Source of the DNA: an uncultured Bacteroidia bacterium
GTDB taxonomy: Bacteria; Bacteroidota; Bacteroidia; Bacteroidales; UBA932
DNA length: 64,000 bases
Assembly (NCBI GenBank): GCA_902774155.1
Contig: CACYHF010000001.1
Span: forward strand, 26,843 to 90,842
Direction of reading: 5' to 3'
Shown: positions 1-64,000 of the stretch, piece after piece
Position numbering within the stretch: position 1 is the first letter of the stretch
Layout of the letters: every line of letters begins with the position of its first letter
Translations under genes and position numbers: made by a program
The notes under the pieces: model-generated
Seen by the model: only the letters and a program-made list of their open reading frames with translations
Database searches by the model: none
Told to the model about the DNA's origin: nothing

Positions 1-467
1 TTGAAGGTGTCCAGGGCCCAGCCCAGGTACATAATCATAAACAGTTTCACGAATTCATATACGTGCACCTGTTTGCCGGCTACGATGAGGATGCGCCGGG
101 CGCCGTTGATTTCGCCGGCACGCACAAAGCCCAGGTTCATGTTCAGCACCAGAATGGCCAGGATACCGAAACTGAGCATAAAACCGAACTGGGATAACTT
201 CCGGTACCAGCTAACCTTTCCGAAGTAATAGAAGCTGAAGATGATGACAAAGCCCAGCGCCACGATCTTGAGCTGGTCTACCATGATGGAGACCCGGTCG
301 CTCCCGGTGTCGTTGGCCAGGCGAGGCGTGCTGGAGAACACCGAGATCACGGAGATGAGCATCAGGAACAGGGCAATCAGAAGGATTACCTTGTCCCCGC
401 TGAAACGGTCCATGAAACTGGTGAGGTGGCCTACGAAGCTGCCTCTTGTCTTCTCTTCTTCACTCAT
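1..467 (-). CDS. ftsW: FtsW/RodA/SpoVE-family septal peptidoglycan polymerase, partial
   Basis: This is the N-terminal part (about 155 residues) of a SEDS-family protein, the glycosyltransferase that polymerises lipid II at the septum with its partner class B PBP. The reading frame opens with MSEEEK on the minus strand, 6 bp after the murD stop, and stays open to the window edge. A short cytoplasmic head is followed by hydrophobic segments at about residues 27-45, 65-82 and 94-110, then a conserved-looking stretch containing NGARRI and a VYEFVKL segment, as in FtsW/RodA. Its position right after murD in an mra/mur cluster supports FtsW over RodA. The C-terminal part lies outside the window. 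Confidence 0.9.
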   Translation of the reverse strand, partial: MSEEEKTRGSFVGHLTSFMDRFSGDKVILLIALFLMLISVISVFSSTPRLANDTGSDRVSIMVDQLKIVALGFVIIFSFYYFGKVSWYRKLSQFGFMLSFGILAILVLNMNLGFVRAGEINGARRILIVAGKQVHVYEFVKLFMIMYLGWALDTF

Positions 468-473
468 CGTTTC

Positions 474-1808
474 TTACAGTTTGCGGACGGCAGCTTTGAA
501 CTGCTCGCCACGGTCTTCGTAATTCTTGAACAGGTCGAAGCTGGCGCAGCACGGGCTCAGCAGCACCACGTCGCCGGCAGCGGCCATCTTGGACGCCTTC
601 TGCACGGCTTCCTCGGCCGATAGGGCATCTTCCATCCGGGACACCATGCCTCCGAAGGCGGCGTGGATCTTGGCGTTGTCCACGCCCAGGCAAACGATGG
701 CTTTCACCTTCTCCTTCACAAGGTCGTTCAGGAGGCTGTAGTCGTTGCCTTTGTCTTTGCCGCCCACAATCCATACCACCGGGCGTTTCTGGCACTCCAG
801 GGCATACCAGGCGCTGTCTACGTTGGTGGCCTTGGAGTCGTTGATATACAGCACGTCCTTGATGCTCAGGACGGGTTCCAGACGGTGTTCGATGGGCTGG
901 AAGGTGGCCAGGGACTTGCGGATTACCTCGTTCTCGATGCCGCTGGCTTTGGCGGCCAGTGCAGCGGCCATGGAGTTGTAGATATTGTGCTTGCCGCCCA
1001 GGGCCAGTTCCTGCAGGAAGATATCGGTCTCCTCCTTGTCATAACGGAGGACCATCTTGTCGTTCTTCAAGAAGGCACCCTGCTCAACTTCCTTCTCCTG
1101 TGAGAAGGGGAGCATCTTGCATCGAAGTACAATCTTGGACAAGTGTCCTACTGTTATGGCGTCATCGGAGTCGAAGATGAAACAGTCGTCACTGCGCAAG
1201 TTCTGGGTAATCTTGAACTTGGCGGCCACGTAGTTCTCCATTTTGTGGTCGTAGCGGTCCAGGTGGTCCGGCGTAATGTTGGTGATAATGGCGATGTCAG
1301 GCCGGAAATCATAGGTGTCATCCAGTTGGAAGCTGCTGATTTCCAACACATAATAGTCGAAATGCTCGGTGGCAACCTGGTAGGCGTAACTCTTGCCGAT
1401 ATTGCCGCCCAGTCCTACGTTCAGGCCTGCGTTCTGCAACAGGAAATAAATGAGCGAGGTGGTGGTGGTTTTGCCATTGGAGCCGGTGATGCAAATCTTC
1501 TTCGCTTTGTCGAAGCGGCTGGCAAATTCAATCTCGGACACTACGCGGATGCCTTTTTCCCGCAGTTTCTGCACCATCGGGACGGTTCCGGGGATGCCGG
1601 GGCTCTTGACTACCTCATCGGCATTGAGGATGAGTTCCTCCGTATGCTGGCCCTGCTCAAACGGAATCTCCCATTTGCGCAGCTGGGCGGCATATTCCTC
1701 TTTGATGGTCCCTTTGTCGCTCAGGAACACATCGAATCCTTTTACTTTTGCCAGAACAGCGGCACCTACACCGCTTTCGGCCCCACCTAATACAACTACT
1801 CTAGACAT
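474..1808 (-). CDS. murD: UDP-N-acetylmuramoyl-L-alanine--D-glutamate ligase
   Basis: This cytoplasmic ATP-dependent Mur ligase adds D-glutamate to UDP-MurNAc-L-Ala. The 444-residue length is normal for the family. A Rossmann-like N-terminal domain (VVVLGGAESG) precedes the central ATPase domain with P-loop GSNGKTT at residues 109-115 and the NITPDHLDRY segment, then the C-terminal domain with NDSKATN and VGGKDKGND motifs. The start lies 2 bp after the mraY stop and 6 bp separate its stop from ftsW, so it is translated within the wall operon. Confidence 0.97.
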   Translation of the reverse strand: MSRVVVLGGAESGVGAAVLAKVKGFDVFLSDKGTIKEEYAAQLRKWEIPFEQGQHTEELILNADEVVKSPGIPGTVPMVQKLREKGIRVVSEIEFASRFDKAKKICITGSNGKTTTTSLIYFLLQNAGLNVGLGGNIGKSYAYQVATEHFDYYVLEISSFQLDDTYDFRPDIAIITNITPDHLDRYDHKMENYVAAKFKITQNLRSDDCFIFDSDDAITVGHLSKIVLRCKMLPFSQEKEVEQGAFLKNDKMVLRYDKEETDIFLQELALGGKHNIYNSMAAALAAKASGIENEVIRKSLATFQPIEHRLEPVLSIKDVLYINDSKATNVDSAWYALECQKRPVVWIVGGKDKGNDYSLLNDLVKEKVKAIVCLGVDNAKIHAAFGGMVSRMEDALSAEEAVQKASKMAAAGDVVLLSPCCASFDLFKNYEDRGEQFKAAVRKL

Positions 1809-1810
1809 AA

Positions 1811-3103
1811 CTAACGAATCTTCAACAATGCTAACGTACTAACTGCCAGGATGATCCCCACAATCCAAAAACGGACGGTAATCTTGGCTTCGTGCTGCGG
1901 CGGCACCGGTTTGGGAATGAGGACCGGTCCGTCGGGCGCCTTTTTGTCCTGAAAATGATGATGGAGCGGCGTCATACTCCAGATGCGGGAACCTACGCCG
2001 TTGCGTTTCTTGGTATATTTGAAATAAAAGCGCTGGAGCAGCACCGACAGGCTTTCGGCGAAGAAAATGCCGCACAGCAGGGGAAGCAGGAGCTCCTTGC
2101 GCATAAGCACGGCGCTTACGCCGATGATGCCGCCGATGGTGAGGCTCCCCGTGTCGCCCATAAACACCTGGGCGGGGAAGGAATTGTACCACAGGAAGCC
2201 GATGAGTGCACCCACAAAGGCGCTCAGGAAGACAGCCATTTCTCCAGATCCCGGTATATACATAATATTGAGGAAGTTGGAGTTGATGAGGTTGCCTCCC
2301 AGCCAGGCCATGAGACCCAGTACAACGCCCACCACGGCCGATGTTCCCGCCGCCAGGCCGTCCAGGCCGTCGGTCAGGTTGGTGCCGTTGGAGCAGGCGG
2401 TGATCACCAGCACAATCATAAGCACGTAAATGGCCCACTTGCAGTACCAGCCCCAGGCGCCCTTGAAGGGGGAGAGCCAGCGGTAGTCGAACTCGTGGTT
2501 CTTCACGAAGGGGATGGTGGTCTTGGTGCTTTTCACCACGTTTTCTTCCACGTAGCGGCCGCTGGTAACGGTGGTTTCCGTCTCCAGGGTGCGCTCCACG
2601 CTGGTGTCCACTTCCACTTTCTCACGGACCACGATGTCCGGGCTCATCCATACGGTGAGCCCCACGATAAAGCCCAAAGCAATCTGTCCCAGAAGCTTTC
2701 CTTTCTCGCTCATACCCTCTTTGCGGTGCTTGAACACCTTGATATAGTCGTCGGTGAAACCCAGCGCACCGCACCAGAGGGTACTCAGCAGCAACAGGAG
2801 CACGTAGATGTTGGTGAGGTCGCAGAAAAGCAGTACACCGCTCAGGATGGACAGGATGATGATCACGCCGCCCATAGTGGGGGTTCCTTTCTTTTGGATC
2901 TGGTCGGCCAGTCCCAGGTCGCGCACGGTTTCTCCAATCTGCTTGCGCTGCAGCAGGCCGATGATGCGTTTGCCGGCGTACATACTCACCAGCACGGCCG
3001 TAACCGCGGACAGCATGGCCCGGAAGCTCAGGTAATGCATAAGCCCCATGCCGGGGAAGTCGACGCCGATGGACTCCAGATATAGGAACAGATGATAGAT
3101 CAT
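1811..3103 (-). CDS. mraY: phospho-N-acetylmuramoyl-pentapeptide-transferase
   Basis: MraY transfers phospho-MurNAc-pentapeptide to undecaprenyl phosphate, making lipid I at the inner face of the cytoplasmic membrane. The polytopic protein shows the family motifs: the aspartate pair in GFTDDYIKVF (D118-D119), NGTNLTDGLDGLA from about residue 239, GDTGSL and the histidine cluster TPLHHHF. At 430 residues it is about 70 longer than the 360-residue E. coli enzyme. The excess is a hydrophilic, charged insertion at roughly residues 155-205, between two membrane segments. The start overlaps the murE stop by 4 bp. Confidence 0.97.
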   Translation of the reverse strand: MIYHLFLYLESIGVDFPGMGLMHYLSFRAMLSAVTAVLVSMYAGKRIIGLLQRKQIGETVRDLGLADQIQKKGTPTMGGVIIILSILSGVLLFCDLTNIYVLLLLLSTLWCGALGFTDDYIKVFKHRKEGMSEKGKLLGQIALGFIVGLTVWMSPDIVVREKVEVDTSVERTLETETTVTSGRYVEENVVKSTKTTIPFVKNHEFDYRWLSPFKGAWGWYCKWAIYVLMIVLVITACSNGTNLTDGLDGLAAGTSAVVGVVLGLMAWLGGNLINSNFLNIMYIPGSGEMAVFLSAFVGALIGFLWYNSFPAQVFMGDTGSLTIGGIIGVSAVLMRKELLLPLLCGIFFAESLSVLLQRFYFKYTKKRNGVGSRIWSMTPLHHHFQDKKAPDGPVLIPKPVPPQHEAKITVRFWIVGIILAVSTLALLKIR

Positions 3104-4506
3104 TGGGCTATGAGTTGGAAGGTTTCGTTTACGATTTCTTTTTCGTCAAAGGGATATTTGGTATGGCCGATGACCTGGTAGGTCTCGTGGCCTTTGCCGG
3201 CGACCAGCAGGGTGGCGTTTTCCGGAGCCGTGAGGATGGCCGTCCGCAGGGCTTCCCGGCGGTCGGTGATGACCAGCGCTTTGGCCAGGCCCTTGGCGTC
3301 CAGTCCGGCTGTTATGTCTTTGATAATGGCCTCGGGGACTTCCGTGCGGGGGTTGTCGGAGGTTACGATGAGCCGATCGGCCAGTTTCTGGGCCACCTGG
3401 GCCATTTCCGGACGCTTGGTGCGGTCGCGGTCTCCGCCGCAGCCGAACAGGCAGATGAGCGTGCGCTCCGGGGCGATGGCGCGAAGGGTGGTGAGTACAT
3501 TCTCCAGGGCATCGGGCGTGTGGGCATAGTCGATGACCACGGAAAGGCCTTTAGGCCCCCGCAGGTTCTCCAGCCGTCCCGGGGCGCTTTCCAGGTTGGA
3601 GAGGGCCACCAGGGTTTCGGTGGTATCCTGACCCAGACACACGGCGGCGCTGTAGATGGCCAGGAGGTTGTAGGCGTTGTGCCGGCCGATCAGGCGGCAC
3701 CAGGTATCGACGCCGTCTATCTTCAGGAGCATCCCGTCGAAGTTCTGCTCCAGGATGCGGGCGGTATGGTCGGCCAGGCCCTGTACGGAATACGTAACCA
3801 CCTGGGCCTTGGTGTTTTGCACCATTACGGATCCATGGCGGTCGTCGCTGTTCACCAGGGCGATGGCGCCCTTGGGCAGCCGGTCGAAGAACAGTTTCTT
3901 GCAACGGAGGTATTCGGCGAAGGTCTTGTGGTAATCCAGGTGGTCGTGGGTGAGGTTGGAGAAGATGCCCAGGGCGAAGTCCAGTCCCGTCACGCGGTCC
4001 TGTTCCACGCCGATGGAGCTCACCTCCATAAAGCAGTAGCTGCATCCTTTTTCCACCATCCGTGCCAGCAGGCTGTTCAGGGTGATGGGGTCCACCGTAG
4101 TGTTTTCCGTTTCCAGACGTTCATCGCCCACATAGTTGGCGATGGTGGAAAGCAGTCCGCAGGAATAGCCCAGGTTGCGGAACAACTGGTACAGCAGGGT
4201 TACCGTGGTGGTTTTCCCATTGGTACCCGTGATGCCTACCAGCGTCAGTTTTCCGGACGGGTGTCCGTAGAAAGCATCGGCCACCAGGGCCAGCGCTTCC
4301 CGGCTGCCGTCTACCACGGCCACGGCGCCTTTTTCCAGCGCCTGGGGGATGTAGGCGTGTCCGTCGTTATCGTAGCCCTTCACGGCAAAGAAGAGGCTGC
4401 CCGGGGTCACTTTACGGGAATCGCTGCAGATGGCGGCGATTTCCGTTTCGGGCGTTCCATGCAGGATGTTGACGGCTGCATTCCTTATAATTTCACTCAG
4501 TTTCAT
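3100..4506 (-). CDS. murE: UDP-N-acetylmuramoyl-tripeptide synthetase (meso-DAP type)
   Basis: This Mur ligase adds the third residue to UDP-MurNAc-L-Ala-D-Glu in the cytoplasm. The P-loop TGTNGKTT sits at residues 93-100, with the NLTHDHLDYH segment in the central domain. The C-terminal domain carries SDNPRTE; the DNPR motif is the known signature of enzymes using meso-diaminopimelate rather than lysine. Length 468 aa is slightly short of the usual 480-500. It overlaps both neighbours by 4 bp. Confidence 0.96.
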   Translation of the reverse strand: MKLSEIIRNAAVNILHGTPETEIAAICSDSRKVTPGSLFFAVKGYDNDGHAYIPQALEKGAVAVVDGSREALALVADAFYGHPSGKLTLVGITGTNGKTTTVTLLYQLFRNLGYSCGLLSTIANYVGDERLETENTTVDPITLNSLLARMVEKGCSYCFMEVSSIGVEQDRVTGLDFALGIFSNLTHDHLDYHKTFAEYLRCKKLFFDRLPKGAIALVNSDDRHGSVMVQNTKAQVVTYSVQGLADHTARILEQNFDGMLLKIDGVDTWCRLIGRHNAYNLLAIYSAAVCLGQDTTETLVALSNLESAPGRLENLRGPKGLSVVIDYAHTPDALENVLTTLRAIAPERTLICLFGCGGDRDRTKRPEMAQVAQKLADRLIVTSDNPRTEVPEAIIKDITAGLDAKGLAKALVITDRREALRTAILTAPENATLLVAGKGHETYQVIGHTKYPFDEKEIVNETFQLIAQ

Positions 4507-6593
4507 TTGAGGGTCAGTTTCACAGTTTGTCCGTTTTTACAGGCGGTTCCCGGGGCGGGGGATTGGCCCACCACGTGGCCGGCGCCGGTATACTGGCACA
4601 GCAGGCCCATGGATTCCAGGGTGTACAGGGCGTCCTTGAGACCGTAGCCTTTCAGGTCCGGAACCTTTCCTTTTTCCACCTCCGCTTTCTGCTCCATCAG
4701 CGGGACGCTGGCGGTGGGACGGATTTCGCTGTCCCAGGTGCCGTCCAGCGCATACAGCTTGTCCACAATCTCGCGCACGGCCATGGCCGGCTTGGTACCG
4801 CCGTAGAAGTTCCGGTGCGAGGGATAGGAATAAACGGTAACCAGGATGGTGTATTTGGGATTGTCCACCGGGAAGAAACCCACGAAGGTGCCCTGGAATT
4901 TCTTCCGGCCCTGGATATCGCTGTAGGGGTCTGAGCTGCCGCCCCTTTCCTTGGGGGAGAGCACCACACGTGCGGTACCGGTCTTGCCGCCTACGGGCAG
5001 TTTGGCCGATCTCAGACGCGTGGCAGTACCTTCGTTCACCACGGCGCGGAGGGCGCGGGTGACGGTATCGGCCGTGGCGGGCGAGCAGATACTGCTGTTC
5101 AAGGCCGAGGGCTCGAAGCGCTTGAGCACCTTGCCGTCCTTCTCCACGCTTTCCACCAGATAGGGCTTCATCATGGTGCCCTTGTTGGCAATACCGTTGT
5201 AGAAGGTGGCCACGTGCAGCGGCGTAACGCTGAGGCTGTAGCCATAGGCCGTGGTGCCCAGGGTGGTCTTGGACCAGCCGGGGGTGCCGGGCCGGTTCAC
5301 TACGGGCGTTCCCATACCGGTGATATCGAAGTCGAAGGCTTCCCCGAAACGGTAGGAGTAAATATGGTCGAACATCTCCTGCGGCTTCTTGCCGTAGTAG
5401 TTTTCGGCCAGCCAGGTGAATACGTAGTTGGAGGAAATCTCGAAGCCGTGCATCACGGTGATGTCCCGGCGGCCCGTTTCCCGCTGGTAGTCCAGGATAT
5501 GGACGTCCTGATTGTAGCCGCCCGGTACGAAGCCGTTGTTGGTGGGCAGCGTCTGGTCCAGGGTTTTTACATAGCCATCCTCCACCAGGGAGACCAGGGT
5601 GACGGTCTTCATCACGGAGCCTTGTTCGCCCACTTCCCTCAGGCACAGGTTCTCCCGCTCCCAGAGCGTGGTCTGCGGGGTGTCGCCGCGGCTCAGGTTC
5701 ACCATGGCGCGGATGGCGCCGGTTTTAGCCTCCAGGATGATGCAGATGCCGGCACGTACGCCATCGTCCTCGTTAATCTGGGCGCGGAGGGCGCGGTCGG
5801 CTATATCCTGGAAGTCCACGTTCAGGGTGGTGCGGATGTCGTTGCCGTCCTGCACTTTCACCTGGGCCGAATCCAGATCACGCACCCAGCGCTTGTTGTC
5901 GGTGACGCGGCGCCATTCATAGCCTTCCCGTCCGTGCAGTTCGCTGTCGAAGCTGGATTCCAGGCCGATGCGGTTCTGCTCTTTTACATAGCCGATTACG
6001 CGGCGGGCCAGGGAGTCGTAGGGATAGATGCGTTCTTCGTGCTTTTCCACAATGAAGCCACCCGTGTAGGGCCCTTCCCGGAACAGCGGGAACGATTTCA
6101 CCTTTTCCAGGGTGCTCAGGTCTATATTCCGCTGGATTCGGAGGTATTTGGAGCCTTTGTCGCGACCGTCCAGGATGGCTTTGGCGTAGGCGTCGGCGCT
6201 TTTGTCGCGGAATTCGTTACTCAGGTATACGGACAGTTCACGGGCTTTTTCCCGCCATGCCCGCTCCAGGCTGTCCTTGCCGGTTTCGGCGTATTCCTGC
6301 TTGCGGACGGTGCAGTCCATATAGATGTCATACAAGGGGGCCGATATGGCCAGCGGGCGTCCGTCGGTGGCCAGAATCTTGCCCCGTACCGGGGGCTCCA
6401 CGTGCTTCTGCACGGAAGGCCGGAACAGGCCGATGACCCTTTCATCTACGGTGTAACTGGCCTGGATGTGTACCACACGCAGCAGGATAGCCACCCCCAG
6501 GAACAGGAACAGCATGGAAAGGAAGAACATCACCACGTGGATTCTGTCGCGGTTTTCTATGGTGTCCTTTATTTCACTCTGCTTCTTGCTCAT
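4503..6593 (-). CDS. ftsI: class B penicillin-binding protein (FtsI/PBP2-like) with C-terminal PASTA domain
   Basis: This septal transpeptidase cross-links peptidoglycan in the periplasm and works with FtsW. A short cytoplasmic tail and one membrane anchor (about residues 19-42) lead into the dimerisation domain and the transpeptidase domain. The three active-site motifs are present: S326-x-x-K (SVMK), S387-x-N389 (SSN) and K537-T-G (KTGTA). A single PASTA repeat occupies about residues 640-696, starting KVPDLKGYGL. The position between ftsL and murE is the canonical ftsI slot. The label FtsI rests on synteny; SpoVD-type naming would be equally fair because of the PASTA tail. Confidence 0.94.
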   Translation of the reverse strand: MSKKQSEIKDTIENRDRIHVVMFFLSMLFLFLGVAILLRVVHIQASYTVDERVIGLFRPSVQKHVEPPVRGKILATDGRPLAISAPLYDIYMDCTVRKQEYAETGKDSLERAWREKARELSVYLSNEFRDKSADAYAKAILDGRDKGSKYLRIQRNIDLSTLEKVKSFPLFREGPYTGGFIVEKHEERIYPYDSLARRVIGYVKEQNRIGLESSFDSELHGREGYEWRRVTDNKRWVRDLDSAQVKVQDGNDIRTTLNVDFQDIADRALRAQINEDDGVRAGICIILEAKTGAIRAMVNLSRGDTPQTTLWERENLCLREVGEQGSVMKTVTLVSLVEDGYVKTLDQTLPTNNGFVPGGYNQDVHILDYQRETGRRDITVMHGFEISSNYVFTWLAENYYGKKPQEMFDHIYSYRFGEAFDFDITGMGTPVVNRPGTPGWSKTTLGTTAYGYSLSVTPLHVATFYNGIANKGTMMKPYLVESVEKDGKVLKRFEPSALNSSICSPATADTVTRALRAVVNEGTATRLRSAKLPVGGKTGTARVVLSPKERGGSSDPYSDIQGRKKFQGTFVGFFPVDNPKYTILVTVYSYPSHRNFYGGTKPAMAVREIVDKLYALDGTWDSEIRPTASVPLMEQKAEVEKGKVPDLKGYGLKDALYTLESMGLLCQYTGAGHVVGQSPAPGTACKNGQTVKLTLK

Positions 6594-6931
6594 TTTTTCT
6601 TGATCAAGGTGGCGGGTTCCTGGGGCAGGGTCAGTTCTACACCCAGTTCTTTCAGGCGGGCCTCGGCGGCCGAGGCGCTATGCAGTTTCACCAGGGCGGC
6701 TTCTTTCTCTGCGTAGTGGATACGCAGCTGGTCGATGGCCGCCTGGTTGTCTCCGGCTTGGGTGAGGGTCTTGTCCACCTGCAGGCTCAGGAGGATGGTG
6801 ACCCACATCAGCAGGAACAGATACATGATGTGCATGTAGTATTTATCGGCGCGGATCCGGAGCAGGAATTCTCCGTTCCGGAGGGCACGCAGGGTGTTGC
6901 GGAAGGCCGTCCAAATGGTTTTTGCGCTCAT
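6590..6931 (-). CDS. ftsL: FtsL-like cell division protein
   Basis: This is a 113-residue bitopic protein: a basic cytoplasmic head, one membrane segment at about residues 33-52 (MYLFLLMWVTILLSL) and a periplasmic region rich in Ala, Glu and Lys that looks like a short coiled coil. Size, topology and the slot between rsmH and the class B PBP match the FtsL-like proteins of Bacteroidota, which scaffold the FtsWI complex. Sequence conservation in this family is very low, so the call leans on synteny. It overlaps both neighbours by 4 bp. Confidence 0.85.
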   Translation of the reverse strand: MSAKTIWTAFRNTLRALRNGEFLLRIRADKYYMHIMYLFLLMWVTILLSLQVDKTLTQAGDNQAAIDQLRIHYAEKEAALVKLHSASAAEARLKELGVELTLPQEPATLIKKK

Positions 6932-7830
6932 GCTTCGGTCCTCCTTTCCGCTATCCGGAGTTTCGCGCTGCGGGCGCGGGTGTTTCCGGCAATTTCACTT
7001 TCTTCGGGCACGATGGGCTTGCGGTTCACGGCCTCCAGCGGGGTATGGGCCCGTCCGTACAGGTCTTGCCGTACCACGCCGTCCACGTTGCCCGTCTTGA
7101 TGAAGTTTTTCACCATCCGGTCTTCCAGGCTGTGGTAGGTGATTACAACCAGCCGGCCGCCGGGTTTGAGGCTGCGGGCGGCCCCGTCCAGGAACTTCTC
7201 CAGGGAACGCATCTCCTGGTTCACCTCAATGCGGAGCGCCTGGTACAGTTTGGCCAGCACTTTGTGCTCTGCGCCCTTGGGCAACATCTTGCCCACGGCA
7301 CGGTCCAGGTCGCCGGTGGTGTGCAGCGGACGCGCCTGGATAATCAGACGGGCCATATTGCGGGCGCCGTCCACTTCCCCGTACAACCGCAGGATGCGCT
7401 CCAGTGCTTCCTCGTCGTAATTATTGGCCACTTCTTCGGCCGTGAGGGTGGCTTCCTGGTTCATCCGCATGTCCAGCGGCGCTTCCTCATACCGGAAGCT
7501 GAATCCCCGTTCGGCCGTATCGAACTGATGGGAACTAACTCCCAAATCAGCAAGAATGCCATCGAAGAGTACATCGTAATGCCGGGCATAATTCTCTATG
7601 AAGCGGAAGTTGTTGTGGATGAGGGTTAGCCGTGGATCGGCCGGGGCGTTCTGGATGGCATCGATGTCACGATCGAAGGCGATGACTCTCCCGCCAGCGT
7701 TTAAGCGTGAAAGTACGGCAGCGGTGTGACCACCGCCTCCGAAAGTGGCATCTGCGTAAATTCCTTCGGGATTTGTAACAAGAGCGGATACACTCTCTGC
7801 CAACAGTACAGGGATATGATATTCAGACAT
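6928..7830 (-). CDS. rsmH: 16S rRNA (cytosine(1402)-N(4))-methyltransferase
   Basis: RsmH (MraW) methylates N4 of C1402 in the decoding centre of 16S rRNA using S-adenosylmethionine. The 300-residue length is typical. The N-terminal segment HIPVLLAE and the SAM-binding loop DATFGGGGH are clearly visible, followed by ADLGVSSHQFD and, near the C-terminus, VVITYHSLEDR, all family signatures. It lies 14 bp downstream of mraZ. Confidence 0.97.
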   Translation of the reverse strand: MSEYHIPVLLAESVSALVTNPEGIYADATFGGGGHTAAVLSRLNAGGRVIAFDRDIDAIQNAPADPRLTLIHNNFRFIENYARHYDVLFDGILADLGVSSHQFDTAERGFSFRYEEAPLDMRMNQEATLTAEEVANNYDEEALERILRLYGEVDGARNMARLIIQARPLHTTGDLDRAVGKMLPKGAEHKVLAKLYQALRIEVNQEMRSLEKFLDGAARSLKPGGRLVVITYHSLEDRMVKNFIKTGNVDGVVRQDLYGRAHTPLEAVNRKPIVPEESEIAGNTRARSAKLRIAERRTEA

Positions 7831-7844
7831 TTCTCGAGACCCTC

Positions 7845-8306
7845 CTACTTTTTGGAAGATAGTCTCGATGCGGTTTCCCTGAACTTCTCATCGCTCAGAA
7901 GCTGGGCCTTACGCGTCTCCGGATCCCAGATCTGGAGCTTGTAGCCAACACCGCCGAATACCACCTCTTTGGTAATACCTGCACTCTCAAGCAGCTCTGA
8001 CGGAATGTTCAGTCTGCCCAGTTTCCCGTCCGGGACAAGAGTGTAAACGCCGTCATTGTACTTGGTCCACAAATCAGCGTCTCCAGTATTGAGTTCGGGA
8101 TCGATGCTGCCCAGCACTTTTTCACTGCGGATTTCCCATTCCTCTGCGGGGAACAGTTCAATGCAGCTCTGCTGAAGGCTCTTTTTGACGATGAGGGTCA
8201 TATTCTCAGAACCGCCGCGCACCATAGCATCACGGAAGATGGCAGGGAGCACGACGCGCCCCTTGTCATCCACTTTTCCGCAGGCTGTTCCGTAGAATCT
8301 GACCAT
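7845..8306 (-). CDS. mraZ: transcriptional regulator / division protein MraZ
   Basis: MraZ is a DNA-binding protein of the AbrB-like fold that binds upstream of its own dcw operon and regulates it in other bacteria. The 153-residue protein contains two MraZ-type half domains, each with the family's arginine-containing signature: KVDDKGRVVLPAIFR near residue 12 and a second one around GKLGRLNIPSELLE near residue 90. It is the first gene of the cluster; a -7 box lies about 30 bp upstream. Confidence 0.96.
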   Translation of the reverse strand: MVRFYGTACGKVDDKGRVVLPAIFRDAMVRGGSENMTLIVKKSLQQSCIELFPAEEWEIRSEKVLGSIDPELNTGDADLWTKYNDGVYTLVPDGKLGRLNIPSELLESAGITKEVVFGGVGYKLQIWDPETRKAQLLSDEKFRETASRLSSKK

Positions 8307-8335
8307 AGTTAAACTTTATACTTTCACGCTTGGAT

Positions 8336-8344
8336 ACAAAGGTA
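8336..8344 (-). promoter_or_regulatory. -7 promoter box for the mraZ-ftsW cluster
   Basis: On the minus strand this reads TACCTTTGT, matching the Bacteroidota -7 consensus TAnnTTTG. The predicted start would leave a leader of about 24 nt before mraZ. The AT-rich stretch upstream (8345-8400) is the only noncoding DNA ahead of the operon and the expected place for MraZ binding, but I could not recognise clear operator repeats. Confidence 0.6.
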
Positions 8345-8405
8345 GAAAAACTTTTCCATTTTCTTACATATTCTTCCAAAATTTTCCACAAACTTTTTAA
8401 CACAC

Positions 8406-8432
8406 AAAAAAACACCGTCTGAGAGGCGGTGT
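8406..8432 (-). terminator. terminator of the rpoN operon
   Basis: On the minus strand ACACCG, a 9-nt loop and CGGTGT are followed directly by a run of seven T residues. It lies 24 bp after the rpoN stop and just before the mraZ promoter, separating the two operons. Confidence 0.75.
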
Positions 8433-8455
8433 GGCGGTCTGTCAAAAAGGGTTTT

Positions 8456-9907
8456 TTAAAGTTCGCGCCGCAGGCGTGCTTTGGGGATATCCAGCTGGGC
8501 GCGGTACTTGGCGATGGTGCGGCGGGCCACCTTGTAGCCCTTGGCGGCCAGTCCGTCCACCAGTTCGTCGTCGGTGAGGGGATTGTGCTTGTCTTCGCCG
8601 TCCACCATTTCGCGGAGGGCTTTCTTGATTTCGCGCGTGCTCACTTCCTCGCCTTCGCTGTTTTCCAGCCCTTCGGAGAAGAAATATTTCAGGGGGAAGA
8701 TGCCGAAATGGGTCTCGATCCACTTGCTGTTCACCACGCGGGAAATGGTGGAGATGTCGAAGCCGGTGATTTCGGCTATATCCTTGAGCACCATGGGTTT
8801 GAGGGAACTTTCGTCCCCGTCTACGAAGTAGTCGTGCTGGTAGTCGATGATGGCGCGCATGGTGCTTTCCAGCGTGTTCTGGCGCTGGCGAAGGGCCTCG
8901 ATAAACCACTTGGCCGAATCGATTTTCTGCTTTACGAAGGTGGCGGCCTCTTTATCGGCCCGGGAAGCGGAGGTGCGGCCGTTTTCCATAATCTCCGAGT
9001 ACTTGCGGTTAATGCGCAGTTCGGGGATGCTGAAGCGCGGCATACTTAAAATGAGCTGGCCGTTTTCGTAGTCCAGCTGGAAGTCCGGGACCACCTGCTG
9101 GGCCTGGTCGTTGTAGGAATCGTCTATCTGGCCGCCGGGCGAAGGATTCAGGTGGCGGATTTCTTCCAAAACCGCCTTCATCTGGTCCTCCGTCAGGTGC
9201 AGCCGGGCCATGATTTTTGGGAAGTGGCGGTTCTTGAAAGCGTCGAACTGTTCCGAGAGCACGCGGATGGCATTCTCCACGGAAGGTGTCCGTTTCTTGT
9301 CTTCCAGTTGCAGCAGCAGGCATTCGCGAAGGTCGCGTGCGCCAACGCCGGAAGGCTCGAATTCCTGAATAATCTTGAGCATCTGCTCCACTTCTTCGGC
9401 CGATGACTCCACGCCGGCGCGGAAGGCAAGGTCGTCCACAAGGGATTCGATGTCACGCCGCAGATAACCGTCGTCGTCCAGCGAGCCGATGATGAATGAA
9501 GCCACCGTGCGCTGATGCTCAGTAAGGTTCCGGTAACCCAGCTGCTCCAGCAGGCTCTGGGTGAAACTTTGCTTGACAGAGAAGGTATTGTATTCCGGAC
9601 GCTCGTCTTTGCCCCAGTTGTTTACGTGGAGGTTGTAGGAGGGAATGTCATCGTCCTGGGAACGGTAATTCTCTTCCAGGGAGCCGCCGCTCTGCTCCTT
9701 TTCCTCTACTTCGGAAATGGAGACGTCTCGGGGCTGGTCTTCGCTTTTCTGCGGGGTGTCGTCCACTACGGGATTGTCGTTGAGCACCTCACGTACGTGC
9801 TGTTCCAGGGCCTGCACCGGCATCTCTATCAGCTTGATGGTCTGAATCTGAAGCGGTGACAGCTTCTGCTGCTGTTTCTGCTGAAGTCCCTGAGAGATGG
9901 TGGCCAT
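8456..9907 (-). CDS. rpoN: RNA polymerase sigma-54 factor
   Basis: Sigma-54 directs RNA polymerase to -24/-12 promoters and needs AAA+ activators for open-complex formation. Region I is glutamine-rich and leucine-rich (QGLQQKQQQKLSPLQ at residues 6-20), an acidic region II follows, then the core-binding domain. The C-terminal part has the HTH segment (ITGFDISTISRVVNSKW) and the RpoN box ARRTIAKYR at about residues 461-469. The 483-residue length is normal. It is last in a three-gene operon with a SPOR protein and a lipoprotein. Confidence 0.97.
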   Translation of the reverse strand: MATISQGLQQKQQQKLSPLQIQTIKLIEMPVQALEQHVREVLNDNPVVDDTPQKSEDQPRDVSISEVEEKEQSGGSLEENYRSQDDDIPSYNLHVNNWGKDERPEYNTFSVKQSFTQSLLEQLGYRNLTEHQRTVASFIIGSLDDDGYLRRDIESLVDDLAFRAGVESSAEEVEQMLKIIQEFEPSGVGARDLRECLLLQLEDKKRTPSVENAIRVLSEQFDAFKNRHFPKIMARLHLTEDQMKAVLEEIRHLNPSPGGQIDDSYNDQAQQVVPDFQLDYENGQLILSMPRFSIPELRINRKYSEIMENGRTSASRADKEAATFVKQKIDSAKWFIEALRQRQNTLESTMRAIIDYQHDYFVDGDESSLKPMVLKDIAEITGFDISTISRVVNSKWIETHFGIFPLKYFFSEGLENSEGEEVSTREIKKALREMVDGEDKHNPLTDDELVDGLAAKGYKVARRTIAKYRAQLDIPKARLRREL

Positions 9908-9910
9908 AAC

Positions 9911-10369
9911 CTAACGCGGATAATTGATGCTTTCCTTGATAATGAAGGCGGTAGGGTAGGTTCCCTTGATGGCGTTGAAAATGCGCAGGGCCTCGTCCTT
10001 GGAACGGAAATCGCCGATGCTCACCTTGTAATTAGGGCTCTCGAAGCTGCGGTATACCAGCACTTCGGGGAACTGTTTCTGCAGGGTCTGCTCAATGTTC
10101 TCGGATTTGACGCGGGCCTGGGGGCCATTGTCGTAGAAGACCCGGATGCGGTAGCCGCTGATGGGTTTTTCCGCGTTGCTCAGGGTATACTGCTGCAGGG
10201 CCTGCCGGATGGTGTTGCTTTGTTCCACTTGTGCGCCCGACCCCAGGACGGAAAGAATGTCCCGGCCCAGCAGGGTGGAGTCCACGGGAGCGGTGCGGGT
10301 GGTATCCTGCGCCCAAAGGGCCGCGCAGGAGAGCAGTAATGCGGTGATTATGAGGATGGTCCGTTTCAT
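9911..10369 (-). CDS. exported SPOR-domain protein
   Basis: The 152-residue protein has a signal peptide (cut near ALWAQ, residue 21), a short linker and a C-terminal SPOR domain (about residues 75-150) with the typical GYRIRVFYD entry and YKVSIGDFRSKDEA segment. SPOR domains bind denuded septal glycan strands, so a periplasmic role at the division site or in the wall is likely. It sits 3 bp before rpoN and 3 bp after the upstream lipoprotein gene. Confidence 0.85.
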   Translation of the reverse strand: MKRTILIITALLLSCAALWAQDTTRTAPVDSTLLGRDILSVLGSGAQVEQSNTIRQALQQYTLSNAEKPISGYRIRVFYDNGPQARVKSENIEQTLQKQFPEVLVYRSFESPNYKVSIGDFRSKDEALRIFNAIKGTYPTAFIIKESINYPR

Positions 10370-10372
10370 AAC

Positions 10373-10843
10373 TTAATTCTTGAATTGGGAGATGTCCAGG
10401 TCCCTGAAACTAAAGGGCTTGCGGAGCACGCCGTTCTTTTTAAGGGCGCCCTGGATGTCAATATCGGCCTTTAAGCCTTCCAGGGAACCCCGGGAGGCGA
10501 TGACCAGCAGTTCCAGGATGGAGGTGCCTTCGTCCAGGCGTACGCTGCAGGGCAGCTCATAAACCTGTGCCGACTTGCCTGCCAGTTCCACGGGACCGGT
10601 GACAAAATGGGCCAGGGGCTTTTCCTGGTAGCGGATGACGCCGGTCATTTCCGTGACGGCGAGGCTTCGGGCCGGGTTATCGATTCCAATGAGCAACTTG
10701 GCATCCACCGAGCGGGACGAGGTAGGGACGATATACGCCACACCCATAGATGTAACGGCGATATCCTTCACTTTGTCCAAGCCGCAGGAGGCTGCCAGAA
10801 GGGCCGCTACAAGAAAGATGCCGATATGCCGAAAAGCTTTCAC
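10373..10843 (-). CDS. small lipoprotein of unknown function (LEA/WHy-like fold possible)
   Basis: A 156-residue lipoprotein: the signal peptide ends in the lipobox LAASC at residues 16-20. The mature part has alternating strands (IGIDNPARSLAVTEMTGVIRY) that recall LEA-type periplasmic beta-sandwich proteins, but that is only a resemblance. The start is GTG; there is no alternative ATG before the lipobox. A -7 box ends only 4 nt upstream of this GTG, so the mRNA may be leaderless. It is the first gene of the operon leading into rpoN. Confidence 0.75.
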   Translation of the reverse strand: MKAFRHIGIFLVAALLAASCGLDKVKDIAVTSMGVAYIVPTSSRSVDAKLLIGIDNPARSLAVTEMTGVIRYQEKPLAHFVTGPVELAGKSAQVYELPCSVRLDEGTSILELLVIASRGSLEGLKADIDIQGALKKNGVLRKPFSFRDLDISQFKN

Positions 10844-10847
10844 AAAC

Positions 10848-10856
10848 GCAAAGGTA
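10848..10856 (-). promoter_or_regulatory. -7 box for the lipoprotein-SPOR-rpoN operon
   Basis: On the minus strand it reads TACCTTTGC and is followed after 4 nt by the GTG start codon at 10843. Transcription from such a box would begin at or next to the start codon. Confidence 0.6.
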
Positions 10857-10869
10857 GTGATTTTTTTCG

Positions 10870-10878
10870 TAACTTTGC
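10870..10878 (+). promoter_or_regulatory. -7 box for miaB
   Basis: TAACTTTGC matches the TAnnTTTG consensus and is followed after 5 nt by the miaB ATG at 10884. It lies back to back with the opposite-strand box at 10848-10856, within a 40-bp divergent spacer. Confidence 0.6.
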
Positions 10879-10883
10879 AGCCT

Positions 10884-12197
10884 ATGGAAAAAAGAGCCTA
10901 TATCGAAACATACGGGTGCCAGATGAACGTAAATGACACCGAAGTGATCTTCGCCATCCTGGCCCGGGCCGGCTATGCCCGTACGGAAGTGATGGAGGAA
11001 GCCCAGCTCATTCTGGCCAATACCTGTTCCATCCGGGATAACGCAGAGCAGCGTATCTGGGGTCGACTGGAAGTATTTGACCAACAGCGGAAAGCCCGCC
11101 CCGGCACCCTGGTAGGAATCGTAGGCTGTATGGCCGAACGCCTGAAGGACAAACTGCTGGACACCCATAAGGTAGACCTGGTGGTGGGTCCGGACGCCTA
11201 CCGTTCCCTCCCGCGCCTGCTGGAGGCCGTCACGCCGGACCGGCCGCAGATGGACGTCCTGCTCTCCCGGGAAGAAACGTACGCCGACATTACGCCGGTA
11301 CGTACGGACCGTAACGGGATATCGGCCTTTATTTCCATTATGCGGGGTTGCAACAACGTATGTTCTTACTGCGTAGTACCTTACACCCGCGGGGCGGAAC
11401 GTTCCCGCGATGCCCACTCCATTGTGCGCGAAGCCTGCGACGTTTATGCGCGCGGTTATAAGGAAGTGACCCTGCTGGGTCAGAATGTGGACAGCTACCT
11501 GTGGAAAAGCCAGGACGAAAGCGTGAACTTCGCCCGCTTGCTGGAGATGGTGGCGGCCATTGCACCGGACCTGCGCGTGCGCTTCGCCACCTCCCATCCC
11601 AAGGATATTTCCGATGAAGTGATTTATACCATGGCGGCTCATCCCAATATCTGCCGGCACATCCACCTGCCGGTCCAGAGCGGCAGCACGCGTCTGCTGG
11701 AGAAGATGCGTCGTAAGTACAGCCGGGAATGGTATCTGGAGCGGGTAACCAAGATCCGTAGCGTGATGCCGGATTGCGGCCTCACTACGGACGTAATTGC
11801 TGGATTCTGCTCGGAAACGCCTGAGGATCATGCCGATACACTCTCGCTAATGGAAGAGGTGGGCTTCGACTGGGCTTTCATGTTCGCCTATTCAGACCGT
11901 CCCGGCACCCTGGCCAACCGGACCATGGTGGATGATGTTCCCGCCCCTGAAAAGAACCGTCGGCTGAACGAAATCATCGCCCTCCAGAACCGCAAATCCC
12001 TGGAGCGCTACCGCGCCCAGATAGGCAAAACCGTGGAAGTGCTGGTGGAAGGACCTTCCAAGCGGGATCCCGCCATGCTCTGCGGCCGGGCTTCCAACAA
12101 TATGATGTGCGTGTTCCCGGCCGCCGGGCGCAAGGCCGGCAGCTATGCCCAGGTGACAGTGGTAGACTGCACCTCCGCTACTTTAATCTGTGAATAA
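10884..12197 (+). CDS. miaB: tRNA-2-methylthio-N6-dimethylallyladenosine synthase
   Basis: MiaB is a radical-SAM methylthiotransferase that adds the 2-methylthio group to i6A37 of tRNAs. The start at 10884 gives MEKRAYIETYGCQMNVND, the classic N-terminus; upstream in-frame codons overlap the divergent promoter and have no family similarity. The 437-residue protein has the N-terminal auxiliary cluster domain, the radical SAM motif RGCNNVCSYCVVPYTRG (CxxxCxxC) and a C-terminal TRAM domain (QIGKTVEVLVEG). It converges on upp with no gap between the two stop codons. Confidence 0.97.
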   Translation: MEKRAYIETYGCQMNVNDTEVIFAILARAGYARTEVMEEAQLILANTCSIRDNAEQRIWGRLEVFDQQRKARPGTLVGIVGCMAERLKDKLLDTHKVDLVVGPDAYRSLPRLLEAVTPDRPQMDVLLSREETYADITPVRTDRNGISAFISIMRGCNNVCSYCVVPYTRGAERSRDAHSIVREACDVYARGYKEVTLLGQNVDSYLWKSQDESVNFARLLEMVAAIAPDLRVRFATSHPKDISDEVIYTMAAHPNICRHIHLPVQSGSTRLLEKMRRKYSREWYLERVTKIRSVMPDCGLTTDVIAGFCSETPEDHADTLSLMEEVGFDWAFMFAYSDRPGTLANRTMVDDVPAPEKNRRLNEIIALQNRKSLERYRAQIGKTVEVLVEGPSKRDPAMLCGRASNNMMCVFPAAGRKAGSYAQVTVVDCTSATLICE

Positions 12198-12851
12198 TTA
12201 GCGTTTTCCGCCGTACGCGAGGTCTCCGGCATCTCCCAGGCCGGGGATGATGTAATTGTGACTGGTGAGTTCTTCGTCGACGGCGGCCACCCACAGGGTG
12301 TACTTGCTGTCCAGCCGCTGCAGGAGCTGATCTACGGCATAGCGGCTGGCCACGGGGCAGATCATATGGATGCAGGAAGCCTCACCGCCTTCTTCCTCCA
12401 GTTTTTGCAGGGCGCTTTCCATAGAGGCGCCGGTGGCCAGCATAGGATCGGCCACCAGGAGGGTTTTGCCTTCCAGCGAGGGGCAGGTGCAATAATCTGC
12501 GAACACTTTGAAATAATCTCCCTTGCCATGCTTGCGGAAGGTGGAGAGGAAGGCGCTTTCGGCCTTGTCGAAGACATCCAGCAGGCCGTTTTGCAGCGGC
12601 AGGCCGGCGCGCAGGATGGCGGCAATCACCAGTGGAGTGTCGAAGGTGGATACGCGCGCCACTCCCAGGGGCGTGGTTACGTCTTTCTCGGAATAAGCCA
12701 GTGTCTGGGAAATCTCATAGCCGAAAACCCGGCCCACCCGCTCCAGGTTGGTGCGGAACCGAAGGCTGTCCTTTTGGATGCGTGCATCGCGGATTTCTGC
12801 AACAAAGTTGTTCAGAACGGAGTTTTTCTCTCCCAGGTTAACGACTTTCAT
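12198..12851 (-). CDS. upp: uracil phosphoribosyltransferase
   Basis: Upp salvages uracil by converting it with PRPP to UMP. The 217-residue protein shows the type I PRTase features: the strand and loop LLVADPMLATGASMESAL that binds PRPP, and the C-terminal PGLGDAGDLAYG motif that binds uracil. Its stop codon abuts the miaB stop codon on the other strand and no terminator hairpin separates them. Confidence 0.97.
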   Translation of the reverse strand: MKVVNLGEKNSVLNNFVAEIRDARIQKDSLRFRTNLERVGRVFGYEISQTLAYSEKDVTTPLGVARVSTFDTPLVIAAILRAGLPLQNGLLDVFDKAESAFLSTFRKHGKGDYFKVFADYCTCPSLEGKTLLVADPMLATGASMESALQKLEEEGGEASCIHMICPVASRYAVDQLLQRLDSKYTLWVAAVDEELTSHNYIIPGLGDAGDLAYGGKR

Positions 12852-12875
12852 GTGGTAGTAGATTATGGTTGGAAT

Positions 12876-12884
12876 ACAAATATA
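12876..12884 (-). promoter_or_regulatory. -7 box for upp
   Basis: On the minus strand it reads TATATTTGT, a match to TAnnTTTG, about 24 bp upstream of the upp start. It lies in the 51-bp gap between radC and upp. Confidence 0.6.
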
Positions 12885-12902
12885 AGTATTTTTTCCATTT
12901 AA

Positions 12903-13589
12903 TTATCCTTTCCCAACACGTTCCTCGGAGAAGGAGTAGAAGGAGCCTTCGGCAATGACCACGTGGTCCAGCAGGCTCAGGCCGATGGCCGACAGGGCAC
13001 GGCGCAGGACTTCGGTCTGGTGGATATCGGCCTGGCCGGGCAGGGGAGAGCCCGAAGGATGGTTGTGCACCAGGATCAGGTGGGAACACTGTTTCTCGAT
13101 GGCTTTCTTCAGGATGCGGCCGGTGTCGATGAGCGTGCTTTCCATTGACCCGGAAGTAATCATTTCCTTGCCGATGACAAAGTTGGCGCGGTTCAGATAC
13201 AGTACCCAGCATTCCTCGTGGTCCAGGTTCTTCAAGTGTGGAATCATGAGCTGGTACACCAGTTCGGGCGAGGTGACGGAACGCTTGTCCACGATGGCGG
13301 CTTCCTCGAAACACCTTCGGCCCAGTTCCAGTGCGGCGGCTATGGTGATGGCCCGCACCTCTCCCAACCCTTTGTGAGAGATGAGCCGTTCCAGGGGCAT
13401 CGCGCCCAATAAAGTTAACCGGCCCCCGGCGCTCACCATAAGCTCCTGCGCCACGTCCATCACGTTTTTCCCAACAATTCCGCTGCCCAGCAGCACGGCC
13501 AGCAGTTCGGCATTGGACAGTGCTTTCGCGCCCTTCTGGCGCATTTTCTCGCGCGGCCTCTCCTCCGCGCACAAATCCATCATCTTCAT
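12903..13589 (-). CDS. radC: RadC-family (JAB/MPN) DNA repair-associated protein
   Basis: The protein has a helix-hairpin-helix N-terminal part followed by the JAB metalloprotease-like domain with the zinc motif of RadC (LVHNHPSGSPLPGQAD, H-x-H with a downstream D). The biochemical function of RadC proteins is still unsettled despite the name. I place the start at 13589 (MKMMDLCAEERPRE, 228 aa): a -7 box ends 4 nt upstream, and the 13 additional residues encoded further upstream overlap that box. The gene is apparently monocistronic. Confidence 0.9.
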   Translation of the reverse strand: MKMMDLCAEERPREKMRQKGAKALSNAELLAVLLGSGIVGKNVMDVAQELMVSAGGRLTLLGAMPLERLISHKGLGEVRAITIAAALELGRRCFEEAAIVDKRSVTSPELVYQLMIPHLKNLDHEECWVLYLNRANFVIGKEMITSGSMESTLIDTGRILKKAIEKQCSHLILVHNHPSGSPLPGQADIHQTEVLRRALSAIGLSLLDHVVIAEGSFYSFSEERVGKG

Positions 13590-13593
13590 GAGG

Positions 13594-13602
13594 CCAAAGA
13601 TA
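13594..13602 (-). promoter_or_regulatory. -7 box for radC
   Basis: On the minus strand it reads TATCTTTGG and is followed after 4 nt by the ATG at 13589. This argues for the shorter radC start and for a leaderless or nearly leaderless mRNA. Confidence 0.5.
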
Positions 13603-13615
13603 AGCCCCCAAAACG

Positions 13616-13648
13616 AAAAACAACGCAATCGTAAAAAAGATTGCGTTG
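13616..13648 (-). terminator. terminator after the K+ channel gene
   Basis: A perfect 10-bp stem CAACGCAATC / GATTGCGTTG with an 8-nt loop is followed on the minus strand by TTTTTCGTTTT. It lies 24 bp downstream of the channel stop codon and just upstream of the radC promoter. Confidence 0.8.
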
Positions 13649-13672
13649 TTTCAGGTGATTCTTTGCGTTTTC

Positions 13673-14422
13673 TTACGATTCCTCTTCTTTCTTCTTCTCC
13701 TTTTCAAGCCTTAATTCGTCCAGGTAGCTGGCCGTGATGACACCGGAAGGAAGGGCAATGATGGCCACGCCGAACAGGGAGGACAACATGCTGATGAACC
13801 GGCCCATATCCGTAATGGGAATCATGTCGCCGTATCCTACCGTTGTCAGGGTTACGGTGGCCCAGTACAGGGCGTCGAAGAAATTCTCGAACGTGGGGGC
13901 TCCGGTTACCGGGTTAAAGTGCGGCTCCACGTTGAACATAATGAGCGCGGTGAGAAAAACGTAGAAAATGGAGATGCCCAATACCGAAATCAAAACGCCC
14001 TTTTCTTTGCGGATCACTTTCATCAGCACCTGTATCTTCTCCGAATAGCGGATGAACTTGAACAGGCGCAGGATGCGCAGGAGCCGGGAAACACGGAAGA
14101 TTTTGAATCCGCGGCCCAGGACGCTCAAACCGGGCAGGATGGACAGCAGGTCGATGATAGCCCATCCGGTGAAAGGATATAAGACAAAGGACCACTCCTT
14201 CTTGCCCATCCGGTAATCGGCCGTGAACCAGCGAAGGAGGTAATCGATGATAAAGATGATTACCGTTGTGGTTTCAAGGAACCGGAAGAAGGGCGTCTCC
14301 TTAACGAACATAAGCGGGACGATGCTGGCCGCAATGCATACGAGCATAAAGACATCATAGATAATGCTGGCCTTGTCTCCGCGCTTATCCTGTTCGATAA
14401 TCTCAAATATGCGTTTTCTCAT
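13673..14422 (-). CDS. voltage-gated-type potassium channel protein
   Basis: This 249-residue inner-membrane protein has six predicted membrane segments. S1-S4 occupy about residues 22-130, with a positively charged S4-like segment (FKIFRVSRLLRILRLFKF) and a pore loop carrying the K+ selectivity filter TTVGYGD before the last segment. The C-terminus is a short charged tail (KEKKKEEES) without an RCK domain. It is 3 bp downstream of the carboxyltransferase gene, in the same operon, with a terminator behind it. Confidence 0.92.
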   Translation of the reverse strand: MRKRIFEIIEQDKRGDKASIIYDVFMLVCIAASIVPLMFVKETPFFRFLETTTVIIFIIDYLLRWFTADYRMGKKEWSFVLYPFTGWAIIDLLSILPGLSVLGRGFKIFRVSRLLRILRLFKFIRYSEKIQVLMKVIRKEKGVLISVLGISIFYVFLTALIMFNVEPHFNPVTGAPTFENFFDALYWATVTLTTVGYGDMIPITDMGRFISMLSSLFGVAIIALPSGVITASYLDELRLEKEKKKEEES

Positions 14423-14425
14423 CTT

Positions 14426-16210
14426 TTACTGGATGAAGGCAATGATTTCGCCTTTGGCTACGGAATCTCCCTGCTTGCCCAGGACCGCTACCAGGAGGCC
14501 GTCCACGGCGGCAACGACATCTTCGATGCCATAATAGGTTTGCACGTGGCCGATGACCTCGCCGGCCTTGACCTTCTTGCCCACGATGGGCGCCTTGGAA
14601 ACATCGTCTACATCCAGTTCCCAGAGGAGCTGGCCCTTCACCGGGCACTGCACCGGCGTGGCCTTGGGATAGCGTTCCACATAGTCTTCCACCTTGAACT
14701 TGGGCATCTCCACCACGGGGCGTTCCACCACGATGGGGGCGCCGGCCTTGGCCTTCATATCGGCCAGATCCTTGTTGAAACGTTCTTTGGCAATGCCGCT
14801 GCGGTAGTCTCTGTACTGGCGTTCGAACATAGCCATGTTCAGGAGCTCCTCGTCGTCCTGGCCGTAGTCCCAGCCTTCCTCGTCCATCATCTTGCGGAAC
14901 TTGGGCAGTTCGTCGGGATACATATCCTGCGGATTGCCCGTGTAGAATTCCAGGCCTTTTTCCTTGGCGAGGGCCACGATTTCCGGGGCTAATGTTCCGG
15001 GCAGTTTGCCCATGTTGCCCAGGATCATGCCCCAGGTATCCTTGTCGATGGTGGTCCAGCGCGGCTTGTCGTTGAGCATGTTGAACAGGTTCATCAGGGC
15101 CGTGTTCTTCACGTACTGGCTGAACGGCGTCACCAGCGGCGGGTAGCCCAGGCGCGGCCATACGTATTCCACTTCGTCGAAGAGTTTCACCATGAGGGTG
15201 TCCAGGGTCATCTCCGGACGGCCGTGGGCACGCTGGGCGGCATTAATGGCGCCCTGGAAGCCTTTCAGATCGGCCATCATGGAACCCATCATACCGCCGG
15301 GCAGGCCGCAGCCCACCAGCAGGGAGGTCATCTGGGAGTTGGTGGGGTTGATCCAGTAGCCCAGGAAATCGTCGATAAATTCCTGCGTGAGGCGGCGTAC
15401 CTCCATATAGGCGTCCATGTTGATGTCCTTCACCTGGAAGCCATCGGCCCGCATCATCTGCTGGATGGTAATCACGTCGGGATGGACCTTGCCCCAGGAG
15501 AGAGGCTCAACGGCTACGTCCAGGTAATCAGCGCCGGCGCGGGCCACTTCCAGCATGGAGGCGGGAGAGAAACCGGGGCCGGTGTGGCCATGGTACTGGA
15601 CCTTGATTTCCGGGTGCGCCTTCTTGATGCCGGCCACAATCTGACCCAGTTCCGTGGGACGGCCGACGCCTGCCATATCCTTGAGGCAGATTTCATCGGT
15701 GCCGTATTCCACCAGCTGGTCCACCAGCTTGAGGTAATAATCCACCGTGTGCACGGGAGAGTGCGTGATAGACAGGGCCGCCTGCGAAATCATACCGCCC
15801 TTCTTGGCAAACTCGATGGAAAGCTTGAGGTTGCGGTGGTCGTTGAGGCCGCAGAAAGAACGGGCGATGTCCGTGCCCTGTTTCTTCTTCACCTTGAACA
15901 TCAGTTCGCGGACATCGGCCGGGACGGGATTCATACGGATGGCGTTGAGGCCGCGCTCCAGCATATGGGTCTGGATTCCTGCCTTGTGGAAGGGAGCCGT
16001 CCACTTGCGGACAGAGACATTGGGATTCTCTCCGTAGAGCAGATTCACCTGCTCGAAAGCACCGCCGTTGGTTTCTACGCGGTCGAAGCATCCCATATCC
16101 ACGATGGCAGGGGCAACCCGCACCAACTGATCTACGCGCGGCTGATACCTGCCGGAGCTCTGCCACATGTCCCTGTACACCAGGGAGAACTTGATTTCTC
16201 TTTTGGCCAT
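14426..16210 (-). CDS. oadA: pyruvate/oxaloacetate carboxyltransferase with biotinyl-like domain lacking the acceptor lysine
   Basis: The 594-residue protein has the HMGL-like TIM barrel of carboxyltransferases in its first half (YRDMWQSSGRY; CLKDMAGVG; YHGHTGPGF with the metal-binding HGH pair), the PYC/OADA conserved middle region and a C-terminal biotinyl/lipoyl-like domain from about residue 520. In biotin carriers the hairpin bears MKM; here the corresponding stretch is VQTYYGIEDV (residues 556-565), and Gly561 seems to occupy the lysine position, so biotinylation looks impossible. The family would normally decarboxylate oxaloacetate or carboxylate pyruvate. No biotin carboxylase or OadB-type gene is nearby. 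A promoter box lies 28 bp upstream. Confidence 0.85.
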   Translation of the reverse strand: MAKREIKFSLVYRDMWQSSGRYQPRVDQLVRVAPAIVDMGCFDRVETNGGAFEQVNLLYGENPNVSVRKWTAPFHKAGIQTHMLERGLNAIRMNPVPADVRELMFKVKKKQGTDIARSFCGLNDHRNLKLSIEFAKKGGMISQAALSITHSPVHTVDYYLKLVDQLVEYGTDEICLKDMAGVGRPTELGQIVAGIKKAHPEIKVQYHGHTGPGFSPASMLEVARAGADYLDVAVEPLSWGKVHPDVITIQQMMRADGFQVKDINMDAYMEVRRLTQEFIDDFLGYWINPTNSQMTSLLVGCGLPGGMMGSMMADLKGFQGAINAAQRAHGRPEMTLDTLMVKLFDEVEYVWPRLGYPPLVTPFSQYVKNTALMNLFNMLNDKPRWTTIDKDTWGMILGNMGKLPGTLAPEIVALAKEKGLEFYTGNPQDMYPDELPKFRKMMDEEGWDYGQDDEELLNMAMFERQYRDYRSGIAKERFNKDLADMKAKAGAPIVVERPVVEMPKFKVEDYVERYPKATPVQCPVKGQLLWELDVDDVSKAPIVGKKVKAGEVIGHVQTYYGIEDVVAAVDGLLVAVLGKQGDSVAKGEIIAFIQ

Positions 16211-16237
16211 ATCTTGATAATACTTATTGTCGTATCT

Positions 16238-16246
16238 ACAAAGATA
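16238..16246 (-). promoter_or_regulatory. -7 box for the carboxyltransferase-K+ channel operon
   Basis: On the minus strand it reads TATCTTTGT, matching TAnnTTTG, and would give a leader of roughly 20 nt before the ATG at 16210. Confidence 0.6.
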
Positions 16247-16284
16247 GGAATTATAATTGAAAAATGCCGACAGGCTAAAATATT

Positions 16285-16316
16285 TTTGGAATCCGGGAAA
16301 AAATCCTTATTTTTGC
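16285..16316 (+). promoter_or_regulatory. promoter of tRNA-His
   Basis: A -33 TTTG at 16285-16288 is followed after a 19-nt spacer by TATTTTTGC at 16308-16316. This is a full match to the two-part Bacteroidota promoter, 13 bp before the tRNA. Confidence 0.75.
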
Positions 16317-16328
16317 AGTCCCAAACAT

Positions 16329-16402
16329 GGTGGATGTAGTTCAGTCGGTAGAGCATCGGATTGTGGTTCCGAGTGTCGTGGGTTCGAGCCCCATCATCCA
16401 CC
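16329..16402 (+). tRNA. tRNA-His(GTG)
   Basis: The cloverleaf folds with acceptor GTGGATG/CATCCAC, plus the extra G at position -1 opposite C73 that is specific to tRNA-His. The anticodon loop TTGTGGT (anticodon GTG) is closed by TCGGA/TCCGA, and the T-arm contains GGTTCGAGCC. CCA is not encoded. It has its own promoter and terminator. Confidence 0.95.
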
Positions 16403-16409
16403 CTTGCTG

Positions 16410-16448
16410 AAAGTGAGAATGACATTTTACGTCATTCTCACTTTTTTT
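16410..16448 (+). terminator. terminator of tRNA-His
   Basis: A perfect 14-bp stem (AAAGTGAGAATGAC with its complement) and a 7-nt loop are followed by a T run. It begins 8 bp after the tRNA. The symmetric A/T flanks may also help stop transcription of the minus-strand M23 gene. Confidence 0.85.
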
Positions 16449-16478
16449 GGGGTGTATCGTCCCCAGGATAACGCAAAA

Positions 16479-17699
16479 CTAGTCCCTGAGCAAAGAATCC
16501 AGTAGCGCCCGTCTAATTCGGCACACGGAATCCAGGGCGGGGAGGTTTTCCGGCATGATAGGTTCGCTGGGCGGAGACTCCAGGGTGAGCGGATTCACGG
16601 GAGATCCGTTTTTCCATATCCGGAAGTCCAGGTGCGGTCCGGTGGCGGTTCCCGTCATGCCCACGTAGCCGATAACCTGACCCTGTGATACGCGCTGGCC
16701 GGCCTTTACGGCGAATTTGGAAAGGTGCAGATAGGCCGTGGTATACACGGAGTTGTGGCGTACCTTTACCATGTTCCCGGCGCCACCGCTCCCTCGTCCG
16801 GCACTGAGGACGGTGCCGTCTCCGATGCTCATCACCGGCGTTCCTGAAGGCGCCGCGTAATCCACGCCCGTATGCGGGCGCACGGTTCCGTGTACGGGAT
16901 GTTTCCGGTGCAGAGAATAACCCGAGGAAATGCGGGTAAACTTCAGAGGGGCCTTCAGGAAGGCTTTCCGCATACTCTCTCCCTTCGGATTCCAATAGGT
17001 GTTGCCGCCGTCTCCCTGATCGTAATAGATGGCCTGTAAACAGTTGTCCCCGCGCAGGAATTCCGCATAGTGGACACGATCGATGCCCACATACTCCCCT
17101 TCGCAGCGCCGTTCACCGTACAGGATACGGAAACGATCCCCCTTCTGCAGGCCGAAGAAATCCACCGTCCAGGCGTAAATATCGGCGATATCGGCAATCA
17201 AATCGGGCGAGGCGCCGGCCGCGCTCATGTCATTCCAGAGGGACGAGGCAATGGTGACATCGGTCGATCTGACAAGCACTTCCACAGGTTTTTCGTAGGT
17301 CCAGACGGCCACGCTGTCCCGTAAGCCGAAAATGGTCTGCCGGGTTTGGCTGTTGTCGTACACCACGTACTGTACAGCCAACGAATCCTTATAGGCCGAC
17401 CAACTGTTGCCGGCACGGAGTTTCCGAACGTCGAACACCGTGTCGCAGGCCTGCGCCAGGGCATGCGCCTGCAGTTGCGGCACCCCCAGGCGCGTCATCC
17501 AGCCCGTGAAATTGTCTCCTGGGGCGATCTTGCCCCTCACTACCGTGAAAGAGTCCGTGCAGAAGCCCAGCGGATAAACCGTATCCTTTTGCGGAACGGG
17601 TTCCGGAACCGTTTCCCCGCTTCTTTTGGGGATACAGCAAATCGCCAGAACGGCCAGGATGAGGATACCCGCAAAACGCTTCATTCGCTTACTAGACAT
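16479..17699 (-). CDS. M23-family (LytM-type) metallopeptidase, exported
   Basis: The 406-residue protein has an N-terminal hydrophobic signal or anchor (residues 8-22) and a C-terminal LytM/peptidase M23 domain from about residue 285. The first zinc motif HTGVD (HxxxD) is intact and a YLHL segment supplies the middle histidine. The usual H-x-H motif reads GPHLDF, so the second histidine, a zinc ligand in the family, is replaced by Asp. It could be an active variant or a degenerate amidase activator. The middle region (residues 50-270) resembles the periplasmic linker of such proteins in Bacteroidota. It is the last gene of the long minus-strand run. Confidence 0.85.
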   Translation of the reverse strand: MSSKRMKRFAGILILAVLAICCIPKRSGETVPEPVPQKDTVYPLGFCTDSFTVVRGKIAPGDNFTGWMTRLGVPQLQAHALAQACDTVFDVRKLRAGNSWSAYKDSLAVQYVVYDNSQTRQTIFGLRDSVAVWTYEKPVEVLVRSTDVTIASSLWNDMSAAGASPDLIADIADIYAWTVDFFGLQKGDRFRILYGERRCEGEYVGIDRVHYAEFLRGDNCLQAIYYDQGDGGNTYWNPKGESMRKAFLKAPLKFTRISSGYSLHRKHPVHGTVRPHTGVDYAAPSGTPVMSIGDGTVLSAGRGSGGAGNMVKVRHNSVYTTAYLHLSKFAVKAGQRVSQGQVIGYVGMTGTATGPHLDFRIWKNGSPVNPLTLESPPSEPIMPENLPALDSVCRIRRALLDSLLRD

Positions 17700-17749
17700 T
17701 CTGTTAACTTATGAAGCAGCCCGTCGTAATAGCCCAGCTGAATCTGCCG

Positions 17750-18403
17750 TTAGATGGTGGAGCTTAGGCGATAGGTGTTCTTCTCGATCTTCTTGGTGTC
17801 CGGATTAATCTCGTAGAAGGTGAGGTGGAGGGAGGTGTATTCCCCGGTTTCCAGCAGGGGCTTCAGCGGGATACTGAAAGCGGTCTGCCGGGTCTTCAGG
17901 ATGTCCTCCGACACGTAGGCCGGGTTCTCATTGTTTCCGTCATAGAAAGCATACAGGTGCAATTCTACGCCTTTGGCCTCCCAATAGAAGCGGAATCTGC
18001 GGGCATAGTTGCTGCTAGGATTGTAATAGTACTCGAGAACCAGGTTCAGATAACCTCCGCTGAAACTATTGTCTACAACGCCAATCGGGTCCTTGCCCTC
18101 ATAATCCATATCGGCCAGGGGAATGGGATTTTCGATGTGCACCTTGACGAAATTCTTCAGGGTGATGTCCAGCTCCCGGTTCAGGACGTCGCACAGGATG
18201 TACAGGCGGGAACCTTCCTGTTGCCACTCATTGCTGCCGCTTTGGTTTTCGGTTACTTTGTAGGAAGTCCCGTAATCGTTCATCAGGTAACCATTGGTGG
18301 TGGTGACGATATCTACAAGGTTGGTGATGCTGAAGGTGCTTTCCTTCATACAGGCCGTGCAAGCCATCAGACTAAGGGCCAGGGGGATGATAAACTTTTT
18401 CAT
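17750..18403 (-). CDS. NigD-like lipoprotein
   Basis: A 217-residue lipoprotein with lipobox-like LMACTAC near residues 12-18. The body consists of two beta-rich domains like NigD family proteins of Bacteroides: an N-terminal OB-like part (YILCDVLNRELDITLKNFV) and a C-terminal beta-sandwich (RRFRFYWEAKGVELHLYAF). NigD was named after a Bacteroides bacteriocin-linked operon; the function of the wider family is unknown. The start overlaps the stop of the Fur-family gene by 4 bp, so it is translated with the recN-fur genes. Confidence 0.8.
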   Translation of the reverse strand: MKKFIIPLALSLMACTACMKESTFSITNLVDIVTTTNGYLMNDYGTSYKVTENQSGSNEWQQEGSRLYILCDVLNRELDITLKNFVKVHIENPIPLADMDYEGKDPIGVVDNSFSGGYLNLVLEYYYNPSSNYARRFRFYWEAKGVELHLYAFYDGNNENPAYVSEDILKTRQTAFSIPLKPLLETGEYTSLHLTFYEINPDTKKIEKNTYRLSSTI

Positions 18404-18831
18404 TGCGTTTTGGTTTTACGAGTAGTGGGACGGGCAATTAACTGGATGTCAATGTCTTCCACAGTATATCCCTTAAATTTACGCCGTTTCAGGTGAGCGT
18501 TCACCAGATTCTGCAGTTCGTCGTCCATCAGGTCCCGGTACGTGTGGTTCTCCCGGTCGTACAGGTGAATGTGCAGGGAGTTGTTGATGTCGAAGAACAT
18601 TTTATTGGTGGCCGATAAGCGGCGTCCGTAGATGCGTTGGTCGGCCAGTTGGGCCAGGATGTTGTAGACGGAGGCCACTGTGACGGCCGCACCGCGCTGC
18701 CGTAGCGTTTCCTGCACCTGGTCGGCCGATGCGTGGCCCAGCTCCATCATCACTTCGTGGACGGCAAGCCTTTGGCGCGTGGCCTTGAGTTTATGTCGCC
18801 GGAGCTGTGTCCGGAATTCTTCCAGGGTCAT
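18400..18831 (-). CDS. Fur-family transcriptional regulator, metal sites reduced
   Basis: The start at 18831 (MTLEEFRTQLRRHKLKATRQ) gives 143 residues and overlaps the recN stop as ATGA; longer in-frame starts run backwards through recN. The winged-helix domain (LKATRQRLAVHEVMM; HASADQVQETLRQRG; VASVYNILAQL) is typical of Fur/PerR proteins. In the dimerisation domain a LHIHLYD segment keeps an H-x-H pair, but the CxxC motifs of the structural zinc site are absent. It may sense metal or peroxide atypically; the target genes are unknown. Confidence 0.85.
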   Translation of the reverse strand: MTLEEFRTQLRRHKLKATRQRLAVHEVMMELGHASADQVQETLRQRGAAVTVASVYNILAQLADQRIYGRRLSATNKMFFDINNSLHIHLYDRENHTYRDLMDDELQNLVNAHLKRRKFKGYTVEDIDIQLIARPTTRKTKTQ

Positions 18832-20447
18832 GACTGTAACAGGGCTTGGGCGTTGGCAATGGCAGCGGGGGTGATGATGGCGCCGGACAGCATCCGGGCC
18901 AGTTCCTGCACCCGCCCTTCGGCATCCAGGCTGCGGACCGAGGTTACGCCGTCCTCCTTGGAAACCAGGTAGTGTGCGTTCCCCTTGGCAGCCACCTGCG
19001 GCAGGTGGGTGATGGCAAAGACCTGCATCTGCGTGCCCATGGTGCACACCAGGGAGCCCATCTTGTCGGCGGCGCTGCCGGAAACGCCGGTGTCGATTTC
19101 ATCGAACACCAGGGTGGGCAGGCGCTTGAAGCGGGCCATTACGGCCTTGAGGCTGAGCATAATGCGGGACAATTCACCGCCGGAAGCGGTCTTGGACACA
19201 TCCGAAGGGGTGCGCCCTTCGGCGGAAAAGAGAAAGCGGACGTTGTCGCTGCCATCGGCCCCTGCGGCGCAAGGCTCCAGGCCGATCTGGAAAACGGCGC
19301 GGTCCAACTCAAGAAAACGGAGTTGCTCCTGTACGGCGGCGGCAAAACCCGGAGCCGCTTTTTCGCGGGCTTCGTGCAGCTTCACGCAGAGGCTTTCGTG
19401 CAGCTGATTATTCTCCCGGACGGTTTTACGGGCTTGTTCCACTTCGCTCACCAGGGTGGTTGCATCCAGCACCAGGCTTTCCAGGCGGTCCCTTTCGTCC
19501 ATTAGTTCCTCCAGGGAACCCACGCCGTGCTTCTGCAACAGGCCGTACAGCAGGGAAAGGCGTTCTTCTACCGCTTCCAGCCGTTCCGGAGAAGCCTCCG
19601 TTCGGCTATTCAGGCTTTCTACCTCGGACGCGATGTCTTCCAGCTCCAGCCGGGCACTTTCCAATCGGGCGCCCAGCGATTCCAGGGAAGGAATGAAGGC
19701 GGAACCCTTGGTCAGCAACTTGGAAGCATCCTTCAGATGCAGCTCTTCCAGCACGGCCTGTGCGCCATACAGCAACTCCTTGATTTCCTCTGCGTGGGCC
19801 AGTTGTTTCTGCTCGTTTTCCAGGTCTTCCAGTTCTCCGGGAACCAGACGGGCCCGGTTCAGGCGTTCCCAGCGGGCGTTGTTGTACTCCTGCTCCTCTC
19901 TGGCGTGTGTAAGGCGTTCCTCCAGGCGGCTCAGTTCCCGCCGGCTTTCTCCCAGCTGAGCCCATGCACGGGCGCATTCTTCCCGCAAAGGGATGCAGCC
20001 GGCCCAGAGGTCCAGCGCTTCCCTGCGGAAACGTTCGTCCCCCAGGCGGAGGGTCTGGTGCTGCGAATGGATGTCCACCAGGCGGGTGGCCAGTTCCTGC
20101 AGCACGTTCACGCTCACTGGTTCGTCGTTGGCAAAGCTGCGCGAACGGCCGCTTTTGGCCACCGTGCGGCGAAGCAGCAGGCAATCTCCTTCGGCGGGAA
20201 GGTCGGCCTGTTCCAGCAGGGAACGGATTTCATCGTCCAGGCCGAATTCCGCTTCCACCACGCAGTTCTCCCCGTGCGGGCCCACCATACCGGCATCGGC
20301 CTTGGCGCCGAGAACCAGGGATAGGGCTCCCAGCAGGATGGACTTGCCGGCACCGGTCTCACCGCTAATAATGACAAGACCCTCCGGAAAAGAGATATCC
20401 AGAGAGCCGATCAAAATGTAGTTGGAGACGGTGAGGCTGTGGAGCAT
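18828..20447 (-). CDS. recN: DNA repair protein RecN
   Basis: RecN is an SMC-like ATPase that acts on double-strand breaks. The 539-residue protein begins MLHSLTVSNYILI and has Walker A GETGAGKS at residues 30-37, long central coiled coils (residues 150-350), the ABC signature KTASGGELSR at about 425 and Walker B PTLVFDEIDTGVSG. It lies 3 bp downstream of the omega-like gene and overlaps the Fur-family gene by 4 bp. Confidence 0.97.
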   Translation of the reverse strand: MLHSLTVSNYILIGSLDISFPEGLVIISGETGAGKSILLGALSLVLGAKADAGMVGPHGENCVVEAEFGLDDEIRSLLEQADLPAEGDCLLLRRTVAKSGRSRSFANDEPVSVNVLQELATRLVDIHSQHQTLRLGDERFRREALDLWAGCIPLREECARAWAQLGESRRELSRLEERLTHAREEQEYNNARWERLNRARLVPGELEDLENEQKQLAHAEEIKELLYGAQAVLEELHLKDASKLLTKGSAFIPSLESLGARLESARLELEDIASEVESLNSRTEASPERLEAVEERLSLLYGLLQKHGVGSLEELMDERDRLESLVLDATTLVSEVEQARKTVRENNQLHESLCVKLHEAREKAAPGFAAAVQEQLRFLELDRAVFQIGLEPCAAGADGSDNVRFLFSAEGRTPSDVSKTASGGELSRIMLSLKAVMARFKRLPTLVFDEIDTGVSGSAADKMGSLVCTMGTQMQVFAITHLPQVAAKGNAHYLVSKEDGVTSVRSLDAEGRVQELARMLSGAIITPAAIANAQALLQS

Positions 20448-20450
20448 GAC

Positions 20451-20795
20451 CTATTCTCCGCTGGTGATGTCGATGGGATTTTCGTTTTGCGCCTTGCGGT
20501 AGAACAGTTCGCCGTTTTCGAATTCAGAGATGGCCACCAGGTCCGGTTTGGGCTGGCGCTCGTAGTACTTGGAGATCTCAATCTGCTCCTTGTTCTCGAA
20601 AACTTCTTCCATGGTGTCGCGGTCGCCGCGGAATTCGTCCAGTTTCTTCATCAGTTCCTTCTTTTCGGCCACGGCAATCTGGTTGGCGCGCTTGTACAGA
20701 ATCACTACGGATTCGTAGATGTTGCCGGTGGGCGCGGCCAGGTTCTTGATGTCGCGCGTCACCGTGTTAACGGGAATTTTTTTCTTGCTATCCAT
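20451..20795 (-). CDS. rpoZ: RNA polymerase Rpb6/omega-type subunit
   Basis: The start at 20795 (MDSKKKIPVNTVTRD) gives 114 residues; the ORF can extend 16 codons upstream but that part is AT-rich leader. The body contains NIYESVVILYKRANQIAVAEKKEL, which corresponds to the conserved helix of Rpb6/omega that wraps the beta-prime tail. Proteins of this size are the omega equivalents of Bacteroidota. It lies between bamD and recN in the same direction. Confidence 0.82.
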   Translation of the reverse strand: MDSKKKIPVNTVTRDIKNLAAPTGNIYESVVILYKRANQIAVAEKKELMKKLDEFRGDRDTMEEVFENKEQIEISKYYERQPKPDLVAISEFENGELFYRKAQNENPIDITSGE

Positions 20796-20850
20796 TATAT
20801 AAAAATCGTTATCTATATAGTATACCCGCCCTTTTTGCGGCAAGTTTCAA

Positions 20851-21687
20851 TTATTTTTCAACCGGGGCTTCGTCCGGGGCGTTGCCGTCCCTGCCCAGTG
20901 TTTTCTGCACGCGGCGGTAAAGGTTGTCCAGCTCCTTGCGGTAGTGGGACTCCGGATATTCGCCTACAAAGTTCAGGTAGTCGTCCACGAAGACGAGATA
21001 ACGCTCCCGCTGTTTCTGCCATACGCTCAGGCGCGCGTAATGATATGAGGCCATGGCGGTGTAATACAGTACATCTTCGCGGTAGTTATTGTCGGCGTTG
21101 GTCTTGAGCACGTTGCGCAGCTTCACGCGGGCGGCGGGGTAGTCTTCCATCTGGTAATACTGCCGGCCGGCTTCGAAATCTTTCCGGTCCAGACGGTCCT
21201 GGAGATCGGCCATCATAGACTGGCAAGCCTGTAAGTGGGCATCGTCGTCCGGATGTTCACGCATATACTCGCTGATGGAAGCCATGCAGCTGCGGGTGGG
21301 CATCTGGTCCAGTTCCCAGCGGTAGGTGGCCCGGTACATACAATCCAGCCGATAGAATTCGGCATCGGCGGTAAAGGGGCTGCGCGGGAAATTCTGCACG
21401 AAACGGGCGAAATTGGATTCCGCCGTATAAAAATCCTTGTTCCGGTAATTGGACATACCCCAGTAGAACTGGACGGTGTCGTCCCGGGCGGTGCCGCTGG
21501 TGAGGATGGCCATGGACTCGAACAACTGAGCGGCCTTCGTAAACTTCTGGTTGTTGTACAGTTCCATGGCGGCCTGGTACTTGGCGTCTACGTCGTTGGA
21601 GGCGAGCAGGAGCTCATACTGGCTCTTGCAGGCAAAAGCGGCCATCAGAAGCAGCACAGCAGCTACGGTATATTTCAGTTTTCTCAT
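20851..21687 (-). CDS. bamD: outer membrane protein assembly factor BamD
   Basis: This outer-membrane lipoprotein of the BAM complex has 278 residues. The signal peptide ends in MAAFAC (Cys20). The mature protein is a series of TPR-like repeats with typical phrases: YQAAMELYNNQKFTKAAQLFE (residues 37-57), FYWGMSNYRNKDFYTAESNF and FVQNFPRSPFTADAEFYRLDC. The C-terminal tail is charged. BamA is encoded further on in this window (28432-31029) on the other strand. Confidence 0.93.
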   Translation of the reverse strand: MRKLKYTVAAVLLLMAAFACKSQYELLLASNDVDAKYQAAMELYNNQKFTKAAQLFESMAILTSGTARDDTVQFYWGMSNYRNKDFYTAESNFARFVQNFPRSPFTADAEFYRLDCMYRATYRWELDQMPTRSCMASISEYMREHPDDDAHLQACQSMMADLQDRLDRKDFEAGRQYYQMEDYPAARVKLRNVLKTNADNNYREDVLYYTAMASYHYARLSVWQKQRERYLVFVDDYLNFVGEYPESHYRKELDNLYRRVQKTLGRDGNAPDEAPVEK

Positions 21688-21693
21688 GTTCTT

Positions 21694-22626
21694 TTAAGCG
21701 TTTACGTGCTCCAAAAGGTATTTTTCGGCATCCCGGGCCGCCATGCAGCCGGACGCTGCGGCGGTTACGGCCTGGCGGTAGCGCGGGTCCTGAACGTCAC
21801 CGGCGGCGAAAACCCCGGGAACACTGGTCTCGGCCGATTTGGCACCGGTTATGATATAGCCGTTGGCGTCCCGTTCCAGCCAGGGAGCGAACAGGTCCGA
21901 TGCAGGCGTATGGCCGATAGCCAGGAAAAAGCCGTCGATGGCAATGTCAAAGACTGTGCCGTCCTTGCGCAGGAGGCGGGCGCCGGTGACGCCCATGGCA
22001 TCTCCCAGCACCTCCTGGGTGTTGCAGTTCCAGAGCACCTCGATGTTGGGGGTTGCGAACACTTTCTCCTGCATGATGCGGGAGGCGCGGAAAACATCGC
22101 GCCGTACAATCATGTACACCTTCTTGGCCAGGCTGGCCAGGTACAGGGCTTCTTCGCAGGCGGTATCGCCGCCGCCCACCACGGCCACGGTGCGTTTCCG
22201 GTAGAAGAATCCGTCACAGGTGGCACAGGCGCTCACGCCGGCTCCTTTGAATTTTTCCTCGGACGGCAGGCCCAGATAGCGGGCCTGGGCACCGGTGGCG
22301 ATAATCAGGGAATCGGCCTCCAGTTCTTTCTCTGCGTCTATGGTGATGCGGAAGGGGCGCACGCCCAGGTCTACTGCGGTGGCGGTTCCCTGGCGGATGT
22401 CGGCACCGAAACTGCGGGCCTGCTCCCGCATATTGTCCATAAGGGTATTGGCATCTACGCCGCCGGGGAATCCGGGGAAATTCTCCACCACGGTGGTGGT
22501 GGTAAGTTGGCCACCCGGCTGGATGCCCTCATACAGGACAGGGGAGAGGTTGGCACGCGATGCGTAAATGGCTGCCGTAAAACCGGCGGGACCGCCGCCT
22601 AAAATCAGTGTCTTAACGTGCTCCAT
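21694..22626 (-). CDS. trxB: thioredoxin-disulfide reductase
   Basis: TrxB reduces thioredoxin with NADPH through FAD and a redox-active disulfide. The start at 22626 (MEHVKTLILGGGPAGFTAA) gives 310 residues; upstream in-frame codons lie antisense to nothing conserved and inside the preceding gene. FAD-binding GGGPAG, the CATC active-site disulfide (SACATCDGFF, about residue 134), the NADPH motif GGGDTACEEA and the C-terminal GVFAAGDVQD are all present. It starts 2 bp after the stop of the LysM protein gene. Confidence 0.97.
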   Translation of the reverse strand: MEHVKTLILGGGPAGFTAAIYASRANLSPVLYEGIQPGGQLTTTTVVENFPGFPGGVDANTLMDNMREQARSFGADIRQGTATAVDLGVRPFRITIDAEKELEADSLIIATGAQARYLGLPSEEKFKGAGVSACATCDGFFYRKRTVAVVGGGDTACEEALYLASLAKKVYMIVRRDVFRASRIMQEKVFATPNIEVLWNCNTQEVLGDAMGVTGARLLRKDGTVFDIAIDGFFLAIGHTPASDLFAPWLERDANGYIITGAKSAETSVPGVFAAGDVQDPRYRQAVTAAASGCMAARDAEKYLLEHVNA

Positions 22627-22628
22627 GG

Positions 22629-24284
22629 CTATTTCTGCAGGGAAGTGGTATAATCTTTCTTGAATACGATGCGACGGACGGCCACATTGTGATGGTTGCC
22701 GTTGGGGTCGGTGTCGAAGAGGAAGTCCGTGTGCAGGCCGGCGCTCCGTTCTGCCCCCAGTTTCCGCGACCACCGGCCGCCGTAGCGGGCGCAGCGAATC
22801 ACGAAATAGCGGGCTGTGTCGTAGCCCTGGAATGCAAACTGAGACGGCTCCGTGCGGAAGAGGGCACGGTAGCTGCGCACGAAGCGGTCCACCTCTGGGG
22901 CGCTGTAATCGGCAAAATAGGACGTGCACAGGTGCAGGGAGGCATCGTGGTAGGCGCTTCCGTCGATGGTGTCAAAGGTGCGCACCTTGGATGGAGCGTA
23001 CATTACCATGTCATAGTCTTTGCCCAACATGATGCCCAGGTTGCGGACTACATCTCCGATAAATGCTTCGCTTTCAGAGGCTACTACCACGCGGTTCACG
23101 CCGTCTTCGGTCATCAGATTTCCCAGGATGGCAGGGATGCCGCGGCCCTCCACGATGGCGTAGTTCACAATCTCATAGCTCAGTTCCCGGCGGGCGAGGG
23201 CGCTGCGGATGGCTACGGCGGCCGCCACATTCCCGGCGCTCTTTTCCGTGATGAGCAGTACTTTATCATCATTTTCAAGGTCATCCTTCACCCATTGGGC
23301 CAGGTCGTCGTATTGGTTGTCTACGGCCGTGGGGACCTGGATAAAGTTCTGGTAATTAGCGCTGAGAGAGGCCGCCTTCTGGTCCAGCGGAGAAATCACG
23401 GGCACATTGCCGTCCACGCGCTGCAGGATGGCTTCCAAATCGCGGGAGGCCACCGGTCCCAGGACGAAATCACTCTTTTCCAAGGCGTCTACAGGCGGCA
23501 GGCCGGCCGATAAGTCGTACACGTGGGCCTTTACCTTGAGTCCTTCGGCCTCCAGATCTTTGAGGGCCATAAGTACGCCGGAATAAAAGTCCATATTAAT
23601 CTCGCTGGGGTTGCTTCCGGCCTTCAGGGGCAGGATCAGGGAAAATTCCACCCCGTCACGGGAACGAAGGCTGAGCAGGGTGCTGTCCGTCACCTCGGGG
23701 ACGTCCATTTGTTGGGCGGCGGGGGCATCCGGAGAAAGAACGACGGGCGCCACGATTTCTACCTCCGGTTCTCCGGAAGTCTCTTCCGGGGCCGGTGTGG
23801 GGGCCGGGGCGTTTTTCACGGGAATTTTCAGCACCTGCCGGGTGGAGAGCTTTTTGCTCTTGAGCCCGTTCAGCTCCATAATCTCCCGTACGCTTACATC
23901 GTAGCGGCGGGCTATGTCGTCCAGGTCTTCGTACCACTTGACAGTATGCTCCGTGTAGGAAGGATCGGCCGTTTTCTGCTGGGAAGCTTCCGTTTCGGAT
24001 CCGGCATTTTCCCGATAGGGGATGAGCAGGATGGAATTCTTCTGCAGACCGGTTTCACGCAGGCTGGGATTGGCTTCGTACATATCCTCCTCCGTCACGC
24101 CATAGGCTTTGCAGATGCTGTAAAGGGTCTGGCGTTCCAGCACCACGTGGGAAAGATACACCTTCCCGTTCAGTTTGACCTTTTCCTTGGAAACGGTGAC
24201 AGGAGTGGGAACGTATTCCTGGGCCAGGGCTGCACCGCAGCACAGGAGCAGGAGCGAAGCAATCAGGGTAATCAGTCGTTTCAT
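22629..24284 (-). CDS. LysM-domain protein with periplasmic binding-protein-like domain
   Basis: The 551-residue exported protein has a signal peptide (to about ALAQ, residue 22), LysM repeat 1 at about residues 50-93 (RQTLYSICKAYGV...), LysM repeat 2 at about 112-153 (HTVKWYEDLDDIARRYDVS...), a Pro/Glu-rich linker (155-180) and a C-terminal type I periplasmic-binding fold from about residue 205 (LILPLKAG...). The architecture is common in Bacteroidota and resembles the LpoA-type PBP activators, which also have a type I binding fold; that functional link is inference. The LysM repeats should tether it to peptidoglycan. Confidence 0.82.
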   Translation of the reverse strand: MKRLITLIASLLLLCCGAALAQEYVPTPVTVSKEKVKLNGKVYLSHVVLERQTLYSICKAYGVTEEDMYEANPSLRETGLQKNSILLIPYRENAGSETEASQQKTADPSYTEHTVKWYEDLDDIARRYDVSVREIMELNGLKSKKLSTRQVLKIPVKNAPAPTPAPEETSGEPEVEIVAPVVLSPDAPAAQQMDVPEVTDSTLLSLRSRDGVEFSLILPLKAGSNPSEINMDFYSGVLMALKDLEAEGLKVKAHVYDLSAGLPPVDALEKSDFVLGPVASRDLEAILQRVDGNVPVISPLDQKAASLSANYQNFIQVPTAVDNQYDDLAQWVKDDLENDDKVLLITEKSAGNVAAAVAIRSALARRELSYEIVNYAIVEGRGIPAILGNLMTEDGVNRVVVASESEAFIGDVVRNLGIMLGKDYDMVMYAPSKVRTFDTIDGSAYHDASLHLCTSYFADYSAPEVDRFVRSYRALFRTEPSQFAFQGYDTARYFVIRCARYGGRWSRKLGAERSAGLHTDFLFDTDPNGNHHNVAVRRIVFKKDYTTSLQK

Positions 24285-24297
24285 CTTACAAAAAACA

Positions 24298-25413
24298 TTA
24301 TAGGGTGGCGGCGAAGTCTGTGAGGGCGGTGCAGAAACGGGTCCAGCTTAAGCGCTCTTTCTCGCGGCCGATTGCCTTCCGGCAACTTTCCTGAAGGTCT
24401 GGGTCTCCGAAATAACGGAGTACCTCTTCCCGGATGGCCGCAGGCGTAGCCTCGGGAGCGACAATTCCCGTGCCAAGGGCGCCGATGGTGTCCTTGAGGC
24501 CGCCCACGTCCGTGACGATGAGCGGCAGGCCGAAATGGCAGGCGATGGCGCTGATGCCACTTTGGGTGGCGCTCCGGTAGGGGAGAACTGCTACATCGGC
24601 CACGCTGAAGAACTTTTTCACTTCCGAATCCCGGATATAGTCCGGAAACACATGCACCCGTTCTTTGCCGGGCAGGGAGTCAATAATCTGCTGATACTTG
24701 TCGAAGGAACCGTAGGGTTCGCCGGCCACCACCAGCTGATAGTCTTCCGGGAGTTCACGGAATGCTTCCAGCAGGATGTCCAACCCTTTATAATCCCGGA
24801 TAAGGCCGAAGAAAAGCAGGGTTTTGGCGGCGGGGTCTACGCCCAGCAGACGGGCGGCTTCCTCACGGGGCATCAGGGGGCCGAAATGTGTGTACAACGG
24901 ATGCGGCAACAGGATGTGGGGGGCATTGGGCCGCAATTGAAGGAGATCCTGCCGCACCTGCTCCGACATACATACGAACCCGCTGCAGCCGCGCAGCAGC
25001 CAGCGGGTAAGGGGAGCGTCGAACCAGTGGGCTTCGTGGGGGATGACGTTGTCCAGGATTACCAGACTCTTGCACCCGCAGTGGCGGGCCACATAGCCCA
25101 GGGAAGGTGCAAACCAGGACATCCAGTACTTCATTACCAGAAGATCCGGTTTCCACGCCCGGATGGCGCGGGCTGTCTTGACCCAGGTAAGGGGATTGAC
25201 CGTGTCCAGCAGGGCATCGGCCTCCACGGGCGTGGCTTCGTCTTCCGGGGTTACGTATTGCGTTTTGCCGGGGAAGAGGAAGTCCGGATATTGCCTGGAA
25301 AAGCTGAAGGCCCGGGTATCATGACATTTTCCCAGTTCTTCCAGCATGCTGGCGTTGAACTGGGAAATGCCTCCGCGGAGCGGATAGAAGCTGGACAGGA
25401 GGGCTATCCGCAT
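24298..25413 (-). CDS. family 4-type glycosyltransferase
   Basis: This 371-residue GT-B enzyme opens with MRIALLSSFYPLRGGISQFN, typical of GT4 transferases. It has the C-terminal nucleotide-sugar domain with LLFFGLIRDYKGLDILLEA, VVAGEPYG and the donor-binding stretch DVAVLPYRSATQSGISAIA (E-x7-E type site replaced by a looser version). The substrate is unknown; envelope polysaccharide or glycan synthesis is a reasonable guess. It overlaps the preceding OmpH-like lipoprotein gene by 1 bp (TAATG). Confidence 0.85.
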   Translation of the reverse strand: MRIALLSSFYPLRGGISQFNASMLEELGKCHDTRAFSFSRQYPDFLFPGKTQYVTPEDEATPVEADALLDTVNPLTWVKTARAIRAWKPDLLVMKYWMSWFAPSLGYVARHCGCKSLVILDNVIPHEAHWFDAPLTRWLLRGCSGFVCMSEQVRQDLLQLRPNAPHILLPHPLYTHFGPLMPREEAARLLGVDPAAKTLLFFGLIRDYKGLDILLEAFRELPEDYQLVVAGEPYGSFDKYQQIIDSLPGKERVHVFPDYIRDSEVKKFFSVADVAVLPYRSATQSGISAIACHFGLPLIVTDVGGLKDTIGALGTGIVAPEATPAAIREEVLRYFGDPDLQESCRKAIGREKERLSWTRFCTALTDFAATL

Positions 25414-26021
25414 TATTTCTTGGAAGCCTCTTTGGTCTTGATGTAGGCGGCGTTCAGACCGGCCAGCAGATCTTCGGTAATGTCCAGTTTGGGATCACCG
25501 GCCACTACGGGAGTGGAAAGGATGGCGCCGGCCGTGGTGAGGATGAGGGCATACTGATGCTCTGCGTTGTATTCCTGGATATATTCGGAAATGGCGTTGG
25601 CGATCTGGTTCATCATCACCTGCTGCTCTTCGGCCATTTCCTGCTGCTTGCGCACCACGTATTCCTGGTACTCCTGCTGCTGTTGCTGGAGCTTCTGGTA
25701 CTGGGCCTGGGCCACGGAAGTGGTGAGGAGGCCTTTGTCCACCTTGTTCTGGAAGTCGGTGGCGTCCTTTTCCAGCTTCTTGCCGCGACGGTCGATTTCG
25801 GCCTGGATGCCGGAGGTCTTGGTCTCGAAGACGGAATTGAGGTCATTGGCCATGTCGTAGCCTTCCATTACCTGGTCCATGTTGAAGAATACGATGCTGC
25901 CGGCCACGGCGGTGCTGTCAGTAGCGGCAGCGGTGTCGGGAGCGGTGGTCTGGTTCTGGTTGCAAGAAGCGGCGAGGGCCAGCAGGGCGGCGGCACCGCA
26001 TACGATGAGAGTCTTTTTCAT
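25413..26021 (-). CDS. OmpH/Skp-like lipoprotein
   Basis: The start at 26021 (MKKTLIVCGAAALLALAASC) gives 202 residues with lipobox LAASC (Cys20). The mature part has a beta strand (SIVFFNMDQVMEGY), a long Gln/Glu/Lys-rich coiled-coil hairpin (about residues 65-150) and a closing strand (YALILTTAGAILSTP), the Skp/OmpH fold. Unlike the second Skp-like gene at 31091 it is lipidated. It is probably an envelope chaperone anchored in a membrane. Confidence 0.85.
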   Translation of the reverse strand: MKKTLIVCGAAALLALAASCNQNQTTAPDTAAATDSTAVAGSIVFFNMDQVMEGYDMANDLNSVFETKTSGIQAEIDRRGKKLEKDATDFQNKVDKGLLTTSVAQAQYQKLQQQQQEYQEYVVRKQQEMAEEQQVMMNQIANAISEYIQEYNAEHQYALILTTAGAILSTPVVAGDPKLDITEDLLAGLNAAYIKTKEASKK

Positions 26022-26056
26022 TGTTATAGTTTTATAATTATAATTCGTTAAAGCCT

Positions 26057-26065
26057 GCAAATTTA
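26057..26065 (-). promoter_or_regulatory. -7 box for the OmpH-like lipoprotein gene
   Basis: On the minus strand it reads TAAATTTGC, matching TAnnTTTG, about 35 bp upstream of the start and immediately behind the pdxJ stop codon. Confidence 0.55.
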
Positions 26066-26066
26066 G

Positions 26067-26789
26067 TTATTTTTTGCGGATTTCCCCAAGATAGGCCTGA
26101 ATTGTTCTCTCCAGCCCCATATATAGGGCGTCGGAAATGAGGGCATGGCCGATAGAAACCTCTGCCGTCCAGGGAATATTTTGGACAAACCACGCCAAAT
26201 TCTCCAGGGAAAGGTCGTGCCCGGCATTGAGTCCCAGGCCGCATGCACGGGCTGCTTGGGCTGCAGCCAGATAAGGGTCGATAGCCAGCTGCGGGTTGGC
26301 GGGGTAACCGGCGGCATAGGCGGCGGTGTACAGTTCCACGCGGTCGGCCCCGCAGACGGCTGCCCCTTCGGCCATACGCGAATCCGGATCGATGAAGATG
26401 GATGTACGGATGCCTTTGGCCTGGAAAGTGCGACAAAGGTCGGCAAGCAAGTTCTTGTTATCCAAGGTGTTCCATCCGGCATTGGAAGTGAGGGCGCTGT
26501 GCCCGTCGGGCACCAGGGTCACTTGGTCGGGAACCACTTCCAGCACCAGGTCTACGAAGCTGTCCACGGTGGGATTTCCTTCGATGTTGAATTCCGTTTT
26601 CACCAGTGGACGGATCTCCCGTACATCGGCGTAACGGATGTGGCGCTCGTCGGGGCGGGGGTGTACCGTGATGCCTTCTGCGCCGAAAGCCTCGCAGTCC
26701 AGGGCGGCCCGCGTTACATCCGGAATATTTCCTCCGCGGGCGTTACGTAAAGTGGCTATTTTGTTAATATTGACACTAAGTCGGGTCAT
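26067..26789 (-). CDS. pdxJ: pyridoxine 5'-phosphate synthase
   Basis: PdxJ condenses 1-deoxy-xylulose 5-phosphate with 3-amino-2-oxopropyl phosphate to pyridoxine phosphate. The start at 26789 (MTRLSVNINKIATLRNARG) gives 240 residues, the normal length. Signatures are GAEGITVHPRPDERHI, FNIEGNP, the DPDSRMAEGA segment and NAGHDLSLENL. DXP is made by the pathway that includes Dxr, also encoded in this window. Confidence 0.96.
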   Translation of the reverse strand: MTRLSVNINKIATLRNARGGNIPDVTRAALDCEAFGAEGITVHPRPDERHIRYADVREIRPLVKTEFNIEGNPTVDSFVDLVLEVVPDQVTLVPDGHSALTSNAGWNTLDNKNLLADLCRTFQAKGIRTSIFIDPDSRMAEGAAVCGADRVELYTAAYAAGYPANPQLAIDPYLAAAQAARACGLGLNAGHDLSLENLAWFVQNIPWTAEVSIGHALISDALYMGLERTIQAYLGEIRKK

Positions 26790-26809
26790 GATTCTTGCGG
26801 ATATATTCC

Positions 26810-26818
26810 ACAAAAATA
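26810..26818 (-). promoter_or_regulatory. -7 box for pdxJ
   Basis: On the minus strand it reads TATTTTTGT, matching TAnnTTTG, about 20 bp upstream of the pdxJ start. It is back to back with the nadK promoter. Confidence 0.55.
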
Positions 26819-26840
26819 AGGAATTTTCTCAGAAATGTGT

Positions 26841-26849
26841 TAATTTTGG
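26841..26849 (+). promoter_or_regulatory. -7 box for nadK-uppS
   Basis: TAATTTTGG matches TAnnTTTG and lies 22 bp upstream of the nadK ATG at 26872. Confidence 0.5.
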
Positions 26850-26871
26850 AACTTGAATTCATGCATGACAG

Positions 26872-27696
26872 ATGAAAATAGGATTTTTTATTCTTAACGA
26901 CGAGCTTCGCGAAGATCCCCGGATGCGCTCCCTGCTCAAGGATTTGGAGTCGGCCACGTTCGATATTTACGAGATCCATTCCAAGGCCGATGTCCTCCCG
27001 GAAACAGACCTGGTCTTGTCCATGGGCGGCGACGGCACCTTCCTTTCGGCTGCCCACGTGGTGGCCGATATCGGCCTGCCCATCCTGGGCGTGAACTTCG
27101 GCCGCATCGGCTTTTTGTGCGAAAACCGGCCGGAAGCTGTTCGTAAGGCTTTATTGGAAGGCGATTTCCGCATCGAATACCGGACCGTGCTCAACGCTAC
27201 GCTCAAGGGGCCGGAAGCGCGCCGTTCCATCGGTATGCTGCCCTATTCGGTGAACGAAGTGGCGCTGCACCGCAGCGGCTCTTCCGTGCTGGGTATCCAC
27301 GTGAGTATCGACGGGGAACCGCTGCCCACTTATTGGGCCGACGGTTTGCTGGTAGCCACTTCATCGGGCTCCACGGCTTATTCCCTGAGCGTGGGCGGTC
27401 CCATCTGCCTGCCGGATACCAAGGTCCTGATCATCGCTCCTATTGCCCCGCACAACCTCAATGTGCGACCCATCGTAGTGCCTGAAACCGCTAAAATCGA
27501 TATTTCTTTTGAATCGCGCGACGGTCGTGCCACCATGACCAACGACAACCGCGTAGTGGAAATCCAGCCGGACTGGTCCATCCATATCGAGATGGCACAG
27601 TTTTCGCTCAAACGAATCCGGCTCGCCGAGTCCGGTTTCGTGAGGGCGCTTACCTCCCGGCTGTTCTGGGGCGAGGATATGAGAAACAACGGTTAA
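26872..27696 (+). CDS. nadK: NAD kinase
   Basis: NadK phosphorylates NAD to NADP. The 274-residue protein has the family GGDGTFL motif (MGGDGTFLSAAHV, about residue 52), the NxxGRIGFL segment (GVNFGRIGFLCE), the second conserved region LLVATSSGSTAYSLSVGGP and a C-terminal PIAPHNLNVRP. It lies 2 bp before uppS, first in the nadK-uppS-bamA-skp cluster. Confidence 0.97.
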   Translation: MKIGFFILNDELREDPRMRSLLKDLESATFDIYEIHSKADVLPETDLVLSMGGDGTFLSAAHVVADIGLPILGVNFGRIGFLCENRPEAVRKALLEGDFRIEYRTVLNATLKGPEARRSIGMLPYSVNEVALHRSGSSVLGIHVSIDGEPLPTYWADGLLVATSSGSTAYSLSVGGPICLPDTKVLIIAPIAPHNLNVRPIVVPETAKIDISFESRDGRATMTNDNRVVEIQPDWSIHIEMAQFSLKRIRLAESGFVRALTSRLFWGEDMRNNG

Positions 27697-27698
27697 AT

Positions 27699-28397
27699 AT
27701 GAACAATCTACCGCAGCATGTGTCCATTATTATGGACGGGAACGGACGATGGGCGAAAGCCCGGGGCAAGGAGCGGGTATATGGTCATATGGAAGGGGCG
27801 GAAAGTGTGCGCGCCTGTCTGGAATATGCCGTAGAAATCGGCCTCCCATACCTTTCCCTCTATGCTTTTTCGGAAGAGAACTGGAACCGTCCGCCGGTGG
27901 AAGTGAATGCCCTAATGGCGCTTATGCTGAAATTCATCCGCCAGGAATTTTCCAATCTCATGGAACATCGTGTGCGCTTTATGGCGCTGGGAAATCGGCG
28001 CCGCCTGTCCAAAGAAGTGAATGCTGCCATCGATGACCTGATGGAAGCATCGGCCGGAAACCAGGGAACCACCCTCATCGTTTTCTTGAGTTACAGCGGC
28101 CAGTGGGACGTGCTTCAGGCCATGAAAAAGGCGGCTGCAGAACTGTCCCCGGAGGCTTTCCAGGCTATGGAAGCCAAGGATTTTTCCGGATATCTGGTAA
28201 CGGCCGGAATCCCGGATCCGGACCTGCTCATCCGCACTTCCGGGGAACTGCGCATCTCCAATTACCTGCTATGGCAGTGTGCCTATTCGGAATTCTATTT
28301 TACCGATGTCCTTTGGCCGGATTTCCGCAGGCCTCAGTTCCAGGAGGCGTTGGACGCGTATGCCAACAGGGACCGCCGATATGGGAAAGTCAAATAA
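27699..28397 (+). CDS. uppS: isoprenyl transferase (undecaprenyl diphosphate synthase)
   Basis: This cis-prenyltransferase makes the C55 lipid carrier used by MraY. The protein is 232 residues, with the substrate-binding IIMDGNGRWAKARG (catalytic Asp13), GHMEGAESVR, YAFSEENWNRP and C-terminal DLLIRTSGELRISNYLLWQ and YTD-like motifs. It is encoded 2 bp after nadK. Confidence 0.97.
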   Translation: MNNLPQHVSIIMDGNGRWAKARGKERVYGHMEGAESVRACLEYAVEIGLPYLSLYAFSEENWNRPPVEVNALMALMLKFIRQEFSNLMEHRVRFMALGNRRRLSKEVNAAIDDLMEASAGNQGTTLIVFLSYSGQWDVLQAMKKAAAELSPEAFQAMEAKDFSGYLVTAGIPDPDLLIRTSGELRISNYLLWQCAYSEFYFTDVLWPDFRRPQFQEALDAYANRDRRYGKVK

Positions 28398-28403
28398 AAT
28401 CGC

Positions 28404-28412
28404 TATATTTGC
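28404..28412 (+). promoter_or_regulatory. -7 box for bamA
   Basis: TATATTTGC matches TAnnTTTG and lies between uppS and bamA, 19 bp before the chosen ATG. bamA-skp may therefore be transcribed separately as well as by read-through. Confidence 0.6.
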
Positions 28413-28431
28413 AGGTTAAGTTTTGATTGGA

Positions 28432-31029
28432 ATGCATCTGAGACGGATACTTTGCGCTACGCTGCTGCTCCTGGGGGGAATGCTCCTGCAGGCGCAGGAA
28501 GTGCGGAGTGGCATCGAAATAGATTATAACCATCCGCGGAAATACAAGGTGGGTGGTGTGCGTGTGGAGGGAAACCGTTACTTTAACGAGCACCAGATCC
28601 TGCAGCTGATCGGCTTGCAGCAGGGACAGGAGGTAACCGTTCCGGGAGAAGACATTACCGGTATTGTGAAGCGCCTGGTGGCCCAGCGCTACTTTGAAGA
28701 TGTGGCCGTAGTTTTGGACTCCCTCAACCATCAGGCCGATACAGCCTGGTTCACGGTGGCCATCCGGGAGCGTCCGCGCGTTTCACGCTGGACCTATTCC
28801 GGGGTCAAGAACAGTGAACGAAAAGACCTCCAGGAACGTTTGAACCTGCGTCCGGGCCGTGAGTATTCGGATTATGTGAAAAAGACCTCGGAAGACATCA
28901 TCAAGCGTTATTATAAAGAAAAAGGCTTTCTCCAGGTGAAGGTGGACACGCAGGTGCAGCAGGATACCATGATCCGCAGTGCCATCCGCGTGAACTTCGC
29001 GGTGGACAAAGGCAAGAAAATCCGGATCCGGCACATCAACTTCCAGGGCAACACGGACGTAAAGGAGTACAAGTTGGCCAAAAATATGAAGGATACCCAC
29101 TCCAACAAGTGGTACAACTTCTTCAAATCCAAGAAATTCAAGGAGAAAGAATATCAGACAGACAGGAAAACGGTGCTGGATGCCTTCAATGAGGCCGGTT
29201 ACCGGGACGCCCGTCTGGTGCGGGATTCCCTCTATTTCCTGGAAGACGGCAAGCACATGGACATCGACATGGTGTTCGAGCAAGGCCGGAAGTACTATTT
29301 CCGCAATATCAGTTGGACGGGCAACGCCGTCTATCCCTCAGAGGTGCTCAATGAAATCCTCCAGGTGAAAAAGGGCGACGTGTACGACCTTGTCACCATG
29401 GAGAAGCGCCTGCATGGCGGCGGAAAGGAGAGCGAATACGACGTGTCTAAATTGTACCGCGACAACGGCTACCTGTTCTTCAACATCACGCCCGTGGAGG
29501 TGAATATCCAAAACGACTCGGTAGACGTGGAACTCCGGATTTCGGAGGGTAAGCCCGCTACCCTGAATGAGATTGTGATCAACGGCAACGACCTCACCAA
29601 CGAAAAGGTGGTCCGCCGCCAGCTCTTCACCCGTCCCGGCTATCTGTTCAGCCAGACAGACTTTGAACGTTCCATCCGTGAAATCGCTTCCATGGGCCAG
29701 TTCGATCCGGAAGCTGCCATGGATCCCAGCCGCGGCTGGTCCATCGTTCCCAACCAGATCAACAGCACGGTGGACATTATCTATAATGTGACGGAGAAAC
29801 CTTCTTCCCAGTTGGAACTCTCCGGTGGTTGGGGTGGCAATACCTTCGTACTCACGGCGGGTGTGAGTTTCAACAACTTCTCCACGCGCCGCATGTTCGA
29901 GAAAAAGGCATGGCGGCCCGTTCCGCTGGGCGACGCCCAGAACCTGGCCTTCCGTTTCCAGACCAACGGCCGGTATTATACCAACTTGAGCGCCAGCTTT
30001 ACGGAGCCCTGGCTCTTCGGCAAGAAACCCACATCCCTGAGTATCTCCGGCTATTATTCCAGAATGACGGACAGCTACCTGGCCATCGGCATCCTGTCAA
30101 CGGACAAGATGTTTGAGGTATACGGCTTCAACGCAGGTCTGGGTACGCGGCTCAAGTGGCCGGACAGCTATTTCGTCCTGTACAACAACCTGAGCTGGCA
30201 AACTTACCGGCTCACCAACTGGACCAACAGCTATTTTGCCTTCAACGACGGTACTTCGCACAATTTCAGCTATACGCTCTCCTTGTCGCGTAACTCCTCC
30301 GACCAGCAGATTTATCCCCGTAGTGGTTCCGAATTCTCCGCCTCGGTGCAGGTTACCCCGCCGTACTCCCTCTTCCGGAAATATACCTGGGCCACGGACG
30401 ACGACGGCAACCGCGTGAAACAGCCCGTGAACAGCTGGAGAGACGTGAATTACGACGAATGGACATCGGCCGAACGGTACAAATGGATCGAGTACCACAA
30501 GTGGAAATTCAACGGAACCATCTATACCAAGCTGTGGAAAGACCTGGTCCTGATGACCCGTGCCCAGTTCGGTTACCTGGGCTACTTCAACCGCAATTGG
30601 GGCTATTCTCCCTTCGAGAACTTCCAGGTGGGCGGTGACGGTATGTCGGGCTATATGACCTATGGCGCAGAAATTATCTCGTTGCGTGGTTACGAGGATT
30701 ATTCCCTCACGCCGCGGAAGATTACCCCTTACAGCCAGAACGGCGTAAGTTATGCGGGTAACGTATATGACAAGTTCACCGTAGAACTCCGCTATCCCGT
30801 GATCCTGCAGCCTCAGTCCACCATCTATGCCCTGGTATTCCTGGAGGGCGGTAACTGCTGGAGCGACATCCGCGAATTCAATCCATTCCAGATTAAGCGC
30901 AGTGCAGGTGTGGGCGTGCGCGTGTTCCTGCCCATGATCGGCCTGCTGGGTGTAGACTGGGGTTATGGCTTCGACGACGCCACCAACGGCGGCAGCCAGT
31001 TCCACTTCGTCCTGGGTCAGCAATTCTAG
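28432..31029 (+). CDS. bamA: outer membrane protein assembly factor BamA
   Basis: BamA is the outer-membrane insertase of the BAM complex. I chose ATG 28432 (MHLRRILCATLLLLGG, signal peptide to about AQE) over an in-frame TTG 9 bp upstream. The 865-residue protein has about five POTRA domains (residues 40-420; for example VGGVRVEGNRYFNEHQI and RHINFQGNTDVKEYKLA) and a C-terminal Omp85 beta-barrel with the conserved YRTELR-like VELRYPV strand and terminal FHFVLGQQF ending in an aromatic residue, as outer-membrane proteins do. It lies in the usual place after uppS and before skp. Confidence 0.96.
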   Translation: MHLRRILCATLLLLGGMLLQAQEVRSGIEIDYNHPRKYKVGGVRVEGNRYFNEHQILQLIGLQQGQEVTVPGEDITGIVKRLVAQRYFEDVAVVLDSLNHQADTAWFTVAIRERPRVSRWTYSGVKNSERKDLQERLNLRPGREYSDYVKKTSEDIIKRYYKEKGFLQVKVDTQVQQDTMIRSAIRVNFAVDKGKKIRIRHINFQGNTDVKEYKLAKNMKDTHSNKWYNFFKSKKFKEKEYQTDRKTVLDAFNEAGYRDARLVRDSLYFLEDGKHMDIDMVFEQGRKYYFRNISWTGNAVYPSEVLNEILQVKKGDVYDLVTMEKRLHGGGKESEYDVSKLYRDNGYLFFNITPVEVNIQNDSVDVELRISEGKPATLNEIVINGNDLTNEKVVRRQLFTRPGYLFSQTDFERSIREIASMGQFDPEAAMDPSRGWSIVPNQINSTVDIIYNVTEKPSSQLELSGGWGGNTFVLTAGVSFNNFSTRRMFEKKAWRPVPLGDAQNLAFRFQTNGRYYTNLSASFTEPWLFGKKPTSLSISGYYSRMTDSYLAIGILSTDKMFEVYGFNAGLGTRLKWPDSYFVLYNNLSWQTYRLTNWTNSYFAFNDGTSHNFSYTLSLSRNSSDQQIYPRSGSEFSASVQVTPPYSLFRKYTWATDDDGNRVKQPVNSWRDVNYDEWTSAERYKWIEYHKWKFNGTIYTKLWKDLVLMTRAQFGYLGYFNRNWGYSPFENFQVGGDGMSGYMTYGAEIISLRGYEDYSLTPRKITPYSQNGVSYAGNVYDKFTVELRYPVILQPQSTIYALVFLEGGNCWSDIREFNPFQIKRSAGVGVRVFLPMIGLLGVDWGYGFDDATNGGSQFHFVLGQQF

Positions 31030-31090
31030 TATGGTATAAAATTTGTGAACAACACGAACGGTTTAACAGAAAACAAATATTAAGAACGAT

Positions 31091-31663
31091 ATGAAAAAAC
31101 TATTTGTCATTGCCCTTGCGGCACTTGCAACCCTTACCGCTTCCGCCCAGACCCTGGGAAAGGTGAACTTCAATGAACTGGTGATGTTAATGCCCGAGAT
31201 GGACGCTGCCCGCGAAGCCATCGCCGCCTCCCAGAAAGAGGCCGAGGAAACCTATTCCGCCATGCTGGAGGAGTATCAGAGCAAGATGAGCCAGTATCAG
31301 CAGAAACAGGCCACCTGGACCGCCGCCATCCGCGAATCCAAGGAGCGTGAACTCATGGAAATCCAGAACCGTATCCAGGAATTCCAGCAGTCCATCTCCC
31401 AGGAGCTTCAGCAGCAGCAGAATCAGCTCACCGCTCCCATCCAGGAGAAGGCCAACAAGGCGGTTACTGACATTGCAAAAGCCAAAGGCATCACCATCCT
31501 GTTCGATGTTTCCCAGGCCATCTATTTCGATGACTCCAAGGTGGTGGATCTGACGCCCGATGCCCGTAAGGCCCTGAATATCCCCGACAGCCGTACCCTC
31601 GAGAGCCTCCAGGCCGAACTCCAGGCCCAGGCCGAAGCCGCTGCCGCCGCCCAAGCTAAGTAA
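31091..31663 (+). CDS. skp: OmpH/Skp-family periplasmic chaperone
   Basis: The 190-residue protein has a signal peptide cut near TASAQ (residue 20), an entry strand (LGKVNFNELVMLMPEMDAA), a long Gln/Glu-rich coiled-coil hairpin (residues 45-125) and a closing strand (GITILFDVSQAIYF), the jellyfish-shaped Skp fold that holds unfolded outer-membrane proteins. The C-terminus is an Ala/Gln-rich tail. Position after bamA is canonical. Confidence 0.92.
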   Translation: MKKLFVIALAALATLTASAQTLGKVNFNELVMLMPEMDAAREAIAASQKEAEETYSAMLEEYQSKMSQYQQKQATWTAAIRESKERELMEIQNRIQEFQQSISQELQQQQNQLTAPIQEKANKAVTDIAKAKGITILFDVSQAIYFDDSKVVDLTPDARKALNIPDSRTLESLQAELQAQAEAAAAAQAK

Positions 31664-31680
31664 TTCCAATTTTATACCAT

Positions 31681-31713
31681 AAAAAAACTCCGACCAATTG
31701 GCCGGAGTTTTTT
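31681..31713. terminator. bidirectional terminator between skp and gdhA
   Basis: A7 precedes ACTCCG, a spacer containing the palindrome CCAATTGG, and CGGAGT followed by T6. With A and T runs on both sides it can serve skp on the plus strand and gdhA on the minus strand. Confidence 0.85.
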
Positions 31714-31730
31714 GTTGTTTGCTCAAAGGT

Positions 31731-33074
31731 TTAGATCGTGCCTTGCTCGAGCATGGCGGTGGCGACCTTCATGAAGCCGGCGATGTTGGCGCCCTTCACG
31801 TAGTCTACGGAGCCGTCGGGCTGCGTGCCGTATTTCACGCACTGCTCGTGGATGCTCTTCATGATGAAGTGCAGTTTGTCGTCCACTTCCTTGGCATCCC
31901 AGGAGATGTGCTCTGCGTTCTGGGTCATTTCCAGACCGGAGGTGGCCACACCACCAGCGTTCACGGCCTTGCCGGGAGCGAAGAGGATGCCGTTGTGCTG
32001 GAAGTAGTGGATGGCGGCGGGCTGGCAACCCATGTTGGAAACCTCGCAGCAGCACCAGCAACCGTTGGCAACCAGTTCCTTGGCGTCTTCTTCGGAAAGT
32101 TCGTTCTGGAAGGCGCAGGGGAGGGCGATGTCCACGGGGATGCTCCAGGCCTTCTTGCCGGCGGTGAACTGAGCCTTGCCGGGGTATTTATCGGCCATAT
32201 CCTGAACCTTGTTGCGGTTGGAGGCACGCATGACCAGCATGTAGTCGATCATTTCCTTGGTGATGCCTTCCGGGATGTGGCAGACGCCGTCGGGGCCGGA
32301 GATGGCCACCACCTTGGCGCCCAGTTCAGTGGCTTTGATAGCGGCGCCCCAGGCTACGTTGCCGAAGCCGGACAGGGCCACTTTCTTGCCCACGATGCTC
32401 TTGCCGGCCTTCTCCAGCAGGTGCTGGGTGAAGTACAGGGCACCGAAACCGGTGGCCTCCGGACGAAGGATAGAGCCGCCCCAGGTGCCGCCCTTACCGG
32501 TGAGAACGCCGGTGTTGTACTGGCGGGCCAGCTTCTTGTACATGCCATAGAGATAGCCGATTTCACGGCCGCCCACACCTACGTCGCCGGCGGGGATGTC
32601 CTGATCCGGGCCGATGCAGTTCCACAGCTCCAGCATAAAAGCCTGGCAGAAACGCATGATTTCGTCGTTGGACTTGCCCACGGGGTCGAAGTCCGAGCCG
32701 CCCTTGGCGCCGCCCATGGGCAGGGTGGTGAGGGCATTCTTGAAGGTTTGCTCGAAGCCCAGGAACTTGAGCATGGAAGGGGTCACTGCCTTGTGGAAGC
32801 GGAGACCGCCCTTATAGGGACCGATGGCACTGTTGAACTGGATGCGGTAGCCGGTGTTGGTCTGAACTTCGCCTTTGTCGTCGATCCAGGTGACGCGGAA
32901 CGTGAAAATACGGTCCGGTTCTACCAGGCGCTCCACGATTTTGGCCTGTTCAAACTCCGGGTGCTGATTGTAAACTTCCTCGATGGATTCCAGTACTTCC
33001 TGGACTGCCTGCAGATACTCTTTCTCCAGCGGATACTTGGCCTGAAGGCGTGCCATGATGTCAGTCGTTTTCAT
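31731..33074 (-). CDS. gdhA: NADP-dependent glutamate dehydrogenase
   Basis: The enzyme interconverts 2-oxoglutarate plus ammonia and glutamate, a main ammonia-assimilation route in Bacteroidales. The start at 33074 (MKTTDIMARLQAKYPLEKEY) gives 447 residues, normal for the hexameric family. Motifs include PYKGGLRFH, the catalytic-lysine region LPMGGAKGGSDFDP, the DIPAGDVGVGGREIGYL segment and the Rossmann ALSGFGNVAWGAA. A longer ORF start 16 codons upstream lies in the promoter region. Confidence 0.97.
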   Translation of the reverse strand: MKTTDIMARLQAKYPLEKEYLQAVQEVLESIEEVYNQHPEFEQAKIVERLVEPDRIFTFRVTWIDDKGEVQTNTGYRIQFNSAIGPYKGGLRFHKAVTPSMLKFLGFEQTFKNALTTLPMGGAKGGSDFDPVGKSNDEIMRFCQAFMLELWNCIGPDQDIPAGDVGVGGREIGYLYGMYKKLARQYNTGVLTGKGGTWGGSILRPEATGFGALYFTQHLLEKAGKSIVGKKVALSGFGNVAWGAAIKATELGAKVVAISGPDGVCHIPEGITKEMIDYMLVMRASNRNKVQDMADKYPGKAQFTAGKKAWSIPVDIALPCAFQNELSEEDAKELVANGCWCCCEVSNMGCQPAAIHYFQHNGILFAPGKAVNAGGVATSGLEMTQNAEHISWDAKEVDDKLHFIMKSIHEQCVKYGTQPDGSVDYVKGANIAGFMKVATAMLEQGTI

Positions 33075-33134
33075 TTTTTGGTTTTCGTTAGGTGTTATGA
33101 TTAATAATAAAAAGGGATTCATTTGAATTCCATT

Positions 33135-33143
33135 GCAAATGTA
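33135..33143 (-). promoter_or_regulatory. -7 box for gdhA
   Basis: On the minus strand it reads TACATTTGC, matching TAnnTTTG, and would give a leader of roughly 55 nt before gdhA. Confidence 0.6.
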
Positions 33144-33184
33144 AAGAATAAAACGGGAACGGCCAAGAATATCCCAGAAATTAT

Positions 33185-33193
33185 TAACTTTGC
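33185..33193 (+). promoter_or_regulatory. -7 box for the M49-like lipoprotein / symporter / porin operon
   Basis: TAACTTTGC matches TAnnTTTG and lies 32 bp upstream of the ATG at 33226. It is divergent from the gdhA promoter. Confidence 0.6.
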
Positions 33194-33225
33194 AAGCTAA
33201 ACCGATTTTAGTTAAATTACTATAT

Positions 33226-34827
33226 ATGAAAAAAGAACTTATCGCGCTTTGCTGCCTGGCAACGCTGCTCCTGGTCTCCTGTGAACGTCACCGGAGCAAG
33301 AGCGCCCAGTTGCTGGAGAACTATGCGCTGGTGACCATTCCTGCTCCGGACCTTTCAGGAATCACCGACAATGGCAAGGAGGTTCTGAATCTGTATCGTT
33401 TCGCCGCCGACCAAGCCGACGCCATCTATTGGGAACAGGTTTTCGGCCCTAAATCTACGTTTGACAACCTGGCCGACCCTGCCGAAAAAGACTTCGCCTA
33501 TGTGAATTACGGCCCTTGGAACCGCATTGACAATACGCCTTTCTTGGAGGGTTACGGCCCCCGTCCCGCCGGTGCCCGCTTCTATCCCGAAGATATGACG
33601 GATGCGGAGTTTGAGGCCCTGGCCGACCCTAATAAAAACAGCCCCTATACCCTGATCCGCCGCAAGGAAGACGGTTCCCTGGAGGTGGTCTGGTATCACG
33701 ACGCCTACCGGGAGCAGGTGCATAAGCTGGCCGATATCCTCCGCGCTGCAGCCGATATCACCATCAAGAGCAGCGTGCGGGAATACCTGCTGCAGATGGC
33801 CAATGGCTTGCTCGCAGACCAGTATTACGCCAGCGAGAAGTCCTGGCTGGAAATGACCGACAGCAAGATGGACCTTGTGATCGGCCCCAATGAAACCATT
33901 GACGACCAGCGCTATGGCATCAAGGCTTCCTATGGCGCCTATGTACTCCTGAAGAACGAGGATCGCACGGCCACCCTGCATTCCGTGGTGTCCCGGCTGC
34001 CGGAACTGCAGGCATCCCTGCCCGGCGACCCCGCCCACCATGCCTTTGTTCCGGGTATGGAATCCAATATTTTCTCCTGCGATGTGATCTATTATGGCGG
34101 TTATACCAATGCCGGATACAAGACCATCGCCGTGAATTTCCCCTATGACGCCCGTGTACAGCGGGAATACGGTACCCGTACCATTCTCTTCGATAACATC
34201 ATCCGCGAGAAATTCAACCGCACCGTATTTCCGGCCGGTATGCTGCTGCTGGAAAGCCAGGACTGTGCCCATCTGGACGCCAACGCCTTCTATTGGGGGA
34301 TCGTGTTCCGTGAGGTGGCCCAGGCCCTGGGTGTGAAGCAGACCATCAACAATAAGGGAACGGTAGTGGAAGCACTGGGTAACGAAGCCCTTACGCTGGA
34401 GAAGGCCAAGGCCAATGTGCTGGGCGCCTATCTTTGCGCCCAGGAGGTGGAAGCCCACCGCGTAGACGCACTCATTATGAAGCAGGACGTGCTCACTACC
34501 TTCGTGGTGAACATCATCCGTTCCTGCCGTTTCGGCTTCGGTGATGCCACCGGCCGCGCCAACCTCGTCATTTACAATTATCTGATGGAAAGCGGTGCTA
34601 TCGCCCGCAAGGCTTCCGGCAAATACAGCATCGACCAGCAGAAACTGGAAGAGGCCATTAGCACCTTGGGCGCCCTCATTCTGGAACTGCAGGCCACTGG
34701 CAACCGCGAAGCTGCCACGGAGTTCGTGGACAAATACGCTGTGGTTGCGCCCACCATCAAGGCCGATGTCGTGAACCTGGAACTGGAGAAGATCCCCGTG
34801 GACCTTCGTTTTACCTATGAAAGATAA
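33226..34827 (+). CDS. dipeptidyl-peptidase III (M49)-like lipoprotein without catalytic residues
   Basis: The start at 33226 gives 533 residues with a lipoprotein signal (LLLVSC, Cys18). The C-terminal half follows the Bacteroidota M49-like pattern (GVKQTINNKGTVVEAL, about residues 369-384, and KANVLGAYLCAQEVE). M49 enzymes bind zinc with an HE-type motif and a downstream Glu. Here the expected HEVAH/HExxGH-like segment reads R362-E-V-A-Q366 and the expected EE-x-K-A-D/E-type motif reads EKAKAN, so all likely metal ligands seem lost. Family membership is from memory of sequence pattern. The next genes encode a symporter (14 bp away) and a porin, suggesting a binding or scaffold role in uptake. 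Confidence 0.75.
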   Translation: MKKELIALCCLATLLLVSCERHRSKSAQLLENYALVTIPAPDLSGITDNGKEVLNLYRFAADQADAIYWEQVFGPKSTFDNLADPAEKDFAYVNYGPWNRIDNTPFLEGYGPRPAGARFYPEDMTDAEFEALADPNKNSPYTLIRRKEDGSLEVVWYHDAYREQVHKLADILRAAADITIKSSVREYLLQMANGLLADQYYASEKSWLEMTDSKMDLVIGPNETIDDQRYGIKASYGAYVLLKNEDRTATLHSVVSRLPELQASLPGDPAHHAFVPGMESNIFSCDVIYYGGYTNAGYKTIAVNFPYDARVQREYGTRTILFDNIIREKFNRTVFPAGMLLLESQDCAHLDANAFYWGIVFREVAQALGVKQTINNKGTVVEALGNEALTLEKAKANVLGAYLCAQEVEAHRVDALIMKQDVLTTFVVNIIRSCRFGFGDATGRANLVIYNYLMESGAIARKASGKYSIDQQKLEEAISTLGALILELQATGNREAATEFVDKYAVVAPTIKADVVNLELEKIPVDLRFTYER

Positions 34828-34841
34828 AAAACTATTATAGT

Positions 34842-36287
34842 ATGGCTAAGAAATTCAATTTGAAGTACTGGGTGTTCCTGCCGCTTGTGCTCGCCATCAC
34901 CATTTTCCTTTGGGCGGTGCCCGTTTCGTTCTTCGGCATCGATGCGCTCACCGTTGTCCAGCAGCGTGTGATTGCACTCTTCGTTTTTGCCGCCCTTATG
35001 TGGATCTTTGAAATCATCCCCAACTGGTCCACCTCCCTGGTAGTGATCGTAGTAGCCCTGCTCACGGTCTCCAACAAGGGTATCGGCATCTTCTGCGACC
35101 CTCAGTATGGCACCCTGGTCCCTTACGGCCGCATTATGAGTTCTATGGCAGACCCTGTGGTCATGCTCTTCCTGGGCGGCTTTGTGCTGGCCATCATGGC
35201 CGAGAAATATGGCCTGGACGTTACTATGGCCAGGGCTCTGCTGAAGCTTTTCGGCTCCAAGCCGGAGATCGTGCTCCTGGGCTTCCTCATTATGATTTCC
35301 GTCTTCTCCATGTTTATGTCCAACACCGCCACCGCCGCTATGATGCTGGCCCTCCTCACCCCGGTGCTTTCCAAGCTCCCGGCCGATGACAAGGGCAAGA
35401 TCGGCCTGGCGCTGTCCATCCCCGTGGCCGCCAACCTGGGCGGTATCGGAACGCCTATCGGCACGCCGCCCAACGCCACCGCCAAAGGCGCCCTGGAGCA
35501 GGCCGGTATCGACGTTTCCTTCGGTGACTGGTGCGTACATATGATTCCCTATGTGATCATTATGATTGTGATTGCCTGGATCGTGCTGCGCATTATGTTC
35601 CCCTTCAAGACCAAGAAGCTGGTCCTGGAAATCCCGGAGAACAAAGTACAGAAGGACTGGAAGCTCACCCTTGTGTGGATCACCTTCATCGGAACCATCC
35701 TCCTGTGGGCCACCGAGCAGCTTACCCACATCAACTCCAACATCGTAGCCCTGATTCCGCTGGGGGTGTTCACCGCAACGGGCCTGTTCGGCAAGGATGA
35801 AATCAAGGAAATCAACTGGACCGTTCTCTGGCTGGTAGCCGGCGGCTTCTGCCTGGGTTACTGCCTGCAGGACACCGGTCTGGCCAAGGTGCTCATCCAG
35901 GCCATCCCGTTCGGCAGTATGTCCGTGGTGGTGGTGCTGGTAATCGCCGGTCTGGTGTGCTACTTCCTGTCCAACTTCATCTCCAACTCCGCTACGGCGG
36001 CCCTGCTCATCCCCATCCTCATTGTGGTGGCCAACGGTATGGCAGATCCCGAAGCCGCCAACAACGCCCAGTTCCTGGCAATGGGCGGCACCAGCGCTAT
36101 GATTATCTTCATCGCCGTGTGTGCCTCCATCGCCATGCTGTTCCCCATCTCCACGCCGCCGAATGCCATCGCCTCTTCCACCGGTATGGTAGAGACCAAG
36201 GATATGACCAAGGTCGGTTTAGTAATGGGTGTGATCGGCTTTATCCTAGGTTATTTCTGGCTCACTAAACTGTTCCCGTTTGCATAA
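34842..36287 (+). CDS. SLC13/DASS-family anion:sodium symporter
   Basis: This 481-residue polytopic inner-membrane protein has about eleven membrane segments. It shows the two SNT-type repeats of the divalent-anion symporter family: MFMSNTATAAMMLALLTPV near residue 155 and FISNSATAALLIPILIV near residue 380, each followed by a PIGTPPNA or PISTPPNA loop. Family substrates are dicarboxylates, citrate, sulfate and similar anions; the actual substrate here is unknown. It lies between the M49-like lipoprotein and the porin gene, with a 1-bp gap to the latter. Confidence 0.9.
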   Translation: MAKKFNLKYWVFLPLVLAITIFLWAVPVSFFGIDALTVVQQRVIALFVFAALMWIFEIIPNWSTSLVVIVVALLTVSNKGIGIFCDPQYGTLVPYGRIMSSMADPVVMLFLGGFVLAIMAEKYGLDVTMARALLKLFGSKPEIVLLGFLIMISVFSMFMSNTATAAMMLALLTPVLSKLPADDKGKIGLALSIPVAANLGGIGTPIGTPPNATAKGALEQAGIDVSFGDWCVHMIPYVIIMIVIAWIVLRIMFPFKTKKLVLEIPENKVQKDWKLTLVWITFIGTILLWATEQLTHINSNIVALIPLGVFTATGLFGKDEIKEINWTVLWLVAGGFCLGYCLQDTGLAKVLIQAIPFGSMSVVVVLVIAGLVCYFLSNFISNSATAALLIPILIVVANGMADPEAANNAQFLAMGGTSAMIIFIAVCASIAMLFPISTPPNAIASSTGMVETKDMTKVGLVMGVIGFILGYFWLTKLFPFA

Positions 36288-36288
36288 T

Positions 36289-37545
36289 ATGAAGAAACAT
36301 ATCGTTATTTTGGCAGCGCTCCTGATCGGGGGCACTGCTTTTGCGCAGGAAGAAAAGCCTTCCCACTTCAAGCTGTACGGCTTTATCCGTAATTACGTAA
36401 CCGCCGATACCCGTGCCGTGAATGCCGGTACGGAGGACCTTTATTACTATATGCCCAAGGATGTGAGTATGAAGGACGGCTATGACCAGAATGCCGGTTT
36501 CAACTGGCGTTTCGTGTCCCTCACCACTCGTCTGGGCCTGGATGTGTCCGGGTACAAGTGGGGCAAAATGGGCATTTCCGGTAAAGTGGAGGCCGACTTC
36601 TATAACTTCAGCACCAGTTCGGTGGTTCCCGTCCTGCGTCTGCGCCAGGCTTTTGTGAAGCTCAACTGGGACGACTGTCCCGTCTCGCTCACCCTGGGCC
36701 AGGCGTGGCATCCCGTAGGCGTGGACCTGCCGCATATGACCAACCTGGAGTCCGGCGCCCCCTTCAATCCTTTCAACCGCAGCCCTCAGCTCACGGTGGA
36801 CGTGAACCTGGGTTCCGGTTTCGGCCTTACCGCCAGCGTGCTGTACCTGAACCACTACCTGCCCACCGGTCCTGCCGGCAAGAGCAAGGATTATTACAAG
36901 TACGGCCTGCCGGAAATGTATCTGGGCTTTTCTTACAAGAACGGAGGTTTTCTGGGCAAGTTAGGTCTGGATATGGTGAACTCCCGTCCCTACCGTACCA
37001 CTACGGACTGGTTGGTAGAAGATGCATCTAACAAGACCCGGGAAGTGAAGAGCCTGCTTACCACCTTCTCTCCCTTCCTCTTCCTGCAGTATACCAAGGG
37101 CATGTTCCAGTTGCGTGCCAAGAGCATTCTGGCGCAGAGCGGCGAACAGCTGAACCTGCTGTCCGGTTATGGCGTACATTCCTATAACTCCGACGGCACC
37201 ATTACCTATACTCCCATGCAGGACTGGGCTTCCTTCGTGAGCTTCCAGTACGGCAAGAAGTTCCAGGTGATGTGCATGCTGGGTTACATGAAGCAGTTCG
37301 GAACCACCAAGGATCTCTGCAACAACCAGTTATGGATGAATACGGCGGCCGATACCAAGATCCAGCAGGCCTTCCGCGCCACGCCCACCGTGGCCTGGAA
37401 CCTGGGCAAATTCACCGTGTCCCTGGAGTATAACCTCACCACCGCCCAATTCGGCGAAGGGGACCGCAACGCCCGCGGCCTCTATACCACCACCCACTGG
37501 GTGATGAACCACCGCTTCATCTGTATGACCAAGTTTACTTTCTAA
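36289..37545 (+). CDS. outer-membrane porin-like beta-barrel protein
   Basis: The start at 36289 (MKKHIVILAALLIGGTAFAQ) gives 418 residues with a cleavable signal peptide. The mature protein consists of alternating amphipathic strands (FKLYGFIRNYV; YKWGKMGISGKVEADFYNF; LGKLGLDMVNSRPY) and ends with an aromatic residue (MTKFTF), the outer-membrane barrel signature. It resembles uncharacterised Bacteroidales porins. Coupling to the SLC13 symporter suggests that it lets the same substrate cross the outer membrane. Confidence 0.8.
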   Translation: MKKHIVILAALLIGGTAFAQEEKPSHFKLYGFIRNYVTADTRAVNAGTEDLYYYMPKDVSMKDGYDQNAGFNWRFVSLTTRLGLDVSGYKWGKMGISGKVEADFYNFSTSSVVPVLRLRQAFVKLNWDDCPVSLTLGQAWHPVGVDLPHMTNLESGAPFNPFNRSPQLTVDVNLGSGFGLTASVLYLNHYLPTGPAGKSKDYYKYGLPEMYLGFSYKNGGFLGKLGLDMVNSRPYRTTTDWLVEDASNKTREVKSLLTTFSPFLFLQYTKGMFQLRAKSILAQSGEQLNLLSGYGVHSYNSDGTITYTPMQDWASFVSFQYGKKFQVMCMLGYMKQFGTTKDLCNNQLWMNTAADTKIQQAFRATPTVAWNLGKFTVSLEYNLTTAQFGEGDRNARGLYTTTHWVMNHRFICMTKFTF

Positions 37546-37550
37546 AAAAT

Positions 37551-38915
37551 ATGGGAGCATTTCACGCATACGACATCCGCGGTATCTGGGGCAAAGACTG
37601 GGACTTGGACATCGCATACAAAGTGGGATATTTCATTCCCGAACTCCTGAAGGCCGACAAGGTCCTGGTGGGCCGCGACTGCCGCGTCTCCTCCGACGAA
37701 ATCCACGATGCCGTGATCAAAGGCATCAACGATGCAGGCGCCGATGTATACGACATCGGCCTCAGTTCCACGCCTATGGTGTATTTCGGCACGGCCAACT
37801 ACGGTTTCGACGCTTCCGTGCAGATTACCGCCAGTCACAATCCGGCCGAATATAACGGTATGAAGGTGTCCACCACGGATGCCCAGGCCGTGGGCTTCGA
37901 TGCCGGACTGGGCCAGATCAAAGCCTGGATTGACGAAGGCAAACCCACGCCTGTTGCCGCCAAGCGCGGTCGGGTGTTCCAGAAAGAGATCATGGCCGAT
38001 TACCTGGTCTTTATGCGCAAGTTTGTGAAGGATTACAGCAGCCTCACCATCGCTATGGACCTGTCCAACGGTATGGCCAATCTCTTCGCAAAGGAGATCT
38101 TCGGCACCGGAAACAATATCCATTATCTGTTCGACACCCTGGATGGCCGCTTCCCCAACCACGAACCCAACCCTCTCATTGAGAAGAACTGCTTCCCGCT
38201 GGAAGACAAGGTGAGGGAGGTAAAGGCCGATGCCGGTGTCATCTATGACGGTGACGCAGACCGCGTGATGTTTATCGACGAAAAAGGCCACTTCATCAGC
38301 CCGGACCTCATGATCGCCCTGATGGGCCGCTACTTCGTGGGCGAACGGGGCCTCAAGGGCCTGGTGCTGCAGGACATCCGCTCCTCCAAGGCCGTTGGCG
38401 AATACCTGACCCCTATGGGCTGCGAGATGCGCACCTGGAAAGTGGGCCGCGCCTTTGCCGCCAAGAAACTCCGTGAGATTGACGGCGTATGGGGCGGGGA
38501 ACTGGCCGGTCACTATTACTTCCGTGATTTCTTCTACAGCGACAGCGGTCTGTTGGCCTCCATCATCCTGCTGAACATCGTCCTGGACCTGAAAAAGGAA
38601 GGCAAAACCCTTTCCCAGGCCATCGCGGAGATTGTCCGTTACCAGAATTCCGGCGAAATCAACTATCGTATCGAGGATAAGAAGGGCGCCATGGATGCCG
38701 TGAAAGACTATTTCATGGCCCAGGAAAAGGCTACCGCCTTCATGGACTTCGACGGTTATCGTGTGGAATTCCCCAACTGGTGGTTCAACATCCGTCCTTC
38801 CAACACCGAGCCCTATTTGCGTTTCCTCTGCGAAGCCACATCGGCCCAGTTGCTCCAGGAAAAGATTGCCCAGACGGATGCCATCCTGGTGAATCAGTTT
38901 GGCGGCAAACGATAA
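37551..38915 (+). CDS. phosphomannomutase/phosphoglucomutase
   Basis: This alpha-D-phosphohexomutase has 454 residues and all four domain signatures: the phosphoserine loop ITASHNPAEYNGMK, the metal loop YDGDADRVMF, the sugar-specificity loop GELAGHYYFRD and the phosphate-binding RPSNTEPYLR. It interconverts 1- and 6-phosphohexoses for sugar nucleotide supply. Whether mannose or glucose is preferred cannot be read from the sequence. It is 5 bp after the porin stop and 3 bp before an M23 peptidase gene. Confidence 0.93.
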   Translation: MGAFHAYDIRGIWGKDWDLDIAYKVGYFIPELLKADKVLVGRDCRVSSDEIHDAVIKGINDAGADVYDIGLSSTPMVYFGTANYGFDASVQITASHNPAEYNGMKVSTTDAQAVGFDAGLGQIKAWIDEGKPTPVAAKRGRVFQKEIMADYLVFMRKFVKDYSSLTIAMDLSNGMANLFAKEIFGTGNNIHYLFDTLDGRFPNHEPNPLIEKNCFPLEDKVREVKADAGVIYDGDADRVMFIDEKGHFISPDLMIALMGRYFVGERGLKGLVLQDIRSSKAVGEYLTPMGCEMRTWKVGRAFAAKKLREIDGVWGGELAGHYYFRDFFYSDSGLLASIILLNIVLDLKKEGKTLSQAIAEIVRYQNSGEINYRIEDKKGAMDAVKDYFMAQEKATAFMDFDGYRVEFPNWWFNIRPSNTEPYLRFLCEATSAQLLQEKIAQTDAILVNQFGGKR

Positions 38916-38918
38916 CGA

Positions 38919-39968
38919 ATGAAGAGATTCCTGCTATTTTTGCTTACCTTCCTCCTTCCTGTGTCGTTACTGGCACAGGAAAAGGTGGACACTACGGCTG
39001 TGGATTCCCTGCGGCACGTCTTCGGACGGGAACAGGTGTCTCCCACCACCGTCCGTGGTTCGGATTATGCCGACACCCTGGACACGGGCAACCCGTCCGT
39101 GAAGGTGGTCCTGTACGACAACGGCACCTACCGCTTCGTAAAAGACCCTTCGGCCGTGGCCGATACCACCGTTTTCACCCAGTTCTGGGACACGCGCAAT
39201 GTGAATCCTTATAAGGAATCACCCAGCTCCCTGCCCGACCAGTTCTCCATCTGGATCGTGGACACGCTGGATTCCTATTGCTGTCCCAACCAGGTGACAC
39301 CCCGCTCCAAGTTTGGCTACCGGCACGGACGCCGGCACCAGGGCATCGACCTGCCTTATCCCAAGGGAACGCCGGTGCCCGCCGCCTTCGACGGCAAGGT
39401 GCGCATTTCGGACTATGTGGGCGGCTACGGCAACCTGGTGGTTATCCGCCACGCCAACGGACTGGAGACCTTCTATGGCCACCTGGCCGAAAGGAAAGTG
39501 AACTCCGGTGACTGGGTGAGCGCAGGCGATATCATCGGCCTGGGCGGCTCCACCGGCCGATCCACGGGCCCGCACCTGCATTTTGAAACCCGCTACCATG
39601 GCGCGGCGTTCGACCCTTCCTGGCTCATCGATTTTGAAACAGGAACGCTCCGGCACCGTCTCCTGAAAGTGCGCAGCTGGTATTTCAACCCCAACCAGCG
39701 CTATGTGCAGGATGTGGACGACGAAGACGAAATTTTCCGCACAGACGAGGAAGACCGCCTGCTGGCCGAGAAAAAAGCCAAAGAAGAAGCGGCAGCCCGT
39801 GCCAAAGCAGAAGCCGCCGCTCAGAAGTATCATACGATCCGAAATGGAGATACGCTCTCCGGCATCGCCAAGAAGTATCACACCACGGTCAAACGTATCT
39901 GCCAGCTCAATCCCGGTCTCACGGAAAAAACCGTTTTACGGGTGGGCCGGCGCATCCGGGTGAATTAA
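38919..39968 (+). CDS. M23-family metallopeptidase with C-terminal LysM domain
   Basis: The 349-residue exported endopeptidase-type protein has a signal peptide (to about LLAQ), an M23 domain at about residues 130-235 with intact zinc and catalytic residues (RHQGID for HxxxD, FYGHL, and GPHLHFE for HxH), an Ala/Glu/Lys-rich helix and a C-terminal LysM (YHTIRNGDTLSGIAKKYHTT...). It likely cleaves peptide cross-links in peptidoglycan. Of the three M23 proteins in this window it is the only one with all motifs in canonical form. Confidence 0.93.
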   Translation: MKRFLLFLLTFLLPVSLLAQEKVDTTAVDSLRHVFGREQVSPTTVRGSDYADTLDTGNPSVKVVLYDNGTYRFVKDPSAVADTTVFTQFWDTRNVNPYKESPSSLPDQFSIWIVDTLDSYCCPNQVTPRSKFGYRHGRRHQGIDLPYPKGTPVPAAFDGKVRISDYVGGYGNLVVIRHANGLETFYGHLAERKVNSGDWVSAGDIIGLGGSTGRSTGPHLHFETRYHGAAFDPSWLIDFETGTLRHRLLKVRSWYFNPNQRYVQDVDDEDEIFRTDEEDRLLAEKKAKEEAAARAKAEAAAQKYHTIRNGDTLSGIAKKYHTTVKRICQLNPGLTEKTVLRVGRRIRVN

Positions 39969-39970
39969 GC

Positions 39971-40525
39971 CTATTTGAGTTTGGAATTGTAGTGCGGGTG
40001 CACTTTTCCCTTGCTAATGCTCTGCAGCTTGCTGGAGAGCATTTTTTTGCGGATGGGGGCGGCGTGGTCCGTGAAGAGGTCTCCGTCCAGGTGGGAGAGT
40101 TCGTGCTGGATCATACGGCAGGCGAAGTTGTCGAACTCTTCGGTGACTTCCTGCCAATCCTCGTTGTAGTAGCGCACGGTTATCTTCTTGGGACGGACCA
40201 CATCGCAGTAAATGCCGGGAATGCTCAGACAGCCTTCCGAATAGGTGACTTTTTCCTCACTTTCGGAAAGGATTTCCGGATTGATGAGGGTGCGCCGGAA
40301 GCCTTTCAGGTAATCGTAGGTGTCGGACAGGACGTCTCCGTCCACGATGACCACCCGCTGGCTCACCCCGATCTGGGGTGCGGCCAGGCCGCAGCCGTCG
40401 GCCACCACCAGGGTGTCTTTCAGATCCTGCACCAGGGCGGCAATGCCTGCTTTGTCGTTCAAATCGGCCGGGGCGGCTGTTTGGCGCAGCACCGGTGCGC
40501 CGTAGAGGTAGATGGGACGTATCAT
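39971..40525 (-). CDS. def: peptide deformylase
   Basis: Def removes the formyl group from nascent proteins. The 184-residue protein carries the three family motifs: GCGLAAPQIG, EGCLSIPG (metal Cys) and QHELSHLDG (HExxH). Its start overlaps the ruvX stop by 4 bp, so the two are translated together. Confidence 0.97.
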   Translation of the reverse strand: MIRPIYLYGAPVLRQTAAPADLNDKAGIAALVQDLKDTLVVADGCGLAAPQIGVSQRVVIVDGDVLSDTYDYLKGFRRTLINPEILSESEEKVTYSEGCLSIPGIYCDVVRPKKITVRYYNEDWQEVTEEFDNFACRMIQHELSHLDGDLFTDHAAPIRKKMLSSKLQSISKGKVHPHYNSKLK

Positions 40526-41007
40526 TTTCTTCTTTTTGTCTTGTTGCGGGACAGGCTGTCGGGGACCAGGGCCGGGTCGAAGGAGGCGCTGCTGCCGGAT
40601 GTGCGGTCCAGATAGCTTTGCAGGATGATGGCGGCCGATATCTTGTCTACCGAGCGCTTATCCTTGCGCTGGGAGGCCTTCATACCGCCGTCAATCATCA
40701 CCTGATGGGCCAGCACGGAGGTGAATCGTTCGTCTTCCAGGGTTACCGGCACTTCCGGGAAGGCCTTGGCCAGGGTTTTCAGGAACTGGTCCACATCGGC
40801 CTGCGCTTCCGAAGGCTTGCCGTCCATGTTCACCGGATAGCCCACTACAAAGCGCAGGATTCTCTCCCCGATGGCGTAATTTTTGAGATAATCTATTAAC
40901 TTTGTAGAATCGATTGTATCCAGGGCGGAGGCAAAGATCCCCAAGGGGTCGCTCACCGCAAGGCCGGTCCTGCGGCGTCCGTAATCTATGCCGATTATTC
41001 TGTCCAT
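40522..41007 (-). CDS. ruvX: Holliday junction resolvase-like RuvX (YqgF)
   Basis: The start at 41007 (MDRIIGIDYGRRRTGLAVSD) gives 161 residues with the RNase H-like fold; the ORF can extend 18 codons upstream but those lie in and beyond the promoter. YqgF family members act in 16S rRNA 5'-end maturation and/or junction resolution. Conserved features are the IGIDYG strand, FVVGYPVNMDGK and LEDERFTSVLA. It is divergent from the M23 gene, 25 bp away. Confidence 0.94.
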   Translation of the reverse strand: MDRIIGIDYGRRRTGLAVSDPLGIFASALDTIDSTKLIDYLKNYAIGERILRFVVGYPVNMDGKPSEAQADVDQFLKTLAKAFPEVPVTLEDERFTSVLAHQVMIDGGMKASQRKDKRSVDKISAAIILQSYLDRTSGSSASFDPALVPDSLSRNKTKRRK

Positions 41008-41014
41008 ACAATCT

Positions 41015-41023
41015 GCAAAGATA
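41015..41023 (-). promoter_or_regulatory. -7 box for ruvX-def
   Basis: On the minus strand it reads TATCTTTGC followed by 7 nt and the ruvX ATG, so the leader is very short or absent. Confidence 0.6.
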
Positions 41024-41032
41024 AGAATATTT

Positions 41033-41878
41033 ATGGACAAAGCCGATAATAAAACCCGCAATTACCGTCTCACACTGCTGGATGCGAATACGCACGAACG
41101 CAAGTGGAGCCTGCGTTTCACCAGGACGCAGATGACGGTGGGCGTCATCTCTGCCGTGGTGGTGGTGATGGTAGGCTTTTTCTGCCTTGTTGCCTATACT
41201 CCCATCCGCACGTTCATTCCCGGTTATCCGGATGCCAATTCCCGCCGGCAGGCCGTGCAGAATGCCTTGCGCATCGACTCGCTCCAAACCCGCATCCTGC
41301 AGTGGGAGTTATACACGGAAAACCTGCGCCGTGTGGTGGCCGGCGAAGACCCTCTTCGCCTGGATTCACTCATCCTGGGCAGCCAGCCCGGTTCCCGTTC
41401 CGTGTCGGACGCCCGCTATCTGGCCATCCGGGACTCCCTCCTGCGGGCCGATGTCCGGCAGGAAGAACAGTTTGACGTGTCGTCCCAGACACGCCAGAAC
41501 CTGCCCATCGAGGCCCTGTCGTTCTATTCGCCGGTAAAGGGCGTGGTGTCCCGGGGCTTTGACCGCGTGTTGCATCCCTGGGTGGATGTTACGGCGCCTG
41601 CGGGCAGCATGGTGATGTCGGTCCTGGACGGAACGGTGGTGTTCACGGACTGGGTTCAGGAGAGCGGCTATACGCTGGTAATCCAGCACGCCAACGACCT
41701 TGTATCCATTTACAAGAACAACCAGAAGCTGTTGCACAAGTCGGGGGACGCGGTGAAAGCCGGCACCCCGGTGGGTATGCTGGCTTCGTCCAATTCGCTC
41801 ACCAAAGGCGACCACCTGCATTTCGAGCTCTGGTATAAGGGTGCGGCGGTGGATCCAGCCATCTATATCAAATTCTAG
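41033..41878 (+). CDS. membrane-anchored M23-family peptidase
   Basis: The start at 41033 (MDKADNKTRNYRLTLLDA) gives 281 residues: a cytoplasmic head of about 40 residues, one membrane segment (VISAVVVVMVGFFCLVAY, about residues 36-54), a helical region and the M23 domain from about residue 165. HPWVDV supplies HxxxD and GDHLHFELW supplies HxH. The middle histidine that normally sits in a YxH segment appears as YKNN. The head-anchor-M23 layout with dxr next door is common in Bacteroidota. It may be an active endopeptidase or a regulator of wall enzymes. Confidence 0.88.
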   Translation: MDKADNKTRNYRLTLLDANTHERKWSLRFTRTQMTVGVISAVVVVMVGFFCLVAYTPIRTFIPGYPDANSRRQAVQNALRIDSLQTRILQWELYTENLRRVVAGEDPLRLDSLILGSQPGSRSVSDARYLAIRDSLLRADVRQEEQFDVSSQTRQNLPIEALSFYSPVKGVVSRGFDRVLHPWVDVTAPAGSMVMSVLDGTVVFTDWVQESGYTLVIQHANDLVSIYKNNQKLLHKSGDAVKAGTPVGMLASSNSLTKGDHLHFELWYKGAAVDPAIYIKF

Positions 41879-41884
41879 CTCCGC

Positions 41885-43036
41885 ATGACCAAATCCATCG
41901 CCATTTTGGGATCCACGGGGTCCATCGGTACCCAGACACTGGATGTGGTCCGGCAGTATCCGGATCGTTTTTCCGTGTTCATGATTTCCGCCAACAACAG
42001 TGCGGAACTGCTGGTGGAACAGGCGCGCCGCTTTCATGTGCCGCACGTGGTCATCTGCAATCCGGATAAATACCAGGCTGTGAAGGACGCCCTTCCCGGC
42101 GTACAGGTACATTGCGGCATCGACGCTGCCTGCGCCCTGGTGCAGGCGCCTGAGGTGGAAGTGGTAGTGGCGGCCATGGTGGGTTTCAGCGGCCTCAAGC
42201 CCACGCTGGCGGCTGTCCGCTCCGGCAAAACCCTGGCTCTGGCCAATAAGGAAACCTTGGTGGCGGCCGGTCCGCTGGTGATGGGGGAGGTGGCACGTTG
42301 CGGCGCCTGTATCTATCCCGTGGATTCGGAGCATTCGGCCATCTTCCAATGTCTGCTGGGTGCCCAGGGGAATCCCGTGGAGCGCATCCACCTCACGGCT
42401 TCCGGCGGTCCTTTCCGTGGCTGGCCCAAGGAGCAGATTGCAAAGGCTCGGAAAGACCAGGCCCTCCGGCATCCCAACTGGAGCATGGGCGCCAAGATCA
42501 CCATCGACTCGGCCACCCTTATGAACAAGGGCTTCGAGGTCATCGAAGCCAAATGGCTGTTCGACGTACCGGCCCGGCGTATCCACGTGGTGGTGCATCC
42601 GGAGTCGGTGATTCATTCCATGGTGGAGTTTGCCGATGGTGCCGTGATTGCCCAATTGGGAACGCCGGATATGCGGCTGCCCATCGCTTTGGCACTGGCT
42701 TTCCCGCAGCGTCTTCCATTGGAAGGGAAACGTCTGGATTTCAACGCCTTGAAAGGTTTGTCTTTCGAAGAGCCGGACCGTGAAAAGTTCCCTTGTCTCC
42801 AGTTGGCCTTCGATGCTATCGGCCGGGGCGGCAATATCCCTTGCGCCCTGAATGCCGCCAATGAAGCCGCTGTCGCTGCCTATCTGCAAGACCGGATTCC
42901 TTTCTATGAGATACCTGTTGCCATTGCCTATGCCATGGATGGTGTGGATTTTGTAGGGAATCCCTCGCTGGACGACATTTACGCCACCCACGCGGAGGCC
43001 TATCGTCTGGCAGAGCAGCATTTTCAGCGCCTATGA
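41885..43036 (+). CDS. dxr: 1-deoxy-D-xylulose 5-phosphate reductoisomerase
   Basis: Dxr catalyses the committed step of the MEP isoprenoid pathway. The 383-residue protein has the NADPH-binding ILGSTGSIGTQTLDVV, NKETLVAAG, the metal-binding DSEHSAIFQCLLG and the ASGGPFRG loop, then MGAKITIDSATLMNKGFEVIEA. The isoprenoid product feeds UppS. It overlaps rseP by 4 bp. Confidence 0.98.
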   Translation: MTKSIAILGSTGSIGTQTLDVVRQYPDRFSVFMISANNSAELLVEQARRFHVPHVVICNPDKYQAVKDALPGVQVHCGIDAACALVQAPEVEVVVAAMVGFSGLKPTLAAVRSGKTLALANKETLVAAGPLVMGEVARCGACIYPVDSEHSAIFQCLLGAQGNPVERIHLTASGGPFRGWPKEQIAKARKDQALRHPNWSMGAKITIDSATLMNKGFEVIEAKWLFDVPARRIHVVVHPESVIHSMVEFADGAVIAQLGTPDMRLPIALALAFPQRLPLEGKRLDFNALKGLSFEEPDREKFPCLQLAFDAIGRGGNIPCALNAANEAAVAAYLQDRIPFYEIPVAIAYAMDGVDFVGNPSLDDIYATHAEAYRLAEQHFQRL

Positions 43037-44370
43037 GTCCGGTCCTGATGAAAGTACTCCAGGTTATCCTGGCCCTTTCCGTCCTCATCATCTTCCATGA
43101 GGCGGGGCATTTCTTTTGGGCTCGCATTTTCCGCATCCGCGTAGATAAGTTCTTCCTTTTCTTCGACGCCTGGGGCGTGAAGCTTTTCTCTACGCGCATG
43201 CCCTGGTTCCGGAAGTTGTTCCCGGCATCGGCCCGGTGGGAGACCGAATACGGCATTGGCTGGCTGCCCCTGGGCGGCTATTGCAAGATCGCCGGCATGA
43301 TAGATGAATCCATGGATACGGAGTCCCTGAAACAGGACCCGCAGCCCTGGGAGTTCCGTTCCAAGCCGGCCTGGCAGCGCCTGCTGGTGATGGTGGGCGG
43401 CGTGCTCAACAATTTTCTGCTGGCCATCGCGCTCTTCATCGCCATCCTGGCCATCTGGGGAGACAATTACATCCCCAACAACAGCCCGATTTATGTGAAT
43501 GAACTGGGGGAGGAGCTGGGCTTCCGCACCGGCGACCGCATCCTCCTGTACGACGATTATGCCCCGGAGGATTTCCTGGATCTCCAGCCAGACCTGGCCC
43601 GCCGCCGGGTAGAAAAAGTTACCGTCCTGCGCGGAGCCGATACCCTGGTTCTCTATATGGACCAGTCGCTTATGGGAGCCGTGGTGAACACCCCCGGTAT
43701 GCTGGATATCGCCCTTCCGTTCGTGGTGGACAGCATCGCCCCTACTTCGCCCAACCGGCTCTCGGCTTTGCAGAAAGGGGACCGGATCGTGGGCGTGGAC
43801 GGAATGGAAACCCCCTATCTGCAAGACGCACAGAAGGTGCTCCGCGCCCATCCCGGGGAACAAGTGGAGTTGGATGTCCTGCGCGGGGCCGATACCCTTT
43901 CCTTGCCATTGCAGGTGGACAGCCTGGGCATGCTGGGCATCTTCTTCCGGAATCCTTCCCTGCAGCACCGGGAGTACTCCCTGCTGGCCGCCATTCCGGC
44001 CGGTTGTGCTCTGGCCTGGCATTCCGTCACGTCCTATCTCCAGGACCTTCGGCTGGTGGCTACTCCTTCCACGGGCGCTTACAAATCCGTGGGCAGTTTC
44101 ATCGCCATCGGCCAGGTATTTCCTTCGGCCTGGAACTGGCATCAGTTCCTTTATATCCTGGCCATGCTCTCCATTATGCTGGGCGTGATGAACCTCCTGC
44201 CCATCCCGGCGCTGGACGGCGGACACATCATGTTCTGCCTGTACGAGATGATCACCGGCCGCAAACCCAGCGACCGCTTCCTAACCATCGCGCAGCTCAT
44301 TGGCATGGCGCTGCTTTTCCTGCTTATGTTCCTGGCTTTCGGCAATGATATTTCACGACTAATACACTGA
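43033..44370 (+). CDS. rseP: RIP metalloprotease RseP (site-2 protease family)
   Basis: This intramembrane zinc protease has 445 residues. The first membrane segment carries IFHEAGHFFWAR (HExxH), followed by periplasmic PDZ-type regions with GDRIVGVDG and YLQDAQKVLRAHPGEQVELDVLRG, and a late membrane segment with NLLPIPALDGGH that supplies the third ligand. In other bacteria RseP cleaves anti-sigma factors in the envelope stress response. The overlap with dxr is the usual arrangement in Bacteroidota. Confidence 0.96.
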   Translation: MSPVLMKVLQVILALSVLIIFHEAGHFFWARIFRIRVDKFFLFFDAWGVKLFSTRMPWFRKLFPASARWETEYGIGWLPLGGYCKIAGMIDESMDTESLKQDPQPWEFRSKPAWQRLLVMVGGVLNNFLLAIALFIAILAIWGDNYIPNNSPIYVNELGEELGFRTGDRILLYDDYAPEDFLDLQPDLARRRVEKVTVLRGADTLVLYMDQSLMGAVVNTPGMLDIALPFVVDSIAPTSPNRLSALQKGDRIVGVDGMETPYLQDAQKVLRAHPGEQVELDVLRGADTLSLPLQVDSLGMLGIFFRNPSLQHREYSLLAAIPAGCALAWHSVTSYLQDLRLVATPSTGAYKSVGSFIAIGQVFPSAWNWHQFLYILAMLSIMLGVMNLLPIPALDGGHIMFCLYEMITGRKPSDRFLTIAQLIGMALLFLLMFLAFGNDISRLIH

Positions 44371-44374
44371 TCAT

Positions 44375-45376
44375 ATGAGACTCCATCCTCTAAAAATCCT
44401 GGCCGTCCTTACCTGTGTCCTGGCGCTGTGGGGCTGTAAGAATGGCAATAAGAAGGCCCTGCTGCCCAATGTCAGCGGCAAGGCCGGCGAAGTGCTGGTC
44501 GCCATCGATCGGGAGCAGTGGGAAGGAAATCTGGGCGTAGCCATTCGCGAGGCCCTGGCTTCCGATACCCCTTACCTGGCCCAGCGGGAGCCCCTTTTCA
44601 CGCTGTCCAATGTGCCTCCGGGCAGCTTCAACAATATGTTCAAGATGCACCGGAACCTGCTGCTGGTGAATATCGACCCGCAGAATGTGACCAACGGCGT
44701 GGTGTATAAGAACGATGTCTGGGCCAAACCGCAGGCCGTGGTGCAAATCAATGCGGCCGATCAGGAACAGGCGCTGGAATTCTTCCGCGAAGCAGCTCCA
44801 GTGGTGGCCGAATTCTTCGAACAGGCGGAGCGCGACCGGATCATCGCCAATGCCAAGTTGTACGAGGAACGTGCCCTGCAGGCTCCCGTGCAACAGGTTA
44901 CAGGGGGCATCATCCATTGCCCTTCGGGCTACCGCTGCCGCAAGGTCACGGACGATTTTGTCTGGATTGCCGATGAGAAGCAGTATGTCCAGCAGTATGT
45001 CCTGGCCTACAAGTACCCCGTAAGCGGACAGGACGATTTCTCCCTGGAGAACATTATCCAGGCGCGGAACCGCATCCTGAAAGCCAATGTGCCGGGTATG
45101 TTCGAGGGCTCGTATATGACCACGTCGGCGGCCCAGGAGCCCACCACCCGTTCCCTGCGTTACAAGGGCCGCGATTTCATGGAAACACGCGGCTTCTGGG
45201 AAGTACAGGGAGACTTCATGGGAGGTCCCTTTGTTTCCCATTCCTTCTATAGCAAGGACGGAAAGGATATCATTGTATTGGAAGCGTTTGTATTCGCACC
45301 CCGCTACGACAAGCGCCAGTATTTGCGGCAGGTGGAATCCCTGTTGTATTCATTTGAATGGAAAGACAAAGAGTAA
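44375..45376 (+). CDS. DUF4837-family lipoprotein
   Basis: A 333-residue lipoprotein with lipobox ALWGC (Cys21). The body matches the pattern I know for DUF4837 proteins of Bacteroidota (KAGEVLVAIDREQWEG near the N-terminus, HRNLLLVNIDPQN, YKYPVSGQDDFS, RSLRYKGRDFMETRGFWEVQGDFMGGP). The function is unknown; a fixed position downstream of rseP hints at the envelope. The stop overlaps the start of the next gene (TAATG). Confidence 0.8.
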   Translation: MRLHPLKILAVLTCVLALWGCKNGNKKALLPNVSGKAGEVLVAIDREQWEGNLGVAIREALASDTPYLAQREPLFTLSNVPPGSFNNMFKMHRNLLLVNIDPQNVTNGVVYKNDVWAKPQAVVQINAADQEQALEFFREAAPVVAEFFEQAERDRIIANAKLYEERALQAPVQQVTGGIIHCPSGYRCRKVTDDFVWIADEKQYVQQYVLAYKYPVSGQDDFSLENIIQARNRILKANVPGMFEGSYMTTSAAQEPTTRSLRYKGRDFMETRGFWEVQGDFMGGPFVSHSFYSKDGKDIIVLEAFVFAPRYDKRQYLRQVESLLYSFEWKDKE

Positions 45377-46536
45377 TGAGAAAGATTCTTTTGTGGCTTC
45401 TTCCGCTTGCGTTGGTTGCCTGTGCGGAAAAGGAGAAGGAACCCGAAAAGAAACCGGAGCCTGAGAAGGAAAAAGATGCGCTGGTTATCACCACCAGTGA
45501 GCTCACGGCCAGCCCTGAAGGGCAGGAGTGGCAGCTGGCGTTGCAGGCTAACGTCACGGTGAAGGCTACTACGGACGCGGACTGGATTACGGTGACGCCG
45601 CCCTCTAAGGCTATGGTCGAAAAGCAATTCGTCGTGAGCGTGCCAGCCAATGACAGCGGTGCTACCCGCGTGGGTAATATTACTTTTACGGCCGGGGAGG
45701 TATCTCAGCGTGTGAAAGTATCCCAGGAGGCCTTGCCGCCGCCACCTCCGCCCGCAGAATATATCCCGATTCTGCACGCCGATGATCTGGCGGCAGGAGA
45801 CGAATTGTTACTGGTGAACCAGGCCGGAAACAGTGCGATGGGAGCCCAGAAAGAGACTTATCGCCAGCCGGTGGTCGTTACCGTGGAGGACGATGCCATT
45901 GTGAATCCCGATGAAAATGTAGCAGTAGTTACGCTTTCGGGCGTGGAAGGTGCCTGGAACCTCCAGGTTACCAACGGTTTCCTCGCTGCTCCCACTGAGG
46001 CTAAGAATCAGTTGCTTACGGTGGATCAGGTAAGTGGTTACGCCACTTGGACAATTGATATTGTGGACGGTCTGGCCCGTATCAGGGCAAAGAGCGGTGA
46101 GCGGAACCTGATTTGTTACAACAGCCGTGATACCCGTTTTGTTTGCGCTGACGCTACCAGCAGCAACCTTTCGGAGGTGGTCATCTACCAGAAGGTGACG
46201 GAGAAGGAATCGGTCACCCGCTTCGATACCATTGGCTTCTATCTGGGAGGAACCCGTGAGCGGGTCTATTCAGCCGGAACGGATCAGCTTTTGCGCTCCT
46301 ATTCCGGATCGGAGCTTACTTTTGCCCTTCTGGATATGGCGGGCCGGGAACAGATCAAAGCCACGGGGTATTCCACCGGTATGCAGGTGGGAGACAACCT
46401 CATCCTTAGCGTAGAATGGCGAGTAGGATGGAACAGGGTGCTTGTCCGTGAATACGAAATGACGGTGCTCAAAGACGATGGCGGAAAGGTCTGGATCGGC
46501 GACAGCCGCGGTCGCGGTATCATCCTTAAAAAGTAA
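45376..46536 (+). CDS. BACON-domain lipoprotein
   Basis: The start at 45376 gives 386 residues: lipoprotein signal (LALVAC, Cys16), a Lys/Glu/Pro-rich linker and a BACON-type Ig-like domain at about residues 37-115 (VKATTDADWITVTPPSKAM, ATRVGNITFTAG). The remainder (residues 125-386) is beta-rich and unrecognised. BACON domains are typical of Bacteroidota surface proteins and often bind mucin or carbohydrates. It is probably co-expressed with the downstream M6 protease. Confidence 0.8.
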   Translation: MRKILLWLLPLALVACAEKEKEPEKKPEPEKEKDALVITTSELTASPEGQEWQLALQANVTVKATTDADWITVTPPSKAMVEKQFVVSVPANDSGATRVGNITFTAGEVSQRVKVSQEALPPPPPPAEYIPILHADDLAAGDELLLVNQAGNSAMGAQKETYRQPVVVTVEDDAIVNPDENVAVVTLSGVEGAWNLQVTNGFLAAPTEAKNQLLTVDQVSGYATWTIDIVDGLARIRAKSGERNLICYNSRDTRFVCADATSSNLSEVVIYQKVTEKESVTRFDTIGFYLGGTRERVYSAGTDQLLRSYSGSELTFALLDMAGREQIKATGYSTGMQVGDNLILSVEWRVGWNRVLVREYEMTVLKDDGGKVWIGDSRGRGIILKK

Positions 46537-46541
46537 AGGCT

Positions 46542-48353
46542 ATGAGAAAACTATTGATTTCAATAACACTGCTTCTTTGCTGCCTGAGTCTTTTTGCCAA
46601 GCCGGCCAAGCCGGGTTATATCAAGTATAAGCAGCCGGATGGCACCACTATCGAGATTATGCGCCACGGCGATGAATGGGCCTCCTGGACCACCAACAGG
46701 CGCGGTCAGGTGATTCACAAGGATGCCGACGGTTTCTTCCGGGAAGTGAGCGGCATGACCCCTGCCCGGGCCCGACAAATGGCCTCTGTCCGTCGCCGGG
46801 CCATCCAGGAGATGCAGGCATCGTCCTCGGTCCCTATGCGCGCTCCTGCTCATATAGCTTTCGGGCAGAAGCATTTCCTGGTGATCCTGGTGGAATTCAG
46901 TGACTTGGATTTTACCATCGAGGAGCCCCAGCAGGCCATCAGTGCCATGCTCAACCAGAACGGGTATTCCCAGAACGGGGCCACGGGCAGCGCCAGGGAT
47001 TACTATTATGATAATTCTCACGGTCTGTTCGAACCCATCTTCGATGTGGTGGGTCCGGTGAAACTGGAGAAGGACAAGGCCTATTATGGCCACAATGTGG
47101 ATAACAGCGATGCCAATGCCGCGGAGGCCATCCGCGATGGCTGTGTCCTGGCCGATGAACAGGTGGATTTTTCCGACTACGACAACGACGGTGACGGAGA
47201 AGTGGATTTAGTGTATGTAATCTATGCCGGATTCGGCGAGGCCGACAGCAGCGACGACGATTCTATCTGGCCTCATCAATGGTATTTATCGTCTGCGGGT
47301 TATTCGCTTACCCAGGATGAGACGAAGATTGACCGCTATGCCTGCGGCTCCGAACTCATGGGAGATGGTAGGATGGACAGTATCGGCACCATCTGCCACG
47401 AATTCGGCCATGCCATGGGCCTGCCGGATTTTTACGATTCGGACTATGGCGAAAACGGCGAGACACCCGCCCTGTTCTACTTCTCCCTCATGTGCAGCGG
47501 GTCTTATGTGAACGACGGCTGGACGCCTCCGTATTTGAATATTATGGAACGGACCCTCCTGGGATGGGTGGACGAAAGCGCCCTGCAGGAATTCCCGAAG
47601 GACGGGGTGTATACCCTCACCAGTGTGGATGACAACCTGGCCTATAAAACCCTCACGGACACGGAAGGAGAGTACTTCATCTATGAGTGCCGGGATAACC
47701 ATGGTTGGGATCAGTATGTGCCGGCTACCGGGCTGCTGGTCTATCACGTGGACCAGTCCAACAGGAAGGTATCCATCAAGAGGGATGGCAGCCTTGCACA
47801 GGTAGAAGCCAGTTATTTGTGGGAGCATTGGAGAAATGATAACGCCATCAATGAAAACGGCAGCCATCCCTGCTTCTATATCATTCCGTCGGCCGACCAG
47901 AGCAACCTGATGTTCGGCTATCAATACTATGAGGGCTATGGCTACTATTACAGTCGCTCCAATGATCCTTATATCCCGTTCCCCGGCAAGAAGAAGGTAA
48001 CGACGTATGTGCCGGTGAGTTGGAATGGCGTAAGCGGAGATGTAGCCCTGTCGGAGATTGCCTATGCCGGAGGAAAGTCCACTTTCCGGGTCCGGGGTAT
48101 GGAATCCAACATCCTGGATTATCCCGTCATCAACAATCCGGGAAAGGGAAACTACACCGCCGGCAGCGTTTTCGCCCTGGAACTGAATGTTCCGGACGGT
48201 TATAAGGTGGGGAATGTGCGCTGGCTTATGGACGGTACGCAGGTGACAGATTCTACGGTAACCCTTACGGCGGGTCAGCACGTGATAGAGGCCGAAGTGA
48301 CCCGTCAGGTGGGTGAAAAGGATATTATTACATTGGAGATTGCAGTTAAGTAA
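46542..48353 (+). CDS. M6-family metalloprotease (immune inhibitor A-like)
   Basis: The 603-residue secreted protein has a signal peptide (to about FAKPAK), a propeptide-like N-terminal region (residues 25-100) and a zinc metalloprotease domain with H286-E-F-G-H290 followed by AMGLPDFYD, the extended HExxHxxGxxD motif of M6/metzincin-like enzymes. An EF-hand-like [11 protein letters not shown] (residues 212-222) probably binds calcium. The C-terminal ~90 residues form a beta-rich accessory domain. It is likely an extracellular or surface protease; substrates are unknown. Confidence 0.88.
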
Positions 48354-48371
48354 AAAAGATGAAAAAATAAT

Positions 48372-48403
48372 TTTGGAAGGAAAAATTTTTTTCTTACCTT
48401 TGC
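48372..48403 (+). promoter_or_regulatory. promoter of the tRNA-Glu / rpsT / tRNA-Pro unit
   Basis: TTTG at 48372-48375 is followed by a 19-nt spacer and TACCTTTGC at 48395-48403, the same two-part layout and spacing as the tRNA-His promoter at 16285. Confidence 0.75.
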
Positions 48404-48415
48404 AGTCCCAAGTTT

Positions 48416-48487
48416 GGTGGGTTCGTATAACGGTTAGTACTCGGGATTTTCATTCCCGCAATAGGAGTTCGATTCTCCTACCCACTA
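48416..48487 (+). tRNA. tRNA-Glu(TTC)
   Basis: The acceptor arm GGTGGGT / ACCCACT pairs with a terminal G-T, as in other Bacteroidota tRNA-Glu genes. The anticodon loop TTTTCAT (anticodon TTC) is closed by CGGGA/TCCCG and the T-arm is AGGAG-TTCGATT-CTCCT. The discriminator is A; no CCA is encoded. The 3' end abuts the truncated rpsT reading frame. Confidence 0.95.
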
Positions 48488-48489
48488 CC

Positions 48490-48723
48490 GCGCGTGCCGC
48501 CCGTCAGAGCGAGCGTCACCGCCTGCATAACAAGTATTATGCAAAGACCACGAGGAACGCCATCCGCGACCTCCGCAACACAACAGACAAGGCAGCAGCC
48601 CAGGAGAATGCTCCCAAGGTATATGCCATGATTGACAAACTCGCCAAGATCGGCGTTATCCACAAGAATAAGGCGTCCAACCTTAAGAGTGGTCTTCAGG
48701 TTTACATCAACAAGCTCGCCTAA
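48490..48723 (+). CDS. rpsT: 30S ribosomal protein S20, 5' end and start codon missing
   Basis: The frame encodes [20 protein letters not shown] and continues to VYINKLA, clearly S20, which binds 16S rRNA early in 30S assembly. S20 in Bacteroidota normally has about 84 residues and begins MANHKS. Here roughly the first eight codons, any leader and the start codon are absent: the frame runs without a break into tRNA-Glu and contains no ATG, GTG or TTG between the tRNA and the S20 core. All downstream sequence is intact (77 codons). Either a real deletion fused the tRNA to the gene or the assembly is collapsed here. tRNA-Pro follows 25 bp downstream. Confidence 0.85.
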
Positions 48724-48748
48724 GAGCTTGTTTTTCATCTAAAGGAAT

Positions 48749-48821
48749 CGGGATGTAGCGCAGTTGGTAGCGCACTACGTTCGGGACGTAGGGGTCGCTC
48801 GTTCGAGTCGAGTCATCCCGA
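48749..48821 (+). tRNA. tRNA-Pro(CGG)
   Basis: The acceptor arm CGGGATG / CATCCCG, the D-arm with AGCGCAGTTGGTAGCGC and the anticodon loop TTCGGGA (anticodon CGG) closed by CTACG/CGTAG make a full cloverleaf; the discriminator is A. It is transcribed with tRNA-Glu and rpsT and is followed by a terminator. Confidence 0.95.
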
Positions 48822-48825
48822 CAAA

Positions 48826-48849
48826 AGCAGGGTTCGCCCTGCTTTTTTT
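48826..48849 (+). terminator. terminator of the tRNA-Glu / rpsT / tRNA-Pro unit
   Basis: AGCAGGG, a TTCG loop and CCCTGCT are followed by a T run. It starts 5 bp after tRNA-Pro. Confidence 0.9.
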
Positions 48850-48878
48850 GTTTCTGAAAAAATGCGTATCTTCACGGT

Positions 48879-50444
48879 ATGAAAAAGATACTGCTTCTCC
48901 TTATTGCGCTCACTTGGGCGTTTTCCGGCTTTGCTCAAACTGCCAACGACGAAGGACTGCTCCGGCAGTGGATTCAGACCATCGCCTCGGACGAATTCGG
49001 CGGCCGGAAACCCATGACCCCGTATGAAGACCTTACGGTGAAGTATGTGGCAGACCAATTGGCAGGAATGGGGCTGGAGCCCGCCTTTGACGGCAGCTGG
49101 TTCCAGTCTTTCCAGATTGTCTCCGTCACGGCCAAGCCGGAAGGCGGGAAGTTCATCGTCAAGGGAAAGAAGAAAGCGCAGCTGAACTATCCCGAAGACC
49201 TGATTGTATGGACCTCCCGGGCCGCCGATGAAGTGAAACTCTCCAAGGCCGAATACGTCTTCTGCGGTTTCGGCATCCACGCGCCGGAGTTCGGATGGGA
49301 CGATTATGCCGATATTGACGTGAAAGGGAAAATCGTGATTGCAATGGTGAACGATCCCGGCTATTACGAGGCTTCGCTCTTTCAGGGCCGGAACATGACC
49401 TATTACGGCCGATGGCTGTACAAGTTCGAGGAAGCCATCCGTCGGGGTGCGGCCGGTTGTCTGGTGCTGCACAACACCGAGGCCGCCAGCTATGGCTGGC
49501 ACGTGTGCGTGAACGGCCATCTGGAGGACAACCTGGCCCTGTACAACCCCGAAACGGCCAATGCCGACGAACTGGCCGTAAAAGGATGGCTGCACGAAGA
49601 CGGCGCCCGGAAGCTCTTTACCGCGGCCGGAATGGACCTGGACCAGGCCCTGGCCGCCGCCAAGAAGCCCGGTTTCAAATCCTTCTCGCTCAAGGTGAAA
49701 GGCGATGTGAAGATGGCGGTTTCGTACAATATCCAGGAAACCCGCAACGTGGCGGGCTTCCTCCGCGGCACGCAGGAAGACAGCGGCACCGTGGTGATTT
49801 GCGCCCATTGGGACCACCTGGGAATCGGCAAGCCGGACCAGACCGGGGACTGCATTTACAACGGCGCGGCCGATAACGCTTCCGGCATGGCCGGCGCGCT
49901 GCTCACCGCCAAGCGTTTCACCACCCTGCAGGAACGTCCCCGCCGCAACATCCTCTTCTTCTTCCCCTCTTCGGAAGAGAGCGGTCTGTTCGGATCGGCC
50001 TATTATTGCGAGCACCCGGTGGTACCTATGGAGAAAACGGTTGCGTGCCTGAATTTCGAGAGCATCGGCCCGGCTCCGCTCACGCAGGATGTGGTGATTC
50101 TGGGCGGCGGCAACAGCGTCCTGGACAAGTATTATGTTGCCGCAGCGGCTGCGCAGGGGCGTTACATCTTCTTCGACGATGACAATTCCGACGGCTGGTT
50201 CTACCGCTCCGACCACTATAACTTTGTGAAAAAAGGCGTGCCCGCCGTGGTGATGGAGAACGGCCTTCAACTGGCCGATCCCAACAAACCCAACCAATAT
50301 CCCATGCCTGTCTGGTATCACAAGCCTTCGGACGAATACCACGAAGACTGGGACCTCGCCGGCACCCTGGCCAACGTAAACCTGGTCTACAGCGTAGCCC
50401 TCTCCCTGGCCAACGCCGATTACTTATCCTGGATAAAACGATAA
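48879..50444 (+). CDS. M28-family metallopeptidase, exported
   Basis: The 521-residue protein has a signal peptide (to about GFAQ) and an M28 zinc aminopeptidase domain with a PA-type insertion (about residues 130-230). Metal-site segments are ICAHWDHLGIG (His, Asp), NGAADNASGMA (bridging Asp), FFFPSSEESGLFGS (catalytic Glu pair) and SDHYNFVKKGVPAVV (His). It probably acts as a periplasmic or surface aminopeptidase or carboxypeptidase. A weak TATCTTCAC box lies 3 nt before the start. Confidence 0.9.
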   Translation: MKKILLLLIALTWAFSGFAQTANDEGLLRQWIQTIASDEFGGRKPMTPYEDLTVKYVADQLAGMGLEPAFDGSWFQSFQIVSVTAKPEGGKFIVKGKKKAQLNYPEDLIVWTSRAADEVKLSKAEYVFCGFGIHAPEFGWDDYADIDVKGKIVIAMVNDPGYYEASLFQGRNMTYYGRWLYKFEEAIRRGAAGCLVLHNTEAASYGWHVCVNGHLEDNLALYNPETANADELAVKGWLHEDGARKLFTAAGMDLDQALAAAKKPGFKSFSLKVKGDVKMAVSYNIQETRNVAGFLRGTQEDSGTVVICAHWDHLGIGKPDQTGDCIYNGAADNASGMAGALLTAKRFTTLQERPRRNILFFFPSSEESGLFGSAYYCEHPVVPMEKTVACLNFESIGPAPLTQDVVILGGGNSVLDKYYVAAAAAQGRYIFFDDDNSDGWFYRSDHYNFVKKGVPAVVMENGLQLADPNKPNQYPMPVWYHKPSDEYHEDWDLAGTLANVNLVYSVALSLANADYLSWIKR

Positions 50445-50457
50445 TTTAGATAATAAT

Positions 50458-51375
50458 ATGAGCAAAATCGTAGTTGCAGGCAGTTCCAACATTGATATGA
50501 CAGCCTATGTCAAATCCCTGCCCAGGCCGGGGGAGACCATCGGAGACGGCCGTTTTTTGCAGGCCAACGGCGGCAAAGGAGCCAACCAGGCCGTATCGGC
50601 CGCCCGGCTGGGCGGTGACGTAGCGTTCCTCACCTGCGTAGGGGAGGATATGCAAGGCCGGATGCTGCGGGAGGTCTTTGCCTCGGACGGCATCCATACG
50701 GAGTTCATGAAGTACAGTGCCACTTCGCCCACCGGCACGGCCCTCATTTTTGTGGCCGATGACGGCGAAAACTGCATCGCCGTTGCCCCTGGCGCCAACC
50801 AGGAGTTGCTCCCGGCCGATATCGACGCGGCCGAAAGTGCCTTTGCCGATGCCTCCTGGCTGCTGATGCAGCTGGAGATTCCGCTGCAGACCGTATACCA
50901 TGCCGTGGATGTGGCGTATGAAAAAGGCATCAAGGTGGTGCTGAACCCCGCCCCCATTTCGGACGTCATTCCCAGTGAGGTGCTGCGCAAGCTCTGGCTC
51001 ATTACCCCCAATGAAACGGAGGCCGAAAAACTCACCGGCATCAAGATCGGCTCGGTCAACGATGCTTTCAAGGCTTCGGAGTTCCTGCTGGCCCAGGGCG
51101 TGCAGAACGTGATTGTGACCCTGGGCAGCGCCGGTTCGGTCATCTGCAATGCCGCTATGCGGGAGTTCGTTCCCGCCCGCCAGGTGGTGGCGGTGGACAC
51201 CGTGGGCGCCGGCGACGTCTATAACGGAGCGCTGGTGACGGCGCTCTCGGAAGGGAAGTCCCTGCCGGAAGCTGCCCGCTTCGCCACGCTGGCTTCTTCC
51301 ATCGCCGTCACGCGCCCGGGCGCCCAGACGGGCGTGCCCCATCGGCCAGAAGTAGATGCTCTCCTGAATCAGTAA
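50458..51375 (+). CDS. rbsK: ribokinase
   Basis: This PfkB-family sugar kinase has 305 residues, the usual ribokinase length, and opens IVVAGSSNIDM. The substrate-binding GGKGANQAVSAARLGG and the C-terminal signature DTVGAGDVYNGALVTAL with catalytic Asp are clear. It phosphorylates ribose to ribose 5-phosphate. The next gene, 20 bp downstream, encodes a sugar transporter, which supports a ribose uptake pair. Confidence 0.93.
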   Translation: MSKIVVAGSSNIDMTAYVKSLPRPGETIGDGRFLQANGGKGANQAVSAARLGGDVAFLTCVGEDMQGRMLREVFASDGIHTEFMKYSATSPTGTALIFVADDGENCIAVAPGANQELLPADIDAAESAFADASWLLMQLEIPLQTVYHAVDVAYEKGIKVVLNPAPISDVIPSEVLRKLWLITPNETEAEKLTGIKIGSVNDAFKASEFLLAQGVQNVIVTLGSAGSVICNAAMREFVPARQVVAVDTVGAGDVYNGALVTALSEGKSLPEAARFATLASSIAVTRPGAQTGVPHRPEVDALLNQ

Positions 51376-51395
51376 TACCTTATTAATAACACGCC

Positions 51396-52418
51396 ATGTT
51401 CATTGTCAACAGTTACACGTTAGCAGTTGTACTCTGCTTTGTCACCATGCTCTGCTGGGGCTCCTGGGGCAATACCCAGAAGCTGGCCGCCAAAAGCTGG
51501 CGTTACGAATTGTTCTATTGGGACTATGTGATCGGCATGGTCCTCTTCGCCCTCATCCTGGCCTTTACGGCGGGAAGCATCGGCTCCCAGGGCCGTCCTT
51601 TCCTGGCCGACCTTGCCCAGGCCTCCACCTCCAGCATCCTCTGGCTGCTGCTGGGCGGCGTTATCTTCAACGCTTCCAATATCCTGCTGTCGGCCTCCAC
51701 TTCCATCGCCGGCCTTTCCGTGGCGTTCCCGCTGGGTGTGGGTCTGGCGCTGGTGCTGGGCGTGATTAACAATTACCGGGTGGCGGTCCAGCAGGGATCC
51801 AAAACCGGAAATGTAGTCCTGCTGGCCATCGGCGTGGCCCTGGTTGTTTGCGCCATCATCTGTAACGGTATGGCTGCCAGCCGCAACGGCGGAAGTGACA
51901 CCTCCAAGGCCGATCAGCGCAAGGGTATCATCCTGGCCCTGATTGCCGGTGTGGTCATGTCCTTCTTCTCCTCCTTCGTGATGCGGGCCATGGACACTTC
52001 CAACTTCGTGGATCCGGCCCCCGGAAAAGTGACCCCTTATACTGCCATTGTCATCTTCACCCTGGGTGTTCTCCTCAGCAACTTCCTGTTCAACACCATC
52101 GTGATGCGCAAACCCTTCGTGGGGGAACCTGTTACTTATAAGGAATACTTTGCTGGAGATTTCAAAACGCATCTGGTGGGTATCCTGGGCGGCGCCATCT
52201 GGTGCCTGGGTACGGCCCTCAGCTACATCACGGCCGAAAAAGCCGGCCCCGCCGTCTCCTATGCGCTGGGGCAGGGGGCTCCCATGGTGGCCGCCATCTG
52301 GGGTGTCTTTATCTGGAAGGAATTCCAGGGCGGAAAGAAAGGCGTGTACGGCCTGCTGGCCCTCATGTTCTGCCTGTTCATCGCCGGTCTTGCCTGTATA
52401 GTGGCTGCCGGTAACTAA
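51396..52418 (+). CDS. DMT/GRP-type sugar transporter, probably ribose
   Basis: The 340-residue inner-membrane protein has about ten membrane segments and the drug/metabolite-transporter layout of two five-helix halves. The opening VVLCFVTMLCWGSWGNTQKL and the LSVAFPLGVGLALVLGV segment match the glucose/ribose uptake branch (GRP/RhaT-like). Adjacency to rbsK suggests ribose as substrate; that is inference. Confidence 0.82.
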   Translation: MFIVNSYTLAVVLCFVTMLCWGSWGNTQKLAAKSWRYELFYWDYVIGMVLFALILAFTAGSIGSQGRPFLADLAQASTSSILWLLLGGVIFNASNILLSASTSIAGLSVAFPLGVGLALVLGVINNYRVAVQQGSKTGNVVLLAIGVALVVCAIICNGMAASRNGGSDTSKADQRKGIILALIAGVVMSFFSSFVMRAMDTSNFVDPAPGKVTPYTAIVIFTLGVLLSNFLFNTIVMRKPFVGEPVTYKEYFAGDFKTHLVGILGGAIWCLGTALSYITAEKAGPAVSYALGQGAPMVAAIWGVFIWKEFQGGKKGVYGLLALMFCLFIAGLACIVAAGN

Positions 52419-52700
52419 GCGGTATAATTGACATTTTTGGTTGGTAACCTTGACATTTTTGGTTGGTGACAGTCTCGGCGAGTGGAAAGAGGTCAATCTC
52501 TAAGCGACAAATGATGCTATAGGTGTACAAGGTTGGTTTTTTATTTGCCAACCTTGAATAAATCAGCAAATTATAAAGGAATCACCAACCAGAAATGTCT
52601 ATTATATCAGCTTTTGGACGTTGCAGGTCCGCGTTTAAAAAAGCATACCTGCAAATGAAAAGATAAGCACCTACATTTCCGTAAGTGCTTTTCTTTTTTG
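52419..52700. repeat. gene-free stretch with direct and inverted GGTTGGT repeats and hairpins
   Basis: No coding sequence is seen here. GACATTTTTGGTTGGT occurs twice in direct orientation (52431 and 52452, 21 bp apart) and a near-inverted copy (ACCAACCAGAAATGTC) lies near 52586. A perfect 9-bp hairpin CAAGGTTGG / CCAACCTTG occupies 52528-52556, and TTGCAGGT / ACCTGCAA forms a second hairpin at 52621-52654. The set resembles the multi-repeat ends of IS21-type elements or a small nonautonomous mobile remnant, but no transposase fragment is recognisable. Confidence 0.5.
52665..52699. terminator. hairpin with T tail next to tRNA-Asn
   Basis: AAGCACCTAC and GTAAGTGCTT form a 10-bp stem with one mismatch around ATTTCC, followed on the plus strand by TTCTTTTTT and on the minus strand by ATCTTTTC. 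It lies 2 bp past the 3' end of the minus-strand tRNA-Asn and is its likely terminator. Confidence 0.6.
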
Positions 52701-52774
52701 CTCCCCCTGTTGGACTTGAACCAACGACCCTCTGATTAACAGTCAGATGCTCTAACCAACTGAGCTAAGGAGGA
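52701..52774 (-). tRNA. tRNA-Asn(GTT)
   Basis: On the minus strand the acceptor arm TCCTCCT / AGGGGGA, D-arm AGCTCAGTTGGTTAGAGC, anticodon loop CTGTTAA (anticodon GTT) closed by TCTGA/TCAGA, and T-arm GTTGG-TTCAAGT-CCAAC form a complete cloverleaf with discriminator G. Confidence 0.95.
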
Positions 52775-52799
52775 AGGTATGTTCCCGCTGAACGGGATT

Positions 52800-52808
52800 G
52801 CAAAGGTA
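52800..52808 (-). promoter_or_regulatory. -7 box for tRNA-Asn
   Basis: On the minus strand it reads TACCTTTGC, 25 bp before the tRNA. The precursor leader contains a small CCCG / CGGG hairpin. Confidence 0.6.
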
Positions 52809-52877
52809 CAATCTTTTTTGAATTCTGCAAAGATTTTAAGGAAAAAAGTTGAAAAGAATTTTCTTGCGGATTTTTTG

Positions 52878-52886
52878 TATCTTTGT
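52878..52886 (+). promoter_or_regulatory. -7 box for the HU-like / thioesterase / transporter operon
   Basis: TATCTTTGT matches TAnnTTTG and lies 19 bp upstream of the ATG at 52906. It is back to back with the tRNA-Asn promoter. Confidence 0.6.
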
Positions 52887-52893
52887 GAGTTAA

Positions 52894-53802
<909 letters not shown>

Positions 53803-53806
53803 TTGT

Positions 53807-54553
53807 ATGAAGCCTGTAAGAAAAGAAGGGTACAAGTTCTGCCAGGAGGTCGGCATTCCCTGTTACCAGACCAATGGAAACTGCGTCCTGAAGCCGGCCG
53901 CATTTATGGACCTGGCCCAGGAAATCGCCTATTGGGCTGCCCAGGAGCTGGGTTTCGGCTACGATACCTTGCATATTCATCACACCGCCTGGGTGCTTAG
54001 CCGTATGCATATCCATTTCCATCGGCCCGTAAACTGGCGGGATGCGGTGAAACTGTATACCTGGCACAAAGGGGCCGGCGGACTGTTTTTCCTGCGAGAC
54101 TTTCTCCTGCTTAATGAAGCGGGGGAGCGCTGTATATCGGCCACCAGTTCCTGGGTGGTCATTGACGAGCAAAGCCGCCGGATGGTGCGTCCGGAAGAGC
54201 TTTCGAACCTGATGCAACTGGATTATGAGGTGGAGGATGCCATTGCCGAACCGGCGCCGAAGGTGGTAATGCCGAAAGGAGTGGAAGCAGAGCCGGCAGG
54301 GGAGCACCGGGTGGCCTATTCGGACATCGACCTTATCGGCCACACCAACAACGCCCGATATGCGGTGTGGGCTATGGACTGCCTTCCTGTGGAAGAGGCC
54401 GCCAAGCCCGTCAAAGATTTGTATATCAATTTCAACAAAGAGACCCGGGCCGAAGAAACGGTTCAGCTTTTCCGCCTCAGGCAGGAAAACGGCTGGTATG
54501 TGGAAGGCCGGGTGGACGGGAAGTCCTGCTTTGTGGTTCAATTGACCTGCTAG
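53807..54553 (+). CDS. acyl-ACP thioesterase family protein
   Basis: The 248-residue cytoplasmic protein has the double hotdog layout of FatA/FatB-like thioesterases, which hydrolyse acyl-ACP to free fatty acids. The second hotdog carries SDIDLIGHTNNARYAVW, corresponding to the catalytic N/H segment of the plant and bacterial enzymes. It is 3 bp upstream of a transporter gene in the same operon. Confidence 0.88.
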   Translation: MKPVRKEGYKFCQEVGIPCYQTNGNCVLKPAAFMDLAQEIAYWAAQELGFGYDTLHIHHTAWVLSRMHIHFHRPVNWRDAVKLYTWHKGAGGLFFLRDFLLLNEAGERCISATSSWVVIDEQSRRMVRPEELSNLMQLDYEVEDAIAEPAPKVVMPKGVEAEPAGEHRVAYSDIDLIGHTNNARYAVWAMDCLPVEEAAKPVKDLYINFNKETRAEETVQLFRLRQENGWYVEGRVDGKSCFVVQLTC

Positions 54554-54556
54554 ACC

Positions 54557-56245
54557 ATGAAAGATTTGTTTTTTGGATACGGTATCGCCCACAGCATCCT
54601 GCTGCTGTCGTTTGTGATTGGCCTGGGCATTTTTCTGGGCCGATTCAAAGTGAAGGGCATTTCCCTGGGATCCACCTGGATCCTGTTCCTGGGCATCCTG
54701 ATGGGACACCTGGGCTTCGGGATCGATCTGGATATCCTTAGTTTTGTGAAGGAGTTCGGCCTCATCCTGTTCGTGTTTTCCATCGGCCTGCAGGTGGGCC
54801 CCGGCTTTTTCCATTCCTTCAAGAGCGGCGGCGTGAAGATGAATCTGCTGGCCACTATGAACGTGCTGTTGGCCGTGGTGGTGACCTATGCCATCGCCTC
54901 CATTTCCGGCGAAGACCTGAAAACCCTGGTGGGCGTTATGTCCGGCGCCGTGACCAACACGCCGGGCCTGGGTGCCGCCCAGCAAACTTTCGTGGATACT
55001 GCGGTGGCCGGGGGTATGAGCCATAACGCGGCCAGCCAGGCTTCCGAGCAACTGGCATCGGCCTATGCCGTGGCCTATCCCATCGGCGTCATTGGCGTGA
55101 TTGGCGCCGTGATCCTGTTCAAGGCGCTTTTCAAGATTGATCACCAGGCGGAGCTGGCCCAGCTGGAGGCCCAGGACAGCCAGGTGGACAAAGCGCGCCG
55201 TATGCACGTGGCCGTGCAGAATCCCGCCATCTTTGGCAAGCCGATGAAAGAAGTCCTGCAGGAGTTCGGTAACGATGATTTCGTGGTTTCCCGCATTATG
55301 AAAGGGGACGAAGTCCTGGCGCCGCAGGCCGATACCATCCTGGAGGAAGGGGACAAACTGCTCATCGTGACTTCGCAGCACGAAGTGGACAAGATCCGCA
55401 TCCTCTTTGGCGAAGAAGTTGCTATGCACCAGGCCGATTGGCAGGAAAAGGACCATCATATGGTCACGCGCCGCGTGGTGGTGACCAAGAGCGCCCTTAC
55501 CGGCAAAACGCTTAAGGAGCTGGCGTTCCGCTCGGCCTATGGAGTGAGTGTGACGCGGGTAGTGCGCGCCGGCGTGGAACTGGTGGCTCAGCCCAGCCTG
55601 TACATCCAGATGGGCGACGGTCTGGTTTGCGTGGGAACGGAAAAGAATATCAACGAACTGGCCAAGAAGGTGGGCAATTCGGCCGAAGCCCTGAACAAAC
55701 CTAATCTTGTACCCATATTCCTGGGCATCGTAGTGGGTGTAATCTTCGGCTCTATTCCCTTCCGTTTCCCGGGCATCCCCCAGGCCATCAAACTGGGCCT
55801 GGCCGGTGGCCCGCTCATCATTGCCATTCTGCTGGGACACTTCGGCCCCAAATACAAAATAACCACTTATACCACAGCCAGTGCCAATCTGATGATCCGT
55901 GAGATTGGGATCTCGCTTTTCCTGGCGGCAGTGGGAATCGGTGCCGGCGGTAATTTCTGGGCAGCCATCGTGGGGGGCGGTTATTGGTGGATCCTGTACG
56001 GCGCCCTTATTACCCTGATTCCGCTGTGTATTACCTTTGTGGTGGCCCGCGCTATCTGCCACTTGAATTTCTACCAGATCTGCGGTCTTATCAGTGGTTC
56101 CAGCACCAATCCGCCTATGTTGGCATTTGCCCAGGGAATGTATGGAAGCGACTATACTTCCGTGAATTATGCCACAGTGTATCCGCTTTCTATGTTCCTG
56201 CGGGTGCTGGTGGCCCAGCTGCTCATCCTCTTAGCTATGGCTTAG
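54557..56245 (+). CDS. AspT/YidE-type transporter with two RCK_C (TrkA_C) domains
   Basis: The 562-residue inner-membrane protein has two membrane blocks of the Asp-Al_Ex duplication type (residues 1-190 and 390-562), each with a GAVTNTPGLGAAQ or SGSSTNPPMLAFAQ re-entrant loop. Two cytoplasmic TrkA_C domains (about residues 205-290 and 295-375) lie between them. Family members exchange aspartate/alanine or succinate; the substrate here is unknown. It is embedded between thioesterase and NUDIX genes. Confidence 0.88.
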   Translation: MKDLFFGYGIAHSILLLSFVIGLGIFLGRFKVKGISLGSTWILFLGILMGHLGFGIDLDILSFVKEFGLILFVFSIGLQVGPGFFHSFKSGGVKMNLLATMNVLLAVVVTYAIASISGEDLKTLVGVMSGAVTNTPGLGAAQQTFVDTAVAGGMSHNAASQASEQLASAYAVAYPIGVIGVIGAVILFKALFKIDHQAELAQLEAQDSQVDKARRMHVAVQNPAIFGKPMKEVLQEFGNDDFVVSRIMKGDEVLAPQADTILEEGDKLLIVTSQHEVDKIRILFGEEVAMHQADWQEKDHHMVTRRVVVTKSALTGKTLKELAFRSAYGVSVTRVVRAGVELVAQPSLYIQMGDGLVCVGTEKNINELAKKVGNSAEALNKPNLVPIFLGIVVGVIFGSIPFRFPGIPQAIKLGLAGGPLIIAILLGHFGPKYKITTYTTASANLMIREIGISLFLAAVGIGAGGNFWAAIVGGGYWWILYGALITLIPLCITFVVARAICHLNFYQICGLISGSSTNPPMLAFAQGMYGSDYTSVNYATVYPLSMFLRVLVAQLLILLAMA

Positions 56246-56248
56246 GAT

Positions 56249-56839
56249 ATGCGAGATTTGCTTTATCCCCAGGAACCGGCGCCGCTGTACCCCAGACCGT
56301 CCATCGAACGGCCGGGTAACCCCCATTTTCCCGGGGGAGAGATGATTCCGCTCATTGAACCCTCCGGCGTGGTGTATGGACAGGCTAAACGGGCCTGGTG
56401 CCACGAGGGTTCCCGGGCCTTGCATCCGGTAGTACACCTGCACCTGATAGACCGTTTCGGCCGGATTTATCTGCAAAAGCGATCGGCCCAGAAAGACCTG
56501 CTTCCGGGCTATTGGGACACGGCCGTAGGGGGCCATATCTCCTACGGCGAGCATCCCGAGGAAGCGCTGTACCGCGAGGCGGCCGAGGAACTGGGCCTGC
56601 ATGCCTTCCTTCCGGTGTTGGTGGACAGTTATCTTTTTGAGAATGATCGGGAGCGCGAATGGGTGTTTGTGTATGCCGTGGTGGGTCATCCGGATCTGGC
56701 GCCTGACAATGCCGAGGTATCGGAAGGAAAGTGGTGGACCCGGGAGGAACTGGACGCAGTCTGGGATCATAACATCCTCACGCCCCAGTTTAAATCTGAA
56801 TTCCTGCGAATCCGGGAGAGATTGCAGGCACTGTTATAG
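56249..56839 (+). CDS. NUDIX hydrolase
   Basis: The 196-residue protein contains a full NUDIX box, GGHISYGEHPEEALYREAAE followed by ELG, at about residues 94-116. The rest resembles IPP-isomerase-like or YfcD-type NUDIX proteins (VVHLHLIDRFGRIYLQKRS). The substrate is not predictable. It starts 3 bp after the transporter stop. Confidence 0.9.
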   Translation: MRDLLYPQEPAPLYPRPSIERPGNPHFPGGEMIPLIEPSGVVYGQAKRAWCHEGSRALHPVVHLHLIDRFGRIYLQKRSAQKDLLPGYWDTAVGGHISYGEHPEEALYREAAEELGLHAFLPVLVDSYLFENDREREWVFVYAVVGHPDLAPDNAEVSEGKWWTREELDAVWDHNILTPQFKSEFLRIRERLQALL

Positions 56840-56859
56840 GAAATCCCCCTAAAAAAACG

Positions 56860-56868
56860 TAACTTTAC
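56860..56868 (+). promoter_or_regulatory. possible -7 box for the DUF4922/SpoIID gene
   Basis: TAACTTTAC matches the consensus except for A in place of the last G and is followed after 6 nt by the ATG at 56875. Confidence 0.4.
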
Positions 56869-56874
56869 AAGGTC

Positions 56875-58422
56875 ATGGCAACAGATATCGATAAATTTGT
56901 CCACGACCAATTGTCGGTGTGGCCGGCCGTTGCGGCCAAGTACCGGGCGCTCAAGAGTACCCGGACCCGTACCCTTCCCCTGAACGGGATTCTGGTCACC
57001 TTGCAGTCCAATCCGGGCCGGATGCCCATTTTCGACCACGGATGTCCCCTGTGTGAGGAAAACTATATGGAACACCAGCACACCCTGCCCTTTGAGGGCC
57101 GGAAAGGCCGCAAGTACAACATCCTGGTCAATCGTGCTCCCATCTTCCCCAATCATCTGGTGATTACGCGCGATATCCACGCCCCGCAAACCATCTGGCA
57201 CCGTTTCCCGGATATGCTGGACCTGGCCGCCAGCCTGGAGAACTACATTGTCTTTTACAACAGCCCCAACAGCGGCACTTCCGTTCCCCAGCACGCCCAT
57301 TTCCAGGCCTGCCCCAAAGGGTATATGCCGCTGGAGCGCATTGCAGAGCGCCTTTTGCGTGCCGTATCGGCCGGAGAATGCCCGGAAGAACTGGAATTCG
57401 TAGATTCCGTGCGTGATGCCCAGTTGTATCATTATAAGCGCTTCAACCGGGGCATCTTCATGCTGCGCGCCACCACGGCCAAATCCATGGCCAAGATGTT
57501 CTACCGCCTGCTGGACTGCCTGAACCTGGTGGCCGAAGAAACCGAACCCCGTTTCAATGCCTTCACCTATTGCAGCGAAGGGGAATTCCGCGCCGTGGTT
57601 ACCCTGCGCAGCGCCTCCCGGCCCAGTTGCTACTACGCCCAGGGAGAGGAGCATTTCGCCATAACGCCCGGTGCGGTGGACATGGCCGGCTTCTTTGTGG
57701 TGCCGGAGGCAGAGGATTTCGACCGGCTGACCGGCCCCATCCTGCAAAAGATTTATGCCGATATCACCCTGTCGGAGGAAGAGGAAAAACGGCTCCTGTG
57801 GCGCTTGGTGCGCACGCAGCCCCGTCTGGAGGTGGGCATCTGTGCCGCAGCGGAAATCGGCTTTGAAATCATTTCCGACGGTGCGGGCCCCCAGAAGGTG
57901 AGTTACCGGGAAGGGAAAATCGACTACAACGGCGTCCTGTACGACGAACTGGTGTTCGAGGCCGTCACCATTTCCACCCTCTTTGCCGAACCTTCCTTCA
58001 TCCTGTATCTGGCCGAAGGAGAACAGCGTTTTGCCGGCACCCTCAAGTTCATTGTAGATGGGGGAAAGGTGCAGGCCGTGAATATCCTGGGCACCGAGGA
58101 CTACTTGCTCAGCGTGGTCTCCCTTTTGCCGGAGGCCGCACGCCGGGAAAAGGCTATTTCCATCCGGGGCTGGCTCCTGACGCAGATGGAACGCCGCCAG
58201 GCCGGCCACCCGGCCCCCACTGGCCCGCATCTGGAGAATACACCGGAGGTGGTTACCTGGCTGGAACATCGGCCTCCTGTGGCTCCGCAAGCCCCGGAAG
58301 AGCCCGTTCACATGCATTTCGACGTATGCGCCTCCGGGCATTGCCAACGTTATATAGGACTCACACCGGCGGCGGATTCCCAGGCCCGCGCCGTGATAGA
58401 TGAAACCTGGGGGAAGGTATAG
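56875..58422 (+). CDS. DUF4922 (HIT/GalT-like) protein with degenerate, truncated SpoIID-like domain
   Basis: This 515-residue protein has two parts. Residues about 1-250 match DUF4922, with SVPQHAHFQAC (H-x-H-x-Q), the active-site pattern of HIT/GalT-type nucleotidyl transferases, plus CPLCEEN. From about residue 315 the sequence follows SpoIID/LytB proteins (RFAGTLKFIVDGGKVQAVN, EDYLLSVV, FDVCASGHCQRYIGL, ETWGKV). The SEM motif holding the catalytic Glu of SpoIID is missing: SVVSLLPEAARR stands in its place, about five residues shorter. The protein stops right after ETWGKV, before the C-terminal part of the fold. The SpoIID domain is therefore probably inactive. No signal peptide is seen. 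murI follows after 5 bp. Confidence 0.75.
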   Translation: MATDIDKFVHDQLSVWPAVAAKYRALKSTRTRTLPLNGILVTLQSNPGRMPIFDHGCPLCEENYMEHQHTLPFEGRKGRKYNILVNRAPIFPNHLVITRDIHAPQTIWHRFPDMLDLAASLENYIVFYNSPNSGTSVPQHAHFQACPKGYMPLERIAERLLRAVSAGECPEELEFVDSVRDAQLYHYKRFNRGIFMLRATTAKSMAKMFYRLLDCLNLVAEETEPRFNAFTYCSEGEFRAVVTLRSASRPSCYYAQGEEHFAITPGAVDMAGFFVVPEAEDFDRLTGPILQKIYADITLSEEEEKRLLWRLVRTQPRLEVGICAAAEIGFEIISDGAGPQKVSYREGKIDYNGVLYDELVFEAVTISTLFAEPSFILYLAEGEQRFAGTLKFIVDGGKVQAVNILGTEDYLLSVVSLLPEAARREKAISIRGWLLTQMERRQAGHPAPTGPHLENTPEVVTWLEHRPPVAPQAPEEPVHMHFDVCASGHCQRYIGLTPAADSQARAVIDETWGKV

Positions 58423-58427
58423 GAAAG

Positions 58428-59177
58428 ATGGCTTGTATTGGCATATTTGACTCGGGTTGCGGCGGCCTTTCAGTTTATCGCGAACTCATAAAGGTGCTTC
58501 CGCTGGAGCAATATCATTATTTTTCGGATAATGCTCACTGCCCGTATGGGGAGAAAACGGCCTTGTATATCCAGCGCCGGGCCCGTTTTATCACCGAATT
58601 CCTGCTGGACAAAGGGGCCGATATCATTGTGGTGGCCTGCAATACTGCCACGGCGGCGGCCATTGCTACGCTGCGGGCCGAATACCCGGATGTGCCCTTC
58701 GTGGGTATGGAACCCGCGGTGAAGCCTGCTGCGCTGGGTACCCGGAGCGGCGTGATTGGCGTCCTGGCTACCGCCGGCACGCTAAAGGGCTCCAAATACC
58801 TGAACACCAGAGGTATATACGAAAGCGACGTCCGGATTGTGGAACACGTGGGCCAGGGTTTTGTGGAGCTGGTGGAGCGTGGCATCCTGGAGGGCCCGGA
58901 AGCAGAGGCCGTGGTCCGTGCCTCCCTGCAGCCGCTGCTGGACCAGGGGGCCGATACCATCGTGCTGGGCTGCACGCACTATCCTTTCCTGCAGCCGCTT
59001 ATCGAACGGCTTTGCGGCCCGTCGGTTCGCGTCATCGACCCGGCGCCCGCCGTGGCGCGCCAGACCGTCAAGGTGCTGGAGCAGCGCGGCGTGCCGGTGG
59101 GCATCGGCCCGTTTTCTGTAGAGTTACATGCTTCCGGGGACCCTTCGTCCCTTAATCGATTATTTGCCAGCTTATGA
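58428..59177 (+). CDS. murI: glutamate racemase
   Basis: MurI makes the D-glutamate used by MurD. The 249-residue protein begins IGIFDSGCGGLSVYREL and has both catalytic cysteines in VVACNTATAAA and GCTHYPFL. Its stop overlaps the start of the NamZ-like gene (ATGA), tying D-Glu supply to a wall-recycling enzyme. Confidence 0.97.
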   Translation: MACIGIFDSGCGGLSVYRELIKVLPLEQYHYFSDNAHCPYGEKTALYIQRRARFITEFLLDKGADIIVVACNTATAAAIATLRAEYPDVPFVGMEPAVKPAALGTRSGVIGVLATAGTLKGSKYLNTRGIYESDVRIVEHVGQGFVELVERGILEGPEAEAVVRASLQPLLDQGADTIVLGCTHYPFLQPLIERLCGPSVRVIDPAPAVARQTVKVLEQRGVPVGIGPFSVELHASGDPSSLNRLFASL

Positions 59178-60412
59178 AAAAGCTATTGATCATAGGATTG
59201 ACCCTGCTGATGGGAATGCCGGGCTGGGCGCAGGTGCTCACCGGCATTGAGGTGTTGGAGCAGGGTGGCTTCGAGGAACTCAAAGGCAAGCGTGTGGGAC
59301 TGGTGACCAATCCCAGCGGCGTGGACCGGAACCTCCGTTCTACCATCGACATCCTTTTCGAAGCGCCGGAAGTGGACCTGGTGGCGCTCTTCGGCCCGGA
59401 ACACGGTGTACGCGGCGACGCCTATGCCGGCGACCACGTGGAAGGCGGCAAAGATGCCAAGACCGGCCTGCCCGTTTATTCGCTCTATGGCAGCACCCGG
59501 GAACCTACGCCGGCCATGCTGGAGGGCATCGACGTGATGGTGTACGATATCCAGGACGTAGGGGTGCGCTGCTACACTTTCATCTCTACACTTGGTCTGG
59601 TGATGCGCGCGTGCGCTCAGGCGAATGTGGAGGTGCTGGTGCTGGATCGGCCCAATCCGCTGGGCGGCAACAAAGTGGAAGGCCCGCTGGTGCAGGACGG
59701 CTACTATTCCTTCGTGAGCCAGTTTCACATCCCCTTTGTCTACGGCCTCACCGTGGGCGAACTGGCCGGTCTCATCAACGAGGAAGGCCTGAACAAGGGC
59801 CAGAAAGGGGATAAGGAGCATAAGAAATGCTGCCTGAACGTGATTCCCATGCGCGGCTGGAACCGCTGGATGCTCTTCCGCGACACCGGCCTTCCGTGGA
59901 TCCTGCCTTCGCCCAATATCCCGTCTATGGAGAGCGCCCTGTGCTATGCTTCTTCCGGCATCTGCGGCGAATATGGGTACCTGAACACCGGCGTGGGCTA
60001 TACCATTCCCTTCCAGACCTTCGCCGCCGAATGGATCGATGCCGATGCCCTCAAGGAGCGCCTGGACAGTTATCGGCTCCCCGGCGTAGCTTTCCGCACC
60101 ATTCATTACAAACCCATTTCCGGGTCTATGACCGGGAAACTCATCCACGGGGTGCAGTTCTTCTTTACGGACTACGAGGCGGCGCCGGTTTCCCTGCTGC
60201 AGTTCTACGTGATGCAAGCCGTGCAGGAACTTTGGCCGTCCCACAATCCCTATCCGCTCAAGAGCACGCGGATGCTGGATATTGTCTGTGGTACGGATTA
60301 TGTAAGGACTACTTTTGGAAAGCGGATGAAGGTGGCCGATATCGTTGATGTTTGGAACAAGGATACCGAATCTTTCAAGACGCTCTCCCAGCAATATTAT
60401 TTATACCGTTAA
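59174..60412 (+). CDS. NamZ-like exo-beta-N-acetylmuramidase (DUF1343)
   Basis: The 412-residue exported protein has a signal peptide (cut near GWAQ, residue 20) and the DUF1343 domain: GLVTNPSGVDRNLRSTID, LFGPEHGVRGDAYAG, MVYDIQDVGVRCYTF, LDRPNPLGG. This family contains NamZ, which releases MurNAc from the nonreducing end of peptidoglycan fragments. The protein is likely periplasmic and used for wall recycling. It is translationally coupled to murI. Confidence 0.88.
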   Translation: MKKLLIIGLTLLMGMPGWAQVLTGIEVLEQGGFEELKGKRVGLVTNPSGVDRNLRSTIDILFEAPEVDLVALFGPEHGVRGDAYAGDHVEGGKDAKTGLPVYSLYGSTREPTPAMLEGIDVMVYDIQDVGVRCYTFISTLGLVMRACAQANVEVLVLDRPNPLGGNKVEGPLVQDGYYSFVSQFHIPFVYGLTVGELAGLINEEGLNKGQKGDKEHKKCCLNVIPMRGWNRWMLFRDTGLPWILPSPNIPSMESALCYASSGICGEYGYLNTGVGYTIPFQTFAAEWIDADALKERLDSYRLPGVAFRTIHYKPISGSMTGKLIHGVQFFFTDYEAAPVSLLQFYVMQAVQELWPSHNPYPLKSTRMLDIVCGTDYVRTTFGKRMKVADIVDVWNKDTESFKTLSQQYYLYR

Positions 60413-60431
60413 CACTTAAAACTGAGATGCT

Positions 60432-61904
60432 ATGAGAAGGTTTTCCATTTTTGCCACTTCCATGATGCTGGCCCTTGCCATGCTCATGGCACCCGATATG
60501 ATGGGACAGTCCCGTTCTTCGGGCGGTAGCAGCACCACCCGTTCCAGCGGCAGCACCAGTACCTCCCGCTCTTCCGGCAGCAGTAGCTCCAGCAGCAGCT
60601 CCCGCTCCAGCGGAAGTGCCGTCACCCGTTCTTCCGGCAGCAGCTCCTCCTCCGGCAGCAGCGTTTCGCGCTCCCAGAGCAGCTCCACCACCCGCAGCAG
60701 TAGCAGCAGCGCCGTGCAGCAGCAGGACAACCGCCGTTCTTCCGGCAGCACCAGCACCTCCCGTTCCAGCGGAAGCACCGTTACCCGTTCTTCCGGCAGC
60801 AGCAGTTCCAGCAGTTCCGCCGCCAGGCAGCAGCAAAGCGGCACCACTGTCCGCTCTTCCCAGAGCAGCCAGGGTTCCACCGGCAGCGGTTCGGCCGTGA
60901 GCAGTTCTTCCACTGCCCGTTCCAGCAGCAGCCAGAGCACCAAGAACGTGACCTCTTCCGGAAGCTCTTCCACTTCTTCCGGCCAGCAGGCCCGCAGCTC
61001 CTCCTCTTCGCAGCAGCAGGCTGTCACCGGCACCACCGTCCGCTCCTCCAACGTGAGCCGCGGCGGCCTCACCTCCGGCGCTTCCCAGGCCGAATCGGCC
61101 CCTGTAAAGGCCACCTACCGGGACGATGGCTATAACTACCGTTACCAGGACGATATGCGCGTGGACGACCGCCACAATTTGTACCGCGTACCTCCGCGCC
61201 AGCGGAATCCTATGGCTTGGGACAAGCCCGGCTACTTCTGGGGAGATCATCCGCACTATTACGGATATCGCATCCACAGCCTGCCTCCTTCCTGGCGCCG
61301 CGTGAGCCACTGGGGTATCGACTACTATTACTACAACGGCATCTATTACCGTCCTTACGGTGGTGTGTATGTAGTCTGCCGTCCTCCTTTCGGCACTCCG
61401 CTGGAGGCTGCCATTGACAGGGCTATCTTCCGGGCCGTCCGTTTCGCCTATTACTGCGATACCTATCGCACCTATAGCCAGACCTTCGATTACTATAATG
61501 TAATTGCCCGTCAGAACCTGATCATCGCCCAGCAGAACGCCCGCCTGATTGCGCAGAACAACGCGTTGGCCATCAATGCCAACCGTGCCCTCACCGCTTA
61601 TGAGCTGGCCGAAAAACTGGGACTGGTACAGAGCTACGCCTATGCCAACTCCGAGTACTTCTATCAGGACGGTGTGTTCTACACCATCTCTGCCTCCGGC
61701 ATCTATTCCACCATCGTGCCTCCTGCCGGTGCCCTGGTTACCTCCCTGCCGGACGACTATGAGATTATCGTGATGAACGGTATCGAGTACTATATGGTGG
61801 ACAATACCGTATACCGCACCACCCTCTTCGAAGGCGTGCCTTACCTGGAGGTGCTGGGCCAGATGTACGGGAGTCTGTACAGCCAGTACAATATTTATCG
61901 CTAG
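60432..61904 (+). CDS. exported protein with long serine-rich low-complexity region
   Basis: The 490-residue protein has a signal peptide to about MMGQ (residue 26). Residues 27 to about 220 consist mainly of Ser with Arg, Thr, Gly and Gln (SSGS, TRSSG and SSSS blocks). The C-terminal half is Tyr-rich (DDGYNYRYQDDMRVDDRHN; GIDYYYYNGIYYRPYGG) and contains repeats of the YYxxNGxxY type near residues 295, 410 and 455 resembling surface or wall-associated beta structures; I cannot name the family with confidence. There is no LPXTG or Por tail. It lies between namZ and prfB, with a strong terminator behind it. Confidence 0.7.
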   Translation: MRRFSIFATSMMLALAMLMAPDMMGQSRSSGGSSTTRSSGSTSTSRSSGSSSSSSSSRSSGSAVTRSSGSSSSSGSSVSRSQSSSTTRSSSSSAVQQQDNRRSSGSTSTSRSSGSTVTRSSGSSSSSSSAARQQQSGTTVRSSQSSQGSTGSGSAVSSSSTARSSSSQSTKNVTSSGSSSTSSGQQARSSSSSQQQAVTGTTVRSSNVSRGGLTSGASQAESAPVKATYRDDGYNYRYQDDMRVDDRHNLYRVPPRQRNPMAWDKPGYFWGDHPHYYGYRIHSLPPSWRRVSHWGIDYYYYNGIYYRPYGGVYVVCRPPFGTPLEAAIDRAIFRAVRFAYYCDTYRTYSQTFDYYNVIARQNLIIAQQNARLIAQNNALAINANRALTAYELAEKLGLVQSYAYANSEYFYQDGVFYTISASGIYSTIVPPAGALVTSLPDDYEIIVMNGIEYYMVDNTVYRTTLFEGVPYLEVLGQMYGSLYSQYNIYR

Positions 61905-61925
61905 TACCCTTTGAATTCAAGAATG

Positions 61926-61953
61926 CCTCCCCGTTCGCGGGGAGGTTTTTTTT
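61926..61953 (+). terminator. terminator after the serine-rich protein gene
   Basis: CCTCCCCG, a TTCG loop and CGGGGAGG are followed by eight T residues. The prfB promoter begins 3 bp later. Confidence 0.9.
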
Positions 61954-61955
61954 GC

Positions 61956-61964
61956 TATCTTTGT
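61956..61964 (+). promoter_or_regulatory. -7 box for prfB
   Basis: TATCTTTGT matches TAnnTTTG and is followed after only 4 nt by the prfB ATG, so the mRNA may be leaderless. Confidence 0.6.
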
Positions 61965-61968
61965 ATCC

Positions 61969-63111
61969 ATGATTACGCAGGAACAGATCAAGGATTTACA
62001 GGAAAGGGTGGCAACCCTGAACAGCTGTCTGGATATTGCCGGAAAACGGAAGGAAGTGGCCGCCAAAACGGAAGAGACGCTGGCGCCGGACTTTTGGGGA
62101 GATCCCAAAGCTGCGGAAGCCTTCCTGAAAAAACTCTCCGGCATCAAATCCTGGGTTACGGACTTCGACAAAGCCCGCAGCCTTTCCGATGATCTGGAAG
62201 TGCTGTACGAATTTGCGAAAGATAGTCTTGACGGGGCCGAGGAGGAGACGGGGGAAACCGCCGAAACTAAAGAATTGGATGCGGCCTATGCGCAGGCCCT
62301 GGAGGCCGTGGAGGCCCTGGAACTGCGGAATATGCTGGGCAATGAGGGTGACAACCTGGGCGCCGTCCTCACCATCAATTCCGGCGCAGGCGGTACGGAA
62401 GCCAACGACTGGAGCGCCATGCTTATGCGCATGTATCTGCGCTGGTGTGAAAGGAACGGCTACAAATATACGGTAACCTCCCTCCTGGAAGGGGAAGAAG
62501 CCGGTATCAAGAGCTGCACCATTGAGGTGGAAGGGGATTACGCCTACGGGTATTTGAAGGCCGAAAACGGCGTGCACCGTCTGGTGCGCATCTCGCCCTT
62601 CAATGCGCAGGGCAAGCGCCAGACCACCTTCTCCAGCGTGTTCGTGTATCCTTTGGTAGACGACAGCATCAACATCGAAATCAATCCCGGAGACCTGGAA
62701 TGGGATACCTTCCGCAGCGGTGGCCACGGCGGCCAGAACGTGAACAAGGTGGAAACGGGCGTCCGGGTGCGCCACCTGCCTTCCGGCATCATGGTGGAGA
62801 ACACGGAAACCCGCAGCCAGCAGGACAATCGGCAAAGAGCCTTGCTCATCCTCAAATCCCGCCTGTACGATATTGAGCTAAAGAAACGCCAGGAAAAACA
62901 GGCCGAACTCGAAGGCCAGAAAAAGCGCATCGAGTGGGGCTCCCAAATTCGGAACTACGTCCTGCATCCCTACAAGCTGGTGAAGGACCTCCGCACGGGC
63001 GTGAGTACGGCCGACACCCAGGGCGTCCTGGACGGAGACCTGAACGAATTTATGAAAGCCTATCTGATGGGTACCGGATCCGCCGTAACGGATCCGGATG
63101 ATTTGGATTAA
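61969..63111 (+). CDS. prfB: peptide chain release factor 2, without programmed frameshift
   Basis: RF2 terminates translation at UGA and UAA. The 380-residue protein reads in one frame from MITQEQIKDL; at the position where many bacteria have a CUU-UGA +1 frameshift site the sequence is CTG-GAT (LNSCLDIAGKRK) with no in-frame stop. The GGQ loop (SGGHGGQNVNKVETG) and the codon-recognition region containing SPF (RISPFNAQGKRQTTF) are present. The upstream terminator makes it monocistronic. Confidence 0.97.
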   Translation: MITQEQIKDLQERVATLNSCLDIAGKRKEVAAKTEETLAPDFWGDPKAAEAFLKKLSGIKSWVTDFDKARSLSDDLEVLYEFAKDSLDGAEEETGETAETKELDAAYAQALEAVEALELRNMLGNEGDNLGAVLTINSGAGGTEANDWSAMLMRMYLRWCERNGYKYTVTSLLEGEEAGIKSCTIEVEGDYAYGYLKAENGVHRLVRISPFNAQGKRQTTFSSVFVYPLVDDSINIEINPGDLEWDTFRSGGHGGQNVNKVETGVRVRHLPSGIMVENTETRSQQDNRQRALLILKSRLYDIELKKRQEKQAELEGQKKRIEWGSQIRNYVLHPYKLVKDLRTGVSTADTQGVLDGDLNEFMKAYLMGTGSAVTDPDDLD

Positions 63112-63391
63112 TTACTTCTTGGCGGGGGCGGGACGCATCATCATCGCCCAAGGGTTGAAGGGTACCATCAGGGAGAGGGCCTCACGGCCGGGGGCGTTCC
63201 GGACTTCACTCTTGACACCGAAAATCATAGTAGCGGCATCCTCCGGGTTGTAGGCCGGCCAGGAAGGGATGGCGTCGCAGTTGGGATTGCCCGTACGCAT
63301 AAAGGCCAGCAGTGCGTCCGTCATTGTCCCGCTTCCAGGCCGAGCATCTTCTCATAAAACTTCCTCTTGAATATCCTTTCTTCCATATCAA
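63112..63391 (-). pseudogene. gene debris: C-terminal piece of a type B carboxylesterase joined to a frameshifted N-terminus resembling an AAA-family ATPase
   Basis: Two different pieces meet here on the minus strand. From 63324 to 63112 (70 codons) the frame reads LLAFMRTGNPN, SWPAYNPEDAATMIF and a PFNPWAMMM-type end, the C-terminus of a para-nitrobenzyl esterase-like carboxylesterase whose catalytic triad and signal peptide are gone. Upstream, from about 63387, another frame gives MEERIFKRKFYEKML and, after a one-base shift, AWKRDNDGRTA, which recalls the first residues of Bacteroidales AAA/DUF4143 ATPases, ending at the junction near 63315. Neither piece is functional. Both family calls are from memory. 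Confidence 0.55.
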
Positions 63392-63592
63392 AGGTCACTT
63401 CTTTGGATGCAAGTATAACAAGTTTTCCTGCTTGCGCAAAATTTTTACAAGCCATTTACCGACTCTTCGCAAAATCTTGGCTATTTCTTTGAATGGACGC
63501 CCGCGGAAAATAGAGGCGCCATGCAGGAGATTCCGCAAGGCGCCAGGTGAAAAGAAACGTGGTGATACAACAGTAAGGGATAGGGGCACAGG
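63392..63592. other. short noncoding stretch, no recognisable feature
   Basis: About 200 bp between the gene debris and the vWA gene. A minus-strand ORF (63395-63589) shows no family similarity and unusual composition. I saw no tRNA, terminator or clear promoter. Confidence 0.4.
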
Positions 63593-64000
63593 TTAGCTTT
63601 CCTCATAGTATTCCGCAGAAATCTTCTTCATAAATGCTCTTTTCTCTTCCATCGATGCGCAGGGCGCCTCGGCGCAGTAATCGGCCATCTTGTCGTTGTA
63701 CCGCTTGCGGGCGCGACGCTCTTTCTCAAACACCGCCTGGGTTTCGGCCTCGGTCTTCTCGAACTTCATCACGTTGGTGATGGAAAGACTCACAGTGACG
63801 CCTTTCACGTCATGGTCGGTGCCCATGTAGGCGAAGCTCCATCCTTCGTCTTTCAGATGCTTGATTAAAGCCTGTACGGCCTTTAGAGAATACTCCGTGG
63901 AACTATTCTCATAGCCGTCGGTGATGATGGTCACGATTACGGACACATTCGGATCTCCGTGCAGTTCCTTCTCCAGCTTGGTAAGCGTCTTGCCGATGGC
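63593..64000 (-). CDS. von Willebrand factor A-like domain protein, partial
   Basis: The frame is open to the window edge, giving the last 135 residues; the 5' part lies outside. VSVIVTIITDGYENSS has the strand-plus-DG of the vWA fold, followed by KHLKDEGWSFAYMGTDHDVKG, the next helix and strand of the domain. The C-terminus is a charged helix (KERRARKRYNDKM). Similar Bacteroidota proteins are stand-alone vWA proteins of unknown role. A GTG at 63946 is an internal codon, not the start. Confidence 0.75.
   Translation of the reverse strand, partial: AIGKTLTKLEKELHGDPNVSVIVTIITDGYENSSTEYSLKAVQALIKHLKDEGWSFAYMGTDHDVKGVTVSLSITNVMKFEKTEAETQAVFEKERRARKRYNDKMADYCAEAPCASMEEKRAFMKKISAEYYEES

Follow-up and report, generated by a model that had tools for sequence, protein, structure and literature searches.

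Bacterial transcripts that join a tRNA gene to a protein-coding gene are known. In the thrT-tufB operon, for example, the protein gene comes with a leader and a start codon of the usual kind. The locus described here shares with thrT-tufB a protein gene that comes after a tRNA gene, presumably in one transcript, the protein gene in this case being rpsT, which encodes ribosomal protein S20, and the tRNA gene one for tRNA-Glu. However, whereas the protein gene of thrT-tufB and the rpsT genes of the relatives keep leader and start codon, the rpsT of the window alone is without them. The window is the whole stretch of DNA that was analysed, 64,000 nucleotides from an uncultured Bacteroidia bacterium (GCA_902774155.1, contig CACYHF010000001.1, positions 26,843 to 90,842). 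Taken at face value, it would hold a ribosomal protein gene that lacks a start codon and is translated from RNA left over by tRNA processing. A limited literature search returned no paper linking rpsT, tRNA-Glu and Bacteroides.

Two described systems come close. The Salmonella rpsT mutants with low S20 have in common with the window that S20 is reduced or absent, but they are defined laboratory mutants, as the available part of that report presents them (PMC7069363), whereas the window is represented by an uncurated assembly only. The other system is one of artefacts: the available part of Chen et al. (2020; PMC7111523) describes local assembly errors in metagenome-assembled genomes, with IDBA-UD particularly suspected, and in the portion available of Stewart et al. 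(2019; PMC6785717) IDBA_ud is named for one RUG genome. As in the errors of Chen et al., a short consensus stretch, probably without read support, would give rise to an incorrect protein-coding gene. Those errors were found by read mapping and the probable one in the window by comparison only; in the window, moreover, the trouble spot is made up of conserved genes that form a repeat between species.

An rpsT gene without a start codon behind tRNA-Glu

The window comes from contig 1, in an assembly of 2,428,135 bases in 88 contigs, with a completeness of 92.2% and a contamination of 3.6%. The named records nearest to this genome are uncultured Bacteroidales, and the name Cryptobacteroides stands on 3 of the 80 named records, which makes Candidatus Cryptobacteroides the probable genus. 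The features of the tRNA-Glu/rpsT/tRNA-Pro unit are as follows:

48395..48402, plus strand: TACCTTTG, Bacteroidetes -7 promoter-like element, read in the sequence and also found in relatives
48416..48489, plus strand: tRNA-Glu(UUC), called by ARAGORN as tRNA-Glu(TTC)
48489..48490, plus strand: abnormal junction at which 41 nt of the relative G005 are absent, located by comparison with relatives
48490..48723, plus strand: rpsT core, from S20 residue 8 to the stop, without start codon (PF01649)
48749..48822, plus strand: tRNA-Pro(CGG), the downstream neighbour, which also follows rpsT in most relatives
48823..48846, plus strand: terminator-like hairpin following tRNA-Pro

The unit has a gene for a Peptidase_M6 protein (46542-48353) as its upstream neighbour and one for a Peptidase_M28 protein (48879-50444) downstream. 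The TACCTTTG element at 48395-48402 resembles what we take to be the Bacteroidetes -7 motif, and it is presumed to be the single promoter for tRNA-Glu and rpsT; a sigma-70 promoter scan of the locus found no promoter.

The S20 core adjoins the 3' end of tRNA-Glu(UUC) with 0 bases between them (48489/48490), and there is no run of N at this junction. Against PF01649 the core scored 68.6 bits (cut-off 29.5) over profile positions 8-83, and a second profile search gave 68 bits, starting from position 9. Its frame is open, and the protein is 97-99% identical to its nearest named homologues. The conserved N-terminus of S20 and the start codon are absent. The initial annotation, made from the sequence alone, had described an intact core whose N-terminus, start codon and leader were gone, which the PF01649 match and the sequence itself confirm. 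It had also stated that no ATG, GTG or TTG lies between tRNA-Glu and the core, and this proved correct: the in-frame TTG and GTG codons ahead of the core, at 48400, 48373, 48340 and 48313, are all upstream of tRNA-Glu, and the first in-frame ATG, at 48628, is within the core. The frame does run into the tRNA 3' end, as noted there, and stays open through tRNA-Glu as a 136-aa ORF from GTG 48313, but the open frame needs no special meaning. As for the N-terminal loss, its existence stood but its estimated size of about eight residues did not, since the comparison of spacing with a close relative, which had been proposed as a check, showed that G005 has 41 nt more; what is missing is exactly a 20-nt AT-rich leader plus 7 codons, the start codon included.

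No further decay was seen in the remaining rpsT frame, although a very recent loss would look alike. A complete second rpsT, which had likewise been proposed as a check, was looked for by profile search throughout the assembly, and only the one S20 was found. The missing segment was not found on the other contigs either; of its two hits, one was the window locus again, on its S20 side, and the other had an E value of about 1.

The normal arrangement in relatives

S20 was matched in 35 of the 36 same-genus genomes of the relatives search, and all 35 loci were read. In 32 of them tRNA-Glu is followed by a short AT-rich leader and an ATG, the remaining three being two contig edges (G027 and G035) and one lesion (G011). 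The rpsT start is ATG in 80/80 named loci, a set that is mostly ruminant, that partly duplicates genomes of the same-genus set and that may leave out the genome of the window or one very close to it. From other families of the order 22 genomes were sampled, and in 17 of them a spacer of 18-68 nt separates tRNA-Glu from the ATG of rpsT. The position of rpsT close behind tRNA-Glu is an ordinary conserved arrangement, both in the genus and in other families of the order. The junction of the window has no counterpart among the loci compared: a 24-mer spanning it occurred in the genome of the window alone, where L092 was listed, three further loci of that genome having been excluded in advance. No second assembly of this species was recognised.

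In the genus loci read and in those 17 genomes of other families (window 48395-48723, L002-L031, L057 and L058), rpsT stands directly behind tRNA-Glu(UUC), apparently with no promoter of its own. The 5' end of the rpsT mRNA may be the point at which tRNA-Glu is cut off by 3' processing.

Lesions at the same place in other assemblies

Among 400 genomes of the genus, 346 had an S20 match. Reading 17 S20 loci, which had been chosen by eye and had mostly weak scores, revealed mid-contig N-terminal losses with differing break points in G318, G343 and G011, the gap in G343 being about 92 nt as counted by hand; most of the other partial matches among the 17 were contig edges. In G149, S20 was matched by the family search and had no match by protein comparison.

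Indels of at least 2 nt between the tRNA and the rpsT start were present in 6 of the 30 loci nearest by DNA, window included (window -41, G157 -16, G342 -9, G365 -2, G150 +7 and G178 +6). Within the same 30 loci, G277 and G327 showed single-base differences, and five loci had paired one-base gaps that cancel out. Several of the lesions hit tRNA-Glu(UUC): the T-arm is removed in G157 (L125/L161, RUG12971), nine bases near the 5' end are lost in G342 (L123), two D-loop bases are lost in G365 (L124), and 6-7 nt are inserted at the acceptor end in G150 (L116/L169, RUG619) and G178 (L117). The G157 and G150 loci are identical in 390/390 bases to the public RUG12971 and RUG619 loci. G011 has lost most of its tRNA-Glu(UUC), and a second UUC copy was not seen in this 85% complete assembly. 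Because a cell can hardly dispense with tRNA-Glu(UUC), the lesions that wreck it are not real, and the gap in the window is of the same kind and at the same place. Contigs also break here: that of G146 ends exactly at the right break point of the window, and those of G346, G093, G134 and G151 end within the tRNA-Glu/rpsT stretch, the last three in or just after tRNA-Glu(UUC).

Other conserved genes as controls

The window's own genome (G000) is damaged elsewhere too. Its S15 gene (L242, G000:C17:5534-5752) has lost 24 nt, corresponding to eight residues of the core. S15 was matched in 348 of the 400 genus genomes, and 32 genomes with weak scores were picked by eye, from which 30 loci were obtained and read. 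Mid-contig S15 lesions were present in 16 of the 32 inspected genomes, in 10 of them with a frame change (G173, G236, G221, G143, G178, G332, G116, G347, G150 and G308, some partly duplicated) and otherwise in frame (G000, G388, G171, G033, G157 and G360); many of the remaining inspected loci were contig edges. Frame changes in S15 across so many species are not biology. Nor is S20 special compared to S15: mid-contig N-terminal losses of S20 were found in four genomes (the window's, G318, G343 and G011) versus the sixteen with S15 lesions.

A further site in the same assembly is on contig 22 (L156 near 1044-1070, about 30943-30969), where the promoter and 5' part of a tRNA-Glu gene pass into unrelated sequence in mid-contig, and where ARAGORN called no tRNA-Glu. 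In the relatives read, a promoter of this type leads a complete tRNA-Glu(CUC). The broken tRNA-Glu(CUC) could be real, this tRNA perhaps being dispensable, and it still fits the pattern of artefacts. Counting against an artefact, the S12 gene of this genome is intact, so not every conserved gene was hit, and G318, G343 and G011, which have rpsT lesions, showed normal S15 scores. The lack of Ns at the junction and the absence of the lost segment from the other contigs count on the same side.

The two kinds of lesion tended to coincide. S15 was matched in 23 of the 30 nearest genomes. All four with a tRNA-Glu/rpsT lesion (G000, G150, G157 and G178) also had an S15 lesion, whereas none of the other 19, judged by score only, was among the weak S15 scorers, the lowest being G406 at 1.0e-28. 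A Fisher test of 4/4 versus 0/19, run after the data had been seen, gave 1.1e-4. A prior count over all genomes, which preceded the discovery of the lesions in G178, G342 and G365 and for which only part of the 348 genomes had been screened for tRNA lesions, gave 0.0015, or 0.016 minus the window's genome.

A repeat shared between species and the probable origin of the gap

Of 435 locus pairs with a leader anchor, at least 10 of which look like one genome in two copies, 304 agreed without a mismatch over 100 bp or more across the leader, and in 39 the identity reached 141 bp or more. Leaving aside the window's own, 27 of 116 rows matched the left arm exactly for 95 nt or longer. Judged by these identities, the tRNA-Glu/rpsT stretch qualifies as a repeat that short reads would not resolve. 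A repeat of such length is at least as long as the k-mers of assemblers, and consequently related species in one sample are indistinguishable there. A two-N join in the adjacent tRNA-Pro of a near relative, UBA2716, points the same way and stands in the public record too.

We propose the following origin for the gap. The stretch of tRNA-Glu, leader and rpsT start is near-identical among many related and probably co-living species, and for this reason short reads would fail to carry the assembler through it by a unique path; the two flanks would then have been joined and 41 nt dropped. That the junction is not supported by reads is something we infer, as is the assembly step responsible. In the living cell rpsT is most likely normal, with its ATG about 20 nt after tRNA-Glu. 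On the comparisons presented here, the gap in the window is very probably a local error of assembly in this metagenome-assembled genome and not a start-less S20. The initial annotation had allowed for a local collapse of the assembly, and this branch gained support from the comparable lesions that other assemblies have in this very place, some of them wrecking the tRNA, and also from S15 and tRNA-Glu(CUC), both damaged in the assembly of the window. Its biological branch, in which S20 starts non-canonically on RNA cut away from tRNA-Glu or else the gene is dead, received no positive support, and the normal leader and ATG in 32/35 same-genus loci, together with the ATG of the 80/80 named loci, speak against it.

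Both parts of that biological branch deserve to be weighed. A real 41-bp deletion in the strain would leave rpsT without a start as a recent null allele, the loss of S20 being tolerated at a fitness cost. It would take the sequence as given and would agree with the single S20 of the assembly, and S20-less mutants of enteric bacteria are viable. According to the available part of the Salmonella work, 30S subunits without S20 are defective in initiation, hence can form (PMC7069363). However, we consider such a deletion very unlikely, given that the like lesions at the same place include those that wreck tRNA-Glu(UUC), that this assembly has damage in S15 as well, and that a clean tRNA-Glu to tRNA-Pro locus free of rpsT was present in no relative read. 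We would also regard as highly improbable that the window's genome, G318 and G343, all related gut Bacteroidales, carry real and independent deletions, with S20 either dispensable or made from the shortened frame without a canonical start. As to a functional start-less S20, translated either from the RNA that 3' processing of tRNA-Glu would set free or through the tRNA from a TTG or GTG ahead of it, it could appeal to the frame that is open as far as GTG 48313, to the conserved tRNA-Glu/rpsT arrangement and to a core that is otherwise normal; but the upstream in-frame starts precede the tRNA, the nearest of them lying within the element presumed to be the promoter, the break points of the other shortened loci fall at different codons, and no relative read has an alternative start, so we give this reading almost no credence. 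The start-less rpsT of the window is probably not a real feature.

Three other explanations were considered and rejected. A mis-join through a second, identical tRNA-Glu is unlikely: the six second copies in relatives are the CTC isoacceptor at other loci, the other copy of the window's genome is a broken piece, and the peptidase gene upstream in the window is syntenic with that of G005. The position of the break suggested the scar of an integrative element at the 3' end of the tRNA, but the lesions of G011, G157, G342 and G365 are inside the tRNA and similar lesions also occur in S15. Finally, with regard to a loss of rpsT in the genus, nine genomes at least 90% complete lacked an S20 match; in G093, G134 and G151 a contig ends in or just after tRNA-Glu(UUC), the search for the tRNA-Glu(UUC)/rpsT locus found nothing in the remaining six, and in none of the nine was an rpsT-free tRNA-Glu to tRNA-Pro locus seen.

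If the gap is an artefact, as we favour, then short and highly conserved genes (rpsT, rpsO, tRNA-Glu) are often damaged in mid-contig in the drafts of this genus, with nothing to mark the damage, and filtering by completeness does not catch the damaged drafts. Surveys of gene loss, tRNA sets and odd start codons that use such drafts would need a check for inter-species repeats.

Two further observations were made at these genes. In G066, a genome 98% complete, S20 (L081, G066:C14:36595-36807) has a frame change near its C-terminus, and S15 is also split, across two contigs. In G005, the public UBA2716, two Ns take the place of a longer sequence within the tRNA-Pro beside rpsT (L035 1238-1239, L166 2137-2138), and this site is a scaffold join in a conserved tRNA.
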